A DNA stretch of 64,000 nucleotides from Candidatus Thioglobus sp. (lineage in GTDB: Bacteria > Pseudomonadota > Gammaproteobacteria > PS1 > Pseudothioglobaceae): the NCBI GenBank assembly GCA_012959965.1, contig DUCF01000026.1:1-64000 (forward strand), given 5' to 3'. The translations under genes and the position numbers were made by a program. The notes beneath the pieces are model-generated. The model searched no databases. It was not told where the DNA came from and saw nothing but the letters and a program-made list of their open reading frames with translations. Positions 1 through 64,000 of the stretch are shown here, piece by piece. Within the stretch, counting starts at the first letter, position 1. Each line of letters opens with the position of its first letter.

Positions 1-550
1 TGATCGCGTCAATTGCAACGGCCGTTTTGCCCGTTTGACGGTCACCAATGATCAACTCACGCTGACCACGACCAATTGGAACCATCGCGTCAATCGCCTT
101 AATACCTGTTTGGATTGGCTGATCAACCGACTTTCTTTCAATAACGCCTGGAGCAACAACCTCTAGAGGGTGCGAACTGGATGCGTTAATATCGCCTTTA
201 CCGTCAATTGCCTTTCCAAGAGGGCTAACAACACGACCAAGAAGTTCAGTGCCAACCGGCACTTCCATGATTCGGTTTGTGCATTTAACTGTGTCGCCTT
301 CTGAAATATGAAGGTAATCACCCAGCACTACCGAGCCAACTGAATCTTGCTCAAGGTTAAGAGCCATACCGAATGTATTGCCCGGGAATTCTAGCATCTC
401 ACCGAACTGTGCATCAGCCAAGCCGTGAATACGGACAATGCCGTCACTCACACTGATAACTGTGCCTTCTGTACGAGCTTCTACTGAAAAGTCAAAACCC
501 TCTATTTGTTTTTTAATTAAATCACTGATTTCAGAAGCGTTTAATTGCAT
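1..550 (-). CDS. atpA: ATP synthase F1 subunit alpha, N-terminal part (runs off window)
   Basis: Alpha subunit of the catalytic head of F1Fo ATP synthase at the inner face of the cytoplasmic membrane. The start codon is at 550 and about 183 codons are present; the rest lies beyond base 1. The N-terminus [19 protein letters not shown] is typical of gammaproteobacterial AtpA. The nucleotide-binding P-loop GDRQTGKT is visible near residue 170, at about 25-45. It is the last gene visible of the atpI-B-E-F-H-A operon, 20 bp after atpH; gamma, beta and epsilon subunits are expected outside the window. Confidence 0.97.
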
Positions 551-570
551 GACTAACCTCTCTTATAAAA

Positions 571-1119
571 TTAATTTACAGACAAACAAACGCCTAATGC
601 GTCCACTTTTGCCTTAATTGATGTATCGATTACTTTATCGCCTTCTCTAATGACAACGCCACCCGTGAGTGTGTCGTCTACAAGTGTGTCGACATTTACT
701 GTTGTATTGTGCTTAGATGACAAGTCATCAACGATTGCCTTAACTTCTGCATCAGTTAACTCGTATGCACTAACAACAGTGAAGTTCTTACCTTGGTTCG
801 CAGCAAGTACCGCAGCCTCAAAGGTTTCAGCAATATTGCTCATCGCCTCTGTACGGTCGTTGCTAAGAATAAGGTTGATGAACGCAGATTCTTGCGTGCT
901 TAGGCTTCTAGCCATTGCTTTTTCAAGCAGCGTACAGATCAATTGAATCTTTTGATCCTTGCCTGTACTAGGAGAAGCCACAAAAGCTTGTGTTGCCTCA
1001 TCAGACATAATTGCACTAGCAGCGCTAAGTAGGTTGCTCCACTCAGAGTGTGAGCTGCCCTGCTCTGCAATGTCAAAAATCGCTTGTGCGTAAGGCTTGG
1101 CAATTGTTGATAATTCCAT
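571..1119 (-). CDS. atpH: ATP synthase F1 subunit delta
   Basis: Peripheral-stalk subunit (OSCP homologue) that links the F1 head to the b-subunit dimer. At 182 aa it has the usual length, with the N-terminal helical domain starting STIAKPYAQAIFDIA and the conserved C-terminal part TLTGGVVIREGDKVIDTSIKAK that anchors to b. It lies 9 bp after atpF and 20 bp before atpA in the operon. Nothing unusual was seen. Confidence 0.97.
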   Translation of the reverse strand: MELSTIAKPYAQAIFDIAEQGSSHSEWSNLLSAASAIMSDEATQAFVASPSTGKDQKIQLICTLLEKAMARSLSTQESAFINLILSNDRTEAMSNIAETFEAAVLAANQGKNFTVVSAYELTDAEVKAIVDDLSSKHNTTVNVDTLVDDTLTGGVVIREGDKVIDTSIKAKVDALGVCLSVN

Positions 1120-1128
1120 CGTCTAGAC

Positions 1129-1599
1129 CTATAGTGATTGAGACAATTTAGAAAGCATGTCTTTGTGCGCTTTCGCGTCAACTTCTTTCTCTAGCACTGA
1201 GTTAACGCCCTGCATAACCAAAGTCGAAACTTGGTCCTTTAGGTCGTTACGCGCTCTAACAACTTCTTGATCAAGCTCAGATTTAGCATGTGCTTTGATC
1301 TTGTCAGCCTCTTCAACTGCAGCGCCTTTGGCGTTGTCAATCATTACGTTAGCTTGCTTATCAGCGTTATCAATAATCTCTTTCGCTTGGTTTTTAGTGC
1401 TCGCAATAAGCTCTTCAGCTTTCTGCTGCGCTTGTGCGTGCTCTGCTCTACCTTGCTCTGCTGCCAATAGACCTTCTTCGATGCTCTTCTTACGTGCAGC
1501 CATCGCCTCAACAAGTGGCGGCCAGACAAACTTCATGCAAAACCAGACAAAAAGTCCAAACATGATTAGTTGTCCAAATAGCGTAGCGTTAATATTCAT
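1129..1599 (-). CDS. atpF: ATP synthase Fo subunit b
   Basis: Membrane-anchored stator subunit. At 156 aa it matches the usual gammaproteobacterial length. It begins [20 protein letters not shown], a single N-terminal membrane helix (residues about 6-26), followed by a long charged and Ala/Glu/Lys-rich coiled coil (about 35-140). Lies 35 bp after atpE in the atp operon. Confidence 0.97.
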
Positions 1600-1634
1600 A
1601 GCAAATACCCTTATTTAGGTGAAAAAGAAATAAA

Positions 1635-1877
<243 letters not shown>

Positions 1878-1908
1878 TTACTCCTACTTGTAAAAATTAT
1901 TAAAAAAA

Positions 1909-3086
<1,178 letters not shown>

Positions 3087-3112
3087 CCACTCTGGCCATA
3101 CACAAACGAAAC

Positions 3113-3140
3113 ATTATACCGTTTTAGCGATTTTAATCAA
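3113..3140 (-). promoter_or_regulatory. Predicted sigma-70 promoter of the atp operon
   Basis: Read on the minus strand: -35 TTGATT at 3140-3135, a 16-nt spacer, and a consensus -10 TATAAT at 3118-3113. The predicted transcript starts about 20 nt before the atpI frame. Confidence 0.6.
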
Positions 3141-3150
3141 GTCACAAGTG

Positions 3151-3225
3151 TATGATTTTTTGTTGTTATTCTCTATATGATTTTTTGTTGTTATTCTCTA
3201 TATGATTTTTTGTTGTTATTTTCTA
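3151..3225. repeat. Three tandem copies of a 25-bp unit
   Basis: Units at 3151-3175, 3176-3200 and 3201-3225, each starting TATGATTTTTTG and ending CTCTA. Copies 1 and 2 are identical; copy 3 has one C-to-T change (TTCTA). The array starts about 10 bp upstream of the atp -35 box. Confidence 0.95.
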
Positions 3226-3451
3226 GTTGGTATGAAAACCCCTTAAGGAACATGCGCGCAACGGGTTGTCTGTCGGTAAATATTGCATGCCTTAGCTAAG
3301 CCGATCTCACCATCCATACAATTCATTAAAACTTGCTTGCCGGGCTTAGGTAATTTCAGTAGAACTTACGGAATTTAATGGAAAAATCTTAATATTTACC
3401 TTTATTTTCTTTTATAGCTGTTTATTGGAAAAAAAACTTTAAAAAGCCTTT

Positions 3452-3457
3452 TATAAT
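3452..3457 (+). promoter_or_regulatory. Possible -10 box of gdhB
   Basis: TATAAT lies 43 bp before the gdhB start. The only -35-like hexamer, TTGGAA at 3425-3430, is 21 bp away, which is too far, so this promoter is weakly supported. Confidence 0.3.
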
Positions 3458-3499
3458 AGTCTATCATCCAGCCCTTTATAATTATGCACATCAATTGAA

Positions 3500-6400
3500 A
3501 TGATAGCGATTATTGAAGATCTTGCAAAGCAAGGCGTTGCCCTCAGTGAGCAAAATAAGCAATATCTAACTCATTATTATCACGGTCTACACCCCTCAGA
3601 CTACAACAACTCCGAAGCAGAATATCTGCTGCAATGCGCAAACATCCACTTAGCGCTTGGTGCCTCAAAACATTGTGACGAAACACTCATTGAGAGCTCC
3701 AACATCGCTAGCCCAAACTCAACAGCGACCAATACCGTTATCAGCGTTATTACTAAAGATACGCCCTTTATTCGGGACACTCTTATTATGTGCATCAATG
3801 GCTTTGGTGCAAACATTATCTTTACTCACGCTTCCTTACTAGAGGCTGGGCGTGACGAAAAAGGCAATATTCGCCACCTCTCGCCTTACAAAAAAGGCGA
3901 ATGCCATGAAGACGAGATTGAGTCTTTTATGCAGTTTCACCTTGAGTTCATGTCGCCCGAGAGTGTCGACACGCTCAAAGGAAAAATGCGCAGACGAATT
4001 GATGCAATTCACTATGTGGTTAGTGACTGGCCTATCGCGCGCAACCGTTTACTGCAGATTGCCGAACTTCTCGGCGCTGAAAAAGCACCCACCTCCAGCA
4101 GCGACTTTATTCGCTGGATAGAAAATCATAACTTTGCCGTTCTTGGTAGTGCAGAGATTGAGCAAGACACGGCACTGAAAACGATTGTCGACGAAAGCGC
4201 CACCGGTCTATTCCGCTACTTGCTAGAGAGCGATCAAGAGGTCGCGCCATTTATCCCCAATCTTTCATTTGGCCCCTCATCACTTATTGTAACCAAACTA
4301 TCGGTTACCTCTAAGATTCACCGCTCTCGACAAATGGACGTTATTGCGATCCGTGTTGATGGTCGTTATTATTGCTTTGTCGGCTTTTTATCTGGCACGT
4401 CTTTTAACCAAAGTGTGTTTCAAGTGCCGCTAATCAAAGAAAAGGCGGAACGGGTCCTAGAGCGCTCCGGACTGCGCTCAACCAGTTGCAACCATAAAGC
4501 AATGCAAAATCTGTTAGAAAGCTTTCCACGTGCGCTTATGTTTCAAATCAAAACAGACCGATTATTGGAAATTGGCAGCAGTGTTTTAAGCCATCAAGAG
4601 CGACGTAAAACACACGTATACTTGACCAAAGACCGTTGTGGCCATTTTTATACCAGCTTGGTGTATTTGCCTCGTGATATTTTCGACTCAGAGCTGCGCC
4701 AAAAAATTCAACAACGACTGCACAGCCTATTTGAAGCTGATTTTGTTTTATTCGATGTGCGTTTTTTCGACTCTGTCTTATGTCGCATTGAGTTTAATAT
4801 CTTTACCCAATCAGGCATCGAAATAAGCGAGGAAGAACTTGCAACAGAGGTTAAATCGATTGCTTATGATTGGTACGCAGAACTGCGTCACGTGATGCAA
4901 GTGGGTGGCGCTGATTCGTCCTTGTTTAATGATTATCAAAACGCGTTTCCACGAACTTACACTAACGACTACGGCGTAGATCGTGGTTTTGAAGACATTC
5001 TCAAACTCGAGTCTTTATCGCCAAACAATTTCGCCAGTGACTTATTTGTTGGCTCGGGGCGCTCCGCCGACAGTGTCAATTTTAGAATTTACAGCAAAGA
5101 TCACTCGCTAACACTGTCCGACATTGTGCCCGTCTTTGAAAACCTGGGCGTCAATGTGGTTTCCGAGCACCCTTACAAAATTAATACCAGCGGCAGCCAT
5201 CGAATCAAAATTCGCAATATCGAATTATTACGAAAAGACCAGAAAGATTTTGACCTTAAGGTTGATAAAGACAGATTTCTCCAAGCATTTGAGCAGATTT
5301 GCATGGGCGCAATTGAGAATGACGGCTTTAACCAGCTTGTTCTTTGTGCGGGTATAGATGTTAGACAAGCCAATCTATTTCGCGCCATTTATGTTTATCT
5401 AAAGCAAATAAATTTTAGTTACAGCCAAAACTTTATTACCAACACACTAACCAACCATGTTGAGTTGAGTAAAGCGCTTTTTGCCTTATTTGAAGCCAAG
5501 TTCGATATCAACAACAAAGAGCATGTGAGCGCGCAAGAGCCAATAAAAGCAAGAATTACAGAGCGACTCGAAGCGGTCTCATCGCTGGACGAAGACAGAG
5601 TGATCAGCGGCTATTTAGAAGTTATAGAAGCCATGGTTCGAACCAATTACTACCAGGATAATGAGGATTATCTGTGCTTTAAAATCCAATCTCAAAAAAT
5701 TTCTTTTCTGCCAAAGCCCGCGCCATTATACGAAATATTCATGTATTCGGCACGAGTTCAAGGTGTGCATTTACGCGGCGGCAAAATTGCCCGTGGCGGA
5801 TTGCGCTGGTCAGACCGCTCCGAGGACTTTAGAACCGAAGTGCTGGGCTTAGTCAAGGCACAACAAGTCAAAAATACGGTCATTGTGCCGGTCGGCTCCA
5901 AAGGCGGCTTTGTCCCAAGAAGCCTGCCTGCCGAGCGAGACAAAATGCTCGCTGAAGGCGTTGCCTGTTATAAGTTGTTTATTCAATCGCTGCTTGATCT
6001 AACAGACAATATTGTCGACGGCATTATTGTTCCGCCAAAAAATGTTGTGCGTCATGACGACGACGATCCGTACTTGGTTGTGGCTGCCGATAAAGGCACC
6101 GCCAGCTTTTCTGATATTGCCAATGAAATTTCTACGAATAATAACTTCTGGCTTGGGGATGCGTTCGCTTCGGGCGGCTCGGTGGGTTATGATCATAAAA
6201 AAATGGGGATTACCGCACGAGGCGCTTGGGAATGTGTCAAGCGTCACTTCCGTGAAATGGGCAAAGACATCCAGTCTGAGGCCTTTAGTGTTGTCGGCGT
6301 GGGCGACATGGGTGGCGATGTTTTCGGCAATGGCATGCTGCTTTCAAAGCACATTCGCTTGCTTGCGACCTTTAACCACCTCCATATTTTTATCGACCCA

Positions 6401-8119
6401 AACCCAGACACAAGCATCAGTTTTACCGAAAGACAGCGGCTTTTCACCACTGAAAACACCACTTGGCAAGATTATGACAAAAAATTAATCTCAAAGGGTG
6501 GTGGTGTTTTTGAGCGCAGCGCTAAATCCATTGAGTTGTCGCCAGAAGCGATGAAAGCACTAGGCACAACACAAAATACATTCAGCCCCGATGCCTTGAT
6601 AAATACCATTTTAAAAGCGCCGGCAGAATTATTCTGGAATGGCGGCATTGGTACTTACGTTATTGCCAGTTACGAGTCTCATCTTGATGCCCAGGACAAG
6701 GCCAATGATTCGACGCGCGTTAAAGCGAGCGAGCTTCGCTGTAAAGTGATTGGCGAAGGTGGCAATTTAGGCATGACGCAAAATTCACGCATTGAGTTTG
6801 ATCAGCTAGGCGGGCGTTGCTATTCTGACGCCATTGACAATTCTGCCGGCGTAGACAGCTCTGACCATGAAGTCAACCTAAAAATTCTACTGAACACGCT
6901 TGAAACCAAACAACGTAACAAAACGCTTGCAAAAATGGAGACCGAGGTGGCAGCGCTGTGCCTACAAAACAATTACCAGCAGTCGGCAGTAATTAGCATT
7001 CACACTCGACCAAGCCCAGAGAATCTGGCTGGCCAAGCAGAGGCCATAAATTATTTAGAAAAAGCCGGCCTCTTGGATCGTGAACTTGAGTACTTGCCGA
7101 GCAAGAAAGAGCTAAAGGGTCGCTTGATCGGCAGCAAATGCTTGACCAAACCAGAACTTGGTGTATTACTTGCCTATAGTAAAATGGATTTATACCAAAA
7201 CTTGTTAGAGTCTGGTCTGACTACTGGCAAAGGGCTTTACCCTCATCTTATAAATTACTTCCCTACGCTTGTTGCCAATGAATATTCGAATCTGCTTGAT
7301 AGCCACAGACTGAAAAACGAGATTATCTTAACCGTTGTTATTAATAAGATTATTAACACTATGGGGCCCGTCTTTCACATCCGCATGCACAATTTAACAG
7401 GTGCTAGCTACGCCCAAATAAGTCGTGCTTATCTAATCAGCGCTGACCTTTTAGATATTGACGGCCTGCTTGAGGCTGTTCATGGGCTGGATAATAAAGT
7501 TGCTAGTAATATACAATATGAGGCTATTAGCGCATTAACAAAAGTTGTTCGCGCAAACGTTATTTGGCTGCTTAGCAGCAGGGCCGAGCTCGATGTAAGT
7601 GACGCGCTAGACAACTATCGGACGAAGTACAACGACGTTAAAGACAGCGTTCAAAAACTCAGCGGTGAAGGCCTGAGTCGCAAAACACTCAAGCTCAATG
7701 AGCAAGGCTTGCCTCAAAAGCTTGCCGAAAAAATTGCCCTAACCACCAGCTTGTACCACACACTTGATGTGATTGCCATTACCGAGAAAAGCCAAAGCAG
7801 AACAAATGATGCACTTGCAACGTATTTAGCTATTTCTCAAGACTTGGATATTCGCTGGCTCAGTTTAAAAATAAACGCCCTAGAGGTGACTAATGCTTGG
7901 CATGCAAGTGCAAAGTTTAAACTGCAAAATCAGCTGAGGGATGTTCACGCTCGCATTACCGAGACGGCGCTTGCCTTGGGCTCCACGACACAATTCCACC
8001 AAGCCTACACAGCTAAAATTGAACGGTTGCAGCTGATGATTCAATCCATCAAAGAAGAGAAACAAACGGACTTTACGACGCTTCACGTCATTGTTGGTGA
8101 GTTAGAGGGAATTTTGTAA
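3500..8119 (+). CDS. gdhB: NAD-specific glutamate dehydrogenase, large (180-kDa class)
   Basis: Oxidative deamination of glutamate to 2-oxoglutarate and ammonia with NAD+, a catabolic cytoplasmic enzyme. At 1539 aa it matches the L-180 class (about 1600 aa). A long N-terminal regulatory region with ACT-like segments occupies roughly the first 700 residues. The catalytic core follows, with RGGLRWSDR (about 771), VPVGSKGGFVPR (about 797) and VGVGDMGGDVFGNGML (about 933), and then a helical C-terminal domain. There is no convincing Shine-Dalgarno before the ATG at 3500. It is monocistronic and convergent with recN. Its presence next to branched-chain amino acid catabolism fits growth on amino acids. 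Confidence 0.96.
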   Translation: MIAIIEDLAKQGVALSEQNKQYLTHYYHGLHPSDYNNSEAEYLLQCANIHLALGASKHCDETLIESSNIASPNSTATNTVISVITKDTPFIRDTLIMCINGFGANIIFTHASLLEAGRDEKGNIRHLSPYKKGECHEDEIESFMQFHLEFMSPESVDTLKGKMRRRIDAIHYVVSDWPIARNRLLQIAELLGAEKAPTSSSDFIRWIENHNFAVLGSAEIEQDTALKTIVDESATGLFRYLLESDQEVAPFIPNLSFGPSSLIVTKLSVTSKIHRSRQMDVIAIRVDGRYYCFVGFLSGTSFNQSVFQVPLIKEKAERVLERSGLRSTSCNHKAMQNLLESFPRALMFQIKTDRLLEIGSSVLSHQERRKTHVYLTKDRCGHFYTSLVYLPRDIFDSELRQKIQQRLHSLFEADFVLFDVRFFDSVLCRIEFNIFTQSGIEISEEELATEVKSIAYDWYAELRHVMQVGGADSSLFNDYQNAFPRTYTNDYGVDRGFEDILKLESLSPNNFASDLFVGSGRSADSVNFRIYSKDHSLTLSDIVPVFENLGVNVVSEHPYKINTSGSHRIKIRNIELLRKDQKDFDLKVDKDRFLQAFEQICMGAIENDGFNQLVLCAGIDVRQANLFRAIYVYLKQINFSYSQNFITNTLTNHVELSKALFALFEAKFDINNKEHVSAQEPIKARITERLEAVSSLDEDRVISGYLEVIEAMVRTNYYQDNEDYLCFKIQSQKISFLPKPAPLYEIFMYSARVQGVHLRGGKIARGGLRWSDRSEDFRTEVLGLVKAQQVKNTVIVPVGSKGGFVPRSLPAERDKMLAEGVACYKLFIQSLLDLTDNIVDGIIVPPKNVVRHDDDDPYLVVAADKGTASFSDIANEISTNNNFWLGDAFASGGSVGYDHKKMGITARGAWECVKRHFREMGKDIQSEAFSVVGVGDMGGDVFGNGMLLSKHIRLLATFNHLHIFIDPNPDTSISFTERQRLFTTENTTWQDYDKKLISKGGGVFERSAKSIELSPEAMKALGTTQNTFSPDALINTILKAPAELFWNGGIGTYVIASYESHLDAQDKANDSTRVKASELRCKVIGEGGNLGMTQNSRIEFDQLGGRCYSDAIDNSAGVDSSDHEVNLKILLNTLETKQRNKTLAKMETEVAALCLQNNYQQSAVISIHTRPSPENLAGQAEAINYLEKAGLLDRELEYLPSKKELKGRLIGSKCLTKPELGVLLAYSKMDLYQNLLESGLTTGKGLYPHLINYFPTLVANEYSNLLDSHRLKNEIILTVVINKIINTMGPVFHIRMHNLTGASYAQISRAYLISADLLDIDGLLEAVHGLDNKVASNIQYEAISALTKVVRANVIWLLSSRAELDVSDALDNYRTKYNDVKDSVQKLSGEGLSRKTLKLNEQGLPQKLAEKIALTTSLYHTLDVIAITEKSQSRTNDALATYLAISQDLDIRWLSLKINALEVTNAWHASAKFKLQNQLRDVHARITETALALGSTTQFHQAYTAKIERLQLMIQSIKEEKQTDFTTLHVIVGELEGIL

Positions 8120-8149
8120 GGGGCCTTTATGCATAGACCTCTATAGGCT

Positions 8150-9811
8150 TTATGCGACTGTCTTAATCATTTCTGCGGCGGCTATGCGAGTCTTTTGAGT
8201 AATCTTGATGCCGCCTAAAATGCGCGCCACCTCGTCCGTACGTTCCTTGTCTCCCAGTGCATGAACCTCGGTAAAGGTTTCACCGTCTTGCTCACTCTTA
8301 ACCACTTTCATATGTGCGTGGCCTTGCACTGCAACCTGCGCGAGGTGAGTGACGCACAGCACTTGATAGCGCGATGAAAGCCCTCGCAATAAGCGCCCAA
8401 CCACTTCGGCAACGGCGCCACTGATGCCCACATCTACTTCATCGAAGACAATACTTGGTGCCAGATCCGATTTACTGGTGACAACCGAGAGTGCTAATGA
8501 AATGCGCGACAACTCACCACCAGAGGCAACCTTATTGAGCGCCTTAAAGGCTTGGCCCATATTGGTTTTCACCTGAATAACAACCTCTTCATTGCCGTTC
8601 AACTGCACCCTATCGTCAATCGAGTTGAGTACAAACCGCACCTCACTGCCCGGCATTCCGAGCTCCTGCATCACCTTGCTCACCAGTTTTGAGAGTTTGA
8701 TACTGGCACGCTGACGTTGCTTCGACAGCGCCCCAGCCTCACTACTATAAGCACTCTTTAATTCGCTCTGTTTTTGTAGCAGACCTTGTATTTTGTCGCT
8801 GGATGCATCCATACCATCTAGAGAGTCTTGAATGGTTTTTTGGGTGTTGAGCAATTTAGGTATTTGGCAGTGGTGTTTTCTACCGAGGTCATGAAGTTCG
8901 TTAATACGCGCCTCTAGATCCGCTGCGCTTTCCTCATCGCCACCAACTTTGCTTAAGTAGTTAGTCAACTCATAAATACTTTCTTGCACTTGCACTTGCG
9001 CACTCGAGAGAAGCGCTTCAACAGATTCTAAACTTTCGTCCACTTGCCGCGCATGACTAATCTGCCCATCAACACCAATAAGCTGTGCGTTAATGCCGGC
9101 ATCGTAGTCAAGCACCCCTAAAATAGCGGATATTTTTTCAATCAATAGACTGGCGTTGCTGCTGATCTTGTACTGCTCTTCAATGCTGTCAAGTTCATCT
9201 TGTTCAAGTTGTGCCTCGACCAACTCACTTAGTTGGTGGGTCAATAATTCTTGCTGTGCAACGAGCAATTCGCCGCCATTTTGAATGCGCTCAATTTCAC
9301 CGCTTATTTGTTGATATTCGCGAACAACACGGTTAAGCAATTTCACTTGAGCCTGCGCCTCTCCGAAATCGTCTAATAAGATTCGGTGCTGCTGCGTACG
9401 CAATAATAGTTGGTGCTCGTTTTGGCCATGCATATCGATCAACTGACAACCGACGCTTCTCAAAATAGACAAGGTTACCGGTGTGCCATTAACGTAAGCG
9501 CGTGAACGACCATCATCGCCAACAATACGGCGCAAAATGCACTCGCCTTCATCGTCCAAGTCTTGTTCTTCTAGGAATTCTTTAAGTTTTGGTTTTTTAT
9601 CCAGCGCAAAAGTTGCAATAATTTCAGCTTTATTTTTATCTTGGCGCACCAGAGAGGCGTCCGAACGGCCGCCAGTCACAAGATGGAGCGCTTGCACCAT
9701 AATCGACTTACCCGCGCCAGTTTCACCGGTCACTACTGTCATTCCGCTTTGAAAATCAACACTGAGATTCTCAACAACTGCTAAATTTTTGATTGAGAGC
9801 TGCTCTAGCAT
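8150..9811 (-). CDS. recN: DNA repair protein RecN
   Basis: SMC-like ATPase acting in double-strand break repair. It is 553 aa: N-terminal Walker A GETGAGKS at residues 29-36, a central coiled coil (about 160-370), the ABC signature ASGGELSRISLALSVV, and Walker B SIVFDEVDVGISG near the C-terminus. It follows nadK by 42 bp on the same strand, the common gammaproteobacterial order, so the two are probably co-transcribed. Confidence 0.97.
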   Translation of the reverse strand: MLEQLSIKNLAVVENLSVDFQSGMTVVTGETGAGKSIMVQALHLVTGGRSDASLVRQDKNKAEIIATFALDKKPKLKEFLEEQDLDDEGECILRRIVGDDGRSRAYVNGTPVTLSILRSVGCQLIDMHGQNEHQLLLRTQQHRILLDDFGEAQAQVKLLNRVVREYQQISGEIERIQNGGELLVAQQELLTHQLSELVEAQLEQDELDSIEEQYKISSNASLLIEKISAILGVLDYDAGINAQLIGVDGQISHARQVDESLESVEALLSSAQVQVQESIYELTNYLSKVGGDEESAADLEARINELHDLGRKHHCQIPKLLNTQKTIQDSLDGMDASSDKIQGLLQKQSELKSAYSSEAGALSKQRQRASIKLSKLVSKVMQELGMPGSEVRFVLNSIDDRVQLNGNEEVVIQVKTNMGQAFKALNKVASGGELSRISLALSVVTSKSDLAPSIVFDEVDVGISGAVAEVVGRLLRGLSSRYQVLCVTHLAQVAVQGHAHMKVVKSEQDGETFTEVHALGDKERTDEVARILGGIKITQKTRIAAAEMIKTVA

Positions 9812-9853
9812 AAGTCAGAAATTATCATACTTGTCAAGGTTGGGCTTATTCAG

Positions 9854-10672
9854 CTAAACCTTCCTACCCCAATGCAATTTAGTGCGAATAATTTTGAAAT
9901 AATCATAGCGCTTAGGGTGTATCAAATGGACAAAATTCTCATTCTGCTTAACCCGTAGCTTATCACCCAACTGATTCGGCATCGTAGATTGGCCATCAAA
10001 ACTGACTGTTGCTCGCTCAACCGAATCTAACACATGTACTAACACTTCGCTTTGGCCGTGCAAGACAATGGGACGATGGCTCATAGTATGTGGACAAATG
10101 GATACCAAGGTTATCGCATTAACACCAGGGTGCACAATAGGGCCGCCACTTGAAAGCGAGTAAGCCGTTGAGCCTGTTGGCGTGGCAATAATGATGCCGT
10201 CCGAGCGCTGATTATTAACAAAAATACCGTCAACATACAAATCGAAATCAAGCATTCTTGGGGTGTGGTTACGATGAATAACCACCTCATTAAAAGCCAA
10301 ATGGTGAGACAAAACCTTATTGCCTCGCTCAACTTGACAGGACAATAACGCGCGCCTTTCTTTGATGTATTTGCCCTCTAATATTTCCGCAACTGCTTCA
10401 GTCATACCCTCCACTGCTAGGTCTACTAAAAAGCCAAGATAGCCTAAATTGATCCCAAGAATAGGGATGCCATTATCAACAAAAGTACGCGCAGTGTTAA
10501 GAATTGTGCCGTCACCACCAACCACAATAATAAGATCTGCACTCTCTTTTATTGCGTCAGCGCCTTCGACAAGGGTGATGCCTCGTTTTTCAAGGAAAAC
10601 ACTTAGCCTGCTACCTGTCTGTTCGCTGGTAAAATCTTTTGGTTTGGTAATAATGCCAATTGTATTAAACAT
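9854..10672 (-). CDS. nadK: NAD kinase
   Basis: Phosphorylates NAD to NADP in the cytoplasm. I chose the ATG at 10672 (272 aa, MFNTIGIITKP); an in-frame upstream start at 10702 adds ten non-conserved residues. Motifs: GGDGT at residues 52-56, NLGYLGFLVD, and the substrate loop TPTGSTAYSLSSGGPI. It is followed by recN and divergent from grpE, whose predicted heat-shock promoter overlaps the region just upstream of this start. Confidence 0.96.
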   Translation of the reverse strand: MFNTIGIITKPKDFTSEQTGSRLSVFLEKRGITLVEGADAIKESADLIIVVGGDGTILNTARTFVDNGIPILGINLGYLGFLVDLAVEGMTEAVAEILEGKYIKERRALLSCQVERGNKVLSHHLAFNEVVIHRNHTPRMLDFDLYVDGIFVNNQRSDGIIIATPTGSTAYSLSSGGPIVHPGVNAITLVSICPHTMSHRPIVLHGQSEVLVHVLDSVERATVSFDGQSTMPNQLGDKLRVKQNENFVHLIHPKRYDYFKIIRTKLHWGRKV

Positions 10673-10676
10673 AGGC

Positions 10677-10706
10677 CTTGAAATATTATAAAAAGTGACC
10701 ACATAT
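10677..10706 (+). promoter_or_regulatory. Predicted sigma-32 (heat-shock) promoter of grpE
   Basis: CTTGAAA at 10677-10683, a 15-nt spacer, then CCACATAT at 10699-10706, which differs from the sigma-32 -10 consensus CCCCATnT at one position. It lies 57 bp before the grpE ATG. grpE is a classic sigma-32 target, which supports the call. Confidence 0.55.
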
Positions 10707-10762
10707 CAATGAAATCAACACGAACAATGGTTCCCTGTAATATACATTAGTTGGACAATAAA

Positions 10763-11308
10763 ATGACAAAAAAGAAAGAGCAAGACATCGAGCAAGAGCA
10801 AGCCCCTGAAGAGCAAGAAGTAGAGACAACAGAGACCGAAGAAGGGCTCGATATTGAGGCGCAACTCGCTGCCGCACAACAGTCCGCTAAAGACAATTGG
10901 GACAAAGTTCTACGCGCGCAAGCAGAAATGGAAAACCTTAAACGGCGCTCAGCAAGAGACTTGGAAAACGCCCACAAATACGCCCTAGACGGCTTTGTTA
11001 AGGCCTTACTTGAAGTTAAAGACTCTCTGTCTATGGGATTAAAGTCAGCCACCGAAGATGGTGCAACCGTCGAGCACATCGTTGAAGGCCTTGAAATGAC
11101 CGATAAGGTTTTCGCCTCAACGCTGGAAAAATTTGGTGTTGAAACGCTCAACCCTGTCGGCGATAAATTCAATCCCGAACTTCACGAAGCAGTGACCATG
11201 ATTCCAATGCCAGACAAAGAATCAAATTCAGTACTTGACGTGGTGCAAGTAGGCTTCACCCTAAACGGTCGCCTTGTTCGCCCTGCAATGGTGGTGGTTG
11301 TTCAGTAA
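10763..11308 (+). CDS. grpE: Nucleotide exchange factor GrpE
   Basis: Exchange factor that releases ADP from DnaK in the Hsp70 cycle. From the ATG at 10763 the protein is 181 aa; a TTG four codons upstream is possible. It has an acidic, Glu/Gln-rich N-terminal tail (residues 1-40), a long dimerisation helix ([21 protein letters not shown]), and the C-terminal beta domain with NPELHEAV and [16 protein letters not shown]. dnaK and dnaJ do not follow: the gene stands alone, ended by a strong terminator. Confidence 0.96.
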
Positions 11309-11384
11309 ATCGAAAATTTGCTAAATTTTGTAAAATAAGGCCAAAACACACGTTTTTTGGACAAATATTGGCTGTATTTCACAC

Positions 11385-11411
11385 AAAAAGGCACTTTTTA
11401 GTGTCTTTTTT
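11385..11411 (+). terminator. Rho-independent terminator after grpE
   Basis: Stem AAAAAGGCACT, loop TTTT, opposite arm AGTGTCTTTTT with one G-T pair, ending in a T run. Confidence 0.8.
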
Positions 11412-11566
11412 ATTACCTTCTCGCCAATCTTTGCTTTTTCGCAGAGGATTTCAACAGCATACCAACGGACAAATAGAAACGAATTAATTTGTCCTTTCGA
11501 TTAATATTTTTCGTTTATCTTCGTTATTAACTCTATAAAATTTCTTGGAGTTTATTAAGCATTACC

Positions 11567-11617
11567 AAACTGTTCTTATTAGGAAAAAACTGTTCTTATT
11601 AGGAAAAAACTGTTCTT
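11567..11617 (+). repeat. Tandem 20-bp repeat upstream of the serine operon
   Basis: Two perfect 20-bp copies (11567-11586, 11587-11606; unit AAACTGTTCTTATTAGGAAA) and the first 11 bases of a third. The 20-bp period is about two helical turns. The partial third copy reaches the -35 position of the predicted promoter. Confidence 0.9.
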
Positions 11618-11640
11618 TGAGTAGTCAAAGTGTTTATAAT
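11612..11640 (+). promoter_or_regulatory. Predicted promoter of the DUF1015-serC-serA operon
   Basis: Consensus -10 TATAAT at 11635-11640. A 17-bp spacing puts the -35 at GTTCTT (11612-11617), a poor match supplied by the third repeat copy. A perfect inverted repeat CTTTGA-GTAG-TCAAAG (11615-11630) sits between the two elements. The arrangement suggests an activator-dependent promoter. Confidence 0.5.
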
Positions 11641-11711
11641 GTTTTGCTGTGATTAGTGTTCTAAAATCACCGCCAAAAAATTGTATCGTCAATTATTAGC
11701 CTTAGCCCATT

Positions 11712-12944
11712 ATGTATTTAGCCAACCCATTCAAAGGATTAAGACCCAAAGGAGCAGAAGCTTCGTCTGTATCTCTTCCTAGTACGGACCACTTGTCTGA
11801 AGAAATGATCAGCGATTACAAGGGCAACAACCCTTGGAGTTATCTGAATATCTTTAGTCCGGAAGATCCTTGTTCAAAAACGGATAGTGAGCTAGAAGCT
11901 GAAGCAAGAGAAAAGTTCGGGGCAATGAAAAGCAGCTCGGCTATTGCAAAAGACCTTGAGAAAGCATTTTATATTTATAAAATTTCGACAGAAGGGCATT
12001 CTCAAGTTGGCATGATTGCTACGGCAAAAATATCCGACTATGACGATCTACATATTCGTGGACATGAGAAAATTTATGTCGAGAATTCTCAAAAAAGATT
12101 TGAACAAATCAAAAACCTAAACGCTCAAATAGGCCCTATTTATGTCGTCTACCCTGACGAAGCTAAATTGGCCAGCTTATTAGAAGAGCAAATCACTGTC
12201 GAGCCAACCTATTCTTTTGATGCTATAGACGGCTGTCAGCATCAACTATGGGTTATAGACGGCGAAGATACTGTGCTACAAATCAGAGAATTGTTTAACG
12301 CGATCCAGCGCACATACGTTGCTGATGGCCACCATAGAATTGCGGCGTTATCCAGATTCGCAGAATACAGAAAGCACCAGAATCACGACCACACGGGTGA
12401 AGAGTCATATAATTTCTTCATGATGGCCCTGTTCCCAGAAAGCCAGGCACGCATACTTGACTACAACAGACTGGTAAAAGACTTGTTTGGTTATTCTCCA
12501 AGCGACTTTATCGAGAAAGTTGAAGAGCACTTTATTGTTGAAAAACAAAACGCACCATACAAGCCAACTGCATTAGAGTCGTTCGGCATGTACCTGGATA
12601 ACACGTGGTACTCAGTTATCCTAAAAGATAAGCCAGAAGAGGCACTTTCAGGACTGATGAACTTAGATATTAATATATTGCATCACTACTTGCTTGACCC
12701 AGTTTTAGACATTGGCGACCCAAGACGCGATACAAGAATTGGTTTTATTGCCGGTTTTCACGGGCTTGAATCAATTGAAAAAAAGGTCGACTCAGGCGAA
12801 GTCGAAGTTGGTTTCTCTTTTTTCCCAACACCAATGGAACACGTAATAAACTTTGCTGACAAAAATTTAACAATGCCACCAAAATCGACATGGTTTGATC
12901 CAAAACCATTAGATGGCTTGGTAGCATACGACTTCGAGGACTAA
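11712..12944 (+). CDS. DUF1015 family protein
   Basis: Cytoplasmic protein of a widespread family without an established biochemical function. It is 410 aa, near the family norm, with the hallmark YVADGHHRIAA motif near residue 200 and a conserved start LANPFKGLRPK. It is the first gene of an operon, 6 bp before serC, and serA follows. DUF1015 genes recur beside serA/serC in other bacteria, so a role linked to serine or phosphoserine is likely but unproven. The ATG at 11712 has no clear ribosome-binding site. Confidence 0.88.
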   Translation: MYLANPFKGLRPKGAEASSVSLPSTDHLSEEMISDYKGNNPWSYLNIFSPEDPCSKTDSELEAEAREKFGAMKSSSAIAKDLEKAFYIYKISTEGHSQVGMIATAKISDYDDLHIRGHEKIYVENSQKRFEQIKNLNAQIGPIYVVYPDEAKLASLLEEQITVEPTYSFDAIDGCQHQLWVIDGEDTVLQIRELFNAIQRTYVADGHHRIAALSRFAEYRKHQNHDHTGEESYNFFMMALFPESQARILDYNRLVKDLFGYSPSDFIEKVEEHFIVEKQNAPYKPTALESFGMYLDNTWYSVILKDKPEEALSGLMNLDINILHHYLLDPVLDIGDPRRDTRIGFIAGFHGLESIEKKVDSGEVEVGFSFFPTPMEHVINFADKNLTMPPKSTWFDPKPLDGLVAYDFED

Positions 12945-12950
12945 ATCATT

Positions 12951-14099
12951 ATGATAACTAAGCCAACAACTAAACCGTCAAATCCAAACTTCTCAAGTGG
13001 CCCATGCTCTAAGAGGCCAGGTTGGGATATTAGCGCCCTAAAAAATGCCGATACTGGCAGATCACACAGAGCAAAGCACTGTAAAGCGAAACTTAATGAC
13101 GTTATTGTCAAATCAAGCACGCTTCTTGGCTTGCCTGAAGATTACACTGTAGCCATTATGGCAGGCTCCAACACCGGCGCATTAGAGGCGGCCTTATGGT
13201 CTCTTTTAGGTGCACGAGGTGTTGATGTTTTGGCTTGGGAGAACTTTGGTAAAGACTGGGTCAACGATATTTTGAACGAGTTAAAGCTTGATAACGTCAA
13301 CTCTTACGTTGCCGACTACGGTCAGCTGCCTGATTTGAGTCAAGCCAACTTTGATAACGACGTGATTTTCACGTGGAACGGTACAACAGCCGGCGTTCGT
13401 GTTCCTAATGCAGACTGGATTCCAGACGACAGAGAGGGTTTAACAATTTGTGACGCTACCTCTGCAGTGTTTGCCATGGACATGGACTTTAGCAAGCTTG
13501 ATGTTGTTACTTGGTCTTGGCAAAAAGTTTTGGGCGGCGAAGGCGCTCACGGCATGATTGCATTATCACCACGTGCACTAGAAAGATTAGAGTCGCACAC
13601 ACCTGCATGGCCAATGCCTAAAATTTACAGAATGGCGAGCAAGCTAAAAGTCTCTAAAGGCATCTTTGCAGGCGCCACAATCAACACCCCATCAATGATT
13701 TGTGTTGAAGACGTAATCGACGCACTAAACTGGGTTGAATCTGTTGGCGGCGCAGAAGCGTTAATTAAGCACTCAGACGAAAACCTTAATATTGTTTCTA
13801 GCTGGATTGATGGCAGCGACTCATTTAAGTTTTTATGTGACGACGAAAGCGCAAGATCTTCAACAAGTATCACTGTAGCAATCAAAGACGAATCATTCAC
13901 TAGTATGAGTGAAGACGATCAAAGAGCGCTTGTGAAGAAAGTAGTAACACTACTTGACGACGAAGGTGTGGCATTTGATATTGGCGGTTACCCGAAAGCA
14001 CCAGCTAGCTTTAGATTATGGGGCGGACCAACAGTACAAAACGACGACATGAAGGCAGTATTGCCGTGGATTGAATGGGCTTATCAAGAGGTAAAATAA
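12951..14099 (+). CDS. serC: Phosphoserine aminotransferase (alphaproteobacterial/Methanosarcina-type SerC)
   Basis: PLP enzyme converting 3-phosphohydroxypyruvate and glutamate to phosphoserine. It is 382 aa. The N-terminus [18 protein letters not shown] and motif [15 protein letters not shown] (Schiff-base lysine in WQKVLGGE) match the subfamily found mainly in alphaproteobacteria and Methanosarcina rather than the E. coli-type SerC. It sits between DUF1015 and serA and shares one base with serA (TAATG). The subfamily suggests transfer of the whole cassette, an inference. Confidence 0.92.
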
Positions 14100-15037
14100 T
14101 GTATAAAGTATTAATTTCAGACGCAATGAGTAACGTTGCGGATCAAATCTTCAACGACAAAGGTATTGAAGTTGACGTAACCACAGGACTATCCGAGCAG
14201 GAGTTGATTAACATCATTCCTGAGTACGACGGCCTACTTGTAAGATCAGCTACAACAGTCACAAAAGACATCTTGGCTGCTGCAACAAAGCTTAAGGCTA
14301 TTGCTAGAGCGGGTGCAGGCGTTGATAACATCGACTGCGCGACAGCAAGAGAAAACGGTGTTGTTGTAATGAACACACCGGGCGGCAACACCAACGCAAC
14401 AGCGGAACACGCATTTGCTTTAATAATGGCAGCACTTAGAAAAATTCCTTTCGCAGACGAAACAACGCATAAAGGCGAGTGGCAGAAGAAGGCCATTAAA
14501 GGCATCGAGCTTTCAAAGAAAACTCTTGGCATTGTTGGTTTTGGCAATATTGGCGCAAGACTTAGCCACTTGGTTAGTGGTTTTGATGTCAACGTACTTG
14601 TTTCCTCTAAGTCTTTAGAGTCAAGACAAGCAGAGTTCCCTCATGTTACCAACGTGAGCTTTGACGAGCTACTTGAGCAAAGTGATATTATTAGTTTTCA
14701 TGGCAAAGCGGCAGCCGACGGCAAGCCACTTGTTAGCAAAGAGCATTTCTCAAAAATGAAGTCTTCTGCAATCATCATCAATGCTGCTCGTGGCAACATG
14801 GTTGATGAGAGCGATCTTAATGATGCACTTAACGAAGGTCTAATCGCAGGCGCGGCTATCGATGTTTTCTCAACAGAGCCAGCTAAAGAAAACGTTTTGT
14901 TTGGCAATCCTAAGGCGATTCTAACGCCTCACCTTGGCGCTTCAACTGCTGAAGCATCAATCGTGGTTGCTGAAATGGCGGCCAATCAGGTTGCTGATGT
15001 ATTGCAAAACAACGTTGAGATTCACGTTGTAAACTAA
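14099..15037 (+). CDS. serA: D-3-phosphoglycerate dehydrogenase, short form
   Basis: Oxidises 3-phosphoglycerate to 3-phosphohydroxypyruvate, the first step of serine synthesis. I chose the ATG at 14099, which overlaps the serC stop and follows AAGAGGT (312 aa). Motifs: NAD-binding GIVGFGNIGARLS near residue 145, substrate Arg in INAARGNMVDE, and catalytic His in LTPHLGAST. The C-terminal ACT domain of the E. coli-type enzyme is missing, so allosteric serine inhibition of that kind is not expected. Ended by a strong terminator. Confidence 0.93.
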   Translation: MYKVLISDAMSNVADQIFNDKGIEVDVTTGLSEQELINIIPEYDGLLVRSATTVTKDILAAATKLKAIARAGAGVDNIDCATARENGVVVMNTPGGNTNATAEHAFALIMAALRKIPFADETTHKGEWQKKAIKGIELSKKTLGIVGFGNIGARLSHLVSGFDVNVLVSSKSLESRQAEFPHVTNVSFDELLEQSDIISFHGKAAADGKPLVSKEHFSKMKSSAIIINAARGNMVDESDLNDALNEGLIAGAAIDVFSTEPAKENVLFGNPKAILTPHLGASTAEASIVVAEMAANQVADVLQNNVEIHVVN

Positions 15038-15060
15038 TCGTTTACAATTCAAGTTGGTCA

Positions 15061-15089
15061 AAAGGCGCTTTTATAGCGCCTTTTTTTTC
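15061..15089. terminator. Rho-independent terminator between convergent serA and SnoaL-like gene
   Basis: Perfect stem AAAGGCGCT / AGCGCCTTT with a 5-nt loop (TTTAT), followed by eight Ts on the plus strand. It can also serve the minus-strand gene ending at 15089. Confidence 0.85.
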
Positions 15090-15421
15090 TATTTTTCTAG
15101 CAAGGTTGCGCCGGTTTCCATGCGGATAACTTTACCGCCTTTAAGGGCATTGAATGTAAGAACCGCCTCGGTTGTGCCGTCTGGAAAGTCCATAAAACTA
15201 TGGGTTACCATTACTTTATCGTTCTCAAAAAGACAACGATGCTCTCTTTCCATAAAATCATCACTGGAAAACATATAACTGACCATTTCGCCAAGGTCGT
15301 CCTTGTTATTTGTGCTACCGTCTTGGTGACTGACCATCACGAAATCCTTGTGCATCAAGCTCATAAAAGCCCCTACATCACGGTCTTCGGTGGTTTTTTG
15401 CATTTTTTCGTATACTGACAT
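15089..15421 (-). CDS. SnoaL-like / NTF2-fold protein
   Basis: A 110-aa protein with the pattern of the SnoaL-like cone fold: N-terminal helix with VGAFMSLMHKDFVMVSHQDG, then strands FMEREHRCLFENDKVMVTH and TEAVLTFNALKGGKVIRMETG. Family members include polyketide cyclases, isomerases and proteins of unknown function, so no reaction can be assigned. It is monocistronic, convergent with serA and divergent from the thioesterase gene. Confidence 0.7.
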   Translation of the reverse strand: MSVYEKMQKTTEDRDVGAFMSLMHKDFVMVSHQDGSTNNKDDLGEMVSYMFSSDDFMEREHRCLFENDKVMVTHSFMDFPDGTTEAVLTFNALKGGKVIRMETGATLLEK

Positions 15422-15675
15422 AATATTTATTCCTTTGGTTGTTGTGCAAAATTGGGTCTTTATGACTCGTTTATACCAGAGCCCCTTACTGCTATTTTCT
15501 TTTTTGATTTTTACTGCAGTTTATGTATATTGCTAATGAAATCACATGCATACTCAGCATTACCTCTGGGGAAGGTTGGCATTTTAAGACCTAAAAAAGA
15601 CTTATAATAATTCTGATTGAAGCGACAAGTTATTCGCTAAACAATGACCCTAATTCACAACTTAAGGAAATCAAC

Positions 15676-16101
15676 ATGATCTGGTTTAAAGACTACACAA
15701 TTGAAGAAGTCAAAGTCTTGGTTGCCAATCAAAGTATTTTGGATCAATTGGGCATAGAGTTTGTTGAGATTGGCAAGGATTATTTAAAAGCTCGCATGCC
15801 GGTCGACAATCGAACACACCAAATTCATGGCATTCTACACGGTGGTGCAACCTGTGTTCTGGCTGAGACTATTGGCAGCATTGCCTCGGTGATGAGTATC
15901 AATTTAAAGCAAAAATACGCGGTTGGATCAGTGATTAGCGCCAACCACCTGCGCTCAGTGATAAATGGCTATGTGACTGCAACCTGCACAGCTATTCACA
16001 TTGGGCGTCAAAAACATGTGTGGCGCATTCTTGTGCGCAGTGACAAGGGAAAGTTAATCTCCACATGTGAACTCACTTGCGCGGTTGTCGATAAATTCTA
16101 G
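15676..16101 (+). CDS. Hotdog-fold acyl-CoA thioesterase (PaaI/YdiI type)
   Basis: A 141-aa protein with the PaaI-type signature HGILHGGATCVLAETIGSIAS (catalytic Glu in AET) and the strand NHLRSVINGYVTATCTAIHIGR. Members hydrolyse acyl- or aryl-CoA thioesters; the substrate here is unknown. A good ribosome-binding site (AAGGAA) precedes the ATG. The stop codon overlaps the stop of the convergent oxidoreductase gene (shared CTAG at 16098-16101). It may relieve CoA stalling in the neighbouring acyl-CoA pathways. Confidence 0.85.
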   Translation: MIWFKDYTIEEVKVLVANQSILDQLGIEFVEIGKDYLKARMPVDNRTHQIHGILHGGATCVLAETIGSIASVMSINLKQKYAVGSVISANHLRSVINGYVTATCTAIHIGRQKHVWRILVRSDKGKLISTCELTCAVVDKF

Positions 16102-19100
16102 AGCGATAGTTGTGCCATTATAGTGTTGTGACTGGCTTTTGCTTTCTCAATATTGGCCGCCTTAACGGGGCCATAACCCTTAATCGCAAGGGGCAAGGAT
16201 AACAATTCCACGCATAATTCATAATTATCCGCAACAAGCCTCTGAATGACGAACTCAACGTCGAACTCAAAACTCTTAATCAGTGCTCGTTCTGCTCGAC
16301 GATCGTGGTGATAACCAAATACATCGAACGCTGTACCACGTAAGATTTTTAAACGCGCCAATAATGACAGAGAGGTTAGCATCCAAGGTCCAAAGGTTCG
16401 CTTTTTAGGGCGCCCTGTAGCAACATCAGTACCTGACAACATTGGTGGCGCCATATGAAGCTTTATTTTATAGTTCCCAGAGAATTGCGCTTTCAGCTCT
16501 TTAATAAAGTCCCCGTTAGTGTAAAGTCGCGCAACCTCGTATTCATCCTTATAAGCCAAAACCTTGTGATAACTTTGTGCAACCACTGTGCTTAAACTCT
16601 CCGCTGCGCCCATTGTTTCAAGCTCGACCTTAATAACACGATCAAGCAAACTCTTATAACGCCTCGCATAAGCCTTATTTTGATAATCTTCTAAGTAGCT
16701 CACACGCTTTGCTATCATCTGCTCAAGCCCAGCAACACTCTCATTAATCTCAGGAGTGCTATCGCCCAAAATCTCATGGAGTAGCTCTGCGAGTTTTTTG
16801 GGGTCATGTGCTGCCAAGCGACCATAAGCAAAAGCTTGCAAGTTCATCTCAATGGCAACACCATTCAAGGTAATTGCGCGCTCAATCGCCTCCAGACCGA
16901 CCGGTATCAAGCCTTTTTGCCAAGCAAAACCAAGCATCAGTACATTGGTGGCGATCTCGTCCCCTAGCAATGTCATCGCAAGCGGTGTAGCAGAAACGAA
17001 ATACTGTGAGCCGGCTTGAGTTGCTCCCATCAGAACGCTGCTCACTTGCTCATGACTAAGGTTAATCTCGTTATTAATAACAAAATCGGCGACGGGTGTA
17101 TTTTCTGTGTTGATAACTGCCCTAGTGCGCTCGGTATGGAGAGTTTCATAAGAAGTTTTGCCAGCCGCTGAAACCATGTCACAGGCCAGCAATAAATCAG
17201 CACCGCCTGCAATAATGTGTCCCGTGCGTAAATCATCACGCACCGGGCTAATACGCACATGACTGAGAACCTCACCACCTTTTTGCGCAAGTCCTGCAGC
17301 GTCAAGATTACGACAAAATTTCCCTTCCATATGTGCGGCAATACCCAGCAAGGCACCAATCGTTGTGACACCCGTACCGCCAATACCTGTGACCATAATA
17401 TTGTAAGCTTTATCTATTTTCATCACCTTCGGCTGAGGAATATTGGCCAACACATCATCAAAACTATTGTCCGCTTTAGTTTTGCGAAGCTCGCCGCCTT
17501 CAATTGTTACAAAAGACGGGCAAAAACCTTTTAAGCAACTAAAATCTTTATTGCACGCTGATTGGTTAATCTTGCGCTTACGACCGTATTCAGTCTCGAC
17601 CGGCTGTACAGCAACACAATTGGACTGTTCAGAACAATCGCCACAACCCTCGCACACCGCCTGATTAATCATAACGCGTTTCGCCGGATTAGAGAATTCG
17701 CCGCGTTTACGGCGACGACGTTTTTCTGCCGCACAAGTTTGATCGTAAATAATAACCGTCGTACCCTTTGTCTCTTGACATTGTTTAGCGACCTTATCAA
17801 GGTAATCACGGCTCAATATTTCAACCTCGCTCGGAAAGAGGCTACGATCTTTGTAATTCTCCAGAGTTTCAGTGAGTATCCACACCTTGGTGACGCCCTC
17901 TGAAACAACTTGTTGAGCCACACGATAAACGGGTAAATCACCATCCACAGTCTGGCCGCCGGTCATTGCTACAGCATCATTGTAGAGAATTTTATAAGTG
18001 ATATCAATTTTGGACGCTACCGCTGCGCGAATCGCAAGCGAACCTGAGTGGAAATAAGTGCCGTCACCTAAATTGGTAAAAATGTGTTTTTGCTTTGTAA
18101 AGGCAGATGAGCCAACCCATGGGATGCCTTCGCCGCCCATATGTGTCGGCAAAGCCGTATTACGATCCATCCACTGCACCATAAAATGACAGCCAATACC
18201 GGCCATAGCAAAACTGCCCTCAGGTACCTTGGTGGATGTATTATGCGGACAGCCTGCACAATAAAATGGTCTGCGCAGCATCGGTGGAACGTAGCTAGCC
18301 ATTGCCGCTTCTCTACCTTCAAAGAACTGTAAACACGCTTCAACTTGTTCATTATGATAAAAATGTCCAAGACGTTTTGCAATTACGTGCGCAACCAACC
18401 CTACAGACTGATCATTCTCCAGAGGCAATAATATTGCACTATTTTCATCGTATTTACCAACAACGACGGGGCGTGTCTCTGAAGGCCAGTTAAAGATTTG
18501 TTGCTTGAGCTGATACTCGATCATTTCGCGCTTTTCTTCAACAATCAGAATCTCTTCCAGTCCTTGAACAAAGTTTTGCACGCCTTGCGGCTCCAACGGC
18601 CACACCATACCAACCTTGTAAACCCGCAAGCCTATTTTTGCAGCAACCTCTTCAGTAATTCCAAGCTCAACCAGTGCTTGCATAACATCGCCATAGGATT
18701 TACCCGAGGTAATAATACCAAAACGTGGATTAGGGCTGTCCATGACTGTTTTATCAATTTTGTTCTTACGACAAAAGGCGTGACAAGCAAAAGCTTTATA
18801 GTTTTGCAATCGATCATCAATTTCACGTGGAACGTCATTAAGACGTATGTGAACACCGCCCTCTGGCATGCTAAATTCGTCTGCATTCGGCTGCAAGATT
18901 TCTTGCTTTTCTATTGACAAGTCCACAGTGCCTGTTGTTTCTACGGTTTCGCTCGTCACCTTAAGTGCAGTCCAGCATCCTGAGTAGCGTGACATCTCGA
19001 TACCGAGCAATCCGTACTCTACAAACTCATTAATACTGGATGGATACAAAACTGGAATAATCATCGATGCCAGAACATGATCACTCTGACATGACAATGT

Positions 19101-19583
19101 CGAAGATTTGCAGCCATGGTCGTCGCCAACAATCGCAAGCACGCCGCCATATGGCGCCGTACCGTGAGCGCTTGCATGGCGCAACGCATCAATCGAGCGA
19201 TCAACGCCGGGCGCTTTTCCATACCAAATACCAAACACACCGTCATAATCAGAGCCGCCTGGCATCAAATTAACCTGCTGTGTACCCCAGATCGATGTTG
19301 CCGCTAAATCCTCGTTCAAGCCTGGATGAAACTTAATGTCTAAATCTTCTAGATATTTATTGGCACGCGTTAATTCGGCGTCATAGCCACCTAAAGGCGA
19401 GCCTCGATAGCCAGAAATAAATCCCGCTGTTTTGAGGCCGGCCGCCTTATCTCTACGGCGCTGAACAATTGGAATTCTGGTTAAGGCCTGCAGCCCCGAC
19501 ATAAAGGCAACCCCATCACTTAGCTCATACTTGTCACTAAGAGATATATCTCCATATTGAATAGATTTAAGTTGTTGCGTCAT
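16098..19583 (-). CDS. Fused 2-oxoacid (indolepyruvate-type) ferredoxin oxidoreductase, IorA-IorB fusion
   Basis: TPP- and iron-sulfur enzyme that oxidatively decarboxylates a 2-oxoacid to an acyl-CoA, reducing ferredoxin. It is 1161 aa: IorA-like TPP domain with FYCAGCPHNTST (about 438) and LGDGTYFHSG (about 503), a ferredoxin-like Cys cluster (CEGCGDCSEQSNC at about 642, CLKGFCPS at about 684), an IorB-like gamma domain starting GIGGTGVTTIG (about 736), and a C-terminal DUF6537-like domain. Fused enzymes of this kind are usually annotated as indolepyruvate oxidoreductases. It shares a promoter block with liuB and the adjacent Lrp gene, and the region has no branched-chain oxoacid dehydrogenase, so it may act on branched-chain 2-oxoacids (inference). 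Start fixed by AAGGAA. Confidence 0.9.
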   Translation of the reverse strand: MTQQLKSIQYGDISLSDKYELSDGVAFMSGLQALTRIPIVQRRRDKAAGLKTAGFISGYRGSPLGGYDAELTRANKYLEDLDIKFHPGLNEDLAATSIWGTQQVNLMPGGSDYDGVFGIWYGKAPGVDRSIDALRHASAHGTAPYGGVLAIVGDDHGCKSSTLSCQSDHVLASMIIPVLYPSSINEFVEYGLLGIEMSRYSGCWTALKVTSETVETTGTVDLSIEKQEILQPNADEFSMPEGGVHIRLNDVPREIDDRLQNYKAFACHAFCRKNKIDKTVMDSPNPRFGIITSGKSYGDVMQALVELGITEEVAAKIGLRVYKVGMVWPLEPQGVQNFVQGLEEILIVEEKREMIEYQLKQQIFNWPSETRPVVVGKYDENSAILLPLENDQSVGLVAHVIAKRLGHFYHNEQVEACLQFFEGREAAMASYVPPMLRRPFYCAGCPHNTSTKVPEGSFAMAGIGCHFMVQWMDRNTALPTHMGGEGIPWVGSSAFTKQKHIFTNLGDGTYFHSGSLAIRAAVASKIDITYKILYNDAVAMTGGQTVDGDLPVYRVAQQVVSEGVTKVWILTETLENYKDRSLFPSEVEILSRDYLDKVAKQCQETKGTTVIIYDQTCAAEKRRRRKRGEFSNPAKRVMINQAVCEGCGDCSEQSNCVAVQPVETEYGRKRKINQSACNKDFSCLKGFCPSFVTIEGGELRKTKADNSFDDVLANIPQPKVMKIDKAYNIMVTGIGGTGVTTIGALLGIAAHMEGKFCRNLDAAGLAQKGGEVLSHVRISPVRDDLRTGHIIAGGADLLLACDMVSAAGKTSYETLHTERTRAVINTENTPVADFVINNEINLSHEQVSSVLMGATQAGSQYFVSATPLAMTLLGDEIATNVLMLGFAWQKGLIPVGLEAIERAITLNGVAIEMNLQAFAYGRLAAHDPKKLAELLHEILGDSTPEINESVAGLEQMIAKRVSYLEDYQNKAYARRYKSLLDRVIKVELETMGAAESLSTVVAQSYHKVLAYKDEYEVARLYTNGDFIKELKAQFSGNYKIKLHMAPPMLSGTDVATGRPKKRTFGPWMLTSLSLLARLKILRGTAFDVFGYHHDRRAERALIKSFEFDVEFVIQRLVADNYELCVELLSLPLAIKGYGPVKAANIEKAKASHNTIMAQLSL

Positions 19584-19626
19584 TATATTTCCTTAATAAA
19601 TCTTAGTGCGAACGGCAGAATTCAAG

Positions 19627-19667
19627 ATGTGGCAAACAATAGGAGTGAGACTGATAATCTGCCACAT
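19627..19667 (-). promoter_or_regulatory. Inverted repeat in the leader of the oxidoreductase gene
   Basis: ATGTGGCA at 19627-19634 and its exact complement TGCCACAT at 19660-19667, separated by 25 nt, lie between the predicted promoter and the start codon at 19583. It may be an operator or an RNA hairpin. Confidence 0.4.
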
Positions 19668-19680
19668 ACAAATTATTATA

Positions 19681-19746
19681 CTGAAATATTTACTTATAAC
19701 CGAATTAAATACATAATATATCGTAATAATCAAAACTATATTATGT
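19681..19746 (-). promoter_or_regulatory. Shared 66-bp promoter/operator block, copy A (oxidoreductase gene)
   Basis: Contains CAAAACTATATTATG at 19731-19745 (plus-strand reading). On the minus strand it gives TTGATT (-35) and, 18 bp on, TTTAAT (-10). It aligns without gaps to blocks at 20896-20961 and 27816-27881; by hand count about 51 of 66 bases match the copy before liuB. Confidence 0.65.
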
Positions 19747-19875
19747 TTATAATAAAAAGGAGTTACAATTATCAACACCTCCTGATGGTACAAGGGGGCG
19801 GACTTTTCTTACTTCACGCTAGACTATAAAGTAGGTCATACCCACCGCTCTAAACCGCGACTTTTGTATACAGCT

Positions 19876-20324
19876 TTAAAATCTTAAACCGCCCTCTAGT
19901 TCAATTAAGCAACCATTCATGTGGTGTTTTCGATAGCAAACAAAGCACAAGCGTCATCAGAAATGAAACTGGCGTTGGCGGTAGTCAGGAGGACGCCTGT
20001 ATTAAATGTAGAGACAGTATCGAAATTTGTCTATTTGTAGTTAGTCGGACGCCCTTCAGTCGTAACTATTATCGAGCGTTTGCGGCTGGTGGATTTGCCG
20101 GCCCTTCTTCAGGGTTTGAGTCAACATTGCTAATAGGTGGCAAAGCCCACAATAGTTGTTTGCATGGCAGGACCATACGTCTTATTTACCGTTGCACATG
20201 GCGTACTTATAGGCGGGCACACCTCAAGTTTTGCCTGACGAGCTAGCATTTAGCCCCAGCTTACCAACCCAAGCTGTCCATCGAGAGTGCGACCACTTAA
20301 ACCAACAAAAACTTTATGACTCAC
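19876..20324 (-). pseudogene. Relic of a thiolase gene joined to the 3' end of an SDR gene
   Basis: From a GTG at 20324 one frame gives MSHKVFVGLSGRTLDGQ, resembling the start of the intact thiolase at 33892 (MSEEVYIISGSRTPMG). It continues with ATVNKTYGPAMQTTIVGF against TTVNKMCGSGMQTTIMGF (the catalytic Cys is lost), then SIIVTTEGRPTNYK and LLTTANASFISDDACAL against TITAANASSISDGASAL. In-frame stops occur at codons 25, 65, 68, 72 and 98. Near 19925 a 1-bp shift leads to HMNGCLIELEGGLRF and a stop, almost the C-terminus of the intact SDR (YMNGRLIELDGGLRF, stop at 27936). This is a decayed copy with large internal deletions, not an expressed gene. Confidence 0.85.
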
Positions 20325-20385
20325 GTATCAGGGTGATTGATATTGTGTTGTGTGTATGATGTTGCTTTTTGCCTCTGTTGGCTAA

Positions 20386-20853
20386 TTAAGTTTTGTTGAT
20401 CGGTATTTTGGTTTCTTGCTTTAAAGTAGAAAGTACTACTAATGTTTTTAAGTGCTGGATATCTTGAATGTCTGTCAACTTATGAATGAGAAAATCCTCA
20501 TAGCCACTAATATTTTGGGTAGCAACTTTCAAGAGAAAATCTGCACCGCCAGTAATACGGTGACACTCCAGAACTTCTTGTAAATCAGTTATTTCTTCCG
20601 TAAATCGAAGTAGTGCGTCTTTGCCGTGTCGCGCTAGAGTCACTTCAACATAAGTAAAACAGTTGGTATTAACTTTAGCAGGGTCGACTATGGCAACAAA
20701 CCTTTTAATGTAACCATTGCTTTCCAGTTTTTTAACCCGCTCTAACGTTGTTGGTGGGGACAAGTTGACCATTACTGCGAGGTCACGATTTGTGAGACGG
20801 CCATCGTCTTGAAGAGCGTCTAGGATTTTTCTGTCAATGTTATCGAGCTGCAT
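20386..20853 (-). CDS. Lrp/AsnC family transcriptional regulator
   Basis: A 155-aa DNA-binding protein: N-terminal winged helix-turn-helix (LTNRDLAVMVNLSPPTTLERVKKLESNGYI, residues about 19-48) and a C-terminal RAM/AsnC effector domain starting near residue 65, with VLECHRITGGADFLLKV. Family members bind amino acids and control their metabolism. It lies between leucine-degradation genes and the 2-oxoacid oxidoreductase. Its own promoter carries the same 15-bp site (20946-20960) as those two units, so it is the best candidate for a local, autoregulated controller of branched-chain amino acid catabolism. Confidence 0.93.
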   Translation of the reverse strand: MQLDNIDRKILDALQDDGRLTNRDLAVMVNLSPPTTLERVKKLESNGYIKRFVAIVDPAKVNTNCFTYVEVTLARHGKDALLRFTEEITDLQEVLECHRITGGADFLLKVATQNISGYEDFLIHKLTDIQDIQHLKTLVVLSTLKQETKIPINKT

Positions 20854-20895
20854 GTTGGTTCTATAATGTTAAGTGAGAATTAACAAAATATTTTA

Positions 20896-20961
20896 CTTCA
20901 ATGTTTAGGTATTGCCGAATTATATAAACAATACTTCAATTTAACCAAAACTATATTTTGT
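20896..20961 (-). promoter_or_regulatory. Shared 66-bp promoter/operator block, copy B (Lrp/AsnC gene)
   Basis: Contains the perfectly palindromic-armed site CAAAA-CTATA-TTTTG at 20946-20960. On the minus strand: -35 TTGGTT, 18-bp spacer, consensus -10 TATAAT at 20924-20919, about 65 bp before the regulator start. By hand count about 48 of 66 bases match copy A. Confidence 0.65.
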
Positions 20962-21044
20962 TCGTTTAATTATAGCCGGGGAGAATTGCGTCTACACCAT
21001 CAAACCTTGCCCCAGCAACAAAACACCAGGTGCCAGGTTTTGAA

Positions 21045-22211
21045 TCATTTTGTCTCCGAAAACAACTCGCGACCAATCAGCATGCGCCGTATTTCGGAAG
21101 TACCCGCCCCTATTTCGTAGAGTTTGGCGTCTCGCAATAGGCGTCCAGCTGAAAACTCATTGGTATAGCCATTTCCACCTAAAGTTTGGATTGTTTGCAA
21201 GGCCATTTGAGTTGCGGCTTCTGCGCTCATTAAAATACATCCGGCAGCATCCTTACGTGTTGTTTCGCCTCGATCACAAGCCTGAGCGACTGCATAGACA
21301 TATGCACGTTGTGATGATAGGGTGGTATACATGTCAGCAATTTTTCCTTGCATTAGCTGGAATTGGCCAATAGGGCGATCAAATTGTTCGCGTTCATGAA
21401 TGTAAGGCACAACAACATCCATACACGCTTGCATTATTCCAAGGGGGCCGCCAGACAACACCAGGCGCTCATAATCCAGCCCACTCATCAGAACTTTGAC
21501 GCCCCCACCAACAACCCCAAGCACGTTCTCCGCCGGCACTTCGCAGTTTTGAAATACCAATTCACAAGTATTCGAGCCCCTCATCCCAAGCTTGTCAAGT
21601 TTTTGCGAAGTTGAAAATCCTGCCATCGCTCTTTCAACAATAAATGCAGTAATTCCCTTTGAGCCTGCCGCCATATCGGTTTTTGCATAAACCACTAATG
21701 TGTCTGCATCTGGGCCATTCGTAATCCACATTTTGCTACCATTTAAGATGTAGGTGTCGCCATTTTTTTTTGCTGACAAACGCATATTTACAACATCAGA
21801 TCCGGCACCTGTTTCACTCATAGCCAGTGCGCCAACATTCTCACCAGTTATTAATTTTGGCAAATATCTCTGGCGTTGTTCCTCAGAACCATTGCGCTGA
21901 ATTTGATTAATACATAAATTAGAATGAGCGCCGTAACTCAAACCTACAGAGGCCGAAGCTCTAGATATTTCCTCCACTGCTATAACGTGGGCTAGATAGC
22001 CCATCCCCGCTCCACCATAGCACTCTGAGGCAGTAATTCCAAGCAAACCCATGTCGCCCATTTTTTTCCACAAATCTTGTGGAAATTCGTTCTCCTTATC
22101 AATTTGTGCTGCGCGAGGCGCTATTTCTTCTTGTGCAAACTTGAAGAGTTCATCACGCAACATTTCAATTTCTGCTGAGTGGTTAAATTGTAATTTTGGA
22201 TAAGAAATCAT
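21045..22211 (-). CDS. liuA: Isovaleryl-CoA dehydrogenase
   Basis: FAD enzyme oxidising isovaleryl-CoA to 3-methylcrotonyl-CoA in leucine degradation. It is 388 aa. The catalytic glutamate is in the isovaleryl-specific motif [15 protein letters not shown], while the C-terminal position used by other acyl-CoA dehydrogenases is Gly ([13 protein letters not shown]), the diagnostic pattern of this subfamily. It is last in the liuB-C-D-E-A order, 50 bp after liuE. Electrons would pass to ETF, which is not encoded here. Confidence 0.95.
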
Positions 22212-22261
22212 AAATAATGCCTCGTAATTTAATTTGAAATTTTTGAAATACTAAATGCCGC

Positions 22262-23122
22262 TTATCGCCCAAGATACGAAGAAATAAACTGACTTGTCTC
22301 TTCAACAGCAGCCACGTCAACCCCGGTTTCAATTCCAAGCCGATGAAGCATATTAAGCACATCCTCACTTGCAACATTGCCACTAGACCCTGGCGCATAA
22401 GGGCAGCCACCCAAGCCTGCAACAGAGGAGTCGACAACACTCACACCCATCTCAAGGCCAGCATATATATTGTCAAGAGCGCGGCCATAAGTATCATGAA
22501 AATGTAGCGCCAAATTTTTTACCGGCACAACCTTTGTAACTGCATCGAGCATGGCTCGCACCCCCTCAGGCGTACCTACACCAATTGTGTCGCCCAATGA
22601 TATTTCATAACATCCTGCTTCGTATAATTCGCTCGCTACCTTAGCAACAGCGCTGGGTGCGGTATCGCCCTCATAGGGGCAGCCAACAACACACGACACA
22701 TAACCACGCACGGGTATGTTCGCCTTTTGCGCCATCTCCATAATAGGTGCAAACCGAGCAAAACTCTGTTCAATTGAGCAATTAATATTTTTTAAAGAAA
22801 ACGTCTCGGATGCGGCAGCAAAAACAGCTACTGTTTGAACGCCCGCACTGAGTGCTGCCTCCATGCCGCGAACATTAGGTACCAACACGGGATAAACAGT
22901 GCCTTTTTTGCGCTTAATGCCTGCCATAACCTCTGCGTGATCGGCCATTTGTGGCACTGCTTTTGGCGAAACAAAACTGGTCGCCTCAACATGAGTAAAA
23001 CCTGCATTTGCCAACCGCTCTATCAAGTCAATCTTTACCGAAGTGGCTATGGATTGCGATTCATTTTGTAAACCATCACGCGGCCCCACTTCGTATATCT
23101 GTACGTATTTAGGCAGCATCAT
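22262..23122 (-). CDS. liuE: Hydroxymethylglutaryl-CoA lyase
   Basis: Cleaves HMG-CoA to acetyl-CoA and acetoacetate, the final leucine step. I chose the ATG at 23122 (286 aa, preceded by AAGGTGAG), which overlaps liuD by 14 bp; the frame is open further upstream. DRE-TIM barrel features: [12 protein letters not shown] near the N-terminus, [20 protein letters not shown] (metal His pair) and the C-terminal [12 protein letters not shown] loop with the active-site Cys. Confidence 0.95.
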
Positions 23123-25097
23123 TCTCACCTTCTTCTTGCTCAATCTCAATCAATAAAGTGCCTTCTTGAACTTGATCGCCCGGTGCGATATGCACACCTT
23201 TGACCCCACCATCGCAATTCGCTGCAAGGGTTGTCTCAACCTTCATGCTGTCCATCACAAGTAGTGGCTGACCTTTGCTAACAAAAGACCCTGTTTCTAC
23301 CATGACCTGCACAATCGAACCCGGCATGGGCGCAACAATGCGCCCACCGTTTGCGTCAACAATATCACCATCCAGCTCCGGGGCGAACAAGTGCAGATCA
23401 ACAACGCGGCCATTAGAGAAAATGGTGATGTTTTTCTTGTGGGATAGAACCACAGCATACGCCTCAACTCCGTCAATCAAGGCCTTGAGTGCGCCCTCGT
23501 GATAAGACAACAGCTTAACTTGGCCAATACCCTCCACATCTAAAGATTCGCCATGACATGTCGCCAACACATGAATGACTTCGCCTTTATTCACCAAACT
23601 CAGGCTGCGCTGCATAGCACTATCACCTATTCGCCAGTTATCGTGGGTATTCCACGGGCTCACTGCTGAGGATTGAGCGTCCAGTCCCAATAAATAAAAC
23701 AAAGCAGCTAAGGCTATTTCATTCTCGGTTGTTCTGGCATAAGTTTCTGGAATCAAATCTTGCTCATAACGCGCAATAAAGCCGGTATCGATCACGGCGT
23801 CTATAAAAACATTGTGGTCAAATACGCTCGCTACAAATTCTTGGTTACTTGGCAAGCCGCCCATATAAGTACGACGCAACAATTCAGCCATGTTTAGTGC
23901 TGCGCTAGTGCGGTCTTCACCCCATGTCACCAATTTAGCCACCATCGGGTCGTAATGAACGCTCACAGAGTCGCCAGTCTCAATGCCTGTGTCAACACGC
24001 ATGTATTGATTCTGCTGAGGATAAGAAAAATGATGAACACGGCCAGTTTGGGGCATAAAGCCCTTTGACGGGTCTTCGGCATAAAGTCTCGATTCAAAAG
24101 CATGGCCATTAATGGCAATATCGTCTTGAGGCAGCGGCAACACCTCTCCGCAGGCAACGCGCAACTGCCATTCAACTAGATCTTGCCCAGTAATCATTTC
24201 AGTCACTGGATGCTCAACCTGTAAACGAGTGTTCATTTCCATAAAATAAAAAGTATCGCCCTGAACAATGAATTCAACCGTTCCCGCGCCATAGTAATCA
24301 ATCGCTTGGGCAGCCCGTACAGCGGCGTTGCATATTTCAATGCGAAATTTATCTGATATGTTTGGTGCAGGCGCCTCTTCCACTACCTTTTGATGGCGCC
24401 TTTGTAAGGAGCAATCACGTTCGAATAAATGCACCACGTTGCCCTGCCTATCGCCAAAAACCTGAACTTCGATATGGCGTGGCTGGATAAGATATTTCTC
24501 GATTAGGAGGTGGTCATTAGCAAAGGCTGCACTTGATTCGCGCCTGCATGTTGCTAAGGCCCCAATAAAATCAGACGCGTGTTCAACTAAGCGCATACCC
24601 TTACCGCCACCGCCAGCAACCGCCTTAATCAAAACTGGATAGCCTATCTCTTCGGCCTTTTCGGCAAGAAAATTATCGTCCTGCTGCTCGCCTTGATACC
24701 CTGGCACAACCGGCACGCCGGCCTTACTCATAATATCTTTGGCGCAATCCTTTAGCCCCATCGCAGAAATAGAATCCGCAGAAGGTCCAATAAACACCAG
24801 TCCAGAGGCGACGCATGCACGCTCAAAATTGGCATTTTCTGATAAAAACCCGTAGCCTGGATGAATAGCCTCTGCACCACAATCTAGCGCAGCTTTAATG
24901 ATAGTATCGCCCCTAAGGTACGATTCACTGGACGCCGGCTCACCAATACAAACAGCCTCATCTGCCATTCGCACATGTAGTGCTCGCCTATCAGCAGTGG
25001 AATAAACCGCGACACTTTTGACGCCCATTTTTCGGGCTGTTTTTATAACGCGACAAGCAATTTCTCCGCGATTAGCTATCAGTATTTTTTCAAACAT
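23109..25097 (-). CDS. liuD: Methylcrotonyl-CoA carboxylase, biotin-carrying alpha subunit
   Basis: Carboxylates biotin with ATP and bicarbonate for conversion of 3-methylcrotonyl-CoA to 3-methylglutaconyl-CoA. It is 662 aa. The biotin carboxylase domain fills residues 1-450 (glycine-rich [48 protein letters not shown]). A linker domain and a C-terminal biotinyl domain follow. The biotinylation motif reads MDSMKVE instead of the usual AMKM context, an uncommon variant that keeps the lysine. Upstream is liuC (33-bp gap), downstream liuE (overlap). Confidence 0.95.
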
Positions 25098-25130
25098 AAA
25101 ATATTAATACCTCCACAGCATATATCAAGC

Positions 25131-25913
25131 TCAAAACTTTGCCTTACGTTTTTCCAAGAAGGCCGACAAGCCTTCTTTTGCCTCATCGCTTGCTCGAACT
25201 GCAGCAACGCGATTAGCACTATCTTTAATCAGTTCGGCATTGATGGCTTTTCCAGTGAAATCTAAACAAAGCCTCTTTGCCTCTGCGACAGCCAAAGGCC
25301 CATTCGACTTTACTTCTTTTAAAATACCTTGAAGCTGCTCGGACATGTCGTCTTGATCTTCGGCTGCAATATGCACTAAGCCAATCTTGTGTGCTTGTTC
25401 AACACCAAAGCGCTCGCCAGTCTGGAAGTAGCGGCGCGCTTGACGCATACCAATTGCTGCTAGAACATAAGGCGAAATCGTCGCTGGTATTAAACCTAAC
25501 TTTACTTCCGACAATGAAAATTTTGCCGTATTATCGGCAATTACAATATCACAACAACAAACCAGCCCCATACCGCCACCCATGGCCGCTCCCTGTACAC
25601 AGGCAATCGTTAATTTTGGTAAGCGGTTCAGCTTATCCAGCATACTCGCCAAGCCGAGGGCGTCGGCCTGATTCTGTTCTTGGCTAAAAGTCGCTGCACG
25701 CTTCATCCAGTTTAAATCTGCACCGGCAGAAAAACTCTTTCCCGAGCCCCGTAATACTAGGGCAATAACATCTTTTCGTTCAGAGAGCTCATCAAATACC
25801 TCGCTGAGTCGTGCAATCATCGCTTCATCAAAGGCATTGTGCACGACACCGCGATTAAGGGTGACACTTGCCACGCCGCTGTCAATATTAAGTACTACAA
25901 CATCATTGCTCAT
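25131..25913 (-). CDS. liuC: Methylglutaconyl-CoA hydratase
   Basis: Enoyl-CoA hydratase/crotonase family enzyme of 260 aa converting 3-methylglutaconyl-CoA to HMG-CoA. Oxyanion-hole segments are GSGKSFSAGADLNWMK (near residue 60) and CVQGAAMGGGMGLVCCCD (near 110); the ADLNWMK stretch is typical of the LiuC subgroup. It sits between the two methylcrotonyl-CoA carboxylase subunit genes, 20 bp after liuB, which fixes its role. Confidence 0.93.
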   Translation of the reverse strand: MSNDVVVLNIDSGVASVTLNRGVVHNAFDEAMIARLSEVFDELSERKDVIALVLRGSGKSFSAGADLNWMKRAATFSQEQNQADALGLASMLDKLNRLPKLTIACVQGAAMGGGMGLVCCCDIVIADNTAKFSLSEVKLGLIPATISPYVLAAIGMRQARRYFQTGERFGVEQAHKIGLVHIAAEDQDDMSEQLQGILKEVKSNGPLAVAEAKRLCLDFTGKAINAELIKDSANRVAAVRASDEAKEGLSAFLEKRKAKF

Positions 25914-25933
25914 AAGTTATCCATATACATTGT

Positions 25934-27541
25934 CTACATTCTGAATACACCGTAACTTGTCTCGTCTATTGGCGCATTTAAACTCGCTGCGAGTGCCAAG
26001 CTCAAAATGCGTCGTGTATCAGCCGGATCGATCACACCATCATCCCACAGTCGTGCTGAGGCGTAATAAGGATGTCCTTCACGCTCGTATTTTTGCGTTA
26101 TAGGTGCTCTAAATTTCGCCTCATCTTCGGCAGACCAGCTGCTGCCATCGCGCTCCATTTTGCTGCGCGTCACCGTGGCCATAACACCTGCTGCCTGCTC
26201 ACCACCCATTACCGAAATACGTGCGTTCGGCCACATCCACAAAAAACGTGGATCGAAAGCTCTGCCACACATGCCATAATTTCCAGCGCCGAAAGAGCCG
26301 CCGATAATCACCGTAAATTTAGGTACACGCGAGCAAGAGACAGCGGTTACCATCTTTGCTCCATCTTTTGCAATACCGCCAGTTTCGTATTTTTCACCAA
26401 CCATAAAGCCAGTGATATTCTGCAAGAAAACAAGCGGGATTCCGCGCTGATTGCACAGCTCTATAAAATGAGTGCCTTTTAAGGCGCTCTCGGAAAACAG
26501 TACGCCATTATTTGCAATAATGCCTACAGGCATTCCTTCGATATGCGCAAAACCTGTGATCAGCGTTATACCGTAACGCGCCTTGAATTCATCAAATTCA
26601 CTGCCGTCCACCAAGTGGGCAATAATATCGCGCACATCAAATGCCGTTTTCAATTCAGTTGGAATGACCCCGTAAACGTCCTGCGGATCATACAAAGGCT
26701 CTTGCGGCTCTATTTCTGCAACAGATCCCAGCTTCTTACGATTTAAATTAGTAATAGCGCTACGTGCCAAGTCCAGTGCGTGCTCATCATTGTCTGCCAA
26801 ATGATCGGCCACACCCGAAACCCTAGTGTGTACATCACCACCACCCAAAGCCTCTGCTGTTACCTCTTCTCCAGTAGCCGCTTTCACCAGAGGTGGACCA
26901 GCGAGAAATATGGTCGCCTGATTCTTAACAATAATACTTTCATCGCTCATTGCAGGAACATATGCACCGCCAGCAGTGCAAGAGCCCATAACAACAGCAA
27001 CCTGTGGAATGCCTCTGGCTGACATATTGGCTTGATTATAAAAAATTCGACCAAAATGATCACGGTCTGGAAAAACCTCATCTTGATTAGGTAAGTTAGC
27101 ACCGCCAGAATCCACTAGATAAATACAAGGTAAATTATTTTGCAGTGCAATTTCTTGAGCTCGCAGATGTTTTTTTACAGTAAGTGGGTAGTAGGTTCCG
27201 CCTTTCACTGTTGCGTCGTTACAAACAATCACAACCTCAAGGCCAGACACCCGGCCAAGACCTGTAATCACTCCTGCCGCTGGTATTTCAACATCGTAGA
27301 ACTCGTGAGCCGCCAAAGGCGAAAATTCCAAAAAGGGAGAGCCGGCATCTAACAGTCGGTCAATACGCTCACGTGGTAATAATTTGCCGCGCCCCGTGTG
27401 GCGTTCTCTTGCGGCTTCGCCGCCACCCAGTGCAATGCGTGCAAGCAGGGTGTTAAGGTCAGCAACCAATGCGATCATCGCATCGCGATTTACCTTAAAG
27501 GCGTCACTTGCAGAATCAATGGTTAAACGAAGTTGTGGCAT
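25934..27541 (-). CDS. liuB: Methylcrotonyl-CoA carboxylase, carboxyltransferase beta subunit
   Basis: Transfers the carboxyl group from biotin to 3-methylcrotonyl-CoA. It is 535 aa of the acyl-CoA carboxyltransferase family, with [30 protein letters not shown] and [16 protein letters not shown] in the N-terminal half and [31 protein letters not shown] in the C-terminal half, all typical of MCC beta. It is the first large gene of the liu operon. Its ATG overlaps the stop of a small upstream frame (TGATG at 27543-27539), implying coupling. Confidence 0.95.
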
Positions 27542-27660
27542 CAGAGATCCCCTCGTAATTGAGTGCCAGCAGCGCTTAAGTCGGCAAATTTAAGATGCTG
27601 CTCTGCAAAAAAATTTATGTCAATATTTTTTAATTTCATGGCGAATTCAGTCCTGTTCAT
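27541..27660 (-). CDS. Small leader ORF translationally coupled to liuB (hypothetical)
   Basis: An open frame of 39 codons starts at ATG 27660 (or 32 codons from ATG 27639) and ends in a TGA that overlaps the liuB ATG. The shorter product begins [18 protein letters not shown] and ends AGTQLRGDL; its last codons form the liuB ribosome-binding region (GAGGGG). No similarity recognised. It may be a leader peptide setting liuB translation, a small protein, or chance. Leucine is 5 of 32 residues, not enough for a classical leucine attenuator. Confidence 0.35.
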
Positions 27661-27815
27661 ACACTAAAGCCTAGGGCTCTTTTCCTTTGCTAGTTTTCTA
27701 TACAGCCAACGGTCTTAGACATTTGCACAAGACCCTCGAAATTTTTTCTGTTGATTTTTTGTTATCCTTCACGGAGCTAAAAAACTCCACAATCAGTAAT
27801 TAACTAAATATTATA

Positions 27816-27881
27816 CTGAAATAATTATATATTTCCTAATTAAGTAAATAATATTTAAGTTTAATCAAAACTATATTCTGT
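27816..27881 (-). promoter_or_regulatory. Shared 66-bp promoter/operator block, copy C (liu operon)
   Basis: Contains CAAAACTATATTCTG at 27866-27880. Minus-strand promoter elements in the same register as copies A and B: TTGATT, 18-bp spacer, CTTAAT. The predicted leader to liuB is about 290 nt and includes the small ORF. Confidence 0.65.
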
Positions 27882-27883
27882 CA

Positions 27884-27902
27884 TCAACAAGCTCCTTGTT
27901 GA
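27884..27902. terminator. Hairpin downstream of the SDR gene, weak terminator candidate
   Basis: Perfect 8-bp arms TCAACAAG / CTTGTTGA around CTC, 34 bp after the SDR stop. The T run (27914-27921) is on the plus strand, so termination of minus-strand transcripts is doubtful. Confidence 0.3.
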
Positions 27903-27935
27903 GATGGGCGCTCCTTTTTTTGTTAGAAAGTAAGC

Positions 27936-28688
27936 TTAAAACCTAAGCCCACCATCCAGTTCAATTAAACGGCCATTCATATAGTCGTTTTCAATAACAA
28001 ATAAGATGGCTTGTGCCAATTCTTTACGATCACCCAAACGCCTTACTGGTATCATTTTTTCTATACGCTCCAACGCTTCTGGCTTCATAGAATCGGTCAT
28101 GTCGGTGGATATAACCCCGGGTGCAATGCCGACTGCACGAATATTAAAGCGTGCAAGTTCACGCGACCAAGTGGTGACTAAAGATGCTACGCCAGCCTTG
28201 CTTGCGGCGTAGTTACTTTGGCCAATATTACCCGACTTGGCAATGCTGGAAATATTAACAATAACCCCGCCGTTACCCGCTTGAGCCATAGCAGAAGCCG
28301 CTTCACGACCACACAAAAAAGTGCCTGTCAGGTTAACGTCAATCACAGATTGCCAGTGACTAAGGCTCATCTTATCCTGAAGCTCGCCATCTTTCACTTT
28401 GATGAGCATGCCATCACGCAGAATACCTGCGTTGTTGACTAGGCCGTCTAAACGGCCAAAATCATTGACTATTTTCGCAAACACTTCCTCTACTTGTTTC
28501 TCGTCTGCAACGTTACAAGCATAACCGCGACTGCTGCTGTTGCAGGATGATGCAGCTTCCTGCGCGACTTTTTCATCCAAATCAATGATAGCGCAGAGAG
28601 CGCCTTTACTGGCAATAAGCTGTCCTATTGCCAAACCCAAACCACGGGCACCGCCGGTAATAACGAAAACACAACCCTGAACTTGCAT
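27936..28688 (-). CDS. Short-chain dehydrogenase, probable 3-hydroxy(-2-methyl)acyl-CoA dehydrogenase
   Basis: NAD(P)-dependent SDR of 250 aa: cofactor motif GGARGLGLAIG near residue 12, NNAG in LVNNAGILRDGM, catalytic Ser in VNISSIAKSGN, and Tyr/Lys in NYAASKAG. C-terminal GRLIELDGGLRF is typical of 3-hydroxyacyl-CoA dehydrogenase-like SDRs. Last gene of the six-gene Ile/Val operon, 2 bp after mmsB. The isoleucine route needs a 2-methyl-3-hydroxybutyryl-CoA dehydrogenase and no other candidate is in the operon, so this role is likely but inferred. Confidence 0.88.
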   Translation of the reverse strand: MQVQGCVFVITGGARGLGLAIGQLIASKGALCAIIDLDEKVAQEAASSCNSSSRGYACNVADEKQVEEVFAKIVNDFGRLDGLVNNAGILRDGMLIKVKDGELQDKMSLSHWQSVIDVNLTGTFLCGREAASAMAQAGNGGVIVNISSIAKSGNIGQSNYAASKAGVASLVTTWSRELARFNIRAVGIAPGVISTDMTDSMKPEALERIEKMIPVRRLGDRKELAQAILFVIENDYMNGRLIELDGGLRF

Positions 28689-28690
28689 AT

Positions 28691-29578
28691 TTACTCCTTG
28701 TTGTAATACTTGAAAATACTTGAAAAATCACATTTGCCGTTGTTAGCCTTTGCATGAGCCTCAAATAAAGCTGCGGCCTGCTCACCCATAGGCACTGTTG
28801 AGCTGCTTTCTTGAGCCACTCCCAACGCTAAGTTTAAATCTTTATTCATTAAATCAACCATAAACCCGCCTTGATAGTTGTTACAGGCTGGCGTACCAGG
28901 CATCACGCCGGGCACGGGGTTGTAAACTTCTAACGCCCAATTGCGGCCAGAACTTTTCACCATAATGTCCGATAAGATTTTGGGATCTAAGCCGTTTTCA
29001 ATCCCCATTTGTAGCGCTTCCGCAGTGCCAGCCATTAAAACGCTTAGCAGCATATTATTGCACGTCTTGGCAATTTGCCCTGAACCCACGCCGCCTGCGT
29101 GAAAAATATTCTTGCCCATGGCTTCTAGGATGGGTTTTGCACGAGCGAAGCATGCGGCTTCGCCACCAACAATGAAACTCAAAGTTCCTGCTTCCGCACC
29201 ACTGACTCCACCAGAAACAGGGGCGTCGATAAAGTCAATTCCTGCCTTGAATGCTGTTGCTCCGACTTGGCGCGCGGTTGTTGCATCAATGGTGCTTGAG
29301 TCAATGACTAAGCAGCCCTTAGGAAGTTGAGCCAGCAAACCATCTTCTGATCTATATAGTTCGTTGACGTGCTTTCCAGCGGGCAACATGCTAATCACCA
29401 CTTCAGCGTCCTCAGCCGCCTCTTTTGCCGAGCTGGCCTGTTTGCCGCCTGCGGCTACAAAGCTTTGTATTGACGCAGGTATTAAATCAAAAGCCTTTAC
29501 CCGGTAACCGGCTTTAACAAGATTAACAGCCATGGGAAGCCCCATGTTGCCAAGACCAATAAATGCAATTTTTGTCAT
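28691..29578 (-). CDS. mmsB: 3-hydroxyisobutyrate dehydrogenase
   Basis: Oxidises 3-hydroxyisobutyrate to methylmalonate semialdehyde in valine degradation. I chose the ATG at 29578 (295 aa), preceded by GGAAAA; an ATG four codons upstream is possible. NAD motif GLGNMGLPMA at the N-terminus, substrate motif DAPVSGGVSGAEAGTL near 120, and catalytic lysine in GQIAKTCNNMLL near 170. It follows the hydrolase that makes its substrate. Confidence 0.93.
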   Translation of the reverse strand: MTKIAFIGLGNMGLPMAVNLVKAGYRVKAFDLIPASIQSFVAAGGKQASSAKEAAEDAEVVISMLPAGKHVNELYRSEDGLLAQLPKGCLVIDSSTIDATTARQVGATAFKAGIDFIDAPVSGGVSGAEAGTLSFIVGGEAACFARAKPILEAMGKNIFHAGGVGSGQIAKTCNNMLLSVLMAGTAEALQMGIENGLDPKILSDIMVKSSGRNWALEVYNPVPGVMPGTPACNNYQGGFMVDLMNKDLNLALGVAQESSSTVPMGEQAAALFEAHAKANNGKCDFSSIFKYYNKE

Positions 29579-29602
29579 CGTATTTTCCATATAGTAAAAG
29601 AA

Positions 29603-30700
29603 TTAAACTTCAAAGTCTGGTTTCATTATTTTGTGGCGTTGATAAAAACCCTCCAACCAAGCTAGAGGGACATCCTTCACTTTGGAGTAACGCCACTTAG
29701 GCTGGTGATCTTTATCAATTAATAACGCTCGAACACCTTCTTGAAACTCACCTTTACGTGTACTATTAACGGCTAACACATATTCTTGAACAAACCCTTG
29801 TACTAAATCTTGTGGTGCTTGTCGCAATTGTCGAAAAGTTAAATGCAAACTTGTCGGTGAGCCGTTTTCCATAGTCTCAATAGCTTTATCAAGCCACTTA
29901 CTGAGCCCCTTAAGCTTCTGTAAATTAGCAAAAACAGTGTTTAAGTCTTGCGCGGCTAACGCATTGATAATTGATTGTTTGTGAGGCGAAATATTCGATG
30001 ACGGTGCGTTATTAGCCTTAGACTCAAGGTTTTGTACAAGGTTTTGTATAGATTTGAGGTGCTCGGTATTTGTTTGCTTCTTAAGATTTTGTAATTGCTG
30101 TAATAAAACTGAATAATCAGAATCGGCTAACAAAGCGTCCACTAGATTTAATTTTCGTGCATCGGTACCGTTAACCGCAGCACCTGTCAGACCTAAAAAC
30201 AAACCAAGACCATCGGGGACTTTTTGCAAGAAAAAGCTGGCACCCACGTCTGGAAATAGGCCAATACTGACCTCAGGCATTATCAAACGACTGGAATGCG
30301 TTGCAATACGCAAGCCGGCTCCTTGAAGTAAACCCATGCCTCCGCCGATAACATAGCCTTGCCCCCATACCAGCAAAGGTGTTTGCATGCTGTGCATGAC
30401 TACAATAAGACTGTATTCGAGATTAAAGAAGTCCTGACCATGTTCGATTTCACCTCTCTGCATGGCTTGGTAAAGGTGTCGAATATCACCTCCAGCACAA
30501 AAAGAACGATCCCCCATGCCTCGCATAACAACGGCAGCGACACTTGGATCGGACTCCCACAAAGGCAGCTGCGCCAACAATATATTGATCATTTCAGCGG
30601 ATAACGCATTAAGTGACTTGGGCGCATTGAGAGTTACTTCAATAATTTTTTGCCCGGCCTGTGTCGAGTGGCTGGCGACGAGAATAGCTGCTTCAGTCAT
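29603..30700 (-). CDS. 3-hydroxyisobutyryl-CoA hydrolase
   Basis: Crotonase-fold thioesterase releasing 3-hydroxyisobutyrate from its CoA ester in valine degradation. I chose the ATG at 30700 (365 aa), 11 bp after the enoyl-CoA hydratase stop; the frame is open to a TTG at 30727. Features: MRGMGDRSFCAGGDIRHLY, VIGGGMGLLQGAGLRIAT, and MPEVSIGLFPDVGASFFL, the HIBCH pattern with catalytic Glu in PEVSIGLFPD. The middle region (residues about 200-250) is rich in Gln/Asn. Confidence 0.92.
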   Translation of the reverse strand: MTEAAILVASHSTQAGQKIIEVTLNAPKSLNALSAEMINILLAQLPLWESDPSVAAVVMRGMGDRSFCAGGDIRHLYQAMQRGEIEHGQDFFNLEYSLIVVMHSMQTPLLVWGQGYVIGGGMGLLQGAGLRIATHSSRLIMPEVSIGLFPDVGASFFLQKVPDGLGLFLGLTGAAVNGTDARKLNLVDALLADSDYSVLLQQLQNLKKQTNTEHLKSIQNLVQNLESKANNAPSSNISPHKQSIINALAAQDLNTVFANLQKLKGLSKWLDKAIETMENGSPTSLHLTFRQLRQAPQDLVQGFVQEYVLAVNSTRKGEFQEGVRALLIDKDHQPKWRYSKVKDVPLAWLEGFYQRHKIMKPDFEV

Positions 30701-30711
30701 GGTAGAGATAC

Positions 30712-31488
30712 TTAGGTGTTGGTCCAATTTGGCTTGCGCTTATCTAAGAAGGCTTGCACCCCTTCTTTGCAATCGTTACTATCAAACAGGCGTACAAATG
30801 CATCACGCTCATAGGCCATTCCTGCAAACATGGGCTCTTTACGAGCGGTTTGAATAAGGCGTTTGCACGCTGTAATACTGGTAGGGCTTTGGCGTTCGGC
30901 TTTCTCAGCCCACTCAATAGCTCTCTCTACCGCCTGTCCTTGTTCTACCACGGCTTCGACTAAGCCGATTTGCAACGCCTGTTCGGCGTTTACTTTCTCA
31001 CCACACAGAATCATACGCTTAGCCCAGCCCTCGCCCACTAGCCAAGCAAGATTTTGAGTGCCGCCGGCACAAGGCAACAAACCCACCGATGCTTCAGGAA
31101 GCGCCATCACAGCTTGTTGTTCGGCAATACGCAAATCACAAGCAAGGGCAACCTCCAAACCACCGCCCATGGCATAACCATTAATAGCGGCTATACTGAG
31201 ACCACGAAATTGACTTAGTGTTTCAAAAGCACGACCAAAGGCCGTAGACATTTCCGCGGCTATTTGTTTGTCGCCTTCGGCGAATAACTTAAGATCGGCG
31301 CCCGCACTGAAGAATTTTTCACCCTTGCCGGTGATAATCAGACTGTAAACTTCTTTATTGGCATTAAGTTCGTCAACGAGCTCCACCAATGCGTCCAAGC
31401 TCTCACGAGTCCAAGTGTTCGCCGGTGGGTTGTCTATGGTTACTAAGGCCAAATGACCCTGAATATCTACTTTAAGGATGTCGCTCAT
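30712..31488 (-). CDS. Enoyl-CoA hydratase
   Basis: Crotonase family, 258 aa, hydrating an unsaturated acyl-CoA. Oxyanion-hole segments GKGEKFFSAGADLKLF and AAINGYAMGGGLEVALACDLRIA; catalytic acids in MALPEASVGLLPCAGGTQNL. In this operon it would hydrate methacrylyl-CoA (valine) and tiglyl-CoA (isoleucine). It lies 53 bp after the acyl-CoA dehydrogenase gene and just before the 3-hydroxyisobutyryl-CoA hydrolase gene. Confidence 0.92.
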   Translation of the reverse strand: MSDILKVDIQGHLALVTIDNPPANTWTRESLDALVELVDELNANKEVYSLIITGKGEKFFSAGADLKLFAEGDKQIAAEMSTAFGRAFETLSQFRGLSIAAINGYAMGGGLEVALACDLRIAEQQAVMALPEASVGLLPCAGGTQNLAWLVGEGWAKRMILCGEKVNAEQALQIGLVEAVVEQGQAVERAIEWAEKAERQSPTSITACKRLIQTARKEPMFAGMAYERDAFVRLFDSNDCKEGVQAFLDKRKPNWTNT

Positions 31489-31541
31489 TATATTGTCCTG
31501 CTGATGATTATTTTTTGGCCTCTGTTTGCCTTAAGGTTGCG

Positions 31542-32699
31542 CTACAAAATGGCCTGATGATCGGCCAGTAAAATACGTCGTGCGATAATGACTCGCATAA
31601 TTTCATTAGTGCCCTCTAGAATACGGTGTACACGTGAATCACGTAGGTATCGCTCCATGGGGAACTCTTTGATATAGCCGTTACCACCAAAACACTGCAG
31701 CGCCTCGTCACACACTTGATAGCCAATATCGGTAGCAAAGCGCTTGGCCATGGCGCAATAGGTGCTTGCATCTGGGTCTTGCGAATCCAACTTAAATGCC
31801 GCTAAACGCACCATTTGCCTAGCTGCAACAAGTTCGGTATTCATATCAGCAAGCTTAAATTGAATGCCTTGAAACGCTGCAATAGGTTTGCCAAATTGCT
31901 TACGCTCATTGACATAAGCTAGCGCATCTGCCATTGCTTGTTGGGCCGTACCGATACCGACAGTGGCGATATTAATCCGCCCACCGTCGAGACCTTTCAT
32001 GGCAATGGCAAAACCCTCGCCCTCTTGACCCAAAAGATTTTCGACGGGTACCCGAACACGATCAAAATTGATCGTCCGAGTCGGTTGGGCATTCCAGCCC
32101 ATCTTGCTCTCTTTTCGGCCGTAACTAATGCCATCACTATCCGCGTTGACCACAAATGCTGAGATGCCCTTAGAGCCAGCGCCACCTGTACGGGCCATCA
32201 CCACCAGCACGTCGGTTTCACCCGCACCGGAGATAAACGCTTTATTGCCAGTAATAACGTAATGATCGCCATCAAGCAAAGCTTTGGTACTAAGGGCTGC
32301 TGCGTCAGAGCCAGCGCTTGATTCAGTCAGGCAGTAAGATGCTAGCAACTCACCGCTGGTTAGCTTTTCGCCGAAAGTTTGACGAGTCGCTGAGCTGCCG
32401 AAATCAGTCACCATCCAAGAAGCCATATTGTGAATAGTAAGCATCGCGGTGGTGGTAGTACACCCCATAGCCAGCTGTTCAAAGATCAACGACGAATCCA
32501 AACGAGACAGGCCCAAACCGCCAATTTCTGGGTCACAATAGAGACCACAAAAACCTAATTCACCCGCTTGTTTTAAGGTTTTTACAGGAAAGATTGCCTC
32601 TGCATCCCAACGCGCCGCATTAGGTGCAAGCTCGTTAGTGGCAAACTGTTGCGCTAAATCTATATAAGCACGTTGATCTTCATTTAAATCAAAATTCAT
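31542..32699 (-). CDS. Acyl-CoA dehydrogenase (isobutyryl-/2-methylbutyryl-CoA type)
   Basis: FAD-dependent dehydrogenase of short branched acyl-CoAs. I chose the ATG at 32699 (385 aa; AGGAGTG upstream); the frame is open to 32762, overlapping the thiolase. It has the catalytic glutamate at the C-terminal position, RILEGTNEIMRVII, unlike the isovaleryl enzyme at 21045. YCLTESSAGSD is the FAD/substrate loop. Operon context supports the Ile/Val role. Confidence 0.92.
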   Translation of the reverse strand: MNFDLNEDQRAYIDLAQQFATNELAPNAARWDAEAIFPVKTLKQAGELGFCGLYCDPEIGGLGLSRLDSSLIFEQLAMGCTTTTAMLTIHNMASWMVTDFGSSATRQTFGEKLTSGELLASYCLTESSAGSDAAALSTKALLDGDHYVITGNKAFISGAGETDVLVVMARTGGAGSKGISAFVVNADSDGISYGRKESKMGWNAQPTRTINFDRVRVPVENLLGQEGEGFAIAMKGLDGGRINIATVGIGTAQQAMADALAYVNERKQFGKPIAAFQGIQFKLADMNTELVAARQMVRLAAFKLDSQDPDASTYCAMAKRFATDIGYQVCDEALQCFGGNGYIKEFPMERYLRDSRVHRILEGTNEIMRVIIARRILLADHQAIL

Positions 32700-32713
32700 G
32701 TCACACTCCTGAG

Positions 32714-33892
32714 TTAAACCAATTCTACGGCCATAGCTGTTGCTTCGCCACCACCGATACACAAGCTCGCTATTCCGCGTTTTAATCCTTTGTTTTTAAG
32801 CGCTGTAATGAGGGTTAAGATAATACGAGAACCGGTAGAGCCAATAGGGTGTCCTTGGGCGCAAGCTCCACCGTATACATTGACCTTTCTCGCATCCAAG
32901 TTAAGCTCTTGTATGGCCAGCATAGTTACCATGGCAAAGGCTTCATTTATTTCAAACAGATCCACGTCTTCTACTGTCCAGTTCATTTTATCTAACAGCC
33001 CTTGCATCGCGCCAATAGGCGCAATGGTAAACTCACCCGGCTCACGGGCAAAACTGTGTACTCCGAGAATTTGCGCCATCGGTTGCCAGCCAGTCTCCAC
33101 AACAGCCTTACCGCTGGCCAACACTAAAGCCGAAGCACCATCAGAAATAGAGCTGGCATTAGCTGCGGTTATGGTGCCGTCTTTTTTAAACGCAGCGCGC
33201 AGTTGTGGTATTTTGTCAAGCCGCGCCTGACCCGGCTGCTCATCAATCACAACCGTCACTACGCCTTTTCGATTACTAATAACGACAGACTCTATTTCGC
33301 TCTCAAGGTCGCCGTTTTTAATGGCGGCGTTGGCTTTCGATAAAGAACCTATAGCAAACTCATCCATAGCCTCACGACTTAGGCCGTAATCGTCTGCTGT
33401 TGTCTGGGCAAAAGCGCCCATCAAGCCACCTTCGTAGGCGTCTTCCAAGCCGTCAAAAAACATATGATCGAGCATTTTTCCGTGGCCCATACGCATACCT
33501 TGTCGCACCTTGGGCAATAAGTAGGGCGCATTGGTCATACTTTCCATGCCGCCGCACAGCATGACGTTAGCCGACCCTGCTTTGATGGCATTAAAACCCA
33601 TAATAGTGGTTTGCATGCCCGAGCCGCACATCTTGTTAACAGTGGTGCAAGGAACACTTTTTGCCAACCCTGCGCCTAATGCTGCCTGACGTGCTGGCGC
33701 TTGGCCTTGGCCTGCGGCCAATACACAGCCCATGTAGACTTCATCAATTTGATCGGCGTTGACGCCACCTCGTTTGAGTGCGCCCGCAATAGCAACAGCA
33801 CCCAGTTGGGCTGCATTTTGGCTACCTAAACTGCCGTCTAGAGCTCCCATTGGGGTGCGACTACCGGAAATAATATAAACTTCTTCACTCAT
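32714..33892 (-). CDS. Thiolase (acetyl-CoA C-acyltransferase)
   Basis: Thiolytic cleavage of a 3-ketoacyl-CoA, here probably 2-methylacetoacetyl-CoA from isoleucine. I chose the ATG at 33892 (392 aa, MSEEVYIISGSRTPMG), matching the thiolase N-terminus; an in-frame ATG at 33979 adds 29 atypical residues. Catalytic residues: Cys in NKMCGSGMQ near 90, His in GACAQGHPIGSTGSR near 345, Cys in SLCIGGGEATA near 375. First gene of the Ile/Val operon. A decayed paralogue lies at 20324-19917. Confidence 0.94.
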   Translation of the reverse strand: MSEEVYIISGSRTPMGALDGSLGSQNAAQLGAVAIAGALKRGGVNADQIDEVYMGCVLAAGQGQAPARQAALGAGLAKSVPCTTVNKMCGSGMQTTIMGFNAIKAGSANVMLCGGMESMTNAPYLLPKVRQGMRMGHGKMLDHMFFDGLEDAYEGGLMGAFAQTTADDYGLSREAMDEFAIGSLSKANAAIKNGDLESEIESVVISNRKGVVTVVIDEQPGQARLDKIPQLRAAFKKDGTITAANASSISDGASALVLASGKAVVETGWQPMAQILGVHSFAREPGEFTIAPIGAMQGLLDKMNWTVEDVDLFEINEAFAMVTMLAIQELNLDARKVNVYGGACAQGHPIGSTGSRIILTLITALKNKGLKRGIASLCIGGGEATAMAVELV

Positions 33893-33964
33893 CAAATGTA
33901 ACTCCAATTTATTTTTGTGTAACGCATTTTTCTCTGGTTGGTTTTTTTCATCAACAACAAAGAC

Positions 33965-33987
33965 AATTGCAATATGCAATTATTATA
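33965..33987 (-). promoter_or_regulatory. Predicted -10 box and palindromic operator of the Ile/Val operon
   Basis: Minus-strand TATAAT at 33987-33982 is followed at once by the perfect palindrome AATTGCAATATGCAATT (33965-33981), where a bound repressor would block initiation. No good -35 box is seen. Confidence 0.5.
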
Positions 33988-34063
33988 CATACCCCTAAAT
34001 CCTACAAACTGGCTGGTGGCTTTTGCGGTAATAACAGCAATCAATAATTATTCAAATCATCAG

Positions 34064-34109
34064 TATTATTAATCTGCAATAAGAATGCTTTGATTGCAGA
34101 TTAATAATA
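34064..34109. repeat. Perfect 17-bp inverted repeat
   Basis: TATTATTAATCTGCAAT (34064-34080) and its exact complement (34093-34109) around a 12-nt loop. The inner ends carry TGCAAT/ATTGCA, half-sites similar to those of the palindrome at 33965-33981. There is no T run on either side. Confidence 0.7.
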
Positions 34110-34142
34110 TTGCTAATTTTCAATTTTTTATAATCCTTTAAA

Positions 34143-34170
34143 TGAAAAATGCCAGTGGCAAAAGCCACTG
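34143..34170 (-). terminator. Terminator of the ABC substrate-binding protein gene
   Basis: Minus strand: stem CAGTGGC / GCCACTG with a TTTT loop (34170-34153), followed within 4 nt by a run of Ts (34148-34144). Confidence 0.75.
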
Positions 34171-34197
34171 ACATTAGTCAATTAAACAAAACTATGT

Positions 34198-35523
34198 TTA
34201 ATTACAGCTTCTAGGTGTAATACCTTTTTCTGCTGCGTACTGAGCGGCTGAAGCCTTATACAAATCCCATAGGAGTTCGTCGTTAGGCTCTATCCAATCA
34301 GTTATATTTTGCCAAGCATTGCCGTCCCACTGGGTTACCTTCGCACGACCTTGTCCAGCGTGATCCGCACAACTAAGCTTTATAGGATCCATCATGCCTG
34401 TAGCTCCAAGCTCATCGATACGGGACGCGGTAAGATCTAAACGATCAAGTGCCCACTGCATTTGCTTACCTGTTACCGGTGCATTGACAGATGCGTTCAT
34501 TGCTGAACTCATTGCTTCAGTCAATAAAATACCCGCCATCACGCCTCGGTTATAGGCCTGTTGACCAACCTTATCAACTGAATCAGCAGAACCAAGACCT
34601 TTGGAGTACAAGACTTCTTTGATTTCAGCATGGATAGGGAATGTTCCTGAGCCAGTAAACTGCATTGATTTATAACCAATAGCTGCATCACCAGCAGGGA
34701 TCACATCAGGCTCGTTACCAGACCACCAGATGCCGATAAACTTATCCCTAGGGAAGTTAACAGCAGCAGCCTCTTTAATCGCTGTTGCGTTCATAACGCC
34801 CCAGCCCCACATCAAGACATAATCAGGACGCAATTGACGACCGATTTTCAACCAAGTTGATTTTTGCTCTAAACCAGGGTGAGGAACCGGGAATAACGAC
34901 AACTCGAAACCGTGTTCTGCCGCAAGATACTCAAGCGTTTTAATAGGCTCTTTACCATAAGCAGACTGATGATAAACTAGGGCAATTTTCTTGCCATTTA
35001 GTTGGTCATAGCCGCCTTCTTCGCTGGCAATATAGTTAATGCCAATATCTGCACCAGCCCAGTAAGTGGTTGGTGGTACGAATACCCATGGAAATACCGT
35101 TCCATCAGCAGCATCAGCACGACCATAGGCCGAGGTGATCAATGGAATCTCGTCTGCTACGACGCGATCCAGCAATGCGTAAGTTACACCTGTTGATAAT
35201 GGCATAACTGCCGGCATACCTGTAGGGCCGTTATTTTTCATGCGCTCATAGCACTCAACACCTTTGTCGGTGTTGTAGCCGAAATCGCACTCTTCCAGAT
35301 CCAAGTGGACACCGTTGACACCACCATCGCGTTCGTTAAGCATATTAATATAGTCAGAAAAACCATCAGCGTAAGGAACGCCGGCTGGTGCATATGGACC
35401 AGAACGGTAAACCAGTGCGCCGACAAACTGCGACTCGGCTGCAACAGCTGCTGTTGCAGCCGTCAGACTGGTCGCAGCAATTGATGCGGCAATCAGTCCT
35501 TGTGTTATGTGTTTCATTTCCAT
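34198..35523 (-). CDS. Branched-chain-amino-acid-type ABC transporter substrate-binding protein
   Basis: Periplasmic binding protein of the LivK-like type-I family, 441 aa. A Sec signal peptide occupies about the first 28 residues (KHITQGLIAASIAATSL, cleavage near AVA-AES). The mature part begins QFVGALVYRSGPYAPAG and includes ITSAYGRADAADGTVFPWVF and IALVYHQSAYGKEPIKTLEYLA, a periplasmic-binding fold. Start fixed by GGAGAG. It is separated from the importer genes by the methyltransferase but shares their TTGTnAACAA operator pair, so it is the likely partner of the transporter at 39-43 kb. Ligand unknown. Confidence 0.9.
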   Translation of the reverse strand: MEMKHITQGLIAASIAATSLTAATAAVAAESQFVGALVYRSGPYAPAGVPYADGFSDYINMLNERDGGVNGVHLDLEECDFGYNTDKGVECYERMKNNGPTGMPAVMPLSTGVTYALLDRVVADEIPLITSAYGRADAADGTVFPWVFVPPTTYWAGADIGINYIASEEGGYDQLNGKKIALVYHQSAYGKEPIKTLEYLAAEHGFELSLFPVPHPGLEQKSTWLKIGRQLRPDYVLMWGWGVMNATAIKEAAAVNFPRDKFIGIWWSGNEPDVIPAGDAAIGYKSMQFTGSGTFPIHAEIKEVLYSKGLGSADSVDKVGQQAYNRGVMAGILLTEAMSSAMNASVNAPVTGKQMQWALDRLDLTASRIDELGATGMMDPIKLSCADHAGQGRAKVTQWDGNAWQNITDWIEPNDELLWDLYKASAAQYAAEKGITPRSCN

Positions 35524-35623
35524 CTTTAAACTCTCCTATTTTTATTAGTAGTTTTAACGCCCTTTTTTGTTCACCAAAGTAAATACAAAAGGCGCGAATT
35601 TGATAATACGCCTAATTTATACT

Positions 35624-35637
35624 AATTGTCAACAATT
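35624..35637. promoter_or_regulatory. Palindromic operator candidate, distal promoter 1 proximal site
   Basis: AATTGTCAACAATT, perfect apart from its central base pair, about 100 bp upstream of the binding-protein gene. Same core (TTGTnAACAA) as sites at 35698, 44825 and 44887. Confidence 0.5.
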
Positions 35638-35697
35638 TATTCAAATAATTCATATAATTCAATTATTTATGCATATTTGGTCCTAAAAACAATATTA

Positions 35698-35707
35698 TTG
35701 TTAACAA
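35698..35707. promoter_or_regulatory. Palindromic operator candidate, promoter 1 distal site
   Basis: Perfect palindrome TTGTTAACAA, 72 bp from the first site. Both lie in the 275-bp AT-rich gap before the substrate-binding protein gene. Confidence 0.5.
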
Positions 35708-35798
35708 CATTACAAATTTGTAGGGTCTTGGCTACAATAGCCAACAATCAGAGTGAATTAGTTAAAAAACACCAGTTTGGAGTCTTTATACTCACTCT

Positions 35799-36629
35799 TC
35801 AGTTGGGCGTACTAGGCTTAGTGGCAACAAATTCAACCACACTTAGCCTATCATTCTGAAGGGCTTCTAGTAAATTTTCCATCATGGTTAAAAAGCTCTC
35901 GCCAAGAATGATTTCAAGGCCCGGCTCTTTTTTTCCTCCTTGTTTTATTCTCTCAATCACTCTCTGAATGCTGACTATTGCTGTCGAACTGACATCCTGT
36001 AGATGATTAAGCTCAAATCCACAATTATGGATTAATGCGCCATAATTATGGATATTGTCAAGAAAACTATCTTTCGACTCTTTCGCCCAAGGCAGGGGAT
36101 AGTTGACGCTGTCATTGGCCCGTGTTGTACAGAGCACTTCGTACATTAACAGCTGCCCGGCTGGTTTTAAAACTCGATAAAACTCTGTCATCAGCGCTTT
36201 TTTATCGCAAATATTCATGGTTATATGCTGAGTCCATAATGCACTATAACTATTTTTTTTAAATGGCATCTTAAGCGCATTAGCTCTTATGAATTTAGTT
36301 TGATTGCCCATGTTCAATTGCTTGGAAATCAATCTTGCTGCCTGGCAATAGTCTTCACTCAAGTCAACTCCAGTAACATGGCAATTACTCGTACAAGCTA
36401 TGGTTCGTGCAGCGCCGCCGATACCACAGCCAACATCCAACACCTTATCTTGTGGATTAAAACCTGCTAATTCAATCATCTTAAGCGTTGCAGCTAACCC
36501 GCCAATGTGAAATTGATCGACAGCAGCAATAATCTTATGGTCAAACGGTTTGTTGAGTTGCTTTGCATGGTTTAACGCAGCGCGAACCAATTGCTCCAAG
36601 TTGTGACGACGATAATGGCTTGAAGTCAT
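35799..36629 (-). CDS. SAM-dependent methyltransferase (class I)
   Basis: A 276-aa methyltransferase of the Rossmann class. Motif I is VLDVGCGIGGAARTIA near residue 65, followed by VTGVDLSEDYCQAA and a motif II/III region ANALKMPFKKNSYSALWTQHITMNI, resembling small-molecule (tocopherol, glycine-betaine or sterol type) methyltransferases. I chose the ATG at 36629, which overlaps the CaiB-family stop in ATGA; an in-frame start at 36647 would overlap more. It is the last gene of the ligase/transporter operon. Substrate unknown; perhaps it modifies the imported acid. Confidence 0.85.
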   Translation of the reverse strand: MTSSHYRRHNLEQLVRAALNHAKQLNKPFDHKIIAAVDQFHIGGLAATLKMIELAGFNPQDKVLDVGCGIGGAARTIACTSNCHVTGVDLSEDYCQAARLISKQLNMGNQTKFIRANALKMPFKKNSYSALWTQHITMNICDKKALMTEFYRVLKPAGQLLMYEVLCTTRANDSVNYPLPWAKESKDSFLDNIHNYGALIHNCGFELNHLQDVSSTAIVSIQRVIERIKQGGKKEPGLEIILGESFLTMMENLLEALQNDRLSVVEFVATKPSTPN

Positions 36630-37717
36630 TTTTCGAAGGCTTGCCATCGCGGCTGTTCTTCAGCTTTGAATTCAAAGATGCCTGCTCTAAGCGCGACGCT
36701 GTCGTTATTGATATGAGCAGGATAAGCAGGCCCATCTCTTGTGAGCGCTCTTCTGGCTTTAATTTGTGGGTGAGAAGACATTTGTTCACCCAGCATCAAA
36801 GCTTCATAGCAACAGTCAACAGGTTCAAAAAATTGGTTCCAATGGTTGCGTGGCTGCTGCCTGAAAAGCTTGGTTACTTTGGCTATCAGCTGTTTTTGCG
36901 GCATTTCACTGTATTGTAAATCAAGCCACGCAGGCTTATCAACAGCAGCGCAAAAATTTTGCCAGAAATGTTTTTCCAGTGCCGCAAGGCTAATGAAATG
37001 ACCGTCACTGCATTGATAAATATTGTAACAGGCAGCGCCGCCGTTGAGCAATAATTCAGAACGCATATTATCTGACTCGAAAAAAGGCAGGTATTGCCAC
37101 GACAGACAAGACTCAAACAAGCTGACATCGATATAAGCGCCTTTTCCACTGCGGCGTCGTGCATGCAGTGCCGCTAAGATGCACACACTGGCCTGCATCG
37201 CACCTGCGTGATCTGCCAAAGGAGGATAAGTTATCACAGGTTGATTCTCAGAGCTGTTCAGCCCAAGTGCGCCACTGGCAGCACAATAGTTTAAATCGTG
37301 GCCTGCACGATGAAGATAAGGCCCACTTTGACCATAGCCTGACAAAGCACAATGGATGAGCTGAGGGTTGATTGAGTTGAGTGTTGTACGATCAAACCCC
37401 AATCGCTGCAACACACCAGGGCGAAAAGATTCCAGCAATACATCGGCATCCTTTAGCAGTTGGCGCAAATTTTGTTGTCCAGCGGATGATTTTAAATCGA
37501 GACGGCAAATTCTTTTACCGCGGTTTAAATGCCGGTAAACCGGCGAAGTTTCACTGTCGCCGGCATACATGAATCGACGCATCGGATCACCATCAGGAGG
37601 CTCAACCTTGATAACCTGCGCACCCAAGTCGGACAGCTGTCGTGTGGCAAAAGGTCCAGGAATGTATTGCGATAAATCCAGAATTTTAATGTCATCTAAA
37701 AACTCACTGGATTTCAT
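36626..37717 (-). CDS. CaiB/BaiF family (class III) CoA-transferase
   Basis: Transfers CoA between carboxylic acids. At 363 aa it is somewhat short for the family (about 400). N-terminal motif KILDLSQYIPGPFATRQLSDLGAQVIKVEPP, LLESFRPGVLQRLGFD, then GHDLNYCAASGALG, whose Asp matches the catalytic aspartate, and GAYIDVSLFES. It lies 15 bp after the PaaK-like gene and overlaps the methyltransferase. Together these suggest interchangeable ways of activating an acid with CoA. Confidence 0.9.
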   Translation of the reverse strand: MKSSEFLDDIKILDLSQYIPGPFATRQLSDLGAQVIKVEPPDGDPMRRFMYAGDSETSPVYRHLNRGKRICRLDLKSSAGQQNLRQLLKDADVLLESFRPGVLQRLGFDRTTLNSINPQLIHCALSGYGQSGPYLHRAGHDLNYCAASGALGLNSSENQPVITYPPLADHAGAMQASVCILAALHARRRSGKGAYIDVSLFESCLSWQYLPFFESDNMRSELLLNGGAACYNIYQCSDGHFISLAALEKHFWQNFCAAVDKPAWLDLQYSEMPQKQLIAKVTKLFRQQPRNHWNQFFEPVDCCYEALMLGEQMSSHPQIKARRALTRDGPAYPAHINNDSVALRAGIFEFKAEEQPRWQAFEK

Positions 37718-37732
37718 GCTGTTTAACCAATC

Positions 37733-38968
37733 TTAGTCATATTTGCGTATATCGTCGATAACTATGCCATCATTGGGCAGTGAACCGGGTTCAAGCAGTT
37801 CTACCTCGCCACGCAGTTTACAAATTTCACGAATGCTGTCACGAATCGCTGCATTGAGTGATTGATCAGCGCACGAGGTTTCGCATTGTAGGGTTATCTG
37901 ATCAGCCTCATCAATCCAGTTTATTGTGAGTCGGGCACGACTGATTTCAGGATAGCGCTGAACAATTTTATTGACCTGCTCCGGGTGAATAAACATACCG
38001 CGTACTTTTGCGGTTTGATCGGCTCGTCCCATCCAGCCTTTGATGCGCTTATTGGTTCGTCCACACGGGCTTTCCCCCGACATAATGGTAGAAAGATCGC
38101 CGGTTGCAAATCGTATCAGCGGGTAGTCTGGGTTCAAACTGGTGACTACTACTTCGCCAACTTCACCGTCTGCCACCCTGTCACCAGTACCGGGACGCAC
38201 GATTTCAAGATAAACGCCTTCATCAATAATCAAACCTTCCTGGGCTTTTGATTCGTAGGCAATAACGCCGAGGTCGGCAGTTGTATAACATTGCTGCACA
38301 CGAATTCCCCGCTCGATAAGGCCTGTACGAATAGAGGGTGGTAGCGCCTCACCACTGACCATAGCCTTTTTAATCGAACTAACATCAAGATTCAGCTCGT
38401 GGGCCTTATCAAGAATAATTTTCAAAAAAGAGGGTGTGCCGACATAACCGTTCGGACGCAGGTCCGCAATAGTCTGCGCCTGGAGTTCTGTTTGTCCGAC
38501 TCCGGCCGGAACCACACTACAGCCCAGTGCATGAGCGCCACTATCGACCATGGCTCCTGCTGGGGTAAAATGATACGAAAAACAGTTGTGCAGAAGATCC
38601 CCAGATCTAAAACCAGCTGCGTAGAGAGCTCTCGCGAAGTTAGCGAAATCTGTCCTAGCGGTGCCTGGTTCATATATAGGCCCCGGCGAGGCGAATATAT
38701 GGGTAAGTCGCCCATTTTGCATGGCCTCCATCCCGCCAAAGGGAGGCGTGAGACGTTGCTTTTCAACAAGTTCAGATTTTCTCGTGACAGGCAGTTTACT
38801 GATAGCATTAACATCCAGCAGGTGTTCCGGCTCAAAATCTTTTAATAGTAGTTTGTAAGCAACAGAATGCTCTTTAGCATGCGCTATCTGCTTACGAATA
38901 GCTTGGCAAAGCGCCTGCTCACGCTGCTCTGCATTTCGAGTTTCTAGGGAATCATAAAATTCACTCAT
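37733..38968 (-). CDS. Phenylacetate-CoA ligase-like adenylate-forming enzyme
   Basis: PaaK-family AMP-forming ligase, 411 aa. Features: RKSELVEKQRLTPPFGG near residue 64, a GYVGTPSFLKIIL segment near 150, GEALPPSIRTGLIERGI, CYTTADLGVIAYES, and the C-terminal WMGRADQTAKVRGMFIHPEQV that leads the mobile domain. The family activates aryl or short acids to CoA thioesters. The Ser/Thr-rich AMP loop is replaced by FASPGPIYEPGTAR, as in a PaaK subgroup. Together with the transporter it suggests an aromatic or cyclic acid, but no ring-oxygenase genes are present. Confidence 0.87.
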   Translation of the reverse strand: MSEFYDSLETRNAEQREQALCQAIRKQIAHAKEHSVAYKLLLKDFEPEHLLDVNAISKLPVTRKSELVEKQRLTPPFGGMEAMQNGRLTHIFASPGPIYEPGTARTDFANFARALYAAGFRSGDLLHNCFSYHFTPAGAMVDSGAHALGCSVVPAGVGQTELQAQTIADLRPNGYVGTPSFLKIILDKAHELNLDVSSIKKAMVSGEALPPSIRTGLIERGIRVQQCYTTADLGVIAYESKAQEGLIIDEGVYLEIVRPGTGDRVADGEVGEVVVTSLNPDYPLIRFATGDLSTIMSGESPCGRTNKRIKGWMGRADQTAKVRGMFIHPEQVNKIVQRYPEISRARLTINWIDEADQITLQCETSCADQSLNAAIRDSIREICKLRGEVELLEPGSLPNDGIVIDDIRKYD

Positions 38969-38992
38969 AATAGTTATAGTGCTGCTGCGACT

Positions 38993-39808
38993 TTACGTTA
39001 GCCAGCGTTTACGGCGGCGATAGTTTTTAACATTACGAAAGTTCTTTTTACCTTCTTTTGAAATGCCAAGATAAAATTCTTTTACATCTTCATTTTCAGC
39101 AAGTTCGCTTGCGAGCCCCTCCATAACAATTCGCCCGTTTTCCATAATATAACCAAAATCTGAGTATCTCAATGCAATGTTAGTATTTTGTTCTGCGAGC
39201 AGAAAGGTGACGCCTTCTTGTTCGTTAAGTTGTTTTATTATTTCAAAAATATCTTCTACCAGCTGCGGCGCTAAACCCATAGAAGGCTCATCAAGTAATA
39301 TCATTTCAGGATTGGACATTAAAGCACGGCCAACTGCACACATTTGTTGTTCGCCACCCGATGTGTAACCAGCTTGACTTTTGCGTCGCTCAGCAAGACG
39401 CGGAAAATACTGATAAACCATCTCGAGATTTTTTGCTACTGCTTTACGCCCACCACTAAGGGTATAGGCCCCGGTGAGAAGGTTTTCTTCGATGGTCAAA
39501 TGCTCAAAACAATGGCGACCCTCCATGACCTGTATCACACCATGATCCACCAAATCGGCAGGGCTTTGACTCTCTACTTGCTGATCCTTATACAAAATAT
39601 TGCCTTTAGTCACAACACCTCTTTCCGCCCCAAGCAGGCCTGAAATTGACTTCAATGTGGTGCTCTTTCCAGCGCCATTAGCGCCCAGCAAAGCAATGAT
39701 ACTACCTTTAGGGACATTCAGTGAAACGCCTTTAAGAACAAGGATGACGTGATCATATATAACTTCAATATTGTTGATTTGCAATAAAGGGGTGTCTTGA
39801 TTGCTCAT
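38993..39808 (-). CDS. LIV-type ABC transporter ATP-binding protein (LivF-like)
   Basis: ATPase subunit of a branched-chain-amino-acid-type importer, 271 aa. Walker A GANGAGKST near residue 43, signature YTSGGEQQMCAVGRALM near 150, Walker B MILLDEPSMGLAP, and the H-loop position is occupied by FLLAEQN, as in LivF proteins. It has a basic C-terminal extension NVKNYRRRKRW. It is separated from the permeases by 73 bp and followed by the PaaK-like ligase. Confidence 0.93.
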   Translation of the reverse strand: MSNQDTPLLQINNIEVIYDHVILVLKGVSLNVPKGSIIALLGANGAGKSTTLKSISGLLGAERGVVTKGNILYKDQQVESQSPADLVDHGVIQVMEGRHCFEHLTIEENLLTGAYTLSGGRKAVAKNLEMVYQYFPRLAERRKSQAGYTSGGEQQMCAVGRALMSNPEMILLDEPSMGLAPQLVEDIFEIIKQLNEQEGVTFLLAEQNTNIALRYSDFGYIMENGRIVMEGLASELAENEDVKEFYLGISKEGKKNFRNVKNYRRRKRWLT

Positions 39809-39881
39809 TTTAAGCTTTCCTTTTTATTATTTAACAGCGTTTATTTTCTACAGAGGTGCTTCTCATAGTCAATGCCCCATA

Positions 39882-40961
39882 TCAGTGGGGGAATGGCCAG
39901 AGCCTCAATTTTTCCTTCAACAATGACCAGAGCCGCGCTAAACCGTGAGGCTCAACAATGAGGAAGAAGACAATAAGTGCGCCAAAGATCATGTATTCCA
40001 TATGCGAAATCATATCGGTTCTAATATTTAACCCTAGCATGGTTGGGAGGTTATTAAGCAGAATCGGTAACAATATAATAAAAGCCGCACCTAGGAATGC
40101 GCCCATAATCGAACCCAAGCCGCCGATAATAATCATAAACAACACCTGAAAAGAGCGATTGACATCAAACGCCAATGGCTCAACCGACCCAGTGTAGAGA
40201 AAAGCCCACAGCGCACCAGCGACTCCGCAGAAAAAAGAGCTAACAGCAAATGCTTTGAGTTTTGTTCTCAACATAGGAATGCCGATAATTTCAGCGGCTA
40301 TATCCATATCGCGAACAGCCCTCCATTCACGACCAATATTAGACCGTACTAGGTTTTTTGCCACGAGCGCCAACAAGACCACAACACTCAGCGTAAACAT
40401 ATATTTTGCGACTAAAGAGGCTTCCGGCCCGGTGATAAAGACATCGCCAAAAATAGTCATTGGTGGGGCGCTAATAACTCCTGAGGCACTGTAATTGGTG
40501 AACCAGCCAAATTTATCAAACATCCAGATCAGAAAGAATTGTGAAGCAAGGGTTGCAACAGCCAGATAAAAGCCTTTAATTCGCAAAGAGGGAATACCAA
40601 ACAAGATACCAACAGCAGCCGCTATGAGACCCGCCCCGAAGATCACCAAGACAATGTGCATGTCGGGAAAAGAAGTGGCAAGCTTATAAGCGGAAAAAGC
40701 ACCAGTTGCCATAAATCCACCCGTACCCAAACTGAGCTGGCCGCAATAGCCCGTCAATATATTCAGCCCCAGTGCTGCCAGTGCTAGAATCAGGAATGGC
40801 AGCATGATTGCACCCAACCAGTATTCACTGCCAACTGCCGGGATTAGCAAAAATGCAATCGCAAAAATACCAATCATGGACCAACGATCTTGGGGAATAG
40901 TAAAAATCGCATGGTCTGCGCGATATGTTGTCTTATAAACCCCTGCTTCACGATAGATCAT
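39882..40961 (-). CDS. LIV-type ABC transporter permease (LivM-like)
   Basis: Membrane subunit, 359 aa from the ATG at 40961, 2 bp after the LivH-like stop and preceded by GAGGG; the frame is open into livH. About nine hydrophobic helices, with LGLNILTGYCGQLSLGTGGFMATGAF and GREWRAVRDMDIAAEIIGIPMLRTKLKAFAVSSFFCGVAGAL, the coupling loop that contacts the ATPases. It partners the LivH-like protein in the heterodimeric channel. Confidence 0.93.
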   Translation of the reverse strand: MIYREAGVYKTTYRADHAIFTIPQDRWSMIGIFAIAFLLIPAVGSEYWLGAIMLPFLILALAALGLNILTGYCGQLSLGTGGFMATGAFSAYKLATSFPDMHIVLVIFGAGLIAAAVGILFGIPSLRIKGFYLAVATLASQFFLIWMFDKFGWFTNYSASGVISAPPMTIFGDVFITGPEASLVAKYMFTLSVVVLLALVAKNLVRSNIGREWRAVRDMDIAAEIIGIPMLRTKLKAFAVSSFFCGVAGALWAFLYTGSVEPLAFDVNRSFQVLFMIIIGGLGSIMGAFLGAAFIILLPILLNNLPTMLGLNIRTDMISHMEYMIFGALIVFFLIVEPHGLARLWSLLKEKLRLWPFPH

Positions 40962-40963
40962 TA

Positions 40964-41956
40964 CTATACCCTCTCGATAATTTTTTCGCCAAACAAACCT
41001 TGCGGACGAAATACTAAAAATAACAGTGCCAGCATATACGCAAACCACTCTTCGATGCCGCCTCCTATCATCGGAGCGAGAAAGACTTCAGCCAGTTTTT
41101 CACCAGCACCTATTATCAAACCTCCAATGATGGCCCCGGGGACCGAGGTGAACCCGCCTAGAATCAAAACTGGCAGCGCTTTTAATGCGATCAGGGAGAG
41201 TGCAAACTGCACCCCCATCTTACTGCCCCACATCATGCCGGCAACCAGACCAACCAGGCCAGCGACCGTCCACACAATAATCCAGATGTGCTTCAGTGGA
41301 ATGCCCACGCTGAGCGCTGCCTGATGGTCATCGGCTACCGCACGTAATGCACGACCTATACGGGTGTACTGAAAGAAAATACTCAGCCCGACTACCATGA
41401 CAGCGGCAATCCCAGCGGCGAATAGGTCAAAATCATTGATTAATATTTGTCCGTCAAAGTAAAAACCGGGTGCTTCTGAAATCCCAAGACTCAACACTTT
41501 AACCTCTGACCCCCACAAAGTCTGACCAAAGCCATCAAGAAAATAAGCGATGCCGATTGTGGCCATGAATAGGATAATAGGCTCCTGATTAACCAACTTA
41601 CTAAGCACCAGTCTTTCAATAGATACCGCCAACAGGAACATCACACCCATGGTAGCAACTATTGCCAGCCACATCGGCAAACCGAGCCCATGGAGCCCGA
41701 CCAGAGTCAATGCAGCAAACAGCACAATTGCTCCCTGCGAAAAATTGAACACTCCAGAGGCTTTAAAAATTAGTACAAAACCCAGTGCAATCAGTGAATA
41801 CATCACACCAGAAAGCAAGCCGCCTATAGCCACTTCAAAGAAAAATGGCCAGTTGAAAAAAATCTGATCCGATAATTGGCCAGCTGTCCACGGGACAACA
41901 ACCATTAGCACAATAAAGGCCAGAATAATATAAATAATATCTCGTTCTATGCGCAT
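40964..41956 (-). CDS. LIV-type ABC transporter permease (LivH-like)
   Basis: Membrane subunit, 330 aa, about eight hydrophobic helices. Family motifs: GLLSGVMYSLIALGFVLIFKASGVFNFSQGAIV in the first third and RALRAVADDHQAALSVGIPLKHIWIIVW, the coupling loop with ATPase. Lies 11 bp after the LivG-like gene. The context with two CoA ligases suggests an organic acid rather than an amino acid as substrate. Confidence 0.93.
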   Translation of the reverse strand: MRIERDIIYIILAFIVLMVVVPWTAGQLSDQIFFNWPFFFEVAIGGLLSGVMYSLIALGFVLIFKASGVFNFSQGAIVLFAALTLVGLHGLGLPMWLAIVATMGVMFLLAVSIERLVLSKLVNQEPIILFMATIGIAYFLDGFGQTLWGSEVKVLSLGISEAPGFYFDGQILINDFDLFAAGIAAVMVVGLSIFFQYTRIGRALRAVADDHQAALSVGIPLKHIWIIVWTVAGLVGLVAGMMWGSKMGVQFALSLIALKALPVLILGGFTSVPGAIIGGLIIGAGEKLAEVFLAPMIGGGIEEWFAYMLALLFLVFRPQGLFGEKIIERV

Positions 41957-41967
41957 GTTCTTTTTCC

Positions 41968-42759
41968 TTAGTGAGAAACGCCAAGATAGGCGTCGATAAC
42001 AGTTTGGTTACTACGAACCTCATCCGGAGGTCCATCGGCTAGTTGCAGCCCATAATCGAGCACAACAACTCTATCCGACAAATCCATGACTACACCCATA
42101 TCGTGCTCAATAAGAATTATGGTGGTACCAAATTCATCGTTTATGTCGAGAATAAAGCGCGACATATCTTCTTTTTCTTCAACATTCATGCCGGCCATAG
42201 GTTCGTCAAGTAGCAAAATATCAGGCTCAGCGGCAAGGGCACGCCCCAACTCGACACGTTTTTGAAACCCGTAAGGTAGGCGACCCACCGGGGTTTTACG
42301 AATATTCTGAATTTCAAGAAAATCGATAATTTCTTCGACTTTTTGACGGTGTTCGATTTCTTCTTTTTGTGCTTTACCCCAATACCAACCCTGTTGGAAA
42401 ATATTGCATTTCATTTTCAGATTGCGTCCGGTCATAATATTATCCAAAGTACTCATACCTTTAAATAAGGCAATATTCTGAAAAGTACGAGCAATGCCGG
42501 ATGCAGCCGCCTTATGCACATCCATCTCCTTGCGTTTTTCCCCGCGAAAAGTAATACTGCCCTCTTGGGGGTGGTAAAAACCATTAATCACATTTAGCAT
42601 GGAACTTTTACCCGCGCCATTGGGTCCGATAATCGAGCGTATTTCACCTTGTCTAACATCAAAACTGATGTCGTCCAATACTTTCATTGCGCCAAAAGAC
42701 AGGCTAATGTTATCGAGGGCGAGAATCACGTCTCCAATTTTACGTTCGTTCATATCCAT
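41968..42759 (-). CDS. LIV-type ABC transporter ATP-binding protein (LivG-like)
   Basis: Second ATPase of the importer, 263 aa. Walker A GPNGAGKSS near residue 41, signature region LPYGFQKRVELGRALAAEP, Walker B ILLDEPMAGMN, and H-loop IILIEHDMGVVMDLSDRVVVL, typical of LivG. Directly follows the acyl-CoA ligase gene (4-bp gap), so ligase and transporter are co-expressed. Confidence 0.93.
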   Translation of the reverse strand: MDMNERKIGDVILALDNISLSFGAMKVLDDISFDVRQGEIRSIIGPNGAGKSSMLNVINGFYHPQEGSITFRGEKRKEMDVHKAAASGIARTFQNIALFKGMSTLDNIMTGRNLKMKCNIFQQGWYWGKAQKEEIEHRQKVEEIIDFLEIQNIRKTPVGRLPYGFQKRVELGRALAAEPDILLLDEPMAGMNVEEKEDMSRFILDINDEFGTTIILIEHDMGVVMDLSDRVVVLDYGLQLADGPPDEVRSNQTVIDAYLGVSH

Positions 42760-42763
42760 AGTA

Positions 42764-44725
42764 TTAAACCTCGCTCGCTGCGGTTAAATTGTCAATCGAG
42801 TAAACCTCGGCATTGCTGATTTTTACATCTGCCTCTAACAGCCCTGTACGACCATCTTCAAAGGTAACTTGGGTTTTAACGTGACATTCATCTAAGTTAG
42901 AGTAAAGGGCATCGATTAAAACTTTATAACGATCACCAACAAAATTTCGTTTTACCTTGCGGGTACGCGTTAACTCACCATCGTCGGCATCCAGCTCTTT
43001 ATGTAGAATAATAAACCTATGTATTTGTGAACCTCCTAAGCGTGAATCTTTTGAAAGATCCTTGTTAACCTTGTTGACGCATTCCTTGATTAAGCCATAA
43101 ACTTCACTTTGTGCGGCTAAGTCAATATAGCCGGAATAGGCTAGGTTACGACGTTCGGCCCAATTTCCAACCGCTTCTATATCAATATTTATAAACGCAC
43201 AACTGTGATCGCGCTCGTTGCCAAATAAAACAGCTTCTTTGATAAACGAGTAAAACTTCAATTTATTTTCAATGTACTTAGGTGCAAACATTGTGCCGTT
43301 GTTTAGTTTGCCCACGTCTTTGGCACGATCAATGATCTTTAAGTGGCCATTCTGTTCATCAAAAAAACCAGCGTCGCCAGTAAGAACCCAGCCATCAGCT
43401 GTTTTTGTACTGGCGGTTGATTCCGGATTTTTATAATAAGAATGAAATACGCCCGGACTGCGATATAAAATTTCTCCGTTATCATCGATTTTTATCTCCA
43501 CATCGATGGCCGGAGTGCCAACAGTATCGGCAAAAACCTCGCCATCTGGCTGGACACAAAGGAATACCATGCACTCAGTTTGACCGTACAGCTGCTTGAT
43601 ATTAATACCGAGCGAGCGATAAAATTCAAAAATTTCTGGACCAATAGCTTCACCGGCAGTATACGCAAGTTTGATACGGCCTAGTCCAAGTGCGTCTTTA
43701 AGTGGCCCGTAAACCAAAAAACTTCCCAGCTTATACAACAGCGAGTCTGTAACTGAAACTTTTTCTCCATTAAGAATTTTGACACCGTTCTTACGTGCAT
43801 GCTCCATAAAGTAGTGAAACATGCTGCGTTTTAACTTGCCAGCATCCTCCATACGAATCATCACTTGGGTCAAAATGTTTTCGTACACGCGTGGCGGTGC
43901 AAAATAATAAGTTGGCCCTATCTCTCTCAGGTCATTAGTGACTGTTGAGCCGTTTTCAGGGCAACTGACACAGAAACCAGCAACAAGGGATTGGGCGTAT
44001 GAAAACAGATTGTCGCCCACCCAAGCCATTGGTAAATAAGCCAACACGTCCTCGTCGGCTGTCAAGCCTTCACGCACAATTCCATTGTGTGCGGTAATAA
44101 TAACGTTGTCATTAGTTAGCACAACCCCTTTGGGCTGGCCAGTAGTGCCAGAAGTATAGAGCATAATAGCAATCTCATCACCATCAGATTGTGCCATTTC
44201 GTTGTTAAGGTAATCACCGTGCTGTTGATTGTACTCTTGGCCCTGGCGCTGAATATCTTCGAAATTATGCAAAAATGGTTGGTCGTAATGGCGCAAGCCG
44301 CGAGGATCATCAAAAATAATATGCTCTATTTGAGGGCAACGATCTCGTATTTCGAGCAATTTATCAACCTGCTCTTGGTCTTCTACCAATGCAATTTTTG
44401 CATCAGCATTATCGAGAATATAAGCCATTTCATCAGCAACCGAATCCTGATATAACGGCACCGGTATGGCACCCAATGTTTGGGCTGCAGTCATACCCCA
44501 GTAAAGGCGAGGGCGATTGTCACCGATGATAGCCAGTTTTTCGCCACGTTTCAGACCCAGCGACGCCAGGCCGCCGGCCAGTGTTTGAACCTCTTTACTC
44601 ACTTGCGACCAAGTCCAGGATTGCCAGATGCCCAAGTCTTTCTCACGCATGGCGGTATGATTGGGGCGCAGTTTTACGTGACTTGCAAGTAATCTTGGAA
44701 AAGTATCGTGTGGCTTGTTGCTCAT
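42764..44725 (-). CDS. AMP-dependent acyl-CoA synthetase (FadD15/long-chain type)
   Basis: Activates a carboxylic acid with ATP and CoA, 653 aa from the ATG at 44725; an ATG at 44758 would add eleven residues. AMP-binding P-loop YTSGTTGQPKGVV near residue 188, YGQTECMV near 390, and VLTGDAGFFDEQNGHLKIIDRAKDVGKLNNG leading the C-terminal domain. Ligases of this type begin LIV-transporter gene clusters in several proteobacteria, where the imported acid is trapped as a CoA ester. First gene of the operon, behind an operator pair. Confidence 0.92.
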   Translation of the reverse strand: MSNKPHDTFPRLLASHVKLRPNHTAMREKDLGIWQSWTWSQVSKEVQTLAGGLASLGLKRGEKLAIIGDNRPRLYWGMTAAQTLGAIPVPLYQDSVADEMAYILDNADAKIALVEDQEQVDKLLEIRDRCPQIEHIIFDDPRGLRHYDQPFLHNFEDIQRQGQEYNQQHGDYLNNEMAQSDGDEIAIMLYTSGTTGQPKGVVLTNDNVIITAHNGIVREGLTADEDVLAYLPMAWVGDNLFSYAQSLVAGFCVSCPENGSTVTNDLREIGPTYYFAPPRVYENILTQVMIRMEDAGKLKRSMFHYFMEHARKNGVKILNGEKVSVTDSLLYKLGSFLVYGPLKDALGLGRIKLAYTAGEAIGPEIFEFYRSLGINIKQLYGQTECMVFLCVQPDGEVFADTVGTPAIDVEIKIDDNGEILYRSPGVFHSYYKNPESTASTKTADGWVLTGDAGFFDEQNGHLKIIDRAKDVGKLNNGTMFAPKYIENKLKFYSFIKEAVLFGNERDHSCAFINIDIEAVGNWAERRNLAYSGYIDLAAQSEVYGLIKECVNKVNKDLSKDSRLGGSQIHRFIILHKELDADDGELTRTRKVKRNFVGDRYKVLIDALYSNLDECHVKTQVTFEDGRTGLLEADVKISNAEVYSIDNLTAASEV

Positions 44726-44824
44726 GTAAAGTGTCGTTTTATATTTAAAAAGTGGCATTATTATTTAATTATCGATGCAGCAATTAAATTACAATGATGA
44801 AATAATACACTTGAATTTCATACA

Positions 44825-44834
44825 TTGTAAACAA
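44825..44834. promoter_or_regulatory. Palindromic operator candidate, promoter 2 proximal site
   Basis: TTGTAAACAA followed by TTTAT, as after the matching site at 35626 (TTGTCAACAA, TTTAT). About 100 bp upstream of the ligase start. Confidence 0.5.
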
Positions 44835-44886
44835 TTTATGGAAATATAATCAGTATTTCCCTTTAATTAATTATTTACGGCATATA

Positions 44887-44896
44887 TTGTTAACAA
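44887..44896. promoter_or_regulatory. Palindromic operator candidate, promoter 2 distal site
   Basis: Perfect palindrome TTGTTAACAA, 62 bp from the first site. The stretch before it (TTATTTACGGCATAT) resembles that in promoter 1 (TTATTTATGCATAT). Confidence 0.5.
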
Positions 44897-44939
44897 AATA
44901 TAGATACCAGGTGGGAATCTTTGCCACAAAACCTCAATA

Positions 44940-45107
44940 ATGCAAAAATCACCATACACCAAACTCAAAATAGGGCGTCCCCATTCATGCCAATATTTTG
45001 AGCAACGACTTGAAGCTACCGGTTGTGCGGCAATAATCAAGCACTCTATTCAAAAAAAAACTATACCGAAAAACAGCGGAATGTTAATTTATAAAAGACT
45101 GTACTGA
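44940..45107 (+). CDS. Possible 55-aa small protein (hypothetical)
   Basis: ATG at 44940, stop TGA at 45105-45107. The product is basic (MQKSPYTKLKIGRPHSCQYF at the start, two later Lys-rich patches) with no recognised domain and no good ribosome-binding site. It could be a remnant or chance frame in regulatory DNA; I give it low weight. Confidence 0.2.
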   Translation: MQKSPYTKLKIGRPHSCQYFEQRLEATGCAAIIKHSIQKKTIPKNSGMLIYKRLY

Positions 45108-45157
45108 AGTATTGTATTTGCACCTCTACCCCCCTTAGTAAGCCGTAAACTGCTTGC

Positions 45158-45186
45158 TTGACAGCTACAGAACAATACACTATATT
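45158..45186 (+). promoter_or_regulatory. Near-consensus sigma-70 promoter of the monooxygenase operon
   Basis: Perfect -35 TTGACA (45158-45163), 17-bp spacer, -10 TATATT (45181-45186). It lies about 80 bp before the hydrolase start and is the closest match to consensus I saw in the window. Confidence 0.75.
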
Positions 45187-45264
45187 AGTACGCCTCAAGT
45201 CGGCAGGCAGTGAGTGAAAACGGTGTGTGCCATTAATGACTTTTAAAGCGTTGTAAGGATTACA

Positions 45265-46101
45265 ATGATTGACTTGAGTACCGACCTAACTCTATCCTTT
45301 CGAAAATTTACCGCCGATGGCACGGCGTATACCATATCTGACGCGCCCTTGCCTACGCTTGTATTTATCCACGGTGTTGGAATGAATGCCGATGTATGGC
45401 AGTCACAGTTAGAATACTTCAGTGGTTCTTATCAAGTTATCGCCTATGATTTTCTAGGTCATGGCCAGAGCCCTCTGCCCAACGACAACCCCACATTGGA
45501 TGACTACGTAGAGCAGCTTAATCGTCTCATTGAGCATGTTGGTGTATCGTCTCTTTCTCTGGTGGGTCACTCGATGGGCGCCCTGCTTAGTGTTGCCTTT
45601 ACACTGAAATATCCCGACAAAGTGCAAAGCCTAATACCTATTAATATTGTCTTTAATCGAACTCTGACGGAACAAAATCGAGTCCTGCAAAGGGCCGAGC
45701 AAGTCATTGAGTCTGGCGAAATTGGCAATACCACTCCAGCCCTAAGGCGCTGGTTTGAAGGCAAAGATAGCACTGAAGAGTTAATAAAAATAGCAAAAAT
45801 TAAACAGTGGCTGATGGGTGTTTCGCCCTATGGTTACGGGCGCACTTATCGTTTATTTGCACTTTCTGACAAGGTGTTCGTTAATAAACTCTCGCTCTTA
45901 ACCGCCCCTGTTTTATACTTAACGGGTGATAACGACCCGAACTCCACTCCAGCAATGTCTAAACAAATGGCAGACTTAACACCTCTGGGTGAATATTGCT
46001 CGATTGCCAATGAAGCGCATATGATGGCTTACATTGCCCACGATAAGACCAATGAAGTCATTGAGTCTTTTCTAAACAAACACCACTCAACTAATGATTA
46101 G
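45265..46101 (+). CDS. Alpha/beta hydrolase
   Basis: Serine hydrolase of 278 aa. Oxyanion motif FIHGVGMNADVW near residue 37, nucleophile elbow VGHSMGALLS near 100, late Asp in LTGDNDPNSTP near 220, and catalytic His in NEAHMMAYIAH near 253. No signal peptide, so cytoplasmic. First gene of a five-gene operon, overlapping the flavin reductase by 8 bp. It may hydrolyse a lactone, ester or ring-opened intermediate made by the adjacent monooxygenase; the substrate is unknown. Confidence 0.9.
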   Translation: MIDLSTDLTLSFRKFTADGTAYTISDAPLPTLVFIHGVGMNADVWQSQLEYFSGSYQVIAYDFLGHGQSPLPNDNPTLDDYVEQLNRLIEHVGVSSLSLVGHSMGALLSVAFTLKYPDKVQSLIPINIVFNRTLTEQNRVLQRAEQVIESGEIGNTTPALRRWFEGKDSTEELIKIAKIKQWLMGVSPYGYGRTYRLFALSDKVFVNKLSLLTAPVLYLTGDNDPNSTPAMSKQMADLTPLGEYCSIANEAHMMAYIAHDKTNEVIESFLNKHHSTND

Positions 46102-47035
46102 CGAAGAAACTAGAAAATTTCGTCACGCCCTGGGTGCCTTCCCAACCGGCGTAACAATCGTCACCACAATTGATGCAAATGGCGAGCCGATTGGCTTTAC
46201 CGCCAACTCGTTTAGCTCGGTATCACTTGATCCAAAACTTATTCTTATATGTATCGACAAAGCCTCCATCAATCTTACGACTTTCACAGAAAGCGGGCAT
46301 TTCGCTGTCAGCATCCTTTCTGAAAAGCAGCAACAAATTTCCACCACTTTTGCCAGTCCAGTTGAAGACAGATTCTCCAATGTCAACTGGCAAACAAAAA
46401 CCACAGGAAGTCCAATTATCAGTGGCGCTGTTGCTTGGTTTGATTGCGCCAAAGACAAGTGTGTAGATGCGGGCGATCACTACATTCTTTTGGGCAGGGT
46501 GCTAGAATTTAACAGCAACATCGCCACGCCATTGGTGTTTTTGCGAGGAAATTATGTCAACCTCACCCTTGAGCAAAAAATGCTTCGCGCCATGGAGGAC
46601 AACAGCACCAAGGTATTGGTTGGTGCGCTCATTGAATGCCGCAGTAAAATCTTCCTCAACGAAAAAGCCGATGGTTATTTAGATTTTCCAACGGCCAGTA
46701 GTCTTGGCTCGCTTGACAACAATAGCAGCCTGCTCGGCAAATTGAATTTGATGGGTATTGATGCCTCAGAGCACTATCTATTTTCAGTATTCGAAAGCGA
46801 TGACGACAAAACCAGTTTAATTTACTATCGTGCACAAGTTGAAAACACCGGTAACGCAAAGGAGGGAGGGTTTTATGCCTTTGACGAAGTGCCTTTTGAG
46901 CGCATTAGAGATGAGTGGAGTAGAACAATGCTGAAACGTTATATTGCTGAACGCGCCTTAAGCGCTTTTGGCATTTATGTCGGCAATGAAACAGACGGCG
47001 CAGTTGAGGCCGTCACCAAGCCAAATGATTATTGA
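46094..47035 (+). CDS. Flavin reductase with C-terminal Nudix-like extension
   Basis: 313 aa, about twice the usual 160-180 aa. Residues 1-165 are a flavin reductase-like FMN/FAD-binding domain (FRHALGAFPTGVTIVTT, FTANSFSSVSLDPKLILICID, GDHYILLGRVLEF) that supplies reduced flavin to a partner monooxygenase. Residues about 170-313 form a second domain (TKVLVGALIECRSKIFLNEK, LLGKLNLMGIDASEHYLFSV) whose spacing recalls a Nudix fold but lacks the Nudix box, so catalysis is not implied. The neighbour at 47048 is the expected partner. Confidence 0.85.
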   Translation: MISEETRKFRHALGAFPTGVTIVTTIDANGEPIGFTANSFSSVSLDPKLILICIDKASINLTTFTESGHFAVSILSEKQQQISTTFASPVEDRFSNVNWQTKTTGSPIISGAVAWFDCAKDKCVDAGDHYILLGRVLEFNSNIATPLVFLRGNYVNLTLEQKMLRAMEDNSTKVLVGALIECRSKIFLNEKADGYLDFPTASSLGSLDNNSSLLGKLNLMGIDASEHYLFSVFESDDDKTSLIYYRAQVENTGNAKEGGFYAFDEVPFERIRDEWSRTMLKRYIAERALSAFGIYVGNETDGAVEAVTKPNDY

Positions 47036-47047
47036 CAGGGGTTTGTA

Positions 47048-48085
47048 ATGGATTTTTCATTTTTTGCTCATATGGAGCGCATTGACAAAAACCAATGCCA
47101 AAAACAACTTTACGAAGAATACATTGAGCTGTGCTTAATCGCTGAAAAAGGTGGCTTTACTACTATTTGGACGGGTGAGCACCACGGCATGAACTTTACC
47201 ATTGCACCCAATCCTTTTACTAATCTAGTGGACTTATCGCATAGAACAAAAAACGTAAGGCTAGGCACAGCAACGATTGTGGCGCCGTTTTGGCACCCTA
47301 TTAAGCTTGCGGGTGAGGCCGCCATGGCTGACTTAATAACCCAAGGTCGCTTGCAACTTGGCATTGCCAGAGGCGCCTATTCGTTTGAGTATGAGCGTGT
47401 TGGCTGCGGTATTGATGCTTATGGCGCCAGTGGCGCTCTGCGTGAAATAGTGCCGGCAGTACAAGGACTTTGGCAAGGAAATTACGCCCACGACGGTGAC
47501 AAGTGGTCCTTTCCAAAAACAACCAGCTCGCCCAAACCCTTTCAAGACAACGGTCCGCCAATTTGGATTGCTGCGAGAGATCAAAGCTCTCATGACTTTG
47601 CACTAGAAAATGATTGCAATGTTCAAGTGACACCACTATGGCTAGGCGACGAAGAAGTGATTTCATTGATAGCGCGCTTCAACCAGGCTTGCGAAACGCA
47701 CAGCGACAAACCAAGACCAAAAATTATGTTGCTTCGCCATACTTTTGTCGGAGAAACGGAAGAAGAAATCCTACAAGGCGCCAAAGATATTTCTAGATTT
47801 TATTGTTATTTCGGCGCTTGGTTTAAGAACGAGCGACCAATTGACCAAGGCCTAATAGAGCCGTTAAGCGAAGAAGAAATGGCAAAAATTGAGATGTACT
47901 CGCCTGAGAACATGCGTAAAAACAGTATTATTGGAACGCCAGAAGAGGTTGTGCGTCGCGTCAAAGATTGCGAGGCGCTCGGTTATGATGAGTACAGTTA
48001 TTGGATTGATAGCTCAATGAGCTTTGATAATAAAAAACGCTCATTAGAACTCTTTATTGAAAAAGTTATGCCTGAATTTAACTAG
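47048..48085 (+). CDS. Luciferase-like (LLM class) flavin-dependent monooxygenase
   Basis: 345 aa of the bacterial luciferase fold. N-terminus MDFSFFAHMERIDKNQ; GFTTIWTGEHHGMNFTIAPNPF near residue 38; NVRLGTATIVAPFWHPIKLAGEAAMADLITQGRLQLGIARG near 75, the typical flavin-site region; and IIGTPEEVVRRVKDCEALGYDEYSYW near the end. It would use reduced flavin from the product of the preceding gene and oxygen to oxidise an unknown organic substrate. 12-bp gap to the reductase gene. Confidence 0.92.
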   Translation: MDFSFFAHMERIDKNQCQKQLYEEYIELCLIAEKGGFTTIWTGEHHGMNFTIAPNPFTNLVDLSHRTKNVRLGTATIVAPFWHPIKLAGEAAMADLITQGRLQLGIARGAYSFEYERVGCGIDAYGASGALREIVPAVQGLWQGNYAHDGDKWSFPKTTSSPKPFQDNGPPIWIAARDQSSHDFALENDCNVQVTPLWLGDEEVISLIARFNQACETHSDKPRPKIMLLRHTFVGETEEEILQGAKDISRFYCYFGAWFKNERPIDQGLIEPLSEEEMAKIEMYSPENMRKNSIIGTPEEVVRRVKDCEALGYDEYSYWIDSSMSFDNKKRSLELFIEKVMPEFN

Positions 48086-48105
48086 GTAATTATTGAGAGA
48101 GAAGT

Positions 48106-49575
48106 ATGCAACACTTTAAACACTATATTAACGGCGAATTTTCAGACGGGTCTGAGCATTTTGAAAGCACAAACCCCGCTAATGGCGAACCCTGGGCGAC
48201 CTTCCCTGCGGCCACTGAACAAGAGTCAAACTATGCCATTGAGTCTGCCCATGAGGCCCTATTTAACGGACCTTGGGCCGATTATAGCGCTACCGAGCGC
48301 GGAAAGCTGCTGCATAAACTGGGTGATTTAATCGCCAAAAATGCCCACACACTGGGTGAGCTGGAAACTACAGATTCGGGCAAGTTGGCGATTGAGACCA
48401 AAACCCAGTCAAGCTATGTCGCTGACTACTACTATTACTATGCAGGCCTTGCTGATAAGATTCAAGGCGAGGTGCTGCCTATAGACAAGCCTGACATGTG
48501 TGTTTTCACAACAAGAGAGCCTATTGGTGTTGTTGTTGCGATTGTGCCGTGGAATGCACAATTGTTTTTATCGGCAACGAAGATTGCGCCGGCACTGGCC
48601 GCTGGCAATACAGTGGTTATTAAGGCATCTGAACAGGCGCCTGCCGCACTGTTTAAGTTTGCTGAGCTTGTTGATGAGGCCGGCTTTCCGCCGGGTGTTG
48701 TTAATATTATTACTGGCTTTGGTGATCCTTGTGGGCGTGTAATTACCTCCCACCCAAAGGTTACCAAAGTTGCCTTTACTGGCGGTTGTGACGTGGCAAA
48801 ACACATTGTCCGTAATACTGCTGAAAATTTTGCCCATGTCAGCCTTGAGCTTGGCGGCAAGTCGCCGATGCTTATATTTGATGATTGTGATATCGAAGGT
48901 GCGGTTAATGGCATTATTGCCGGCAACTTTGGTGCCTCGGGTCAAAGCTGTGTGGCTGGCTCTCGTGTTTTGATCCAAAAATCCATTCACGCTGAAGTGG
49001 TTGCACGGATTTCAGAGCGCGCAAAAACGATTGTTATCGGCGACCCGCTAGATGCCAAGACACAAGTTGGACCACTGGCTACAGCGCATCAAGTTGATCG
49101 TGCATACAATGTAATTACTGAATCTGTTAAACAAGGCGCCAAGTTAATTTTCGGCGGGAAAAAGCCCGAAAATATGCACCAAGGAAACTATTTTGAGCCA
49201 ACATTGCTCGATTGTCCAGACCAATCCATTGAGTGCACCCGCACCGAGTTTTTTGCACCGGTAATCAGTATTATTCCGTTTGAAACCGAGGAAGAGGCCA
49301 TTGCCATGGCCAACGACTCAGAATTCGGACTGGGTGCTGGCGTCTTCACTCAAAACCTAGCACGGGCGCATCGCGTATCACAAAAAATTCGATCTGGAAT
49401 TGTCTGGGTCAACACCTATCGAGTCATTTCACCCATTGCGCCGTTTGGCGGCTTTAAAAACAGTGGCGGCAGTCGTGAGGCCGGTATTGATGCAATACAC
49501 GAATACACGCGCACCAAAACAACATGGATAAACACCTCGACCGAGCCAATGGCGAACCCTTTTGTTGTACGATAA
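48106..49575 (+). CDS. NAD(P)-dependent aldehyde dehydrogenase
   Basis: 489 aa. Cofactor and catalytic motifs: VPWNAQLFLSATKIAPALAAGNTVVIKASE near 145, general base Glu in LELGGKSP near 250, and nucleophile Cys in NFGASGQSCVAGSRV near 285. C-terminal GGFKNSGGSREAGIDAIHEYTRTKT. It oxidises an aldehyde to an acid, presumably formed after the monooxygenase and hydrolase steps. 20 bp after the monooxygenase, with GAGAGAAG as ribosome-binding site. Confidence 0.94.
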   Translation: MQHFKHYINGEFSDGSEHFESTNPANGEPWATFPAATEQESNYAIESAHEALFNGPWADYSATERGKLLHKLGDLIAKNAHTLGELETTDSGKLAIETKTQSSYVADYYYYYAGLADKIQGEVLPIDKPDMCVFTTREPIGVVVAIVPWNAQLFLSATKIAPALAAGNTVVIKASEQAPAALFKFAELVDEAGFPPGVVNIITGFGDPCGRVITSHPKVTKVAFTGGCDVAKHIVRNTAENFAHVSLELGGKSPMLIFDDCDIEGAVNGIIAGNFGASGQSCVAGSRVLIQKSIHAEVVARISERAKTIVIGDPLDAKTQVGPLATAHQVDRAYNVITESVKQGAKLIFGGKKPENMHQGNYFEPTLLDCPDQSIECTRTEFFAPVISIIPFETEEEAIAMANDSEFGLGAGVFTQNLARAHRVSQKIRSGIVWVNTYRVISPIAPFGGFKNSGGSREAGIDAIHEYTRTKTTWINTSTEPMANPFVVR

Positions 49576-49603
49576 TTTAACAAAAACCACTGAGGAGACA
49601 CAA

Positions 49604-49984
49604 ATGGACAAAAAACTATTTGAATTAGGACTGGAAAAGCGCAGAGCAACACTGGGCGAAGACTACGTCAATAAAAACTTAGCAGCTGCGGATGATTTTA
49701 ATCGACCTTTTCAAGAGCAGATGACACAGTGGTGCTGGGGATTTGGCTGGGGAGATGACACTATTGACGAAAAAACGCGATCAATGATGAATCTTACGAT
49801 GATTGCCGCACTTGGCAAAATGCACGAGTGGGAGTTGCACTGCAAAGGTGCACTGACAAACGGCGTGACCAAGGAAGAGTTGCGAGCCATTATTCATGCC
49901 ATTGCCATTTATTGCGGTGTGCCGCAGGGCGTTGAGTGCTTTAGAATTGCTCGAGGCGTGCTTGAAGAGGCGGGAGAGCTTTAA
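49604..49984 (+). CDS. Carboxymuconolactone decarboxylase (CMD) family protein
   Basis: 126 aa from the ATG at 49604 (GAGGAGA upstream). All-helical CMD fold with MMNLTMIAALGKMHEWELHCKGALTNGVTKEELRAIIHAIAIYCGVPQG; the glutamate/histidine of the family appear in EWELH and IIHAIAIY. The redox CxxC of the AhpD subgroup is absent (a single Cys is seen), so it resembles the decarboxylase/lactonase group. Last gene of the operon. Suggests a lactone or beta-keto acid intermediate. Confidence 0.88.
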   Translation: MDKKLFELGLEKRRATLGEDYVNKNLAAADDFNRPFQEQMTQWCWGFGWGDDTIDEKTRSMMNLTMIAALGKMHEWELHCKGALTNGVTKEELRAIIHAIAIYCGVPQGVECFRIARGVLEEAGEL

Positions 49985-50018
49985 GCCCAAACCAGCTACA
50001 GCAGCCCGTTATGGGTCT

Positions 50019-50040
50019 TAAATCTTCATTAAATCTTCAT
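50019..50040 (+). repeat. Two direct 11-bp repeats upstream of dsbD
   Basis: TAAATCTTCAT twice in tandem (50019-50029, 50030-50040), followed by TAAA. The 11-bp period is the spacing of OmpR/PhoB-type response-regulator sites. Confidence 0.6.
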
Positions 50041-50060
50041 TAAACAACTGGGGCAGTTGA

Positions 50061-50066
50061 TATAAT
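50061..50066 (+). promoter_or_regulatory. Predicted -10 box of dsbD
   Basis: Consensus TATAAT 28 bp before the ATG. No good -35; the 11-bp repeats end about 20 bp upstream, consistent with an activator-dependent promoter. Confidence 0.4.
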
Positions 50067-50093
50067 TGTCCGAATCATGATTCAGGAACTCAC

Positions 50094-52328
50094 ATGAAAC
50101 GTCTTCTGTCGTTTTTCTTACTGCTGCTTTTGGGGCCATTTTCGCAGGCCAATGCCTCTTTATTGCCCGCAAATGAGGCTTTTCAGCTCAACGCCCAGAT
50201 TGTTGAGGACAAGGTCGAGCTAACTTGGTCGATTGCTTCTGGCTATTTTGTCGTCAAAGAAAGCATTGAGATTTCTACTGCAGAATCAAACCAACTTGGC
50301 GCCTCCATATTTCCGCAGGCCATCCCTACTGTTGACGCCTTCTTAGGCAACATCAATATCTACCGTGGCGAACAAAGTGTTGTGCTGCCAATATCCAGCG
50401 AAAACACATCCGACTTAGCGCTTTCTGTTGTGTTTGATGGTTGCGCCGATCTCGGCATTTGTTACCCGCCGATTACAAAGAACATCACCCTTTCTACCCC
50501 TATTAAAACACAGGTGCAAGTTGTGTCTGAAGCACCTGCACTTGACTCTAGTGCCACTGCTGAGCCGTCGACACAAGTCAGCTTGTTGCAAGCGGGCGGT
50601 CCGCTGCCTGCCGATGAGGCTTTTAACCTAGACGTTATTGCAATTGACGAGAAGACACTTAACGTCAGATGGCTGGTCCATAAGGATTACTATCTTTACA
50701 AAGATAAAATATCGATTAGCGTTGAAGGCGCTAGCATTGCCAACATCGCCTATCCAGATGCAACCTTAAAAAACGACGAGTTTTTTGGTCAAGTTAGCAT
50801 CTACGATCGACCAATCGAAGTTTTACTTTCCCTTGCGAACATTAGCAGTGGCAAGGTAACGCTGAGCATAGAATATCAAGGCTGCTGGAAAGGCGGAGTT
50901 TGTTACCCACCCCAACAGGCTAATTACAGTATTAGCCTACCAGGCAGCGAAAGAAACAATGTCGCCGTTGATCCAGAAAGCGACATAGAGGCGCCAACAA
51001 ACTCCTTACCTGCTGCCTTTGAGCAAATGAACAACGAAGAGCTAACAGCTCAAGAACTGTTCCAAAAGGGTGGTCTGGCTTTGTTTATCGGCGCCTTTCT
51101 TGCCGGACTTGCACTATCGTATACGCCGTGTATTTATCCGATGGTGCCAATTCTCTCGGGCATCATTGTCGGTCAAAAAGACTCACCCAGCACGCTTAAG
51201 GCTGTTTTAATGTCGCTGGCTTTTGTGCTGTCGATGTCGATTGCTTACGGCCTAATCGGCGCCACTGCGGGGTATTTTGGCGCCGGCGTTAACATTCAGG
51301 CAATATTGCAAACGCCGTGGGTTCTTGTACTCTTTGGTCTTATCTTTATCTTTTTAGCTTTTTCAATGTTTGGTTACTACGACATTCAACTACCTAAAAA
51401 ACTGCAAAGTAAAATCACTCAAATTAGCAACAAACAAAACGGCGGCAGCTTTATTGGTGTCGCTATTATGGGCTTTCTATCCGCTCTCATCATCGGCCCT
51501 TGCGTAACGCCATTCCTCGCTACCGCGTTAAGCTACGTCATTGCTGATGGCAGTGCCACGAAAGGCGCAATCGGCTTATTTGCGATGGGGCTGGGCATGG
51601 GTGTGCCTCTCATTATTATTTGCGGCTGGGGTATTAATGCTCTGCCTAAATCCGGGCTTTGGATGGAGACCGTCAAGCATGTGTTTGGCGTGCTCATGCT
51701 GGCCGTTGCGCTTTATCTGCTTGATCGCATCATTTCACCGTTTGCCTCACTGGCACTTTGGGCGAGTTTATTAACAATCGCACCAATCGCGCTGGGTGCA
51801 ATCACGCCGCTAGACAAGCAAAGCAGCTCTTGGCGACGCATCTTCAAGGCAGTAAATTTAATTGTTTTAGGTTACGGCATCCTGCTGTGGCTGCTTGTTG
51901 CTCGAGGAGGAGGTGACATGCACCAACCTCTTGCAGACTGGGACTATAACGCCAACAACCAAACCGTGCAAAGCATTGACTTTGAGTTGCTGCAATCCGA
52001 GGAGCAATTAGATCGCCTTATTGCCAACACCCAGGGCAGCGACAACCTCATTGTGCTCAAGTTTTATGCAGACTGGTGCGTTTCATGCAAAACACTTGAA
52101 AGAAAGGTCTTTTCCGATCGTGAGGTCATTAAAAATTTAGACAATGCCCTTGCCTTAACGGCGAACGTCACGGATAATACCGAGGCCAATAAATCCTTGC
52201 TTGCAAGGTTTGATATTGCCGGACCACCAGCCATCCTCTTCTTTAAAAACGGAAAAGAGGCCAGATCACAAAGAATCATTGGCGAAATCAGCGCAAAAGA
52301 CTTTCTCAAACGTCTTAAAAGTATATAG
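50094..52328 (+). CDS. dsbD: Thiol:disulfide interchange protein DsbD with duplicated N-terminal domain
   Basis: Carries electrons from cytoplasmic thioredoxin across the membrane to periplasmic DsbC-type proteins. At 744 aa it is about 170 aa longer than the E. coli protein. A signal peptide (1-21) is followed by two alpha domains: residues about 25-140 (PANEAFQLNAQIVEDKVELTW, CADLGICYPP) and 165-290 (PADEAFNLDVIAIDEKTLNVRW, CWKGGVCYPP), each with its Cys pair. Then eight membrane helices with Cys in SYTPCIYP (about 345) and IGPCVTP (about 468), and a C-terminal thioredoxin domain with WCVSCK (about 661). Start fixed by AGGAA. Confidence 0.95.
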   Translation: MKRLLSFFLLLLLGPFSQANASLLPANEAFQLNAQIVEDKVELTWSIASGYFVVKESIEISTAESNQLGASIFPQAIPTVDAFLGNINIYRGEQSVVLPISSENTSDLALSVVFDGCADLGICYPPITKNITLSTPIKTQVQVVSEAPALDSSATAEPSTQVSLLQAGGPLPADEAFNLDVIAIDEKTLNVRWLVHKDYYLYKDKISISVEGASIANIAYPDATLKNDEFFGQVSIYDRPIEVLLSLANISSGKVTLSIEYQGCWKGGVCYPPQQANYSISLPGSERNNVAVDPESDIEAPTNSLPAAFEQMNNEELTAQELFQKGGLALFIGAFLAGLALSYTPCIYPMVPILSGIIVGQKDSPSTLKAVLMSLAFVLSMSIAYGLIGATAGYFGAGVNIQAILQTPWVLVLFGLIFIFLAFSMFGYYDIQLPKKLQSKITQISNKQNGGSFIGVAIMGFLSALIIGPCVTPFLATALSYVIADGSATKGAIGLFAMGLGMGVPLIIICGWGINALPKSGLWMETVKHVFGVLMLAVALYLLDRIISPFASLALWASLLTIAPIALGAITPLDKQSSSWRRIFKAVNLIVLGYGILLWLLVARGGGDMHQPLADWDYNANNQTVQSIDFELLQSEEQLDRLIANTQGSDNLIVLKFYADWCVSCKTLERKVFSDREVIKNLDNALALTANVTDNTEANKSLLARFDIAGPPAILFFKNGKEARSQRIIGEISAKDFLKRLKSI

Positions 52329-52423
52329 ATTTAGGGGCTATCTTCTCCGAAAATTCTGGAAATGCACGCTAACTTTAGCTAAATAGATGTTAAAATTCAT
52401 TTTATTTGATGAAGGATAACTTT

Positions 52424-52867
52424 ATGTCTGACGTCCTTTTACTTAACGGTCCAAACCTAAATTTATTGGGTGTAAGAGAGCCTGATCATTACGGCGCTGA
52501 GACATTGGACGATATCGTTGGGAGACTAGCAAAGCAATGTGGCGATGCCGGTCTGAGCTTTGATCATCATCAAAACAATGGCGAGGTTGGCCTCATTGAG
52601 CGAATTCATCAGGCACACAGGGATCAAACTCGCTACATTATTATTAATCCTGCCGCCTTCACGCACACCTCGGTTGCTTTGAGAGACGCGCTATTGGCAG
52701 TTGACATACCTTTTTGCGAAGTCCACCTTTCTAACGTTTACAAGAGGGAAGATTTCCGCAAAAAATCCTATTTTTCGGATGTTGCCGTTGGCGTCATTTC
52801 TGGCTTGGGCGCACAAGGCTACGAGTTTGCACTGAGTGCGGCAATTAAACACATTAATTCAAACTGA
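52424..52867 (+). CDS. aroQ: 3-dehydroquinate dehydratase, type II
   Basis: Third step of the shikimate pathway. I chose the ATG at 52424 (147 aa, GAAGGA upstream). Motifs: [19 protein letters not shown] with catalytic Tyr, [30 protein letters not shown], and [20 protein letters not shown]. Upstream of accB by 37 bp, the usual gammaproteobacterial arrangement. Confidence 0.96.
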
Positions 52868-52904
52868 ATACTATTGAACTTTAAAAACAAGGGGAAACAA
52901 ACTA

Positions 52905-53348
52905 ATGGATATTAGAAAAGTTAAAAAACTCATGGAACTGCTAGAGCAGTCTGGCATGGCAGAAATCGAAATTAAAGAGGGCGAAGAGTCGGTTCGAATT
53001 TCTCGTTATGGCGACGCTCCACAAATGATGGCGCCACAAATGATGGCAGCACCTTTAGCCGCGCCAGCTGCCGCGCCAGTCGCAATCGCCGAAACATCGG
53101 AGCCGGTCATTGATGGCCACCCTATCGCTTCACCAATGGTGGGCACATTCTATTCTGCCCCGTCTCCAAGCGCAAAAGCATTTGTCAGTGTCGGTCAACA
53201 CGTTAACCAAGGCGATACCGTTTGTATCATTGAGGCGATGAAAATTATGAACCAAATTGAGGCCGACCAATCTGGCACCGTAGTTGAAATATTAATTAAT
53301 GACGGCGATGCCGTCGAATTTGGTCAAACGCTTATCGTAATCAAATGA
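52905..53348 (+). CDS. accB: Biotin carboxyl carrier protein of acetyl-CoA carboxylase
   Basis: 147 aa. N-terminal [22 protein letters not shown], an Ala/Pro-rich flexible linker with repeated APQMMA (residues about 40-60), and a C-terminal biotinyl domain with the canonical [12 protein letters not shown]. Overlaps accC in ATGA. Confidence 0.97.
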
Positions 53349-54697
53349 GTTCAATAAAAAAAGTATTAATTGCCAATCGCGGCGAGATTGCACTAAGGAT
53401 TTTGCGCGCTTGTAAAGAGTTGGGCATCCAAACGGTTGCGGTTTATTCCACTGCCGACAAAGACCTAAAGCACGTCCGTCTTGCTGACGAAGCTGTATGT
53501 ATCGGCCCACACCCTTCAGCTCAAAGTTATTTGAATATTCCGGCCATTCTCAGCGCCGCTGAAGTGACACATGCAGACGCTATTCACCCAGGCTATGGCT
53601 TTCTTTCTGAAAATGCCGATTTTGCAGAGCAAGTTGAAGAAACTGGCTTTATATTCATCGGCCCAAGACCCGACAATATTCGCGTCATGGGCGATAAAGT
53701 TGCCGCTATTGAGGCAATGCAAAAATCTGGCGTCCCTTGTGTGCCAGGTTCTGACGGCGCCCTAGGTGAAGACGACGCAGAAAATATTCGTCTAGCCCAT
53801 AAAATTGGATTTCCAATCATTATTAAAGCTTCTGGCGGTGGCGGTGGCCGCGGCATGCGTGTTGTTGAGCGCGAAGAAGATCTGGCCAGCTCAATTGAAT
53901 TGACAAAAACCGAAGCCTTGAGTTTCTTTGGCAACGGCGAAGTCTATATGGAGAAGTTCCTAACCACACCTAGACACATTGAAATACAAATACTTGCCGA
54001 TCAGCACGGCAATGCCGTTCATTTGGGTGAGCGAGATTGCTCAATGCAACGTCGCCATCAAAAAGTTGTTGAAGAGGCGCCTGCACCAGGCATCTCCGAA
54101 AAATTGCGTAACAAAATTGGCAGTGTTTGCGCCGATGCTTGCAAAGTAATCAACTACCGCGGCGCTGGCACCTTCGAGTTTTTATTCGAAAACGACGAAT
54201 TTTATTTTATCGAAATGAACACGCGTATTCAGGTCGAACACCCAGTGACCGAGATGATTACCGGGGTCGACATCGTCCGTGAACAAATACTGATTGCAGG
54301 CGGCGATAAGCTTTCAATTGAACAAAAAGATGTGCAAATCAAGGGTCATTCGATAGAGTGTCGTATTAATGCCGAAGACCCTAACAACTTTATGCCTTCG
54401 CCTGGCACCATTACCCAATATCACACTGCTGGTGGACTCGGTGTAAGGGTTGACTCCCATATTTATAACGGCTACAGAGTGCCGCCTCATTATGACTCAA
54501 TGATTGGCAAGTTAATCACTTTTGCCGACTCTCGCGATGAAGCTATTATGAAAATGAGAAACGCACTGGACGAGATGGTGATTGACGGCATCAAGACCAA
54601 CATCCCACTGCAAAGAAAAATCATGCAAGATGAGGTCTTCTGTAAGGGCGGCATGAACATTCATTACCTAGAGAAAAAGCTGGGAGAGTCTAATTAA
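53345..54697 (+). CDS. accC: Biotin carboxylase subunit of acetyl-CoA carboxylase
   Basis: 450 aa, exactly the family length. ATP-grasp motifs: [14 protein letters not shown] near 160, [20 protein letters not shown] near 230, [15 protein letters not shown] near 290. It carboxylates biotin on AccB for malonyl-CoA synthesis. Coupled to accB (ATGA) and to argC (TAATG). Confidence 0.97.
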
Positions 54698-55731
54698 TGA
54701 CGATTAAAGCGGGCATTATTGGCGGTTCTGGCTATACCGGTGTTGAGCTAATACGGCTGCTTCACGCCCACCCCGAGGCTGAAGTCATTGCCATTAGCTC
54801 TAGAGGGCTCAATGGCAAAAAAGTGGGCGAGGTATTCCCAAGTTTAATTGGCGTCTCAGACCTCGTTTTTTCGCTGCCGACCGACAACATTCTTAACGAA
54901 TGCGACATTATTTTCTTTGCCACGCCACACGGTGTCGCCATGGAAGGTGCTGGCGCGTTTATCGAAAAAGGCATTAAGGTGGTCGATCTCGGTGCCGATT
55001 TCCGCATCGACGATGCCGAGAACTGGTCTGACTGGTACGGCATGGAACACACCCAACCAGAATTGCTTGCAGAGGCTGTTTATGGCTTGCCCGAGGTGCG
55101 CCGAGAGGCTGTAAGCAAAGCGCGCCTTATCGCCAACCCCGGCTGCTATCCAACCGCCGTCTTGTTGGCATTAAAGCCATTATTGGAAAACAACCTTATT
55201 GATTGCTCCAATATTATTGCCGATTGCAAATCGGGCACCAGTGGTGCTGGGCGTACTGCAAACCAAGCAACTTTGTTCTGTGAAGTAACCGAATCATTTA
55301 AGGCTTACGGTGTCAGTGGCCACCGCCACCTGCCGGAAATCAAACAAGAGCTGTCGTTAATGGCAGGCGAACCAGTTGGGCTAACATTTGTACCGCATTT
55401 GTTACCGATGATTCGCGGCATTGAGGCGACCATCTATGTGGACTTACTCGACACCGGTGTTGATGCAAGGCCATATTTTGAAAAAGCCTATGCAAATGAA
55501 GAATTTGTTAAAATACTGGATGAAGGGGTTTACCCTGAAACACGCTCGGTTAAATCGACCAACTATTGCCAGATTGGCATTCAGTACGTGAAGCACAGCA
55601 ACAAGCTGGTGATCATGTCTGTTATCGACAACTTAGTAAAGGGCGCAGCCGGACAGGCGATTCACAATATGAATTTAATGTTTGGAATTGAAGAAAACGC
55701 TGGCTTATTGCAAGTTGGCTTATTACCATAA
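54697..55731 (+). CDS. argC: N-acetyl-gamma-glutamyl-phosphate reductase
   Basis: NADPH-dependent step of arginine synthesis, 344 aa. Nucleotide motif GGSGYTGVELIRLLHAHP at the N-terminus and active-site Cys in ANPGCYPTAVLLAL near residue 149; catalytic His in SGHRHLPEI. It starts in the last base of the accC stop, so its expression is tied to fatty acid synthesis genes. Confidence 0.97.
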   Translation: MTIKAGIIGGSGYTGVELIRLLHAHPEAEVIAISSRGLNGKKVGEVFPSLIGVSDLVFSLPTDNILNECDIIFFATPHGVAMEGAGAFIEKGIKVVDLGADFRIDDAENWSDWYGMEHTQPELLAEAVYGLPEVRREAVSKARLIANPGCYPTAVLLALKPLLENNLIDCSNIIADCKSGTSGAGRTANQATLFCEVTESFKAYGVSGHRHLPEIKQELSLMAGEPVGLTFVPHLLPMIRGIEATIYVDLLDTGVDARPYFEKAYANEEFVKILDEGVYPETRSVKSTNYCQIGIQYVKHSNKLVIMSVIDNLVKGAAGQAIHNMNLMFGIEENAGLLQVGLLP

Positions 55732-55737
55732 TGTAAA

Positions 55738-56091
55738 ATGAATACTGCAGAAATTATTGATGAAGCTGAAATAACTTTTAGCGACAGTGCCGCAAATCGC
55801 GTCTCTCAGCTCATCAAAGAAGAGAAAAATCCAGACCTAAAACTACGAGTGTATATCACTGGTGGTGGCTGTTCGGGGTTTTCTTACGGCTTTACCTTTG
55901 ATGAGAATATCAAAGAGGGTGACAGTGGTGTCAAAAACCAAGGTGTTCAGTTGGTCATTGATCCAATGAGCTACCAATATCTTATCGGCTCAACTGTCAA
56001 CTATTTAGAAGATTTGCAAGGCGCGCGCTTCGTTGTGAGCAATCCAAATGCCAAAACGACTTGCGGCTGCGGATCTTCGTTTTCTATTTAA
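55738..56091 (+). CDS. erpA: Iron-sulfur cluster insertion protein ErpA
   Basis: A-type carrier that delivers iron-sulfur clusters to enzymes of isoprenoid and respiratory metabolism. 117 aa with the three conserved cysteines: [11 protein letters not shown] and CGCGSSF near the C-terminus. Lies 6 bp after argC, a common gammaproteobacterial pairing. Confidence 0.95.
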
Positions 56092-56102
56092 AAGGAGTAA
56101 AA

Positions 56103-57239
56103 ATGATAGACTACATTCCAGGACTGGCAAATGTGCCGGCAACCGAATCATCCATTTCATCTATTGATGGTCCAAACGGCGTTCTAGCTTATCGAGGCTA
56201 CTCAATTCAAGACCTGTGTAAGTATTCTTCTTTTGAAGAAACTGCGCTACTACTACAAAACGGCGAACTTCCAAACACTAAAGAACTGGAAGAGTTCAAA
56301 GATTTGCTTCATAAAAAATACGAGGTAAAGCGCAACATTCGAGCGCTTCTTTGGTCGCTACCTTCAAGCGGCCACCCGATGGACGTATTGCAAACAGCGA
56401 TTGCAGCCATGGCGACTTTCTACCCTGATGCAGGCGCAAGTCAACCAGATTCTGCCTACACACAAAACGCTCTAGTAAAAATTATCTCAAGCATGAGCAC
56501 TTTGGTGGCAATGTGGACGCGTATTTCTCGTGGTTACGACCCTATTAAGCCAGCAAGCAACCTCGGCTACGCAGAAAACTTTATGTATATGTGCTTTGGC
56601 GAAAAGGCCGATCCCGACCTCGTTAAACTTTTCGATGTGTGTTTAATTCTCCATGCAGAGCACACTATTAACGCCTCAACCTTCTCAACAATGGTAACCG
56701 CCTCAAGTTTGGCCAACCCATTCTCTTCCATTTCAGCTGGCGTAGGAACGCTAGCGGGTCCGTTGCACGGCGGCGCAAATGAAAGTGTTTTAAAAATGCT
56801 TGACGAAATTGGTTCACCAGAAAACGCAAGATCATGGATTGAAGGCCGCCTTAAGAACAAACAGGTGATTTGGGGCATGGGACATCGCGAATACAGAACC
56901 AAAGATCCAAGAGCAACCATTTTAGAAAAAATGATTAAAGACTACGTTGCAAAGACTGGCATCACTCTTTCGAACCGCTTCGAAACGGCCTTAGAGGTTG
57001 AATCTATCTGTGAAGAGCTGCTAAGCCATAAAGGCGTTTACCCAAATGTCGACTTCTACTCAGGCGTACTTTATTCTGAAGTATTTAAGTTTACGCCAGA
57101 ACACTTTACGCCAATTTTTGCGATGTCGCGTTCTGCTGGTTGGGCCGCTCACTGGCACGAACAAGTGTCAAACAACCGCATCTTTAGACCAACGCAAATC
57201 TATACCGGCCATGACTTTAGGGACTACCCTACAAGCTAG
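56103..57239 (+). CDS. gltA: Citrate synthase
   Basis: Condenses acetyl-CoA and oxaloacetate. I chose the ATG at 56103 (378 aa, AAGGAG upstream); the longer frame would overlap erpA. Active-site motifs: [11 protein letters not shown] (His), GPLHGGANE (His), [14 protein letters not shown], and catalytic Asp in [11 protein letters not shown]. The short N-terminus ([22 protein letters not shown]) resembles the non-allosteric, Gram-positive/cyanobacterial-like group rather than the 427-aa E. coli enzyme. Gene placement between erpA and ubiE is unusual compared with its normal position near sdh. Confidence 0.93.
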
Positions 57240-57241
57240 CC

Positions 57242-57982
57242 ATGAATAAAGCCACGCACTTTGGCTATCAACAAGTAGACGCCGCTGACAAGCAAGGCTT
57301 GGTCAAAGGTGTCTTCGACTCAGTAGCGAACAACTACGACCTAATGAACGACGTCCTTTCTATGGGTGCTCATCGCCTGTGGAAGCGTTACGCGATTGGC
57401 CTTAGCAATGTCGGCACAGGCGACAAAGTGCTGGATATTGCCGGTGGTACAGGCGATTTAGCGATTAAATTTAGAAAAAAGGTTGGCGCAACCGGTCAAG
57501 TCATTTTGTCGGATATCAACGGCGCCATGCTTGAAGAGGGCAGAAAAAACCTCATTAATCGTGGTTTAGTGGATGTTGAGTTTGTCCAGGCCAATGCCGA
57601 ATCCCTGCCTTTCGAAGACAACACTTTTGATTGCGTCAGTATTGCTTTTGGCCTAAGAAATGTCACCGATAAAGATGCTGCGCTTAAGCAAATGCACCGC
57701 GTACTAAAAAAAGGTGGCTGCTTGTTGGTGTTGGAATTTTCAAAAGTTGATAATGCTTTTTTAGAAAAATTCTACGATTTTTATTCCTTCAGCGTTATGC
57801 CAAAACTTGGCGGCCTGATTGCCAACGACGAGGAAAGCTACCAATACCTAGCAGAATCTATTCGCAAACACCCAGACCAGGAAACATTAAAGCAAATGGC
57901 GCTTGATGCCGGCTTTGCCTTCTGCGAATACCACAATCTTTCTGGCGGCATTGTTGCGCTTCACAAGGCCGTTAAGGCTTAG
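57242..57982 (+). CDS. ubiE: Ubiquinone/menaquinone C-methyltransferase
   Basis: SAM-dependent methylation of the quinone ring, 246 aa. Motif [16 protein letters not shown] near residue 65; family signatures [18 protein letters not shown]-like ([17 protein letters not shown]) near 33 and [27 protein letters not shown] near 135. It starts 2 bp after gltA and is followed by ubiJ and ubiB, the standard ubi cluster. Confidence 0.96.
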
Positions 57983-57988
57983 ACCAAC

Positions 57989-58504
57989 ATGCTTCGCCTT
58001 GCCCTTGAAAAAACCTTGAATTTATTAATCGCCAACGGCGTGGTAAAGCTGGGCAAGCTTGAAGGTCAAAACATCGCCCTGCACGTGCCAGAGCTTGGCT
58101 TGAGCCTGTACTTCGTCTGCATCAACTCGCGCATTTATGTGCTTGAAACACAACAACAAAGCGCAGACGTTGACATTACGCTGAACCAGTCAGCCTTTTT
58201 GTCGCTGTTTAAGGGTAAAGAGCTCAAAGAATTACTCGCCAACGACGAAGTTGTCATTAGTGGCAATGTCAAGGTTGCACAAGCCCTCTCTGATTTATTT
58301 GCAGAAACGTCAGTCGATGTTGAAGAGTTGATATCGCAGCACACTGGCGACATTGTGGCGCACCAACTAGGCAAAGCAATTCGTTTTGCCAAAAAAAGAC
58401 CCTGCGACAACGTAAGCGACATTGTTGAAACAATGAAAGACGACCTCTCAACCTTACTGGTCAACCCCTCTCGTTCACGTTTTTTTAATGGCGGGGCAAA
58501 ATAG
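57989..58504 (+). CDS. ubiJ: Ubiquinone biosynthesis accessory factor UbiJ
   Basis: 171 aa. N-terminal SCP2-like lipid-binding domain (residues about 10-115) that holds hydrophobic ubiquinone intermediates for the Ubi metabolon; C-terminal helical part SQHTGDIVAHQLGKAIRFAKK. Found between ubiE and ubiB as in most gammaproteobacteria, and directly abutting ubiB. Confidence 0.92.
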   Translation: MLRLALEKTLNLLIANGVVKLGKLEGQNIALHVPELGLSLYFVCINSRIYVLETQQQSADVDITLNQSAFLSLFKGKELKELLANDEVVISGNVKVAQALSDLFAETSVDVEELISQHTGDIVAHQLGKAIRFAKKRPCDNVSDIVETMKDDLSTLLVNPSRSRFFNGGAK

Positions 58505-60109
58505 ATGAGAAGCCTACTGCGCTTTATTCGCATTTCTCGTGTACTGGTTCGTTATCGACTTGATAACCTCATTCTCTCAACGCCTTTACTAAAAAGCTTT
58601 AAGCCGTTGATATATCTGACACCATGGCACTATTTTCCTTCTAGCAAACTCTCTCGAGGCGAGCGAATCCGCCGAGCACTAGAAGAACTGGGGCCGATTT
58701 TTATTAAATTTGGCCAAACTTTGTCGACGCGTAGAGACTTATTGCCAGACGATATTGGCGATGAACTCGCCAAATTGCAAGACAAGTGCCCGCCATTTCC
58801 AGCATCAGAATCCAAGACCATTATTGAAAAAGCACTGGGTGCTAGCGTCGCCGAGCTTTTTACTTCTTTTGATGACGCACCACTTGCCTCCGCCTCTATC
58901 GCACAAGTGCATAGCGCTGTGAGCCTTGACGGCGAAGAAATCATTATTAAGGTTGTTCGCCCCGACATTAAAAAGAAAATCAAGCGCGACCTCAGGCTGC
59001 TTTACGCCTTTGCGGCGCTAGCTGAAAAACACCCCGACGGCAAAAGACTGTGTCCAGTTGAGGCTGTGGCCGAATTTGAGGGCATTATTTACAACGAACT
59101 CAATATGATGACAGAGGCTGCAAACGCCTCCTTGCTTAGAAAGAACTTCGAGGGTTCGGACCTCTTATATGTGCCTAAGGTGCATTGGGATTTATGCCGT
59201 GCAAATGTGCTGGTAACAGAGCGCATCTATGGCACACCTATTAGTAAAATCGAGACTCTTAAAGAAAACAATGTTGACTTAAAGGTGCTTGCTGAGAATG
59301 GTGTTGTTATCTTTTTCACCCAGGTGTTTGAGCACAATTTCTTCCATGCAGACATGCACCCAGGCAACATTTTTGTCGGTGAAGGCGAGCAATACATAGG
59401 CATTGATTTTGGCATCATGGGCAGCCTAAGTGACGAGGATCAATACTACTTAGCACAAAACTTTTTGGCCTTTTTTAACCAAGACTACAAACGCGTGGCT
59501 CAGGTGCACCTTGAGTCTGGCTGGGTGCCAGAGGGCACCAATATCTTGGAATTTGAAAACGCCATTCGCAGTGTTTGTGAGCCCATTTTTCAAAAACCTC
59601 TTAGCGAAATATCTTTTGGCTTGGTGCTTTTAAGCCTGTTTAAAGAGGCCAGACGATTTAACATCTCCATTCAACCGCAGTTGTTGCTTTTGGACAAAAC
59701 CCTGCTAAATATTGAAGGCCTTGGCCGTACGCTTTATCCCGATTTAGACCTGTGGGCAACCGCCAAACCGTTCCTGGAAAATCTGGTCAAAGAAAAGTAC
59801 AGCTTTAAAAACTCGGTCAAACAGATATCCGAGCAACTGCCTGAGCTGTTGGCCGAATTACCGCAACTGCCTATGCTTGCCATTAAAGCACTGAAACAGC
59901 TTGAAAAAGGTGCGGAAGGACAAAAAATCGCCAAACAACAAACCGAGATTATTGTTAAGCAATTAAAAGAAAACGCAGCCAAACAAAGCGCTGTTATTAT
60001 TGCAGGCACACTGATCATTCTTTCGGGCATTTTCATTGCCCAATCCCTTGTGCTCTACGCCTGCGTGAGTGGTGCAGCCGGTGTTTTGTTTTGGCTCAAA
60101 TCCCGGTAG
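58505..60109 (+). CDS. ubiB: Ubiquinone biosynthesis protein UbiB (atypical kinase/ATPase)
   Basis: 534 aa, ADCK/UbiB family. KxGQ motif in FIKFGQTLSTRRDLLP near residue 73, ATP-lysine region in EIIIKVVRPDIKK near 145, HADMHPGNIFV near 280 and GIDFGIMG near 298. Two C-terminal membrane helices (about 495-530). Supports extraction of quinone precursors from the membrane. Start abuts the ubiJ stop. Confidence 0.96.
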   Translation: MRSLLRFIRISRVLVRYRLDNLILSTPLLKSFKPLIYLTPWHYFPSSKLSRGERIRRALEELGPIFIKFGQTLSTRRDLLPDDIGDELAKLQDKCPPFPASESKTIIEKALGASVAELFTSFDDAPLASASIAQVHSAVSLDGEEIIIKVVRPDIKKKIKRDLRLLYAFAALAEKHPDGKRLCPVEAVAEFEGIIYNELNMMTEAANASLLRKNFEGSDLLYVPKVHWDLCRANVLVTERIYGTPISKIETLKENNVDLKVLAENGVVIFFTQVFEHNFFHADMHPGNIFVGEGEQYIGIDFGIMGSLSDEDQYYLAQNFLAFFNQDYKRVAQVHLESGWVPEGTNILEFENAIRSVCEPIFQKPLSEISFGLVLLSLFKEARRFNISIQPQLLLLDKTLLNIEGLGRTLYPDLDLWATAKPFLENLVKEKYSFKNSVKQISEQLPELLAELPQLPMLAIKALKQLEKGAEGQKIAKQQTEIIVKQLKENAAKQSAVIIAGTLIILSGIFIAQSLVLYACVSGAAGVLFWLKSR

Positions 60110-60119
60110 TGCAATTGCG

Positions 60120-60147
60120 TTGCAAGGCCTTCATTTTCGGGTAAAAT
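60120..60147 (+). promoter_or_regulatory. Possible promoter of rplY
   Basis: TTGCAA (60120-60125), 16-bp spacer, TAAAAT (60142-60147), about 85 bp before the rplY start. The predicted RNA begins just before the two hairpins in the leader. Confidence 0.4.
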
Positions 60148-60157
60148 TACCTCCCAG

Positions 60158-60210
60158 TCTGCTTGGTCGCAAAGCAGCATAAAAGCGACATCACATTTGT
60201 GATGTTTTTT
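60158..60210 (+). promoter_or_regulatory. rplY leader hairpins, including a terminator-like stem
   Basis: A CTGCTT/AAGCAG hairpin (60158-60176) is followed by a perfect ACATCACA/TGTGATGT stem with a TT loop (60188-60205) and a T run (to 60210). The second ends 16 bp before the ribosome-binding site of rplY. It may end ubiB transcripts, or act as an attenuator; L25 leaders are predicted in gammaproteobacteria. Confidence 0.55.
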
Positions 60211-60231
60211 GCATTTAATGGAGAACCCAAA

Positions 60232-60912
60232 ATGAGTATTACTGTAAACGCCATTGCGCGTGAAGACCAGGGCAAAGGTGCGAGCCGCCGCCTGCGTAAA
60301 GAAGAAAAAGTACCAGGTATTGTTTATGGTGGCAAAGATGCCCCGTCAATGCTAACTGTTGACTTTCATGAAATTACCCACTTACTAGAAAACGAAGATT
60401 CTTTTACTTCGGTGCTGGATCTAGTTGTTGGCAAAAACAAAGAGTCGGTTATTATTAAAGACTTGCAACGCCACCCTTCGAAAAACACCATCAGTCATAT
60501 TGACTTTTTGCGTGTTGATGCGAAGCATGCGCTTGTCACAACATCACCACTTCACTTTATTGGCGAAGAAGAAAACGAAGCGTTACGCCTTGGTGCTCTT
60601 TTGAACCAGTTTGTCGTTGCGGTTGAAATTTCATGCCTACCTAAAGACATGCCTCACGGCATTGATGTAGATATTAGTGGCCTAGCGATTGGCGACCATA
60701 TCAGTCTTACAGGCCTAGTATTGCCTAAGGGTGTTACTATTACAGCCCTTCAGCACGAAGATGTTGAAGCACACGACCAAACGGTTGTTTCAATTTCTGA
60801 AGCTAAAGTTGTTACTGAGGAAGAGGAAGACTTTTCAGAGGCGCCTGTCGCTCCTGAAAGCGACGACGCCGAGAGCGACGCTGCCTCTGAAGATGGAGAC
60901 AACGAAGCCTAA
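60232..60912 (+). CDS. rplY: Ribosomal protein L25 (general stress protein Ctc form)
   Basis: Binds 5S rRNA in the large subunit. I chose the ATG at 60232 (226 aa, GGAG upstream) rather than the open frame from 60163, which would include the terminator-like hairpin. N-terminal L25 domain (about 1-95, GKGASRRLRKEEKVPGIVYGG, LQRHPSKNTISHIDFLRV) and a C-terminal TL5/Ctc beta domain (about 100-190), then an acidic tail of Asp/Glu and Ala. Followed by pth, the typical neighbour. Confidence 0.96.
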   Translation: MSITVNAIAREDQGKGASRRLRKEEKVPGIVYGGKDAPSMLTVDFHEITHLLENEDSFTSVLDLVVGKNKESVIIKDLQRHPSKNTISHIDFLRVDAKHALVTTSPLHFIGEEENEALRLGALLNQFVVAVEISCLPKDMPHGIDVDISGLAIGDHISLTGLVLPKGVTITALQHEDVEAHDQTVVSISEAKVVTEEEEDFSEAPVAPESDDAESDAASEDGDNEA

Positions 60913-60953
60913 TGTGATTGGTCTTTTTGACTCAATAAACACATCAAAGCATT

Positions 60954-61547
60954 GTGGCTATTAAGCTGATTGTTGGCCTGGGCAACCCGGGCAAAGACTA
61001 TCAAGCACACCGTCACAATGCTGGCTTCTGGTTTGTTGAAGCATTGGCGCACCAACTGGGCGCCAGCTTCAACAAACAATCTAAATTTTTTGGCGAAACA
61101 AGCGAAGCCTTGCTGGCCAATAAAAAGGTACGTTTTTTAAAGCCTCAAACCTTCATGAACTGTTCGGGCCAAGCCATTCAATCGCTGGCCAACTATTTCA
61201 ATATTGAAGCTGAGGAAATACTCGTTGTACACGACGAGCTGGATCTTAATCCGGGAACAACAAAATTAAAAAAAGGCGGCGGCCACGGCGGCCATAACGG
61301 CCTAAGAGACACAATCAAGGCGCTAGACAGTAAAGAGTTTTACCGCCTGAGAATCGGCGTTGGCCACCCGGGCAACAAAAACGAAGTGGTCAACTTTGTT
61401 CTAAACCAACCAAGCGCAAAAGAACTAACCCTAATTGAAGACAGCATGGGTGACGCTATAACCGTCATAAGCCAAATCGTCGAGGGTAAATTTGAAGAAG
61501 CAATGAAGAAGCTGCACACAGCACAAGGAGAAGTAAATGGGATTTAA
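60954..61547 (+). CDS. pth: Peptidyl-tRNA hydrolase
   Basis: Recycles peptidyl-tRNA released from ribosomes. 197 aa from a GTG start at 60954 ([16 protein letters not shown]); no upstream ATG is in frame and no clear ribosome-binding site is seen. Catalytic His in HRHNAGF near residue 20, and [19 protein letters not shown] with the conserved Asp near 95, [12 protein letters not shown]. The 3' end overlaps ychF by 11 bp. Confidence 0.96.
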
Positions 61548-62628
61548 ATGTGGCATTGTAGGCCTGCCAAACGTCGGCAAATCAACCCTTTTTAACGCAC
61601 TTACTATGGCGGGTATTGATGCCGCGAACTACCCTTTTTGCACCATTGAGCCGAACGTGGGCGTTGTGCCTGTCAACGACATCCGTCTAAGTCAGTTAGC
61701 GGCCATTGTCTCACCTGAAAAAATCTTACCAACTACAATGGAGTTTGTTGATATTGCCGGCTTGGTCGAAGGCGCCTCAAAAGGCGAAGGCCTTGGCAAT
61801 CAATTTTTGTCCAATATTCGTGAAACCGACGCAATTTTGCACGTTGTGCGCTGTTTTGAAAACGAGGACGTTATCCATGTCGCTGGCAAAGTGTCGCCAC
61901 TCGATGACATTGAAATCATTAATACAGAATTAGCACTGGCGGATATGTTGGCCGTAGAAAAACTCTATCAAAAGGCACTGAAAAACACCAAATCTGGCCA
62001 GAAAGAGGGTTTGCCCCTTAAAAGCCTGCTTGAAAAAATCATGCCAGCGCTTGAGGATGGCCTGCCGGTTAGGTTGCTTGAGTTTAATGAAGAAGAGACT
62101 AAGCTGCTTAAAGGTTTACAGCTTTTAACCTCAAAACCGGTGCTCTACGTTGCCAACGTAAGCGAGAGTGGCTTTTCAGACAATCCATACCTAAATGCAG
62201 TTGAGGACTTTGCTGGCCAAGAAAACTCGCAAGTTGTGAGTATTTGTGCCGACATTGAGTCCGAAATTGCCGAGCTGGACGACGAAGACAAGCAAAGTTT
62301 TTTGGATGAAATGGGACAAACAGAATCAGGCTTGGACCGTTTAATTCATGCAGGCTATAAGTTACTTGGTTTACAAACATACTTTACCGCTGGCGTTAAA
62401 GAAGTCCGTGCATGGACAATCAACATTGGCGACAGTGCGCCTGTTGCGGCTGGTAAAATTCATGGTGACTTTGAAAAAGGCTTTATTCGAGCAGAAACGG
62501 TAGCCTTTAATGACTTTCTTGAGTGTGAGGGCGAGAAGGGCGCAAAAGACGCAGGTAAATTGAGATCCGAAGGAAAAGAATATATTGTTAAAGATGGAGA
62601 TGTCGTTCACTTCCTATTTAACGTCTAA
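61537..62628 (+). CDS. ychF: Redox-/ribosome-associated ATPase YchF (OLA1)
   Basis: 363 aa. P-loop GLPNVGKST near residue 8, switch regions [10 protein letters not shown] and [20 protein letters not shown], a coiled coil (about 130-200), and a C-terminal TGS domain ([15 protein letters not shown] onward). The NKxD guanine motif is replaced by YVANVSE, the known reason YchF prefers ATP. Preceded by GGAGAAG inside the pth end. Confidence 0.97.
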
Positions 62629-62648
62629 TAAACAACCATACGCAGGTA

Positions 62649-64000
62649 ATGAAACAAACAAAATTACTCATCATCCTTGACGGCTGGGGCCATTCAGAAA
62701 ATAGCGAAAACAACGCAATAGCGCTTGCCGACACGCCGGTTTGGGACTCTCTTATAAGTCAATACCCAAACACACTGATTGGCACTTCTGGTGTAAGCGT
62801 TGGCCTTCCTGACGGACAAATGGGCAACTCTGAAGTGGGCCACCTAACCATTGGCTCCGGCAGAATCATTGAGCAAAACTACACCCTTATCCAAAACGAT
62901 ATTGACTCGGGCGCCTTTACTGACAACACTACCTTGTGCTTGGCATTAAATACTGTCAACGATAACGGCAAGGCAGTCCACATTATGGGTCAATTGTCTG
63001 ATGGTGGTGTGCATTCACACCATAACCAAATTTTAGCAATGCTTGAAATGGCCAGTCAAAAAGGTTGTGCAGAAATTTACCTTCACATCTTCACCGATGG
63101 CAGGGACACACCACCGAACAGCGCTAACGAATTTATAGCCGATTTAGAAGAAAAAATAGTCGCTCTTGGCAAGGGTCGAATCGCCTCTGTTGTTGGCCGT
63201 TTCTATGCAATGGACAGAGACAACCGCTGGAATAGAGTTGAAAAAGCCTACAACCTCCTTGTCAATGGAAAAGGCGCGTACGGCGCAACTACTGCAGCTG
63301 AGGCTGTCGAAGCAGCCTATGAGCGCGGCGAAACTGACGAGTTTATCAAGCCGACCACTATTGGCGAAGCGGTAACAGTCAATGAAGGTGATGCGGTTAT
63401 TTTTATGAATTTTCGCGCCGATCGTGCGCGCGAATTGACCCAAGCAATGACAGCTGCTGATTTTTCAGGGTTTTCACGTGAAACATTTACGCCAATACAC
63501 TTTGTTTGCTTAACCGAATACAAAGAAGCCTTTAACTTGCCTTGTGCATACCCACCAAAAACCATCGACAATACGCTGGGTAGATACATCTCAGATTTGG
63601 GCATGAGCCAGCTACGAATAGCCGAGACAGAAAAATATGCACACGTTACTTTTTTCTTTAATGGCGGCCTTGAAGACCCCCTGCTAGGAGAAGACAGAAC
63701 GCTTATTCAATCGCCCGATGTGGCCACTTATGATCTTCAGCCTGAAATGAGTGCGCCTGAATTAACCAACGCTCTTGTCGCTTCAATTGAGTCCGGCAAA
63801 TACGATTTAATTATTTGTAATTATGCCAACACCGACATGGTCGGACACAGCGGCAAACTTTCTGCCGCTATTAGCGCAGTTGAGGCCGTTGACATCTGCC
63901 TAGGAAGAATTCACAAGGCTTGTCAAAATACTGGCGCAGAAATACTTATCACTGCAGATCACGGCAACGCCGAACAAATGGTTAATCCAAAAACCAACAA
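62649..64000 (+). CDS. gpmI: 2,3-bisphosphoglycerate-independent phosphoglycerate mutase, N-terminal part
   Basis: Glycolytic interconversion of 3- and 2-phosphoglycerate, Mn-dependent. About 450 codons are present (ATG 62649, AGGT upstream) and the frame runs off the end of the window; the family is about 510 aa. N-terminal LLIILDGWGHSENSENNAI, phosphoserine nucleophile in QMGNSEVGHLTIGSGR near residue 60, SDGGVHSHHNQILAML near 120, FTDGRDTPP near 150, NFRADRARE near 255, YANTDMVGHSGK near 390 and TADHGNAEQM near the edge. Confidence 0.97.
   Translation, partial: MKQTKLLIILDGWGHSENSENNAIALADTPVWDSLISQYPNTLIGTSGVSVGLPDGQMGNSEVGHLTIGSGRIIEQNYTLIQNDIDSGAFTDNTTLCLALNTVNDNGKAVHIMGQLSDGGVHSHHNQILAMLEMASQKGCAEIYLHIFTDGRDTPPNSANEFIADLEEKIVALGKGRIASVVGRFYAMDRDNRWNRVEKAYNLLVNGKGAYGATTAAEAVEAAYERGETDEFIKPTTIGEAVTVNEGDAVIFMNFRADRARELTQAMTAADFSGFSRETFTPIHFVCLTEYKEAFNLPCAYPPKTIDNTLGRYISDLGMSQLRIAETEKYAHVTFFFNGGLEDPLLGEDRTLIQSPDVATYDLQPEMSAPELTNALVASIESGKYDLIICNYANTDMVGHSGKLSAAISAVEAVDICLGRIHKACQNTGAEILITADHGNAEQMVNPKTN

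Follow-up and report, generated by a model that had tools for sequence, protein, structure and literature searches.

The operon DUF1015-serC-serA of Candidatus Thioglobus sp. begins behind a run of tandem 20-bp repeats, and the question that this locus raises is whether those repeats are a site at which serine synthesis is controlled. The sequence analysed, referred to here as the window, is a stretch of 64,000 nucleotides (contig DUCF01000026.1). A preliminary description of the same DNA proposed activation by a multimeric regulator at the repeats, combined with repression at a palindrome between the -35 and -10 positions. Comparison with related alleles makes it possible to treat these two elements separately.

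The Tandem Repeat and Its Promoter

On the plus strand AAACTGTTCTTATTAGGAAA occurs twice without change, in head-to-tail orientation, at 11567-11586 and 11587-11606. A third repeat start, the 11-nt AAACTGTTCTT (11607-11617, plus strand), extends the array to an uninterrupted 31-nt self-match at offset 20. Such a 20-bp tandem repeat is very far from what chance would give: when the whole window was randomised four times under a first-order Markov model, every self-match at offsets of 8-60 stayed shorter than 14 nt.

The inferred promoter has a consensus -10 hexamer, TATAAT, on the plus strand at 11635-11640, inside a block (11630-11655) where 24 of 26 columns are invariant among the alleles compared. 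A sigma-70 scan of 11300-11760 returned no promoters, and no -35-like hexamer is present. Transcription would start near 11647, and the operator coordinates used here (-80 to -41) all assume +1 at that position. On this numbering the distal copy spans about -80 to -61 and the proximal copy about -60 to -41, with the units centred near -70 and -50, two helical turns apart. Two A6 tracts 20 bp apart mark the repeat ends (-63 to -58 and -43 to -38), and the core of the unit apart from these tracts is TTCTTATTAGG. The repeats had been described as ending exactly at -35. The partial third copy does cover that position, but the full copies end at about -41 and there is no -35 hexamer for them to meet.

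Two other features were seen farther upstream. The plus-strand sequence TATAAAAT at 11534-11541, invariant in the four alleles, lies in an AT-rich region and is at best a tentative candidate for a second, upstream -10. A further conserved block at 11453-11512 has 41 of 60 columns invariant and carries imperfect AACGAAA...TTTCGTT arms in three of the four alleles.

Conservation Across Four Alleles

The four alleles compared are the window, a second allele from the same genome bin, and one from each of two other species of the genus; they represent three species bins, all of them metagenome assemblies. The bin of the window (G000) comprises 1.79 Mb in 95 contigs, and its second serine-operon allele (L009) is found on the minus strand of contig C34. 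The two copies are 80-90% identical (90% for serC at the DNA level, 81% for the DUF1015 protein). The L009 DUF1015 gene has a frameshift near codon 375. The allele could reflect a mixture of strains or species, or sequencing error, and C34 may come from a further species. The alleles from the two other species, L026 (G019) and L027 (G026), encode DUF1015 proteins 93% and 84% identical to that of the window, and the operon is preceded there by the same upstream gene.

The promoter of the window can be written as AAACTGTTCTTATTAGGAAA AAACTGTTCTTATTAGGAAA AAAC-24 nt-TATAAT. It reads GAACTGTTCTTATTAGGAAA AAACTGTTCTTATTAGGAAA AAAC-24-TATAAT in L026, AAACTATTCTTATTAGGAAA AAACTGTTCTTATTAGGAAA AAAC-24-TATAAT in C34, and AGAGTGTTCTTATAAGGAAA AAACTGTTCTTATAAGGAAA AAAC-25-TATAAT in L027. 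All four alleles have exactly two copies, and the distance to TATAAT is held at 24, 24, 24, and 25 nt although the spacer itself has diverged. The 44-base array is invariant at 38 columns, compared with 23 of 54 bases (43%) in the upstream flank, 6 of 19 (32%) in the spacer, and 40% of the four-fold degenerate sites of the adjacent gene. The excess is significant against the four-fold rate (binomial P ~4e-10) and against the flanks (Fisher P 2e-7), values that are inflated by the kinship of the alleles. In these alignments the array and the -10 block form two islands of constraint near the putative start.

Constraint is stronger in the proximal copy, with 19 of 20 columns invariant versus 15 of 20 in the distal copy. 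Across all eight copies, 15 of the 20 unit positions never vary, and the C at position 9 and the GG at positions 16-17 are identical in every one. In L027 a T-to-A change (giving TATAAGG) is found in both copies and is the sole change in the proximal one. A single protein that reads both copies would lead one to expect this pattern, though conversion of one copy by the other would also produce it.

The preliminary description had asked for this promoter to be compared in related genomes and had named freely varying repeat number as one result that would speak against its reading. The repeat is preserved in the four alleles while the flanks have changed, and a variable copy number was looked for and not found among them. 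These observations also bear on the possibility that the array is a functionless slippage duplication kept by common descent. Short tandem duplications are common, and another is present in the window at 3152-3224, where about three copies of the 25-bp unit ATGATTTTTTGTTGTTATTCTCTAT lie upstream of an NAD-glutamate dehydrogenase reading frame. That array varies between species, with three copies in the window and one in G019, whereas the copy number of the serine array is constant and its sequence has changed far less than its flanks and spacer. Slippage without function is accordingly a highly improbable account of the repeats.

The Palindrome and the Partial Third Copy

The same comparison gives a different result for the palindrome. 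The perfect CTTTGA-GTAG-TCAAAG (CTTTGAGTAGTCAAAG, 11615-11630) is present where it had been reported, but only the window and L026 keep it intact; in C34 and L027 it is broken. In random DNA of this composition about 25% of 100-bp stretches contain an inverted repeat with 6-bp arms and a 3-8 nt loop, and five of them occur in the 403-bp intergenic region where 2.0 are expected. The palindrome is probably a chance occurrence, and a role as a repressor site is not supported, given its loss in two of four alleles together with its chance-level frequency.

The partial third copy was likewise rejected as a site. The preliminary description counted two and a half copies, of which the two perfect copies stand; the half copy, lost in two of the four alleles, is not supported as an operator. 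Conservation extends no further than its first four bases, AAAC. The CTGTTC that follows is intact in the window alone and becomes CCGCTC in C34, CTGCTC in L026, and CTACCC in L027. A comparison of a few alleles was enough to tell the repeats, which are likely an operator, from a palindrome that is probably due to chance.

A Probable Two-Site Operator

The pattern of conservation makes it reasonably probable that the repeats form an operator with two sites. These identical sites, 20 bp from each other and centred near -70 and -50, would lie on the same face of the helix and be occupied by a single sequence-specific protein, bound either as one dimer or as two. Once bound, the protein would bring RNA polymerase to a promoter whose -10 matches the consensus but which lacks a -35, and the operator would thereby control DUF1015-serC-serA in one lineage of the genus. 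The idea of helically phased sites with a period of about two turns, put forward in the preliminary description, gains support from a two-site array kept in four alleles. Its regulator model holds up in part: the repeats beside a -35-less promoter fit an operator, and repression at the palindrome is not supported. Binding of a protein to the repeats is what the conserved letters suggest. Activation is likelier than repression because the -35 is missing. Sites placed upstream of a promoter with nothing like a -35 are the usual layout of an activator-dependent promoter, but AT-rich genomes often have promoters without one, and its absence is no proof of activation.

Two other readings of the repeats assign them a different role at the promoter. 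In the first, two adjacent sites are bound cooperatively by a repressor that blocks RNA polymerase, for example, when serine is present. Biosynthetic operons are often repressed by their end products, and the proximal site abuts the promoter. No part of either site, however, reaches downstream into the -35 position; both occupy the region in which activators usually bind, and the promoter has no -35 that would give it basal activity. Repression through these sites is unlikely on this layout. In the second, no dedicated regulator is involved, and the A-tracts serve as a factor-independent UP element touched by the alpha subunits of RNA polymerase, or as a phased bend. The two A6 tracts 20 bp apart, upstream of a promoter without a -35, would suit such a role. 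An UP element would nevertheless allow A and T to be exchanged and would require no exact repeat, while the C and GG positions are as conserved as the A-tracts in all eight copies, so that conservation is not confined to A and T. A role for the A-tracts on their own is therefore quite unlikely. An RNA leader element was also considered and rejected, with a fold z-score of -0.88 and no Rfam match at E values up to 1.

Candidate Regulators

If the repeats are a two-site operator, the best guess for the protein that binds them is a LysR-type regulator, a choice that comes from the geometry and from the TTC-N7-GAA (T-N11-A) core. LysR-type promoters have a T-N11-A motif near -65 (PMC8407307). Here a T-N11-A box with an imperfect dyad (TTCTTATTAGGAA, 11573-11585) is centred near -68 and pairs at five of six positions, which gives it the form of a LysR box; the dyad in the 20-mer is not significant alone, as about 11% of random 20-mers have an equally good one. 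This promoter shares with LysR promoters a pair of neighbouring sites, spaced by about two turns, ahead of a poor -35, and the TTC-N7-GAA cores, which have their centres at -68 and -48, could accommodate a LysR-type tetramer. LysR promoters generally combine a recognition site near -65 with an activation site near -35 that is usually the weaker match. The present sites differ in being identical to each other, and the operon has no adjoining LysR gene.

The search for a linked or autoregulated gene gave no support to any particular family member. LysR matches number 13 in G000 and eight each in G019 and G026, and none adjoins the operon. A matrix built from the eight copies was run over the flanks of every LysR match of the three species and every Lrp match of G000 and found no site; nothing there scored above 7.5 bits, against 28-34 for true copies. 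A regulator need be neither linked nor autoregulated, and the result lowers the case for LysR without excluding it.

Lrp is a regulator with a known connection to this pathway. In Escherichia coli the targets of Lrp include serA and serC (PMC2374795), and the likeness to the present operon lies in serine-synthesis genes as targets. One Lrp-type gene, near 20425 in the window, is on the same contig as the operon, an arrangement not found in G019 or G026. Lrp is not supported here, since its consensus YAGHAWATTWTDCTR misfits the repeats; the best match nearby is 11 of 15, and a 13 of 15 match sits on the -10. The three species that carry the repeat have more LysR- and Lrp-type regulators (8-13 and 6-11 matches, respectively) than most of the genus.

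Two other families share parts of the architecture. Class II promoters of AraC/XylS regulators have head-to-tail asymmetric repeats beside the -35, about two turns apart. The period here is exactly 20 bp rather than 21, and the full copies stop a few bases before the -35. AraC-type matches number three in G000 and three and two in the other species. OmpR-type regulators, which are present in all three species, use tandem 20-bp sites that end near -39, and the array resembles these in period and end position. It differs from them in that the unit is not built of repeated 10-bp half-sites; by inspection, its two halves agree at 2 of 10 positions.

Distribution of the Putative Operator

The tandem core pattern, searched with up to three mismatches, matches these four promoters only among 29 genomes of the genus and 83 of the order, and a reversed control pattern gave zero matches in the 83 genomes. 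A wider regulon is not apparent, with no other tandem site in the 83 genomes at the same tolerance. Single-site matches with up to two mismatches in G000 were about as frequent as with the reversed control (19 versus 13).

The gene order DUF1015-serC-serA is also found in a second clade of the genus, in genomes G003, G007, G011, G014, and G017 (L013-L017, L063-L067). The operon occupies a different chromosomal place there, adjoining what appears to be a lipoyl-transferase-like gene, and its promoter differs. The operon start regions of G007, G014, G017, and the partial G004 have no repeat of this kind, so the operator goes with one location of the operon and not with the operon everywhere. It seems that the DUF1015-serC-serA module has been placed at least twice in the genus.

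The Operon and the Missing Last Step of Serine Synthesis

All three genes lie on the plus strand, downstream of a same-strand gene that is grpE-like by inspection and separated from the DUF1015 start at 11712 by 403 bp. The DUF1015 gene (PF06245, E 1e-77) spans 11712-12944. It is followed by serC (12951-14099), a phosphoserine transaminase of the TIGR01365 type that scores above the curated cut-off, and serA (14075-15037), a short phosphoglycerate dehydrogenase that falls below the TIGR01327 cut-off because the C-terminal part is absent. The homologous serA frame probably starts at an internal ATG at 14099.

The DUF1015 family has an invariant ADGHHR, and the predicted structure (mean pLDDT 89) has a SerK/SbnI-like fold. 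Foldseek matched it to SerK chains (5x0e and others) and to SbnI, with E values of 1.7e-7 to 4.5e-5 and TM scores of about 0.35 by query and 0.52-0.58 by target; sequence searches of the PDB with DUF1015 gave nothing useful. A 2025 survey of the ParB fold lists DUF1015 as a fusion partner, printed as DU1015 (PMC12704722). No paper was found in a literature search on DUF1015 and serine.

The SbnI match raises the possibility that the DUF1015 protein itself acts at the repeats to regulate the operon that encodes it, much as has been reported for the relative SbnI in siderophore synthesis. SbnI is described as a heme-inducible regulator, and EdeB, which has an SbnI-like domain, binds its promoter (PMC9641203). 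Against such autoregulation, the operon is found in G007, G014, G017, and the partial G004 without these repeats upstream, and SerK and SbnI have no ParB helix-turn-helix (PMC12704722). Control of the operon by its own first product is thus very hard to credit.

No SerB above the curated cut-off was found in the three repeat-bearing species (G000, G019, G026), while most relatives of comparable completeness have one. The link between the DUF1015 operon and SerB absence is suggestive only; G011 and G017 of the second clade have both, and G002 has neither. SerK converts serine and ADP to phosphoserine and AMP (PMC5120207). This chemistry run in reverse, or a hydrolytic variant of it, would complete serine synthesis, and by its predicted fold DUF1015 may be a candidate for the missing last step from phosphoserine to serine. 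The combined proposal, that DUF1015 replaces SerB as the last enzyme and that the whole pathway is under a dedicated two-site operator with an undescribed regulator, is speculative and rather improbable.

The repeats offer a sharp and testable candidate for a serine-synthesis operator in gammaproteobacteria of a small-genome lineage that has received little study. The operon may matter more than the operator, given that it joins a protein with a predicted SerK/SbnI fold to serA and serC in species that lack canonical SerB. This place beside serA and serC, in species without it, makes the function of DUF1015 directly testable.
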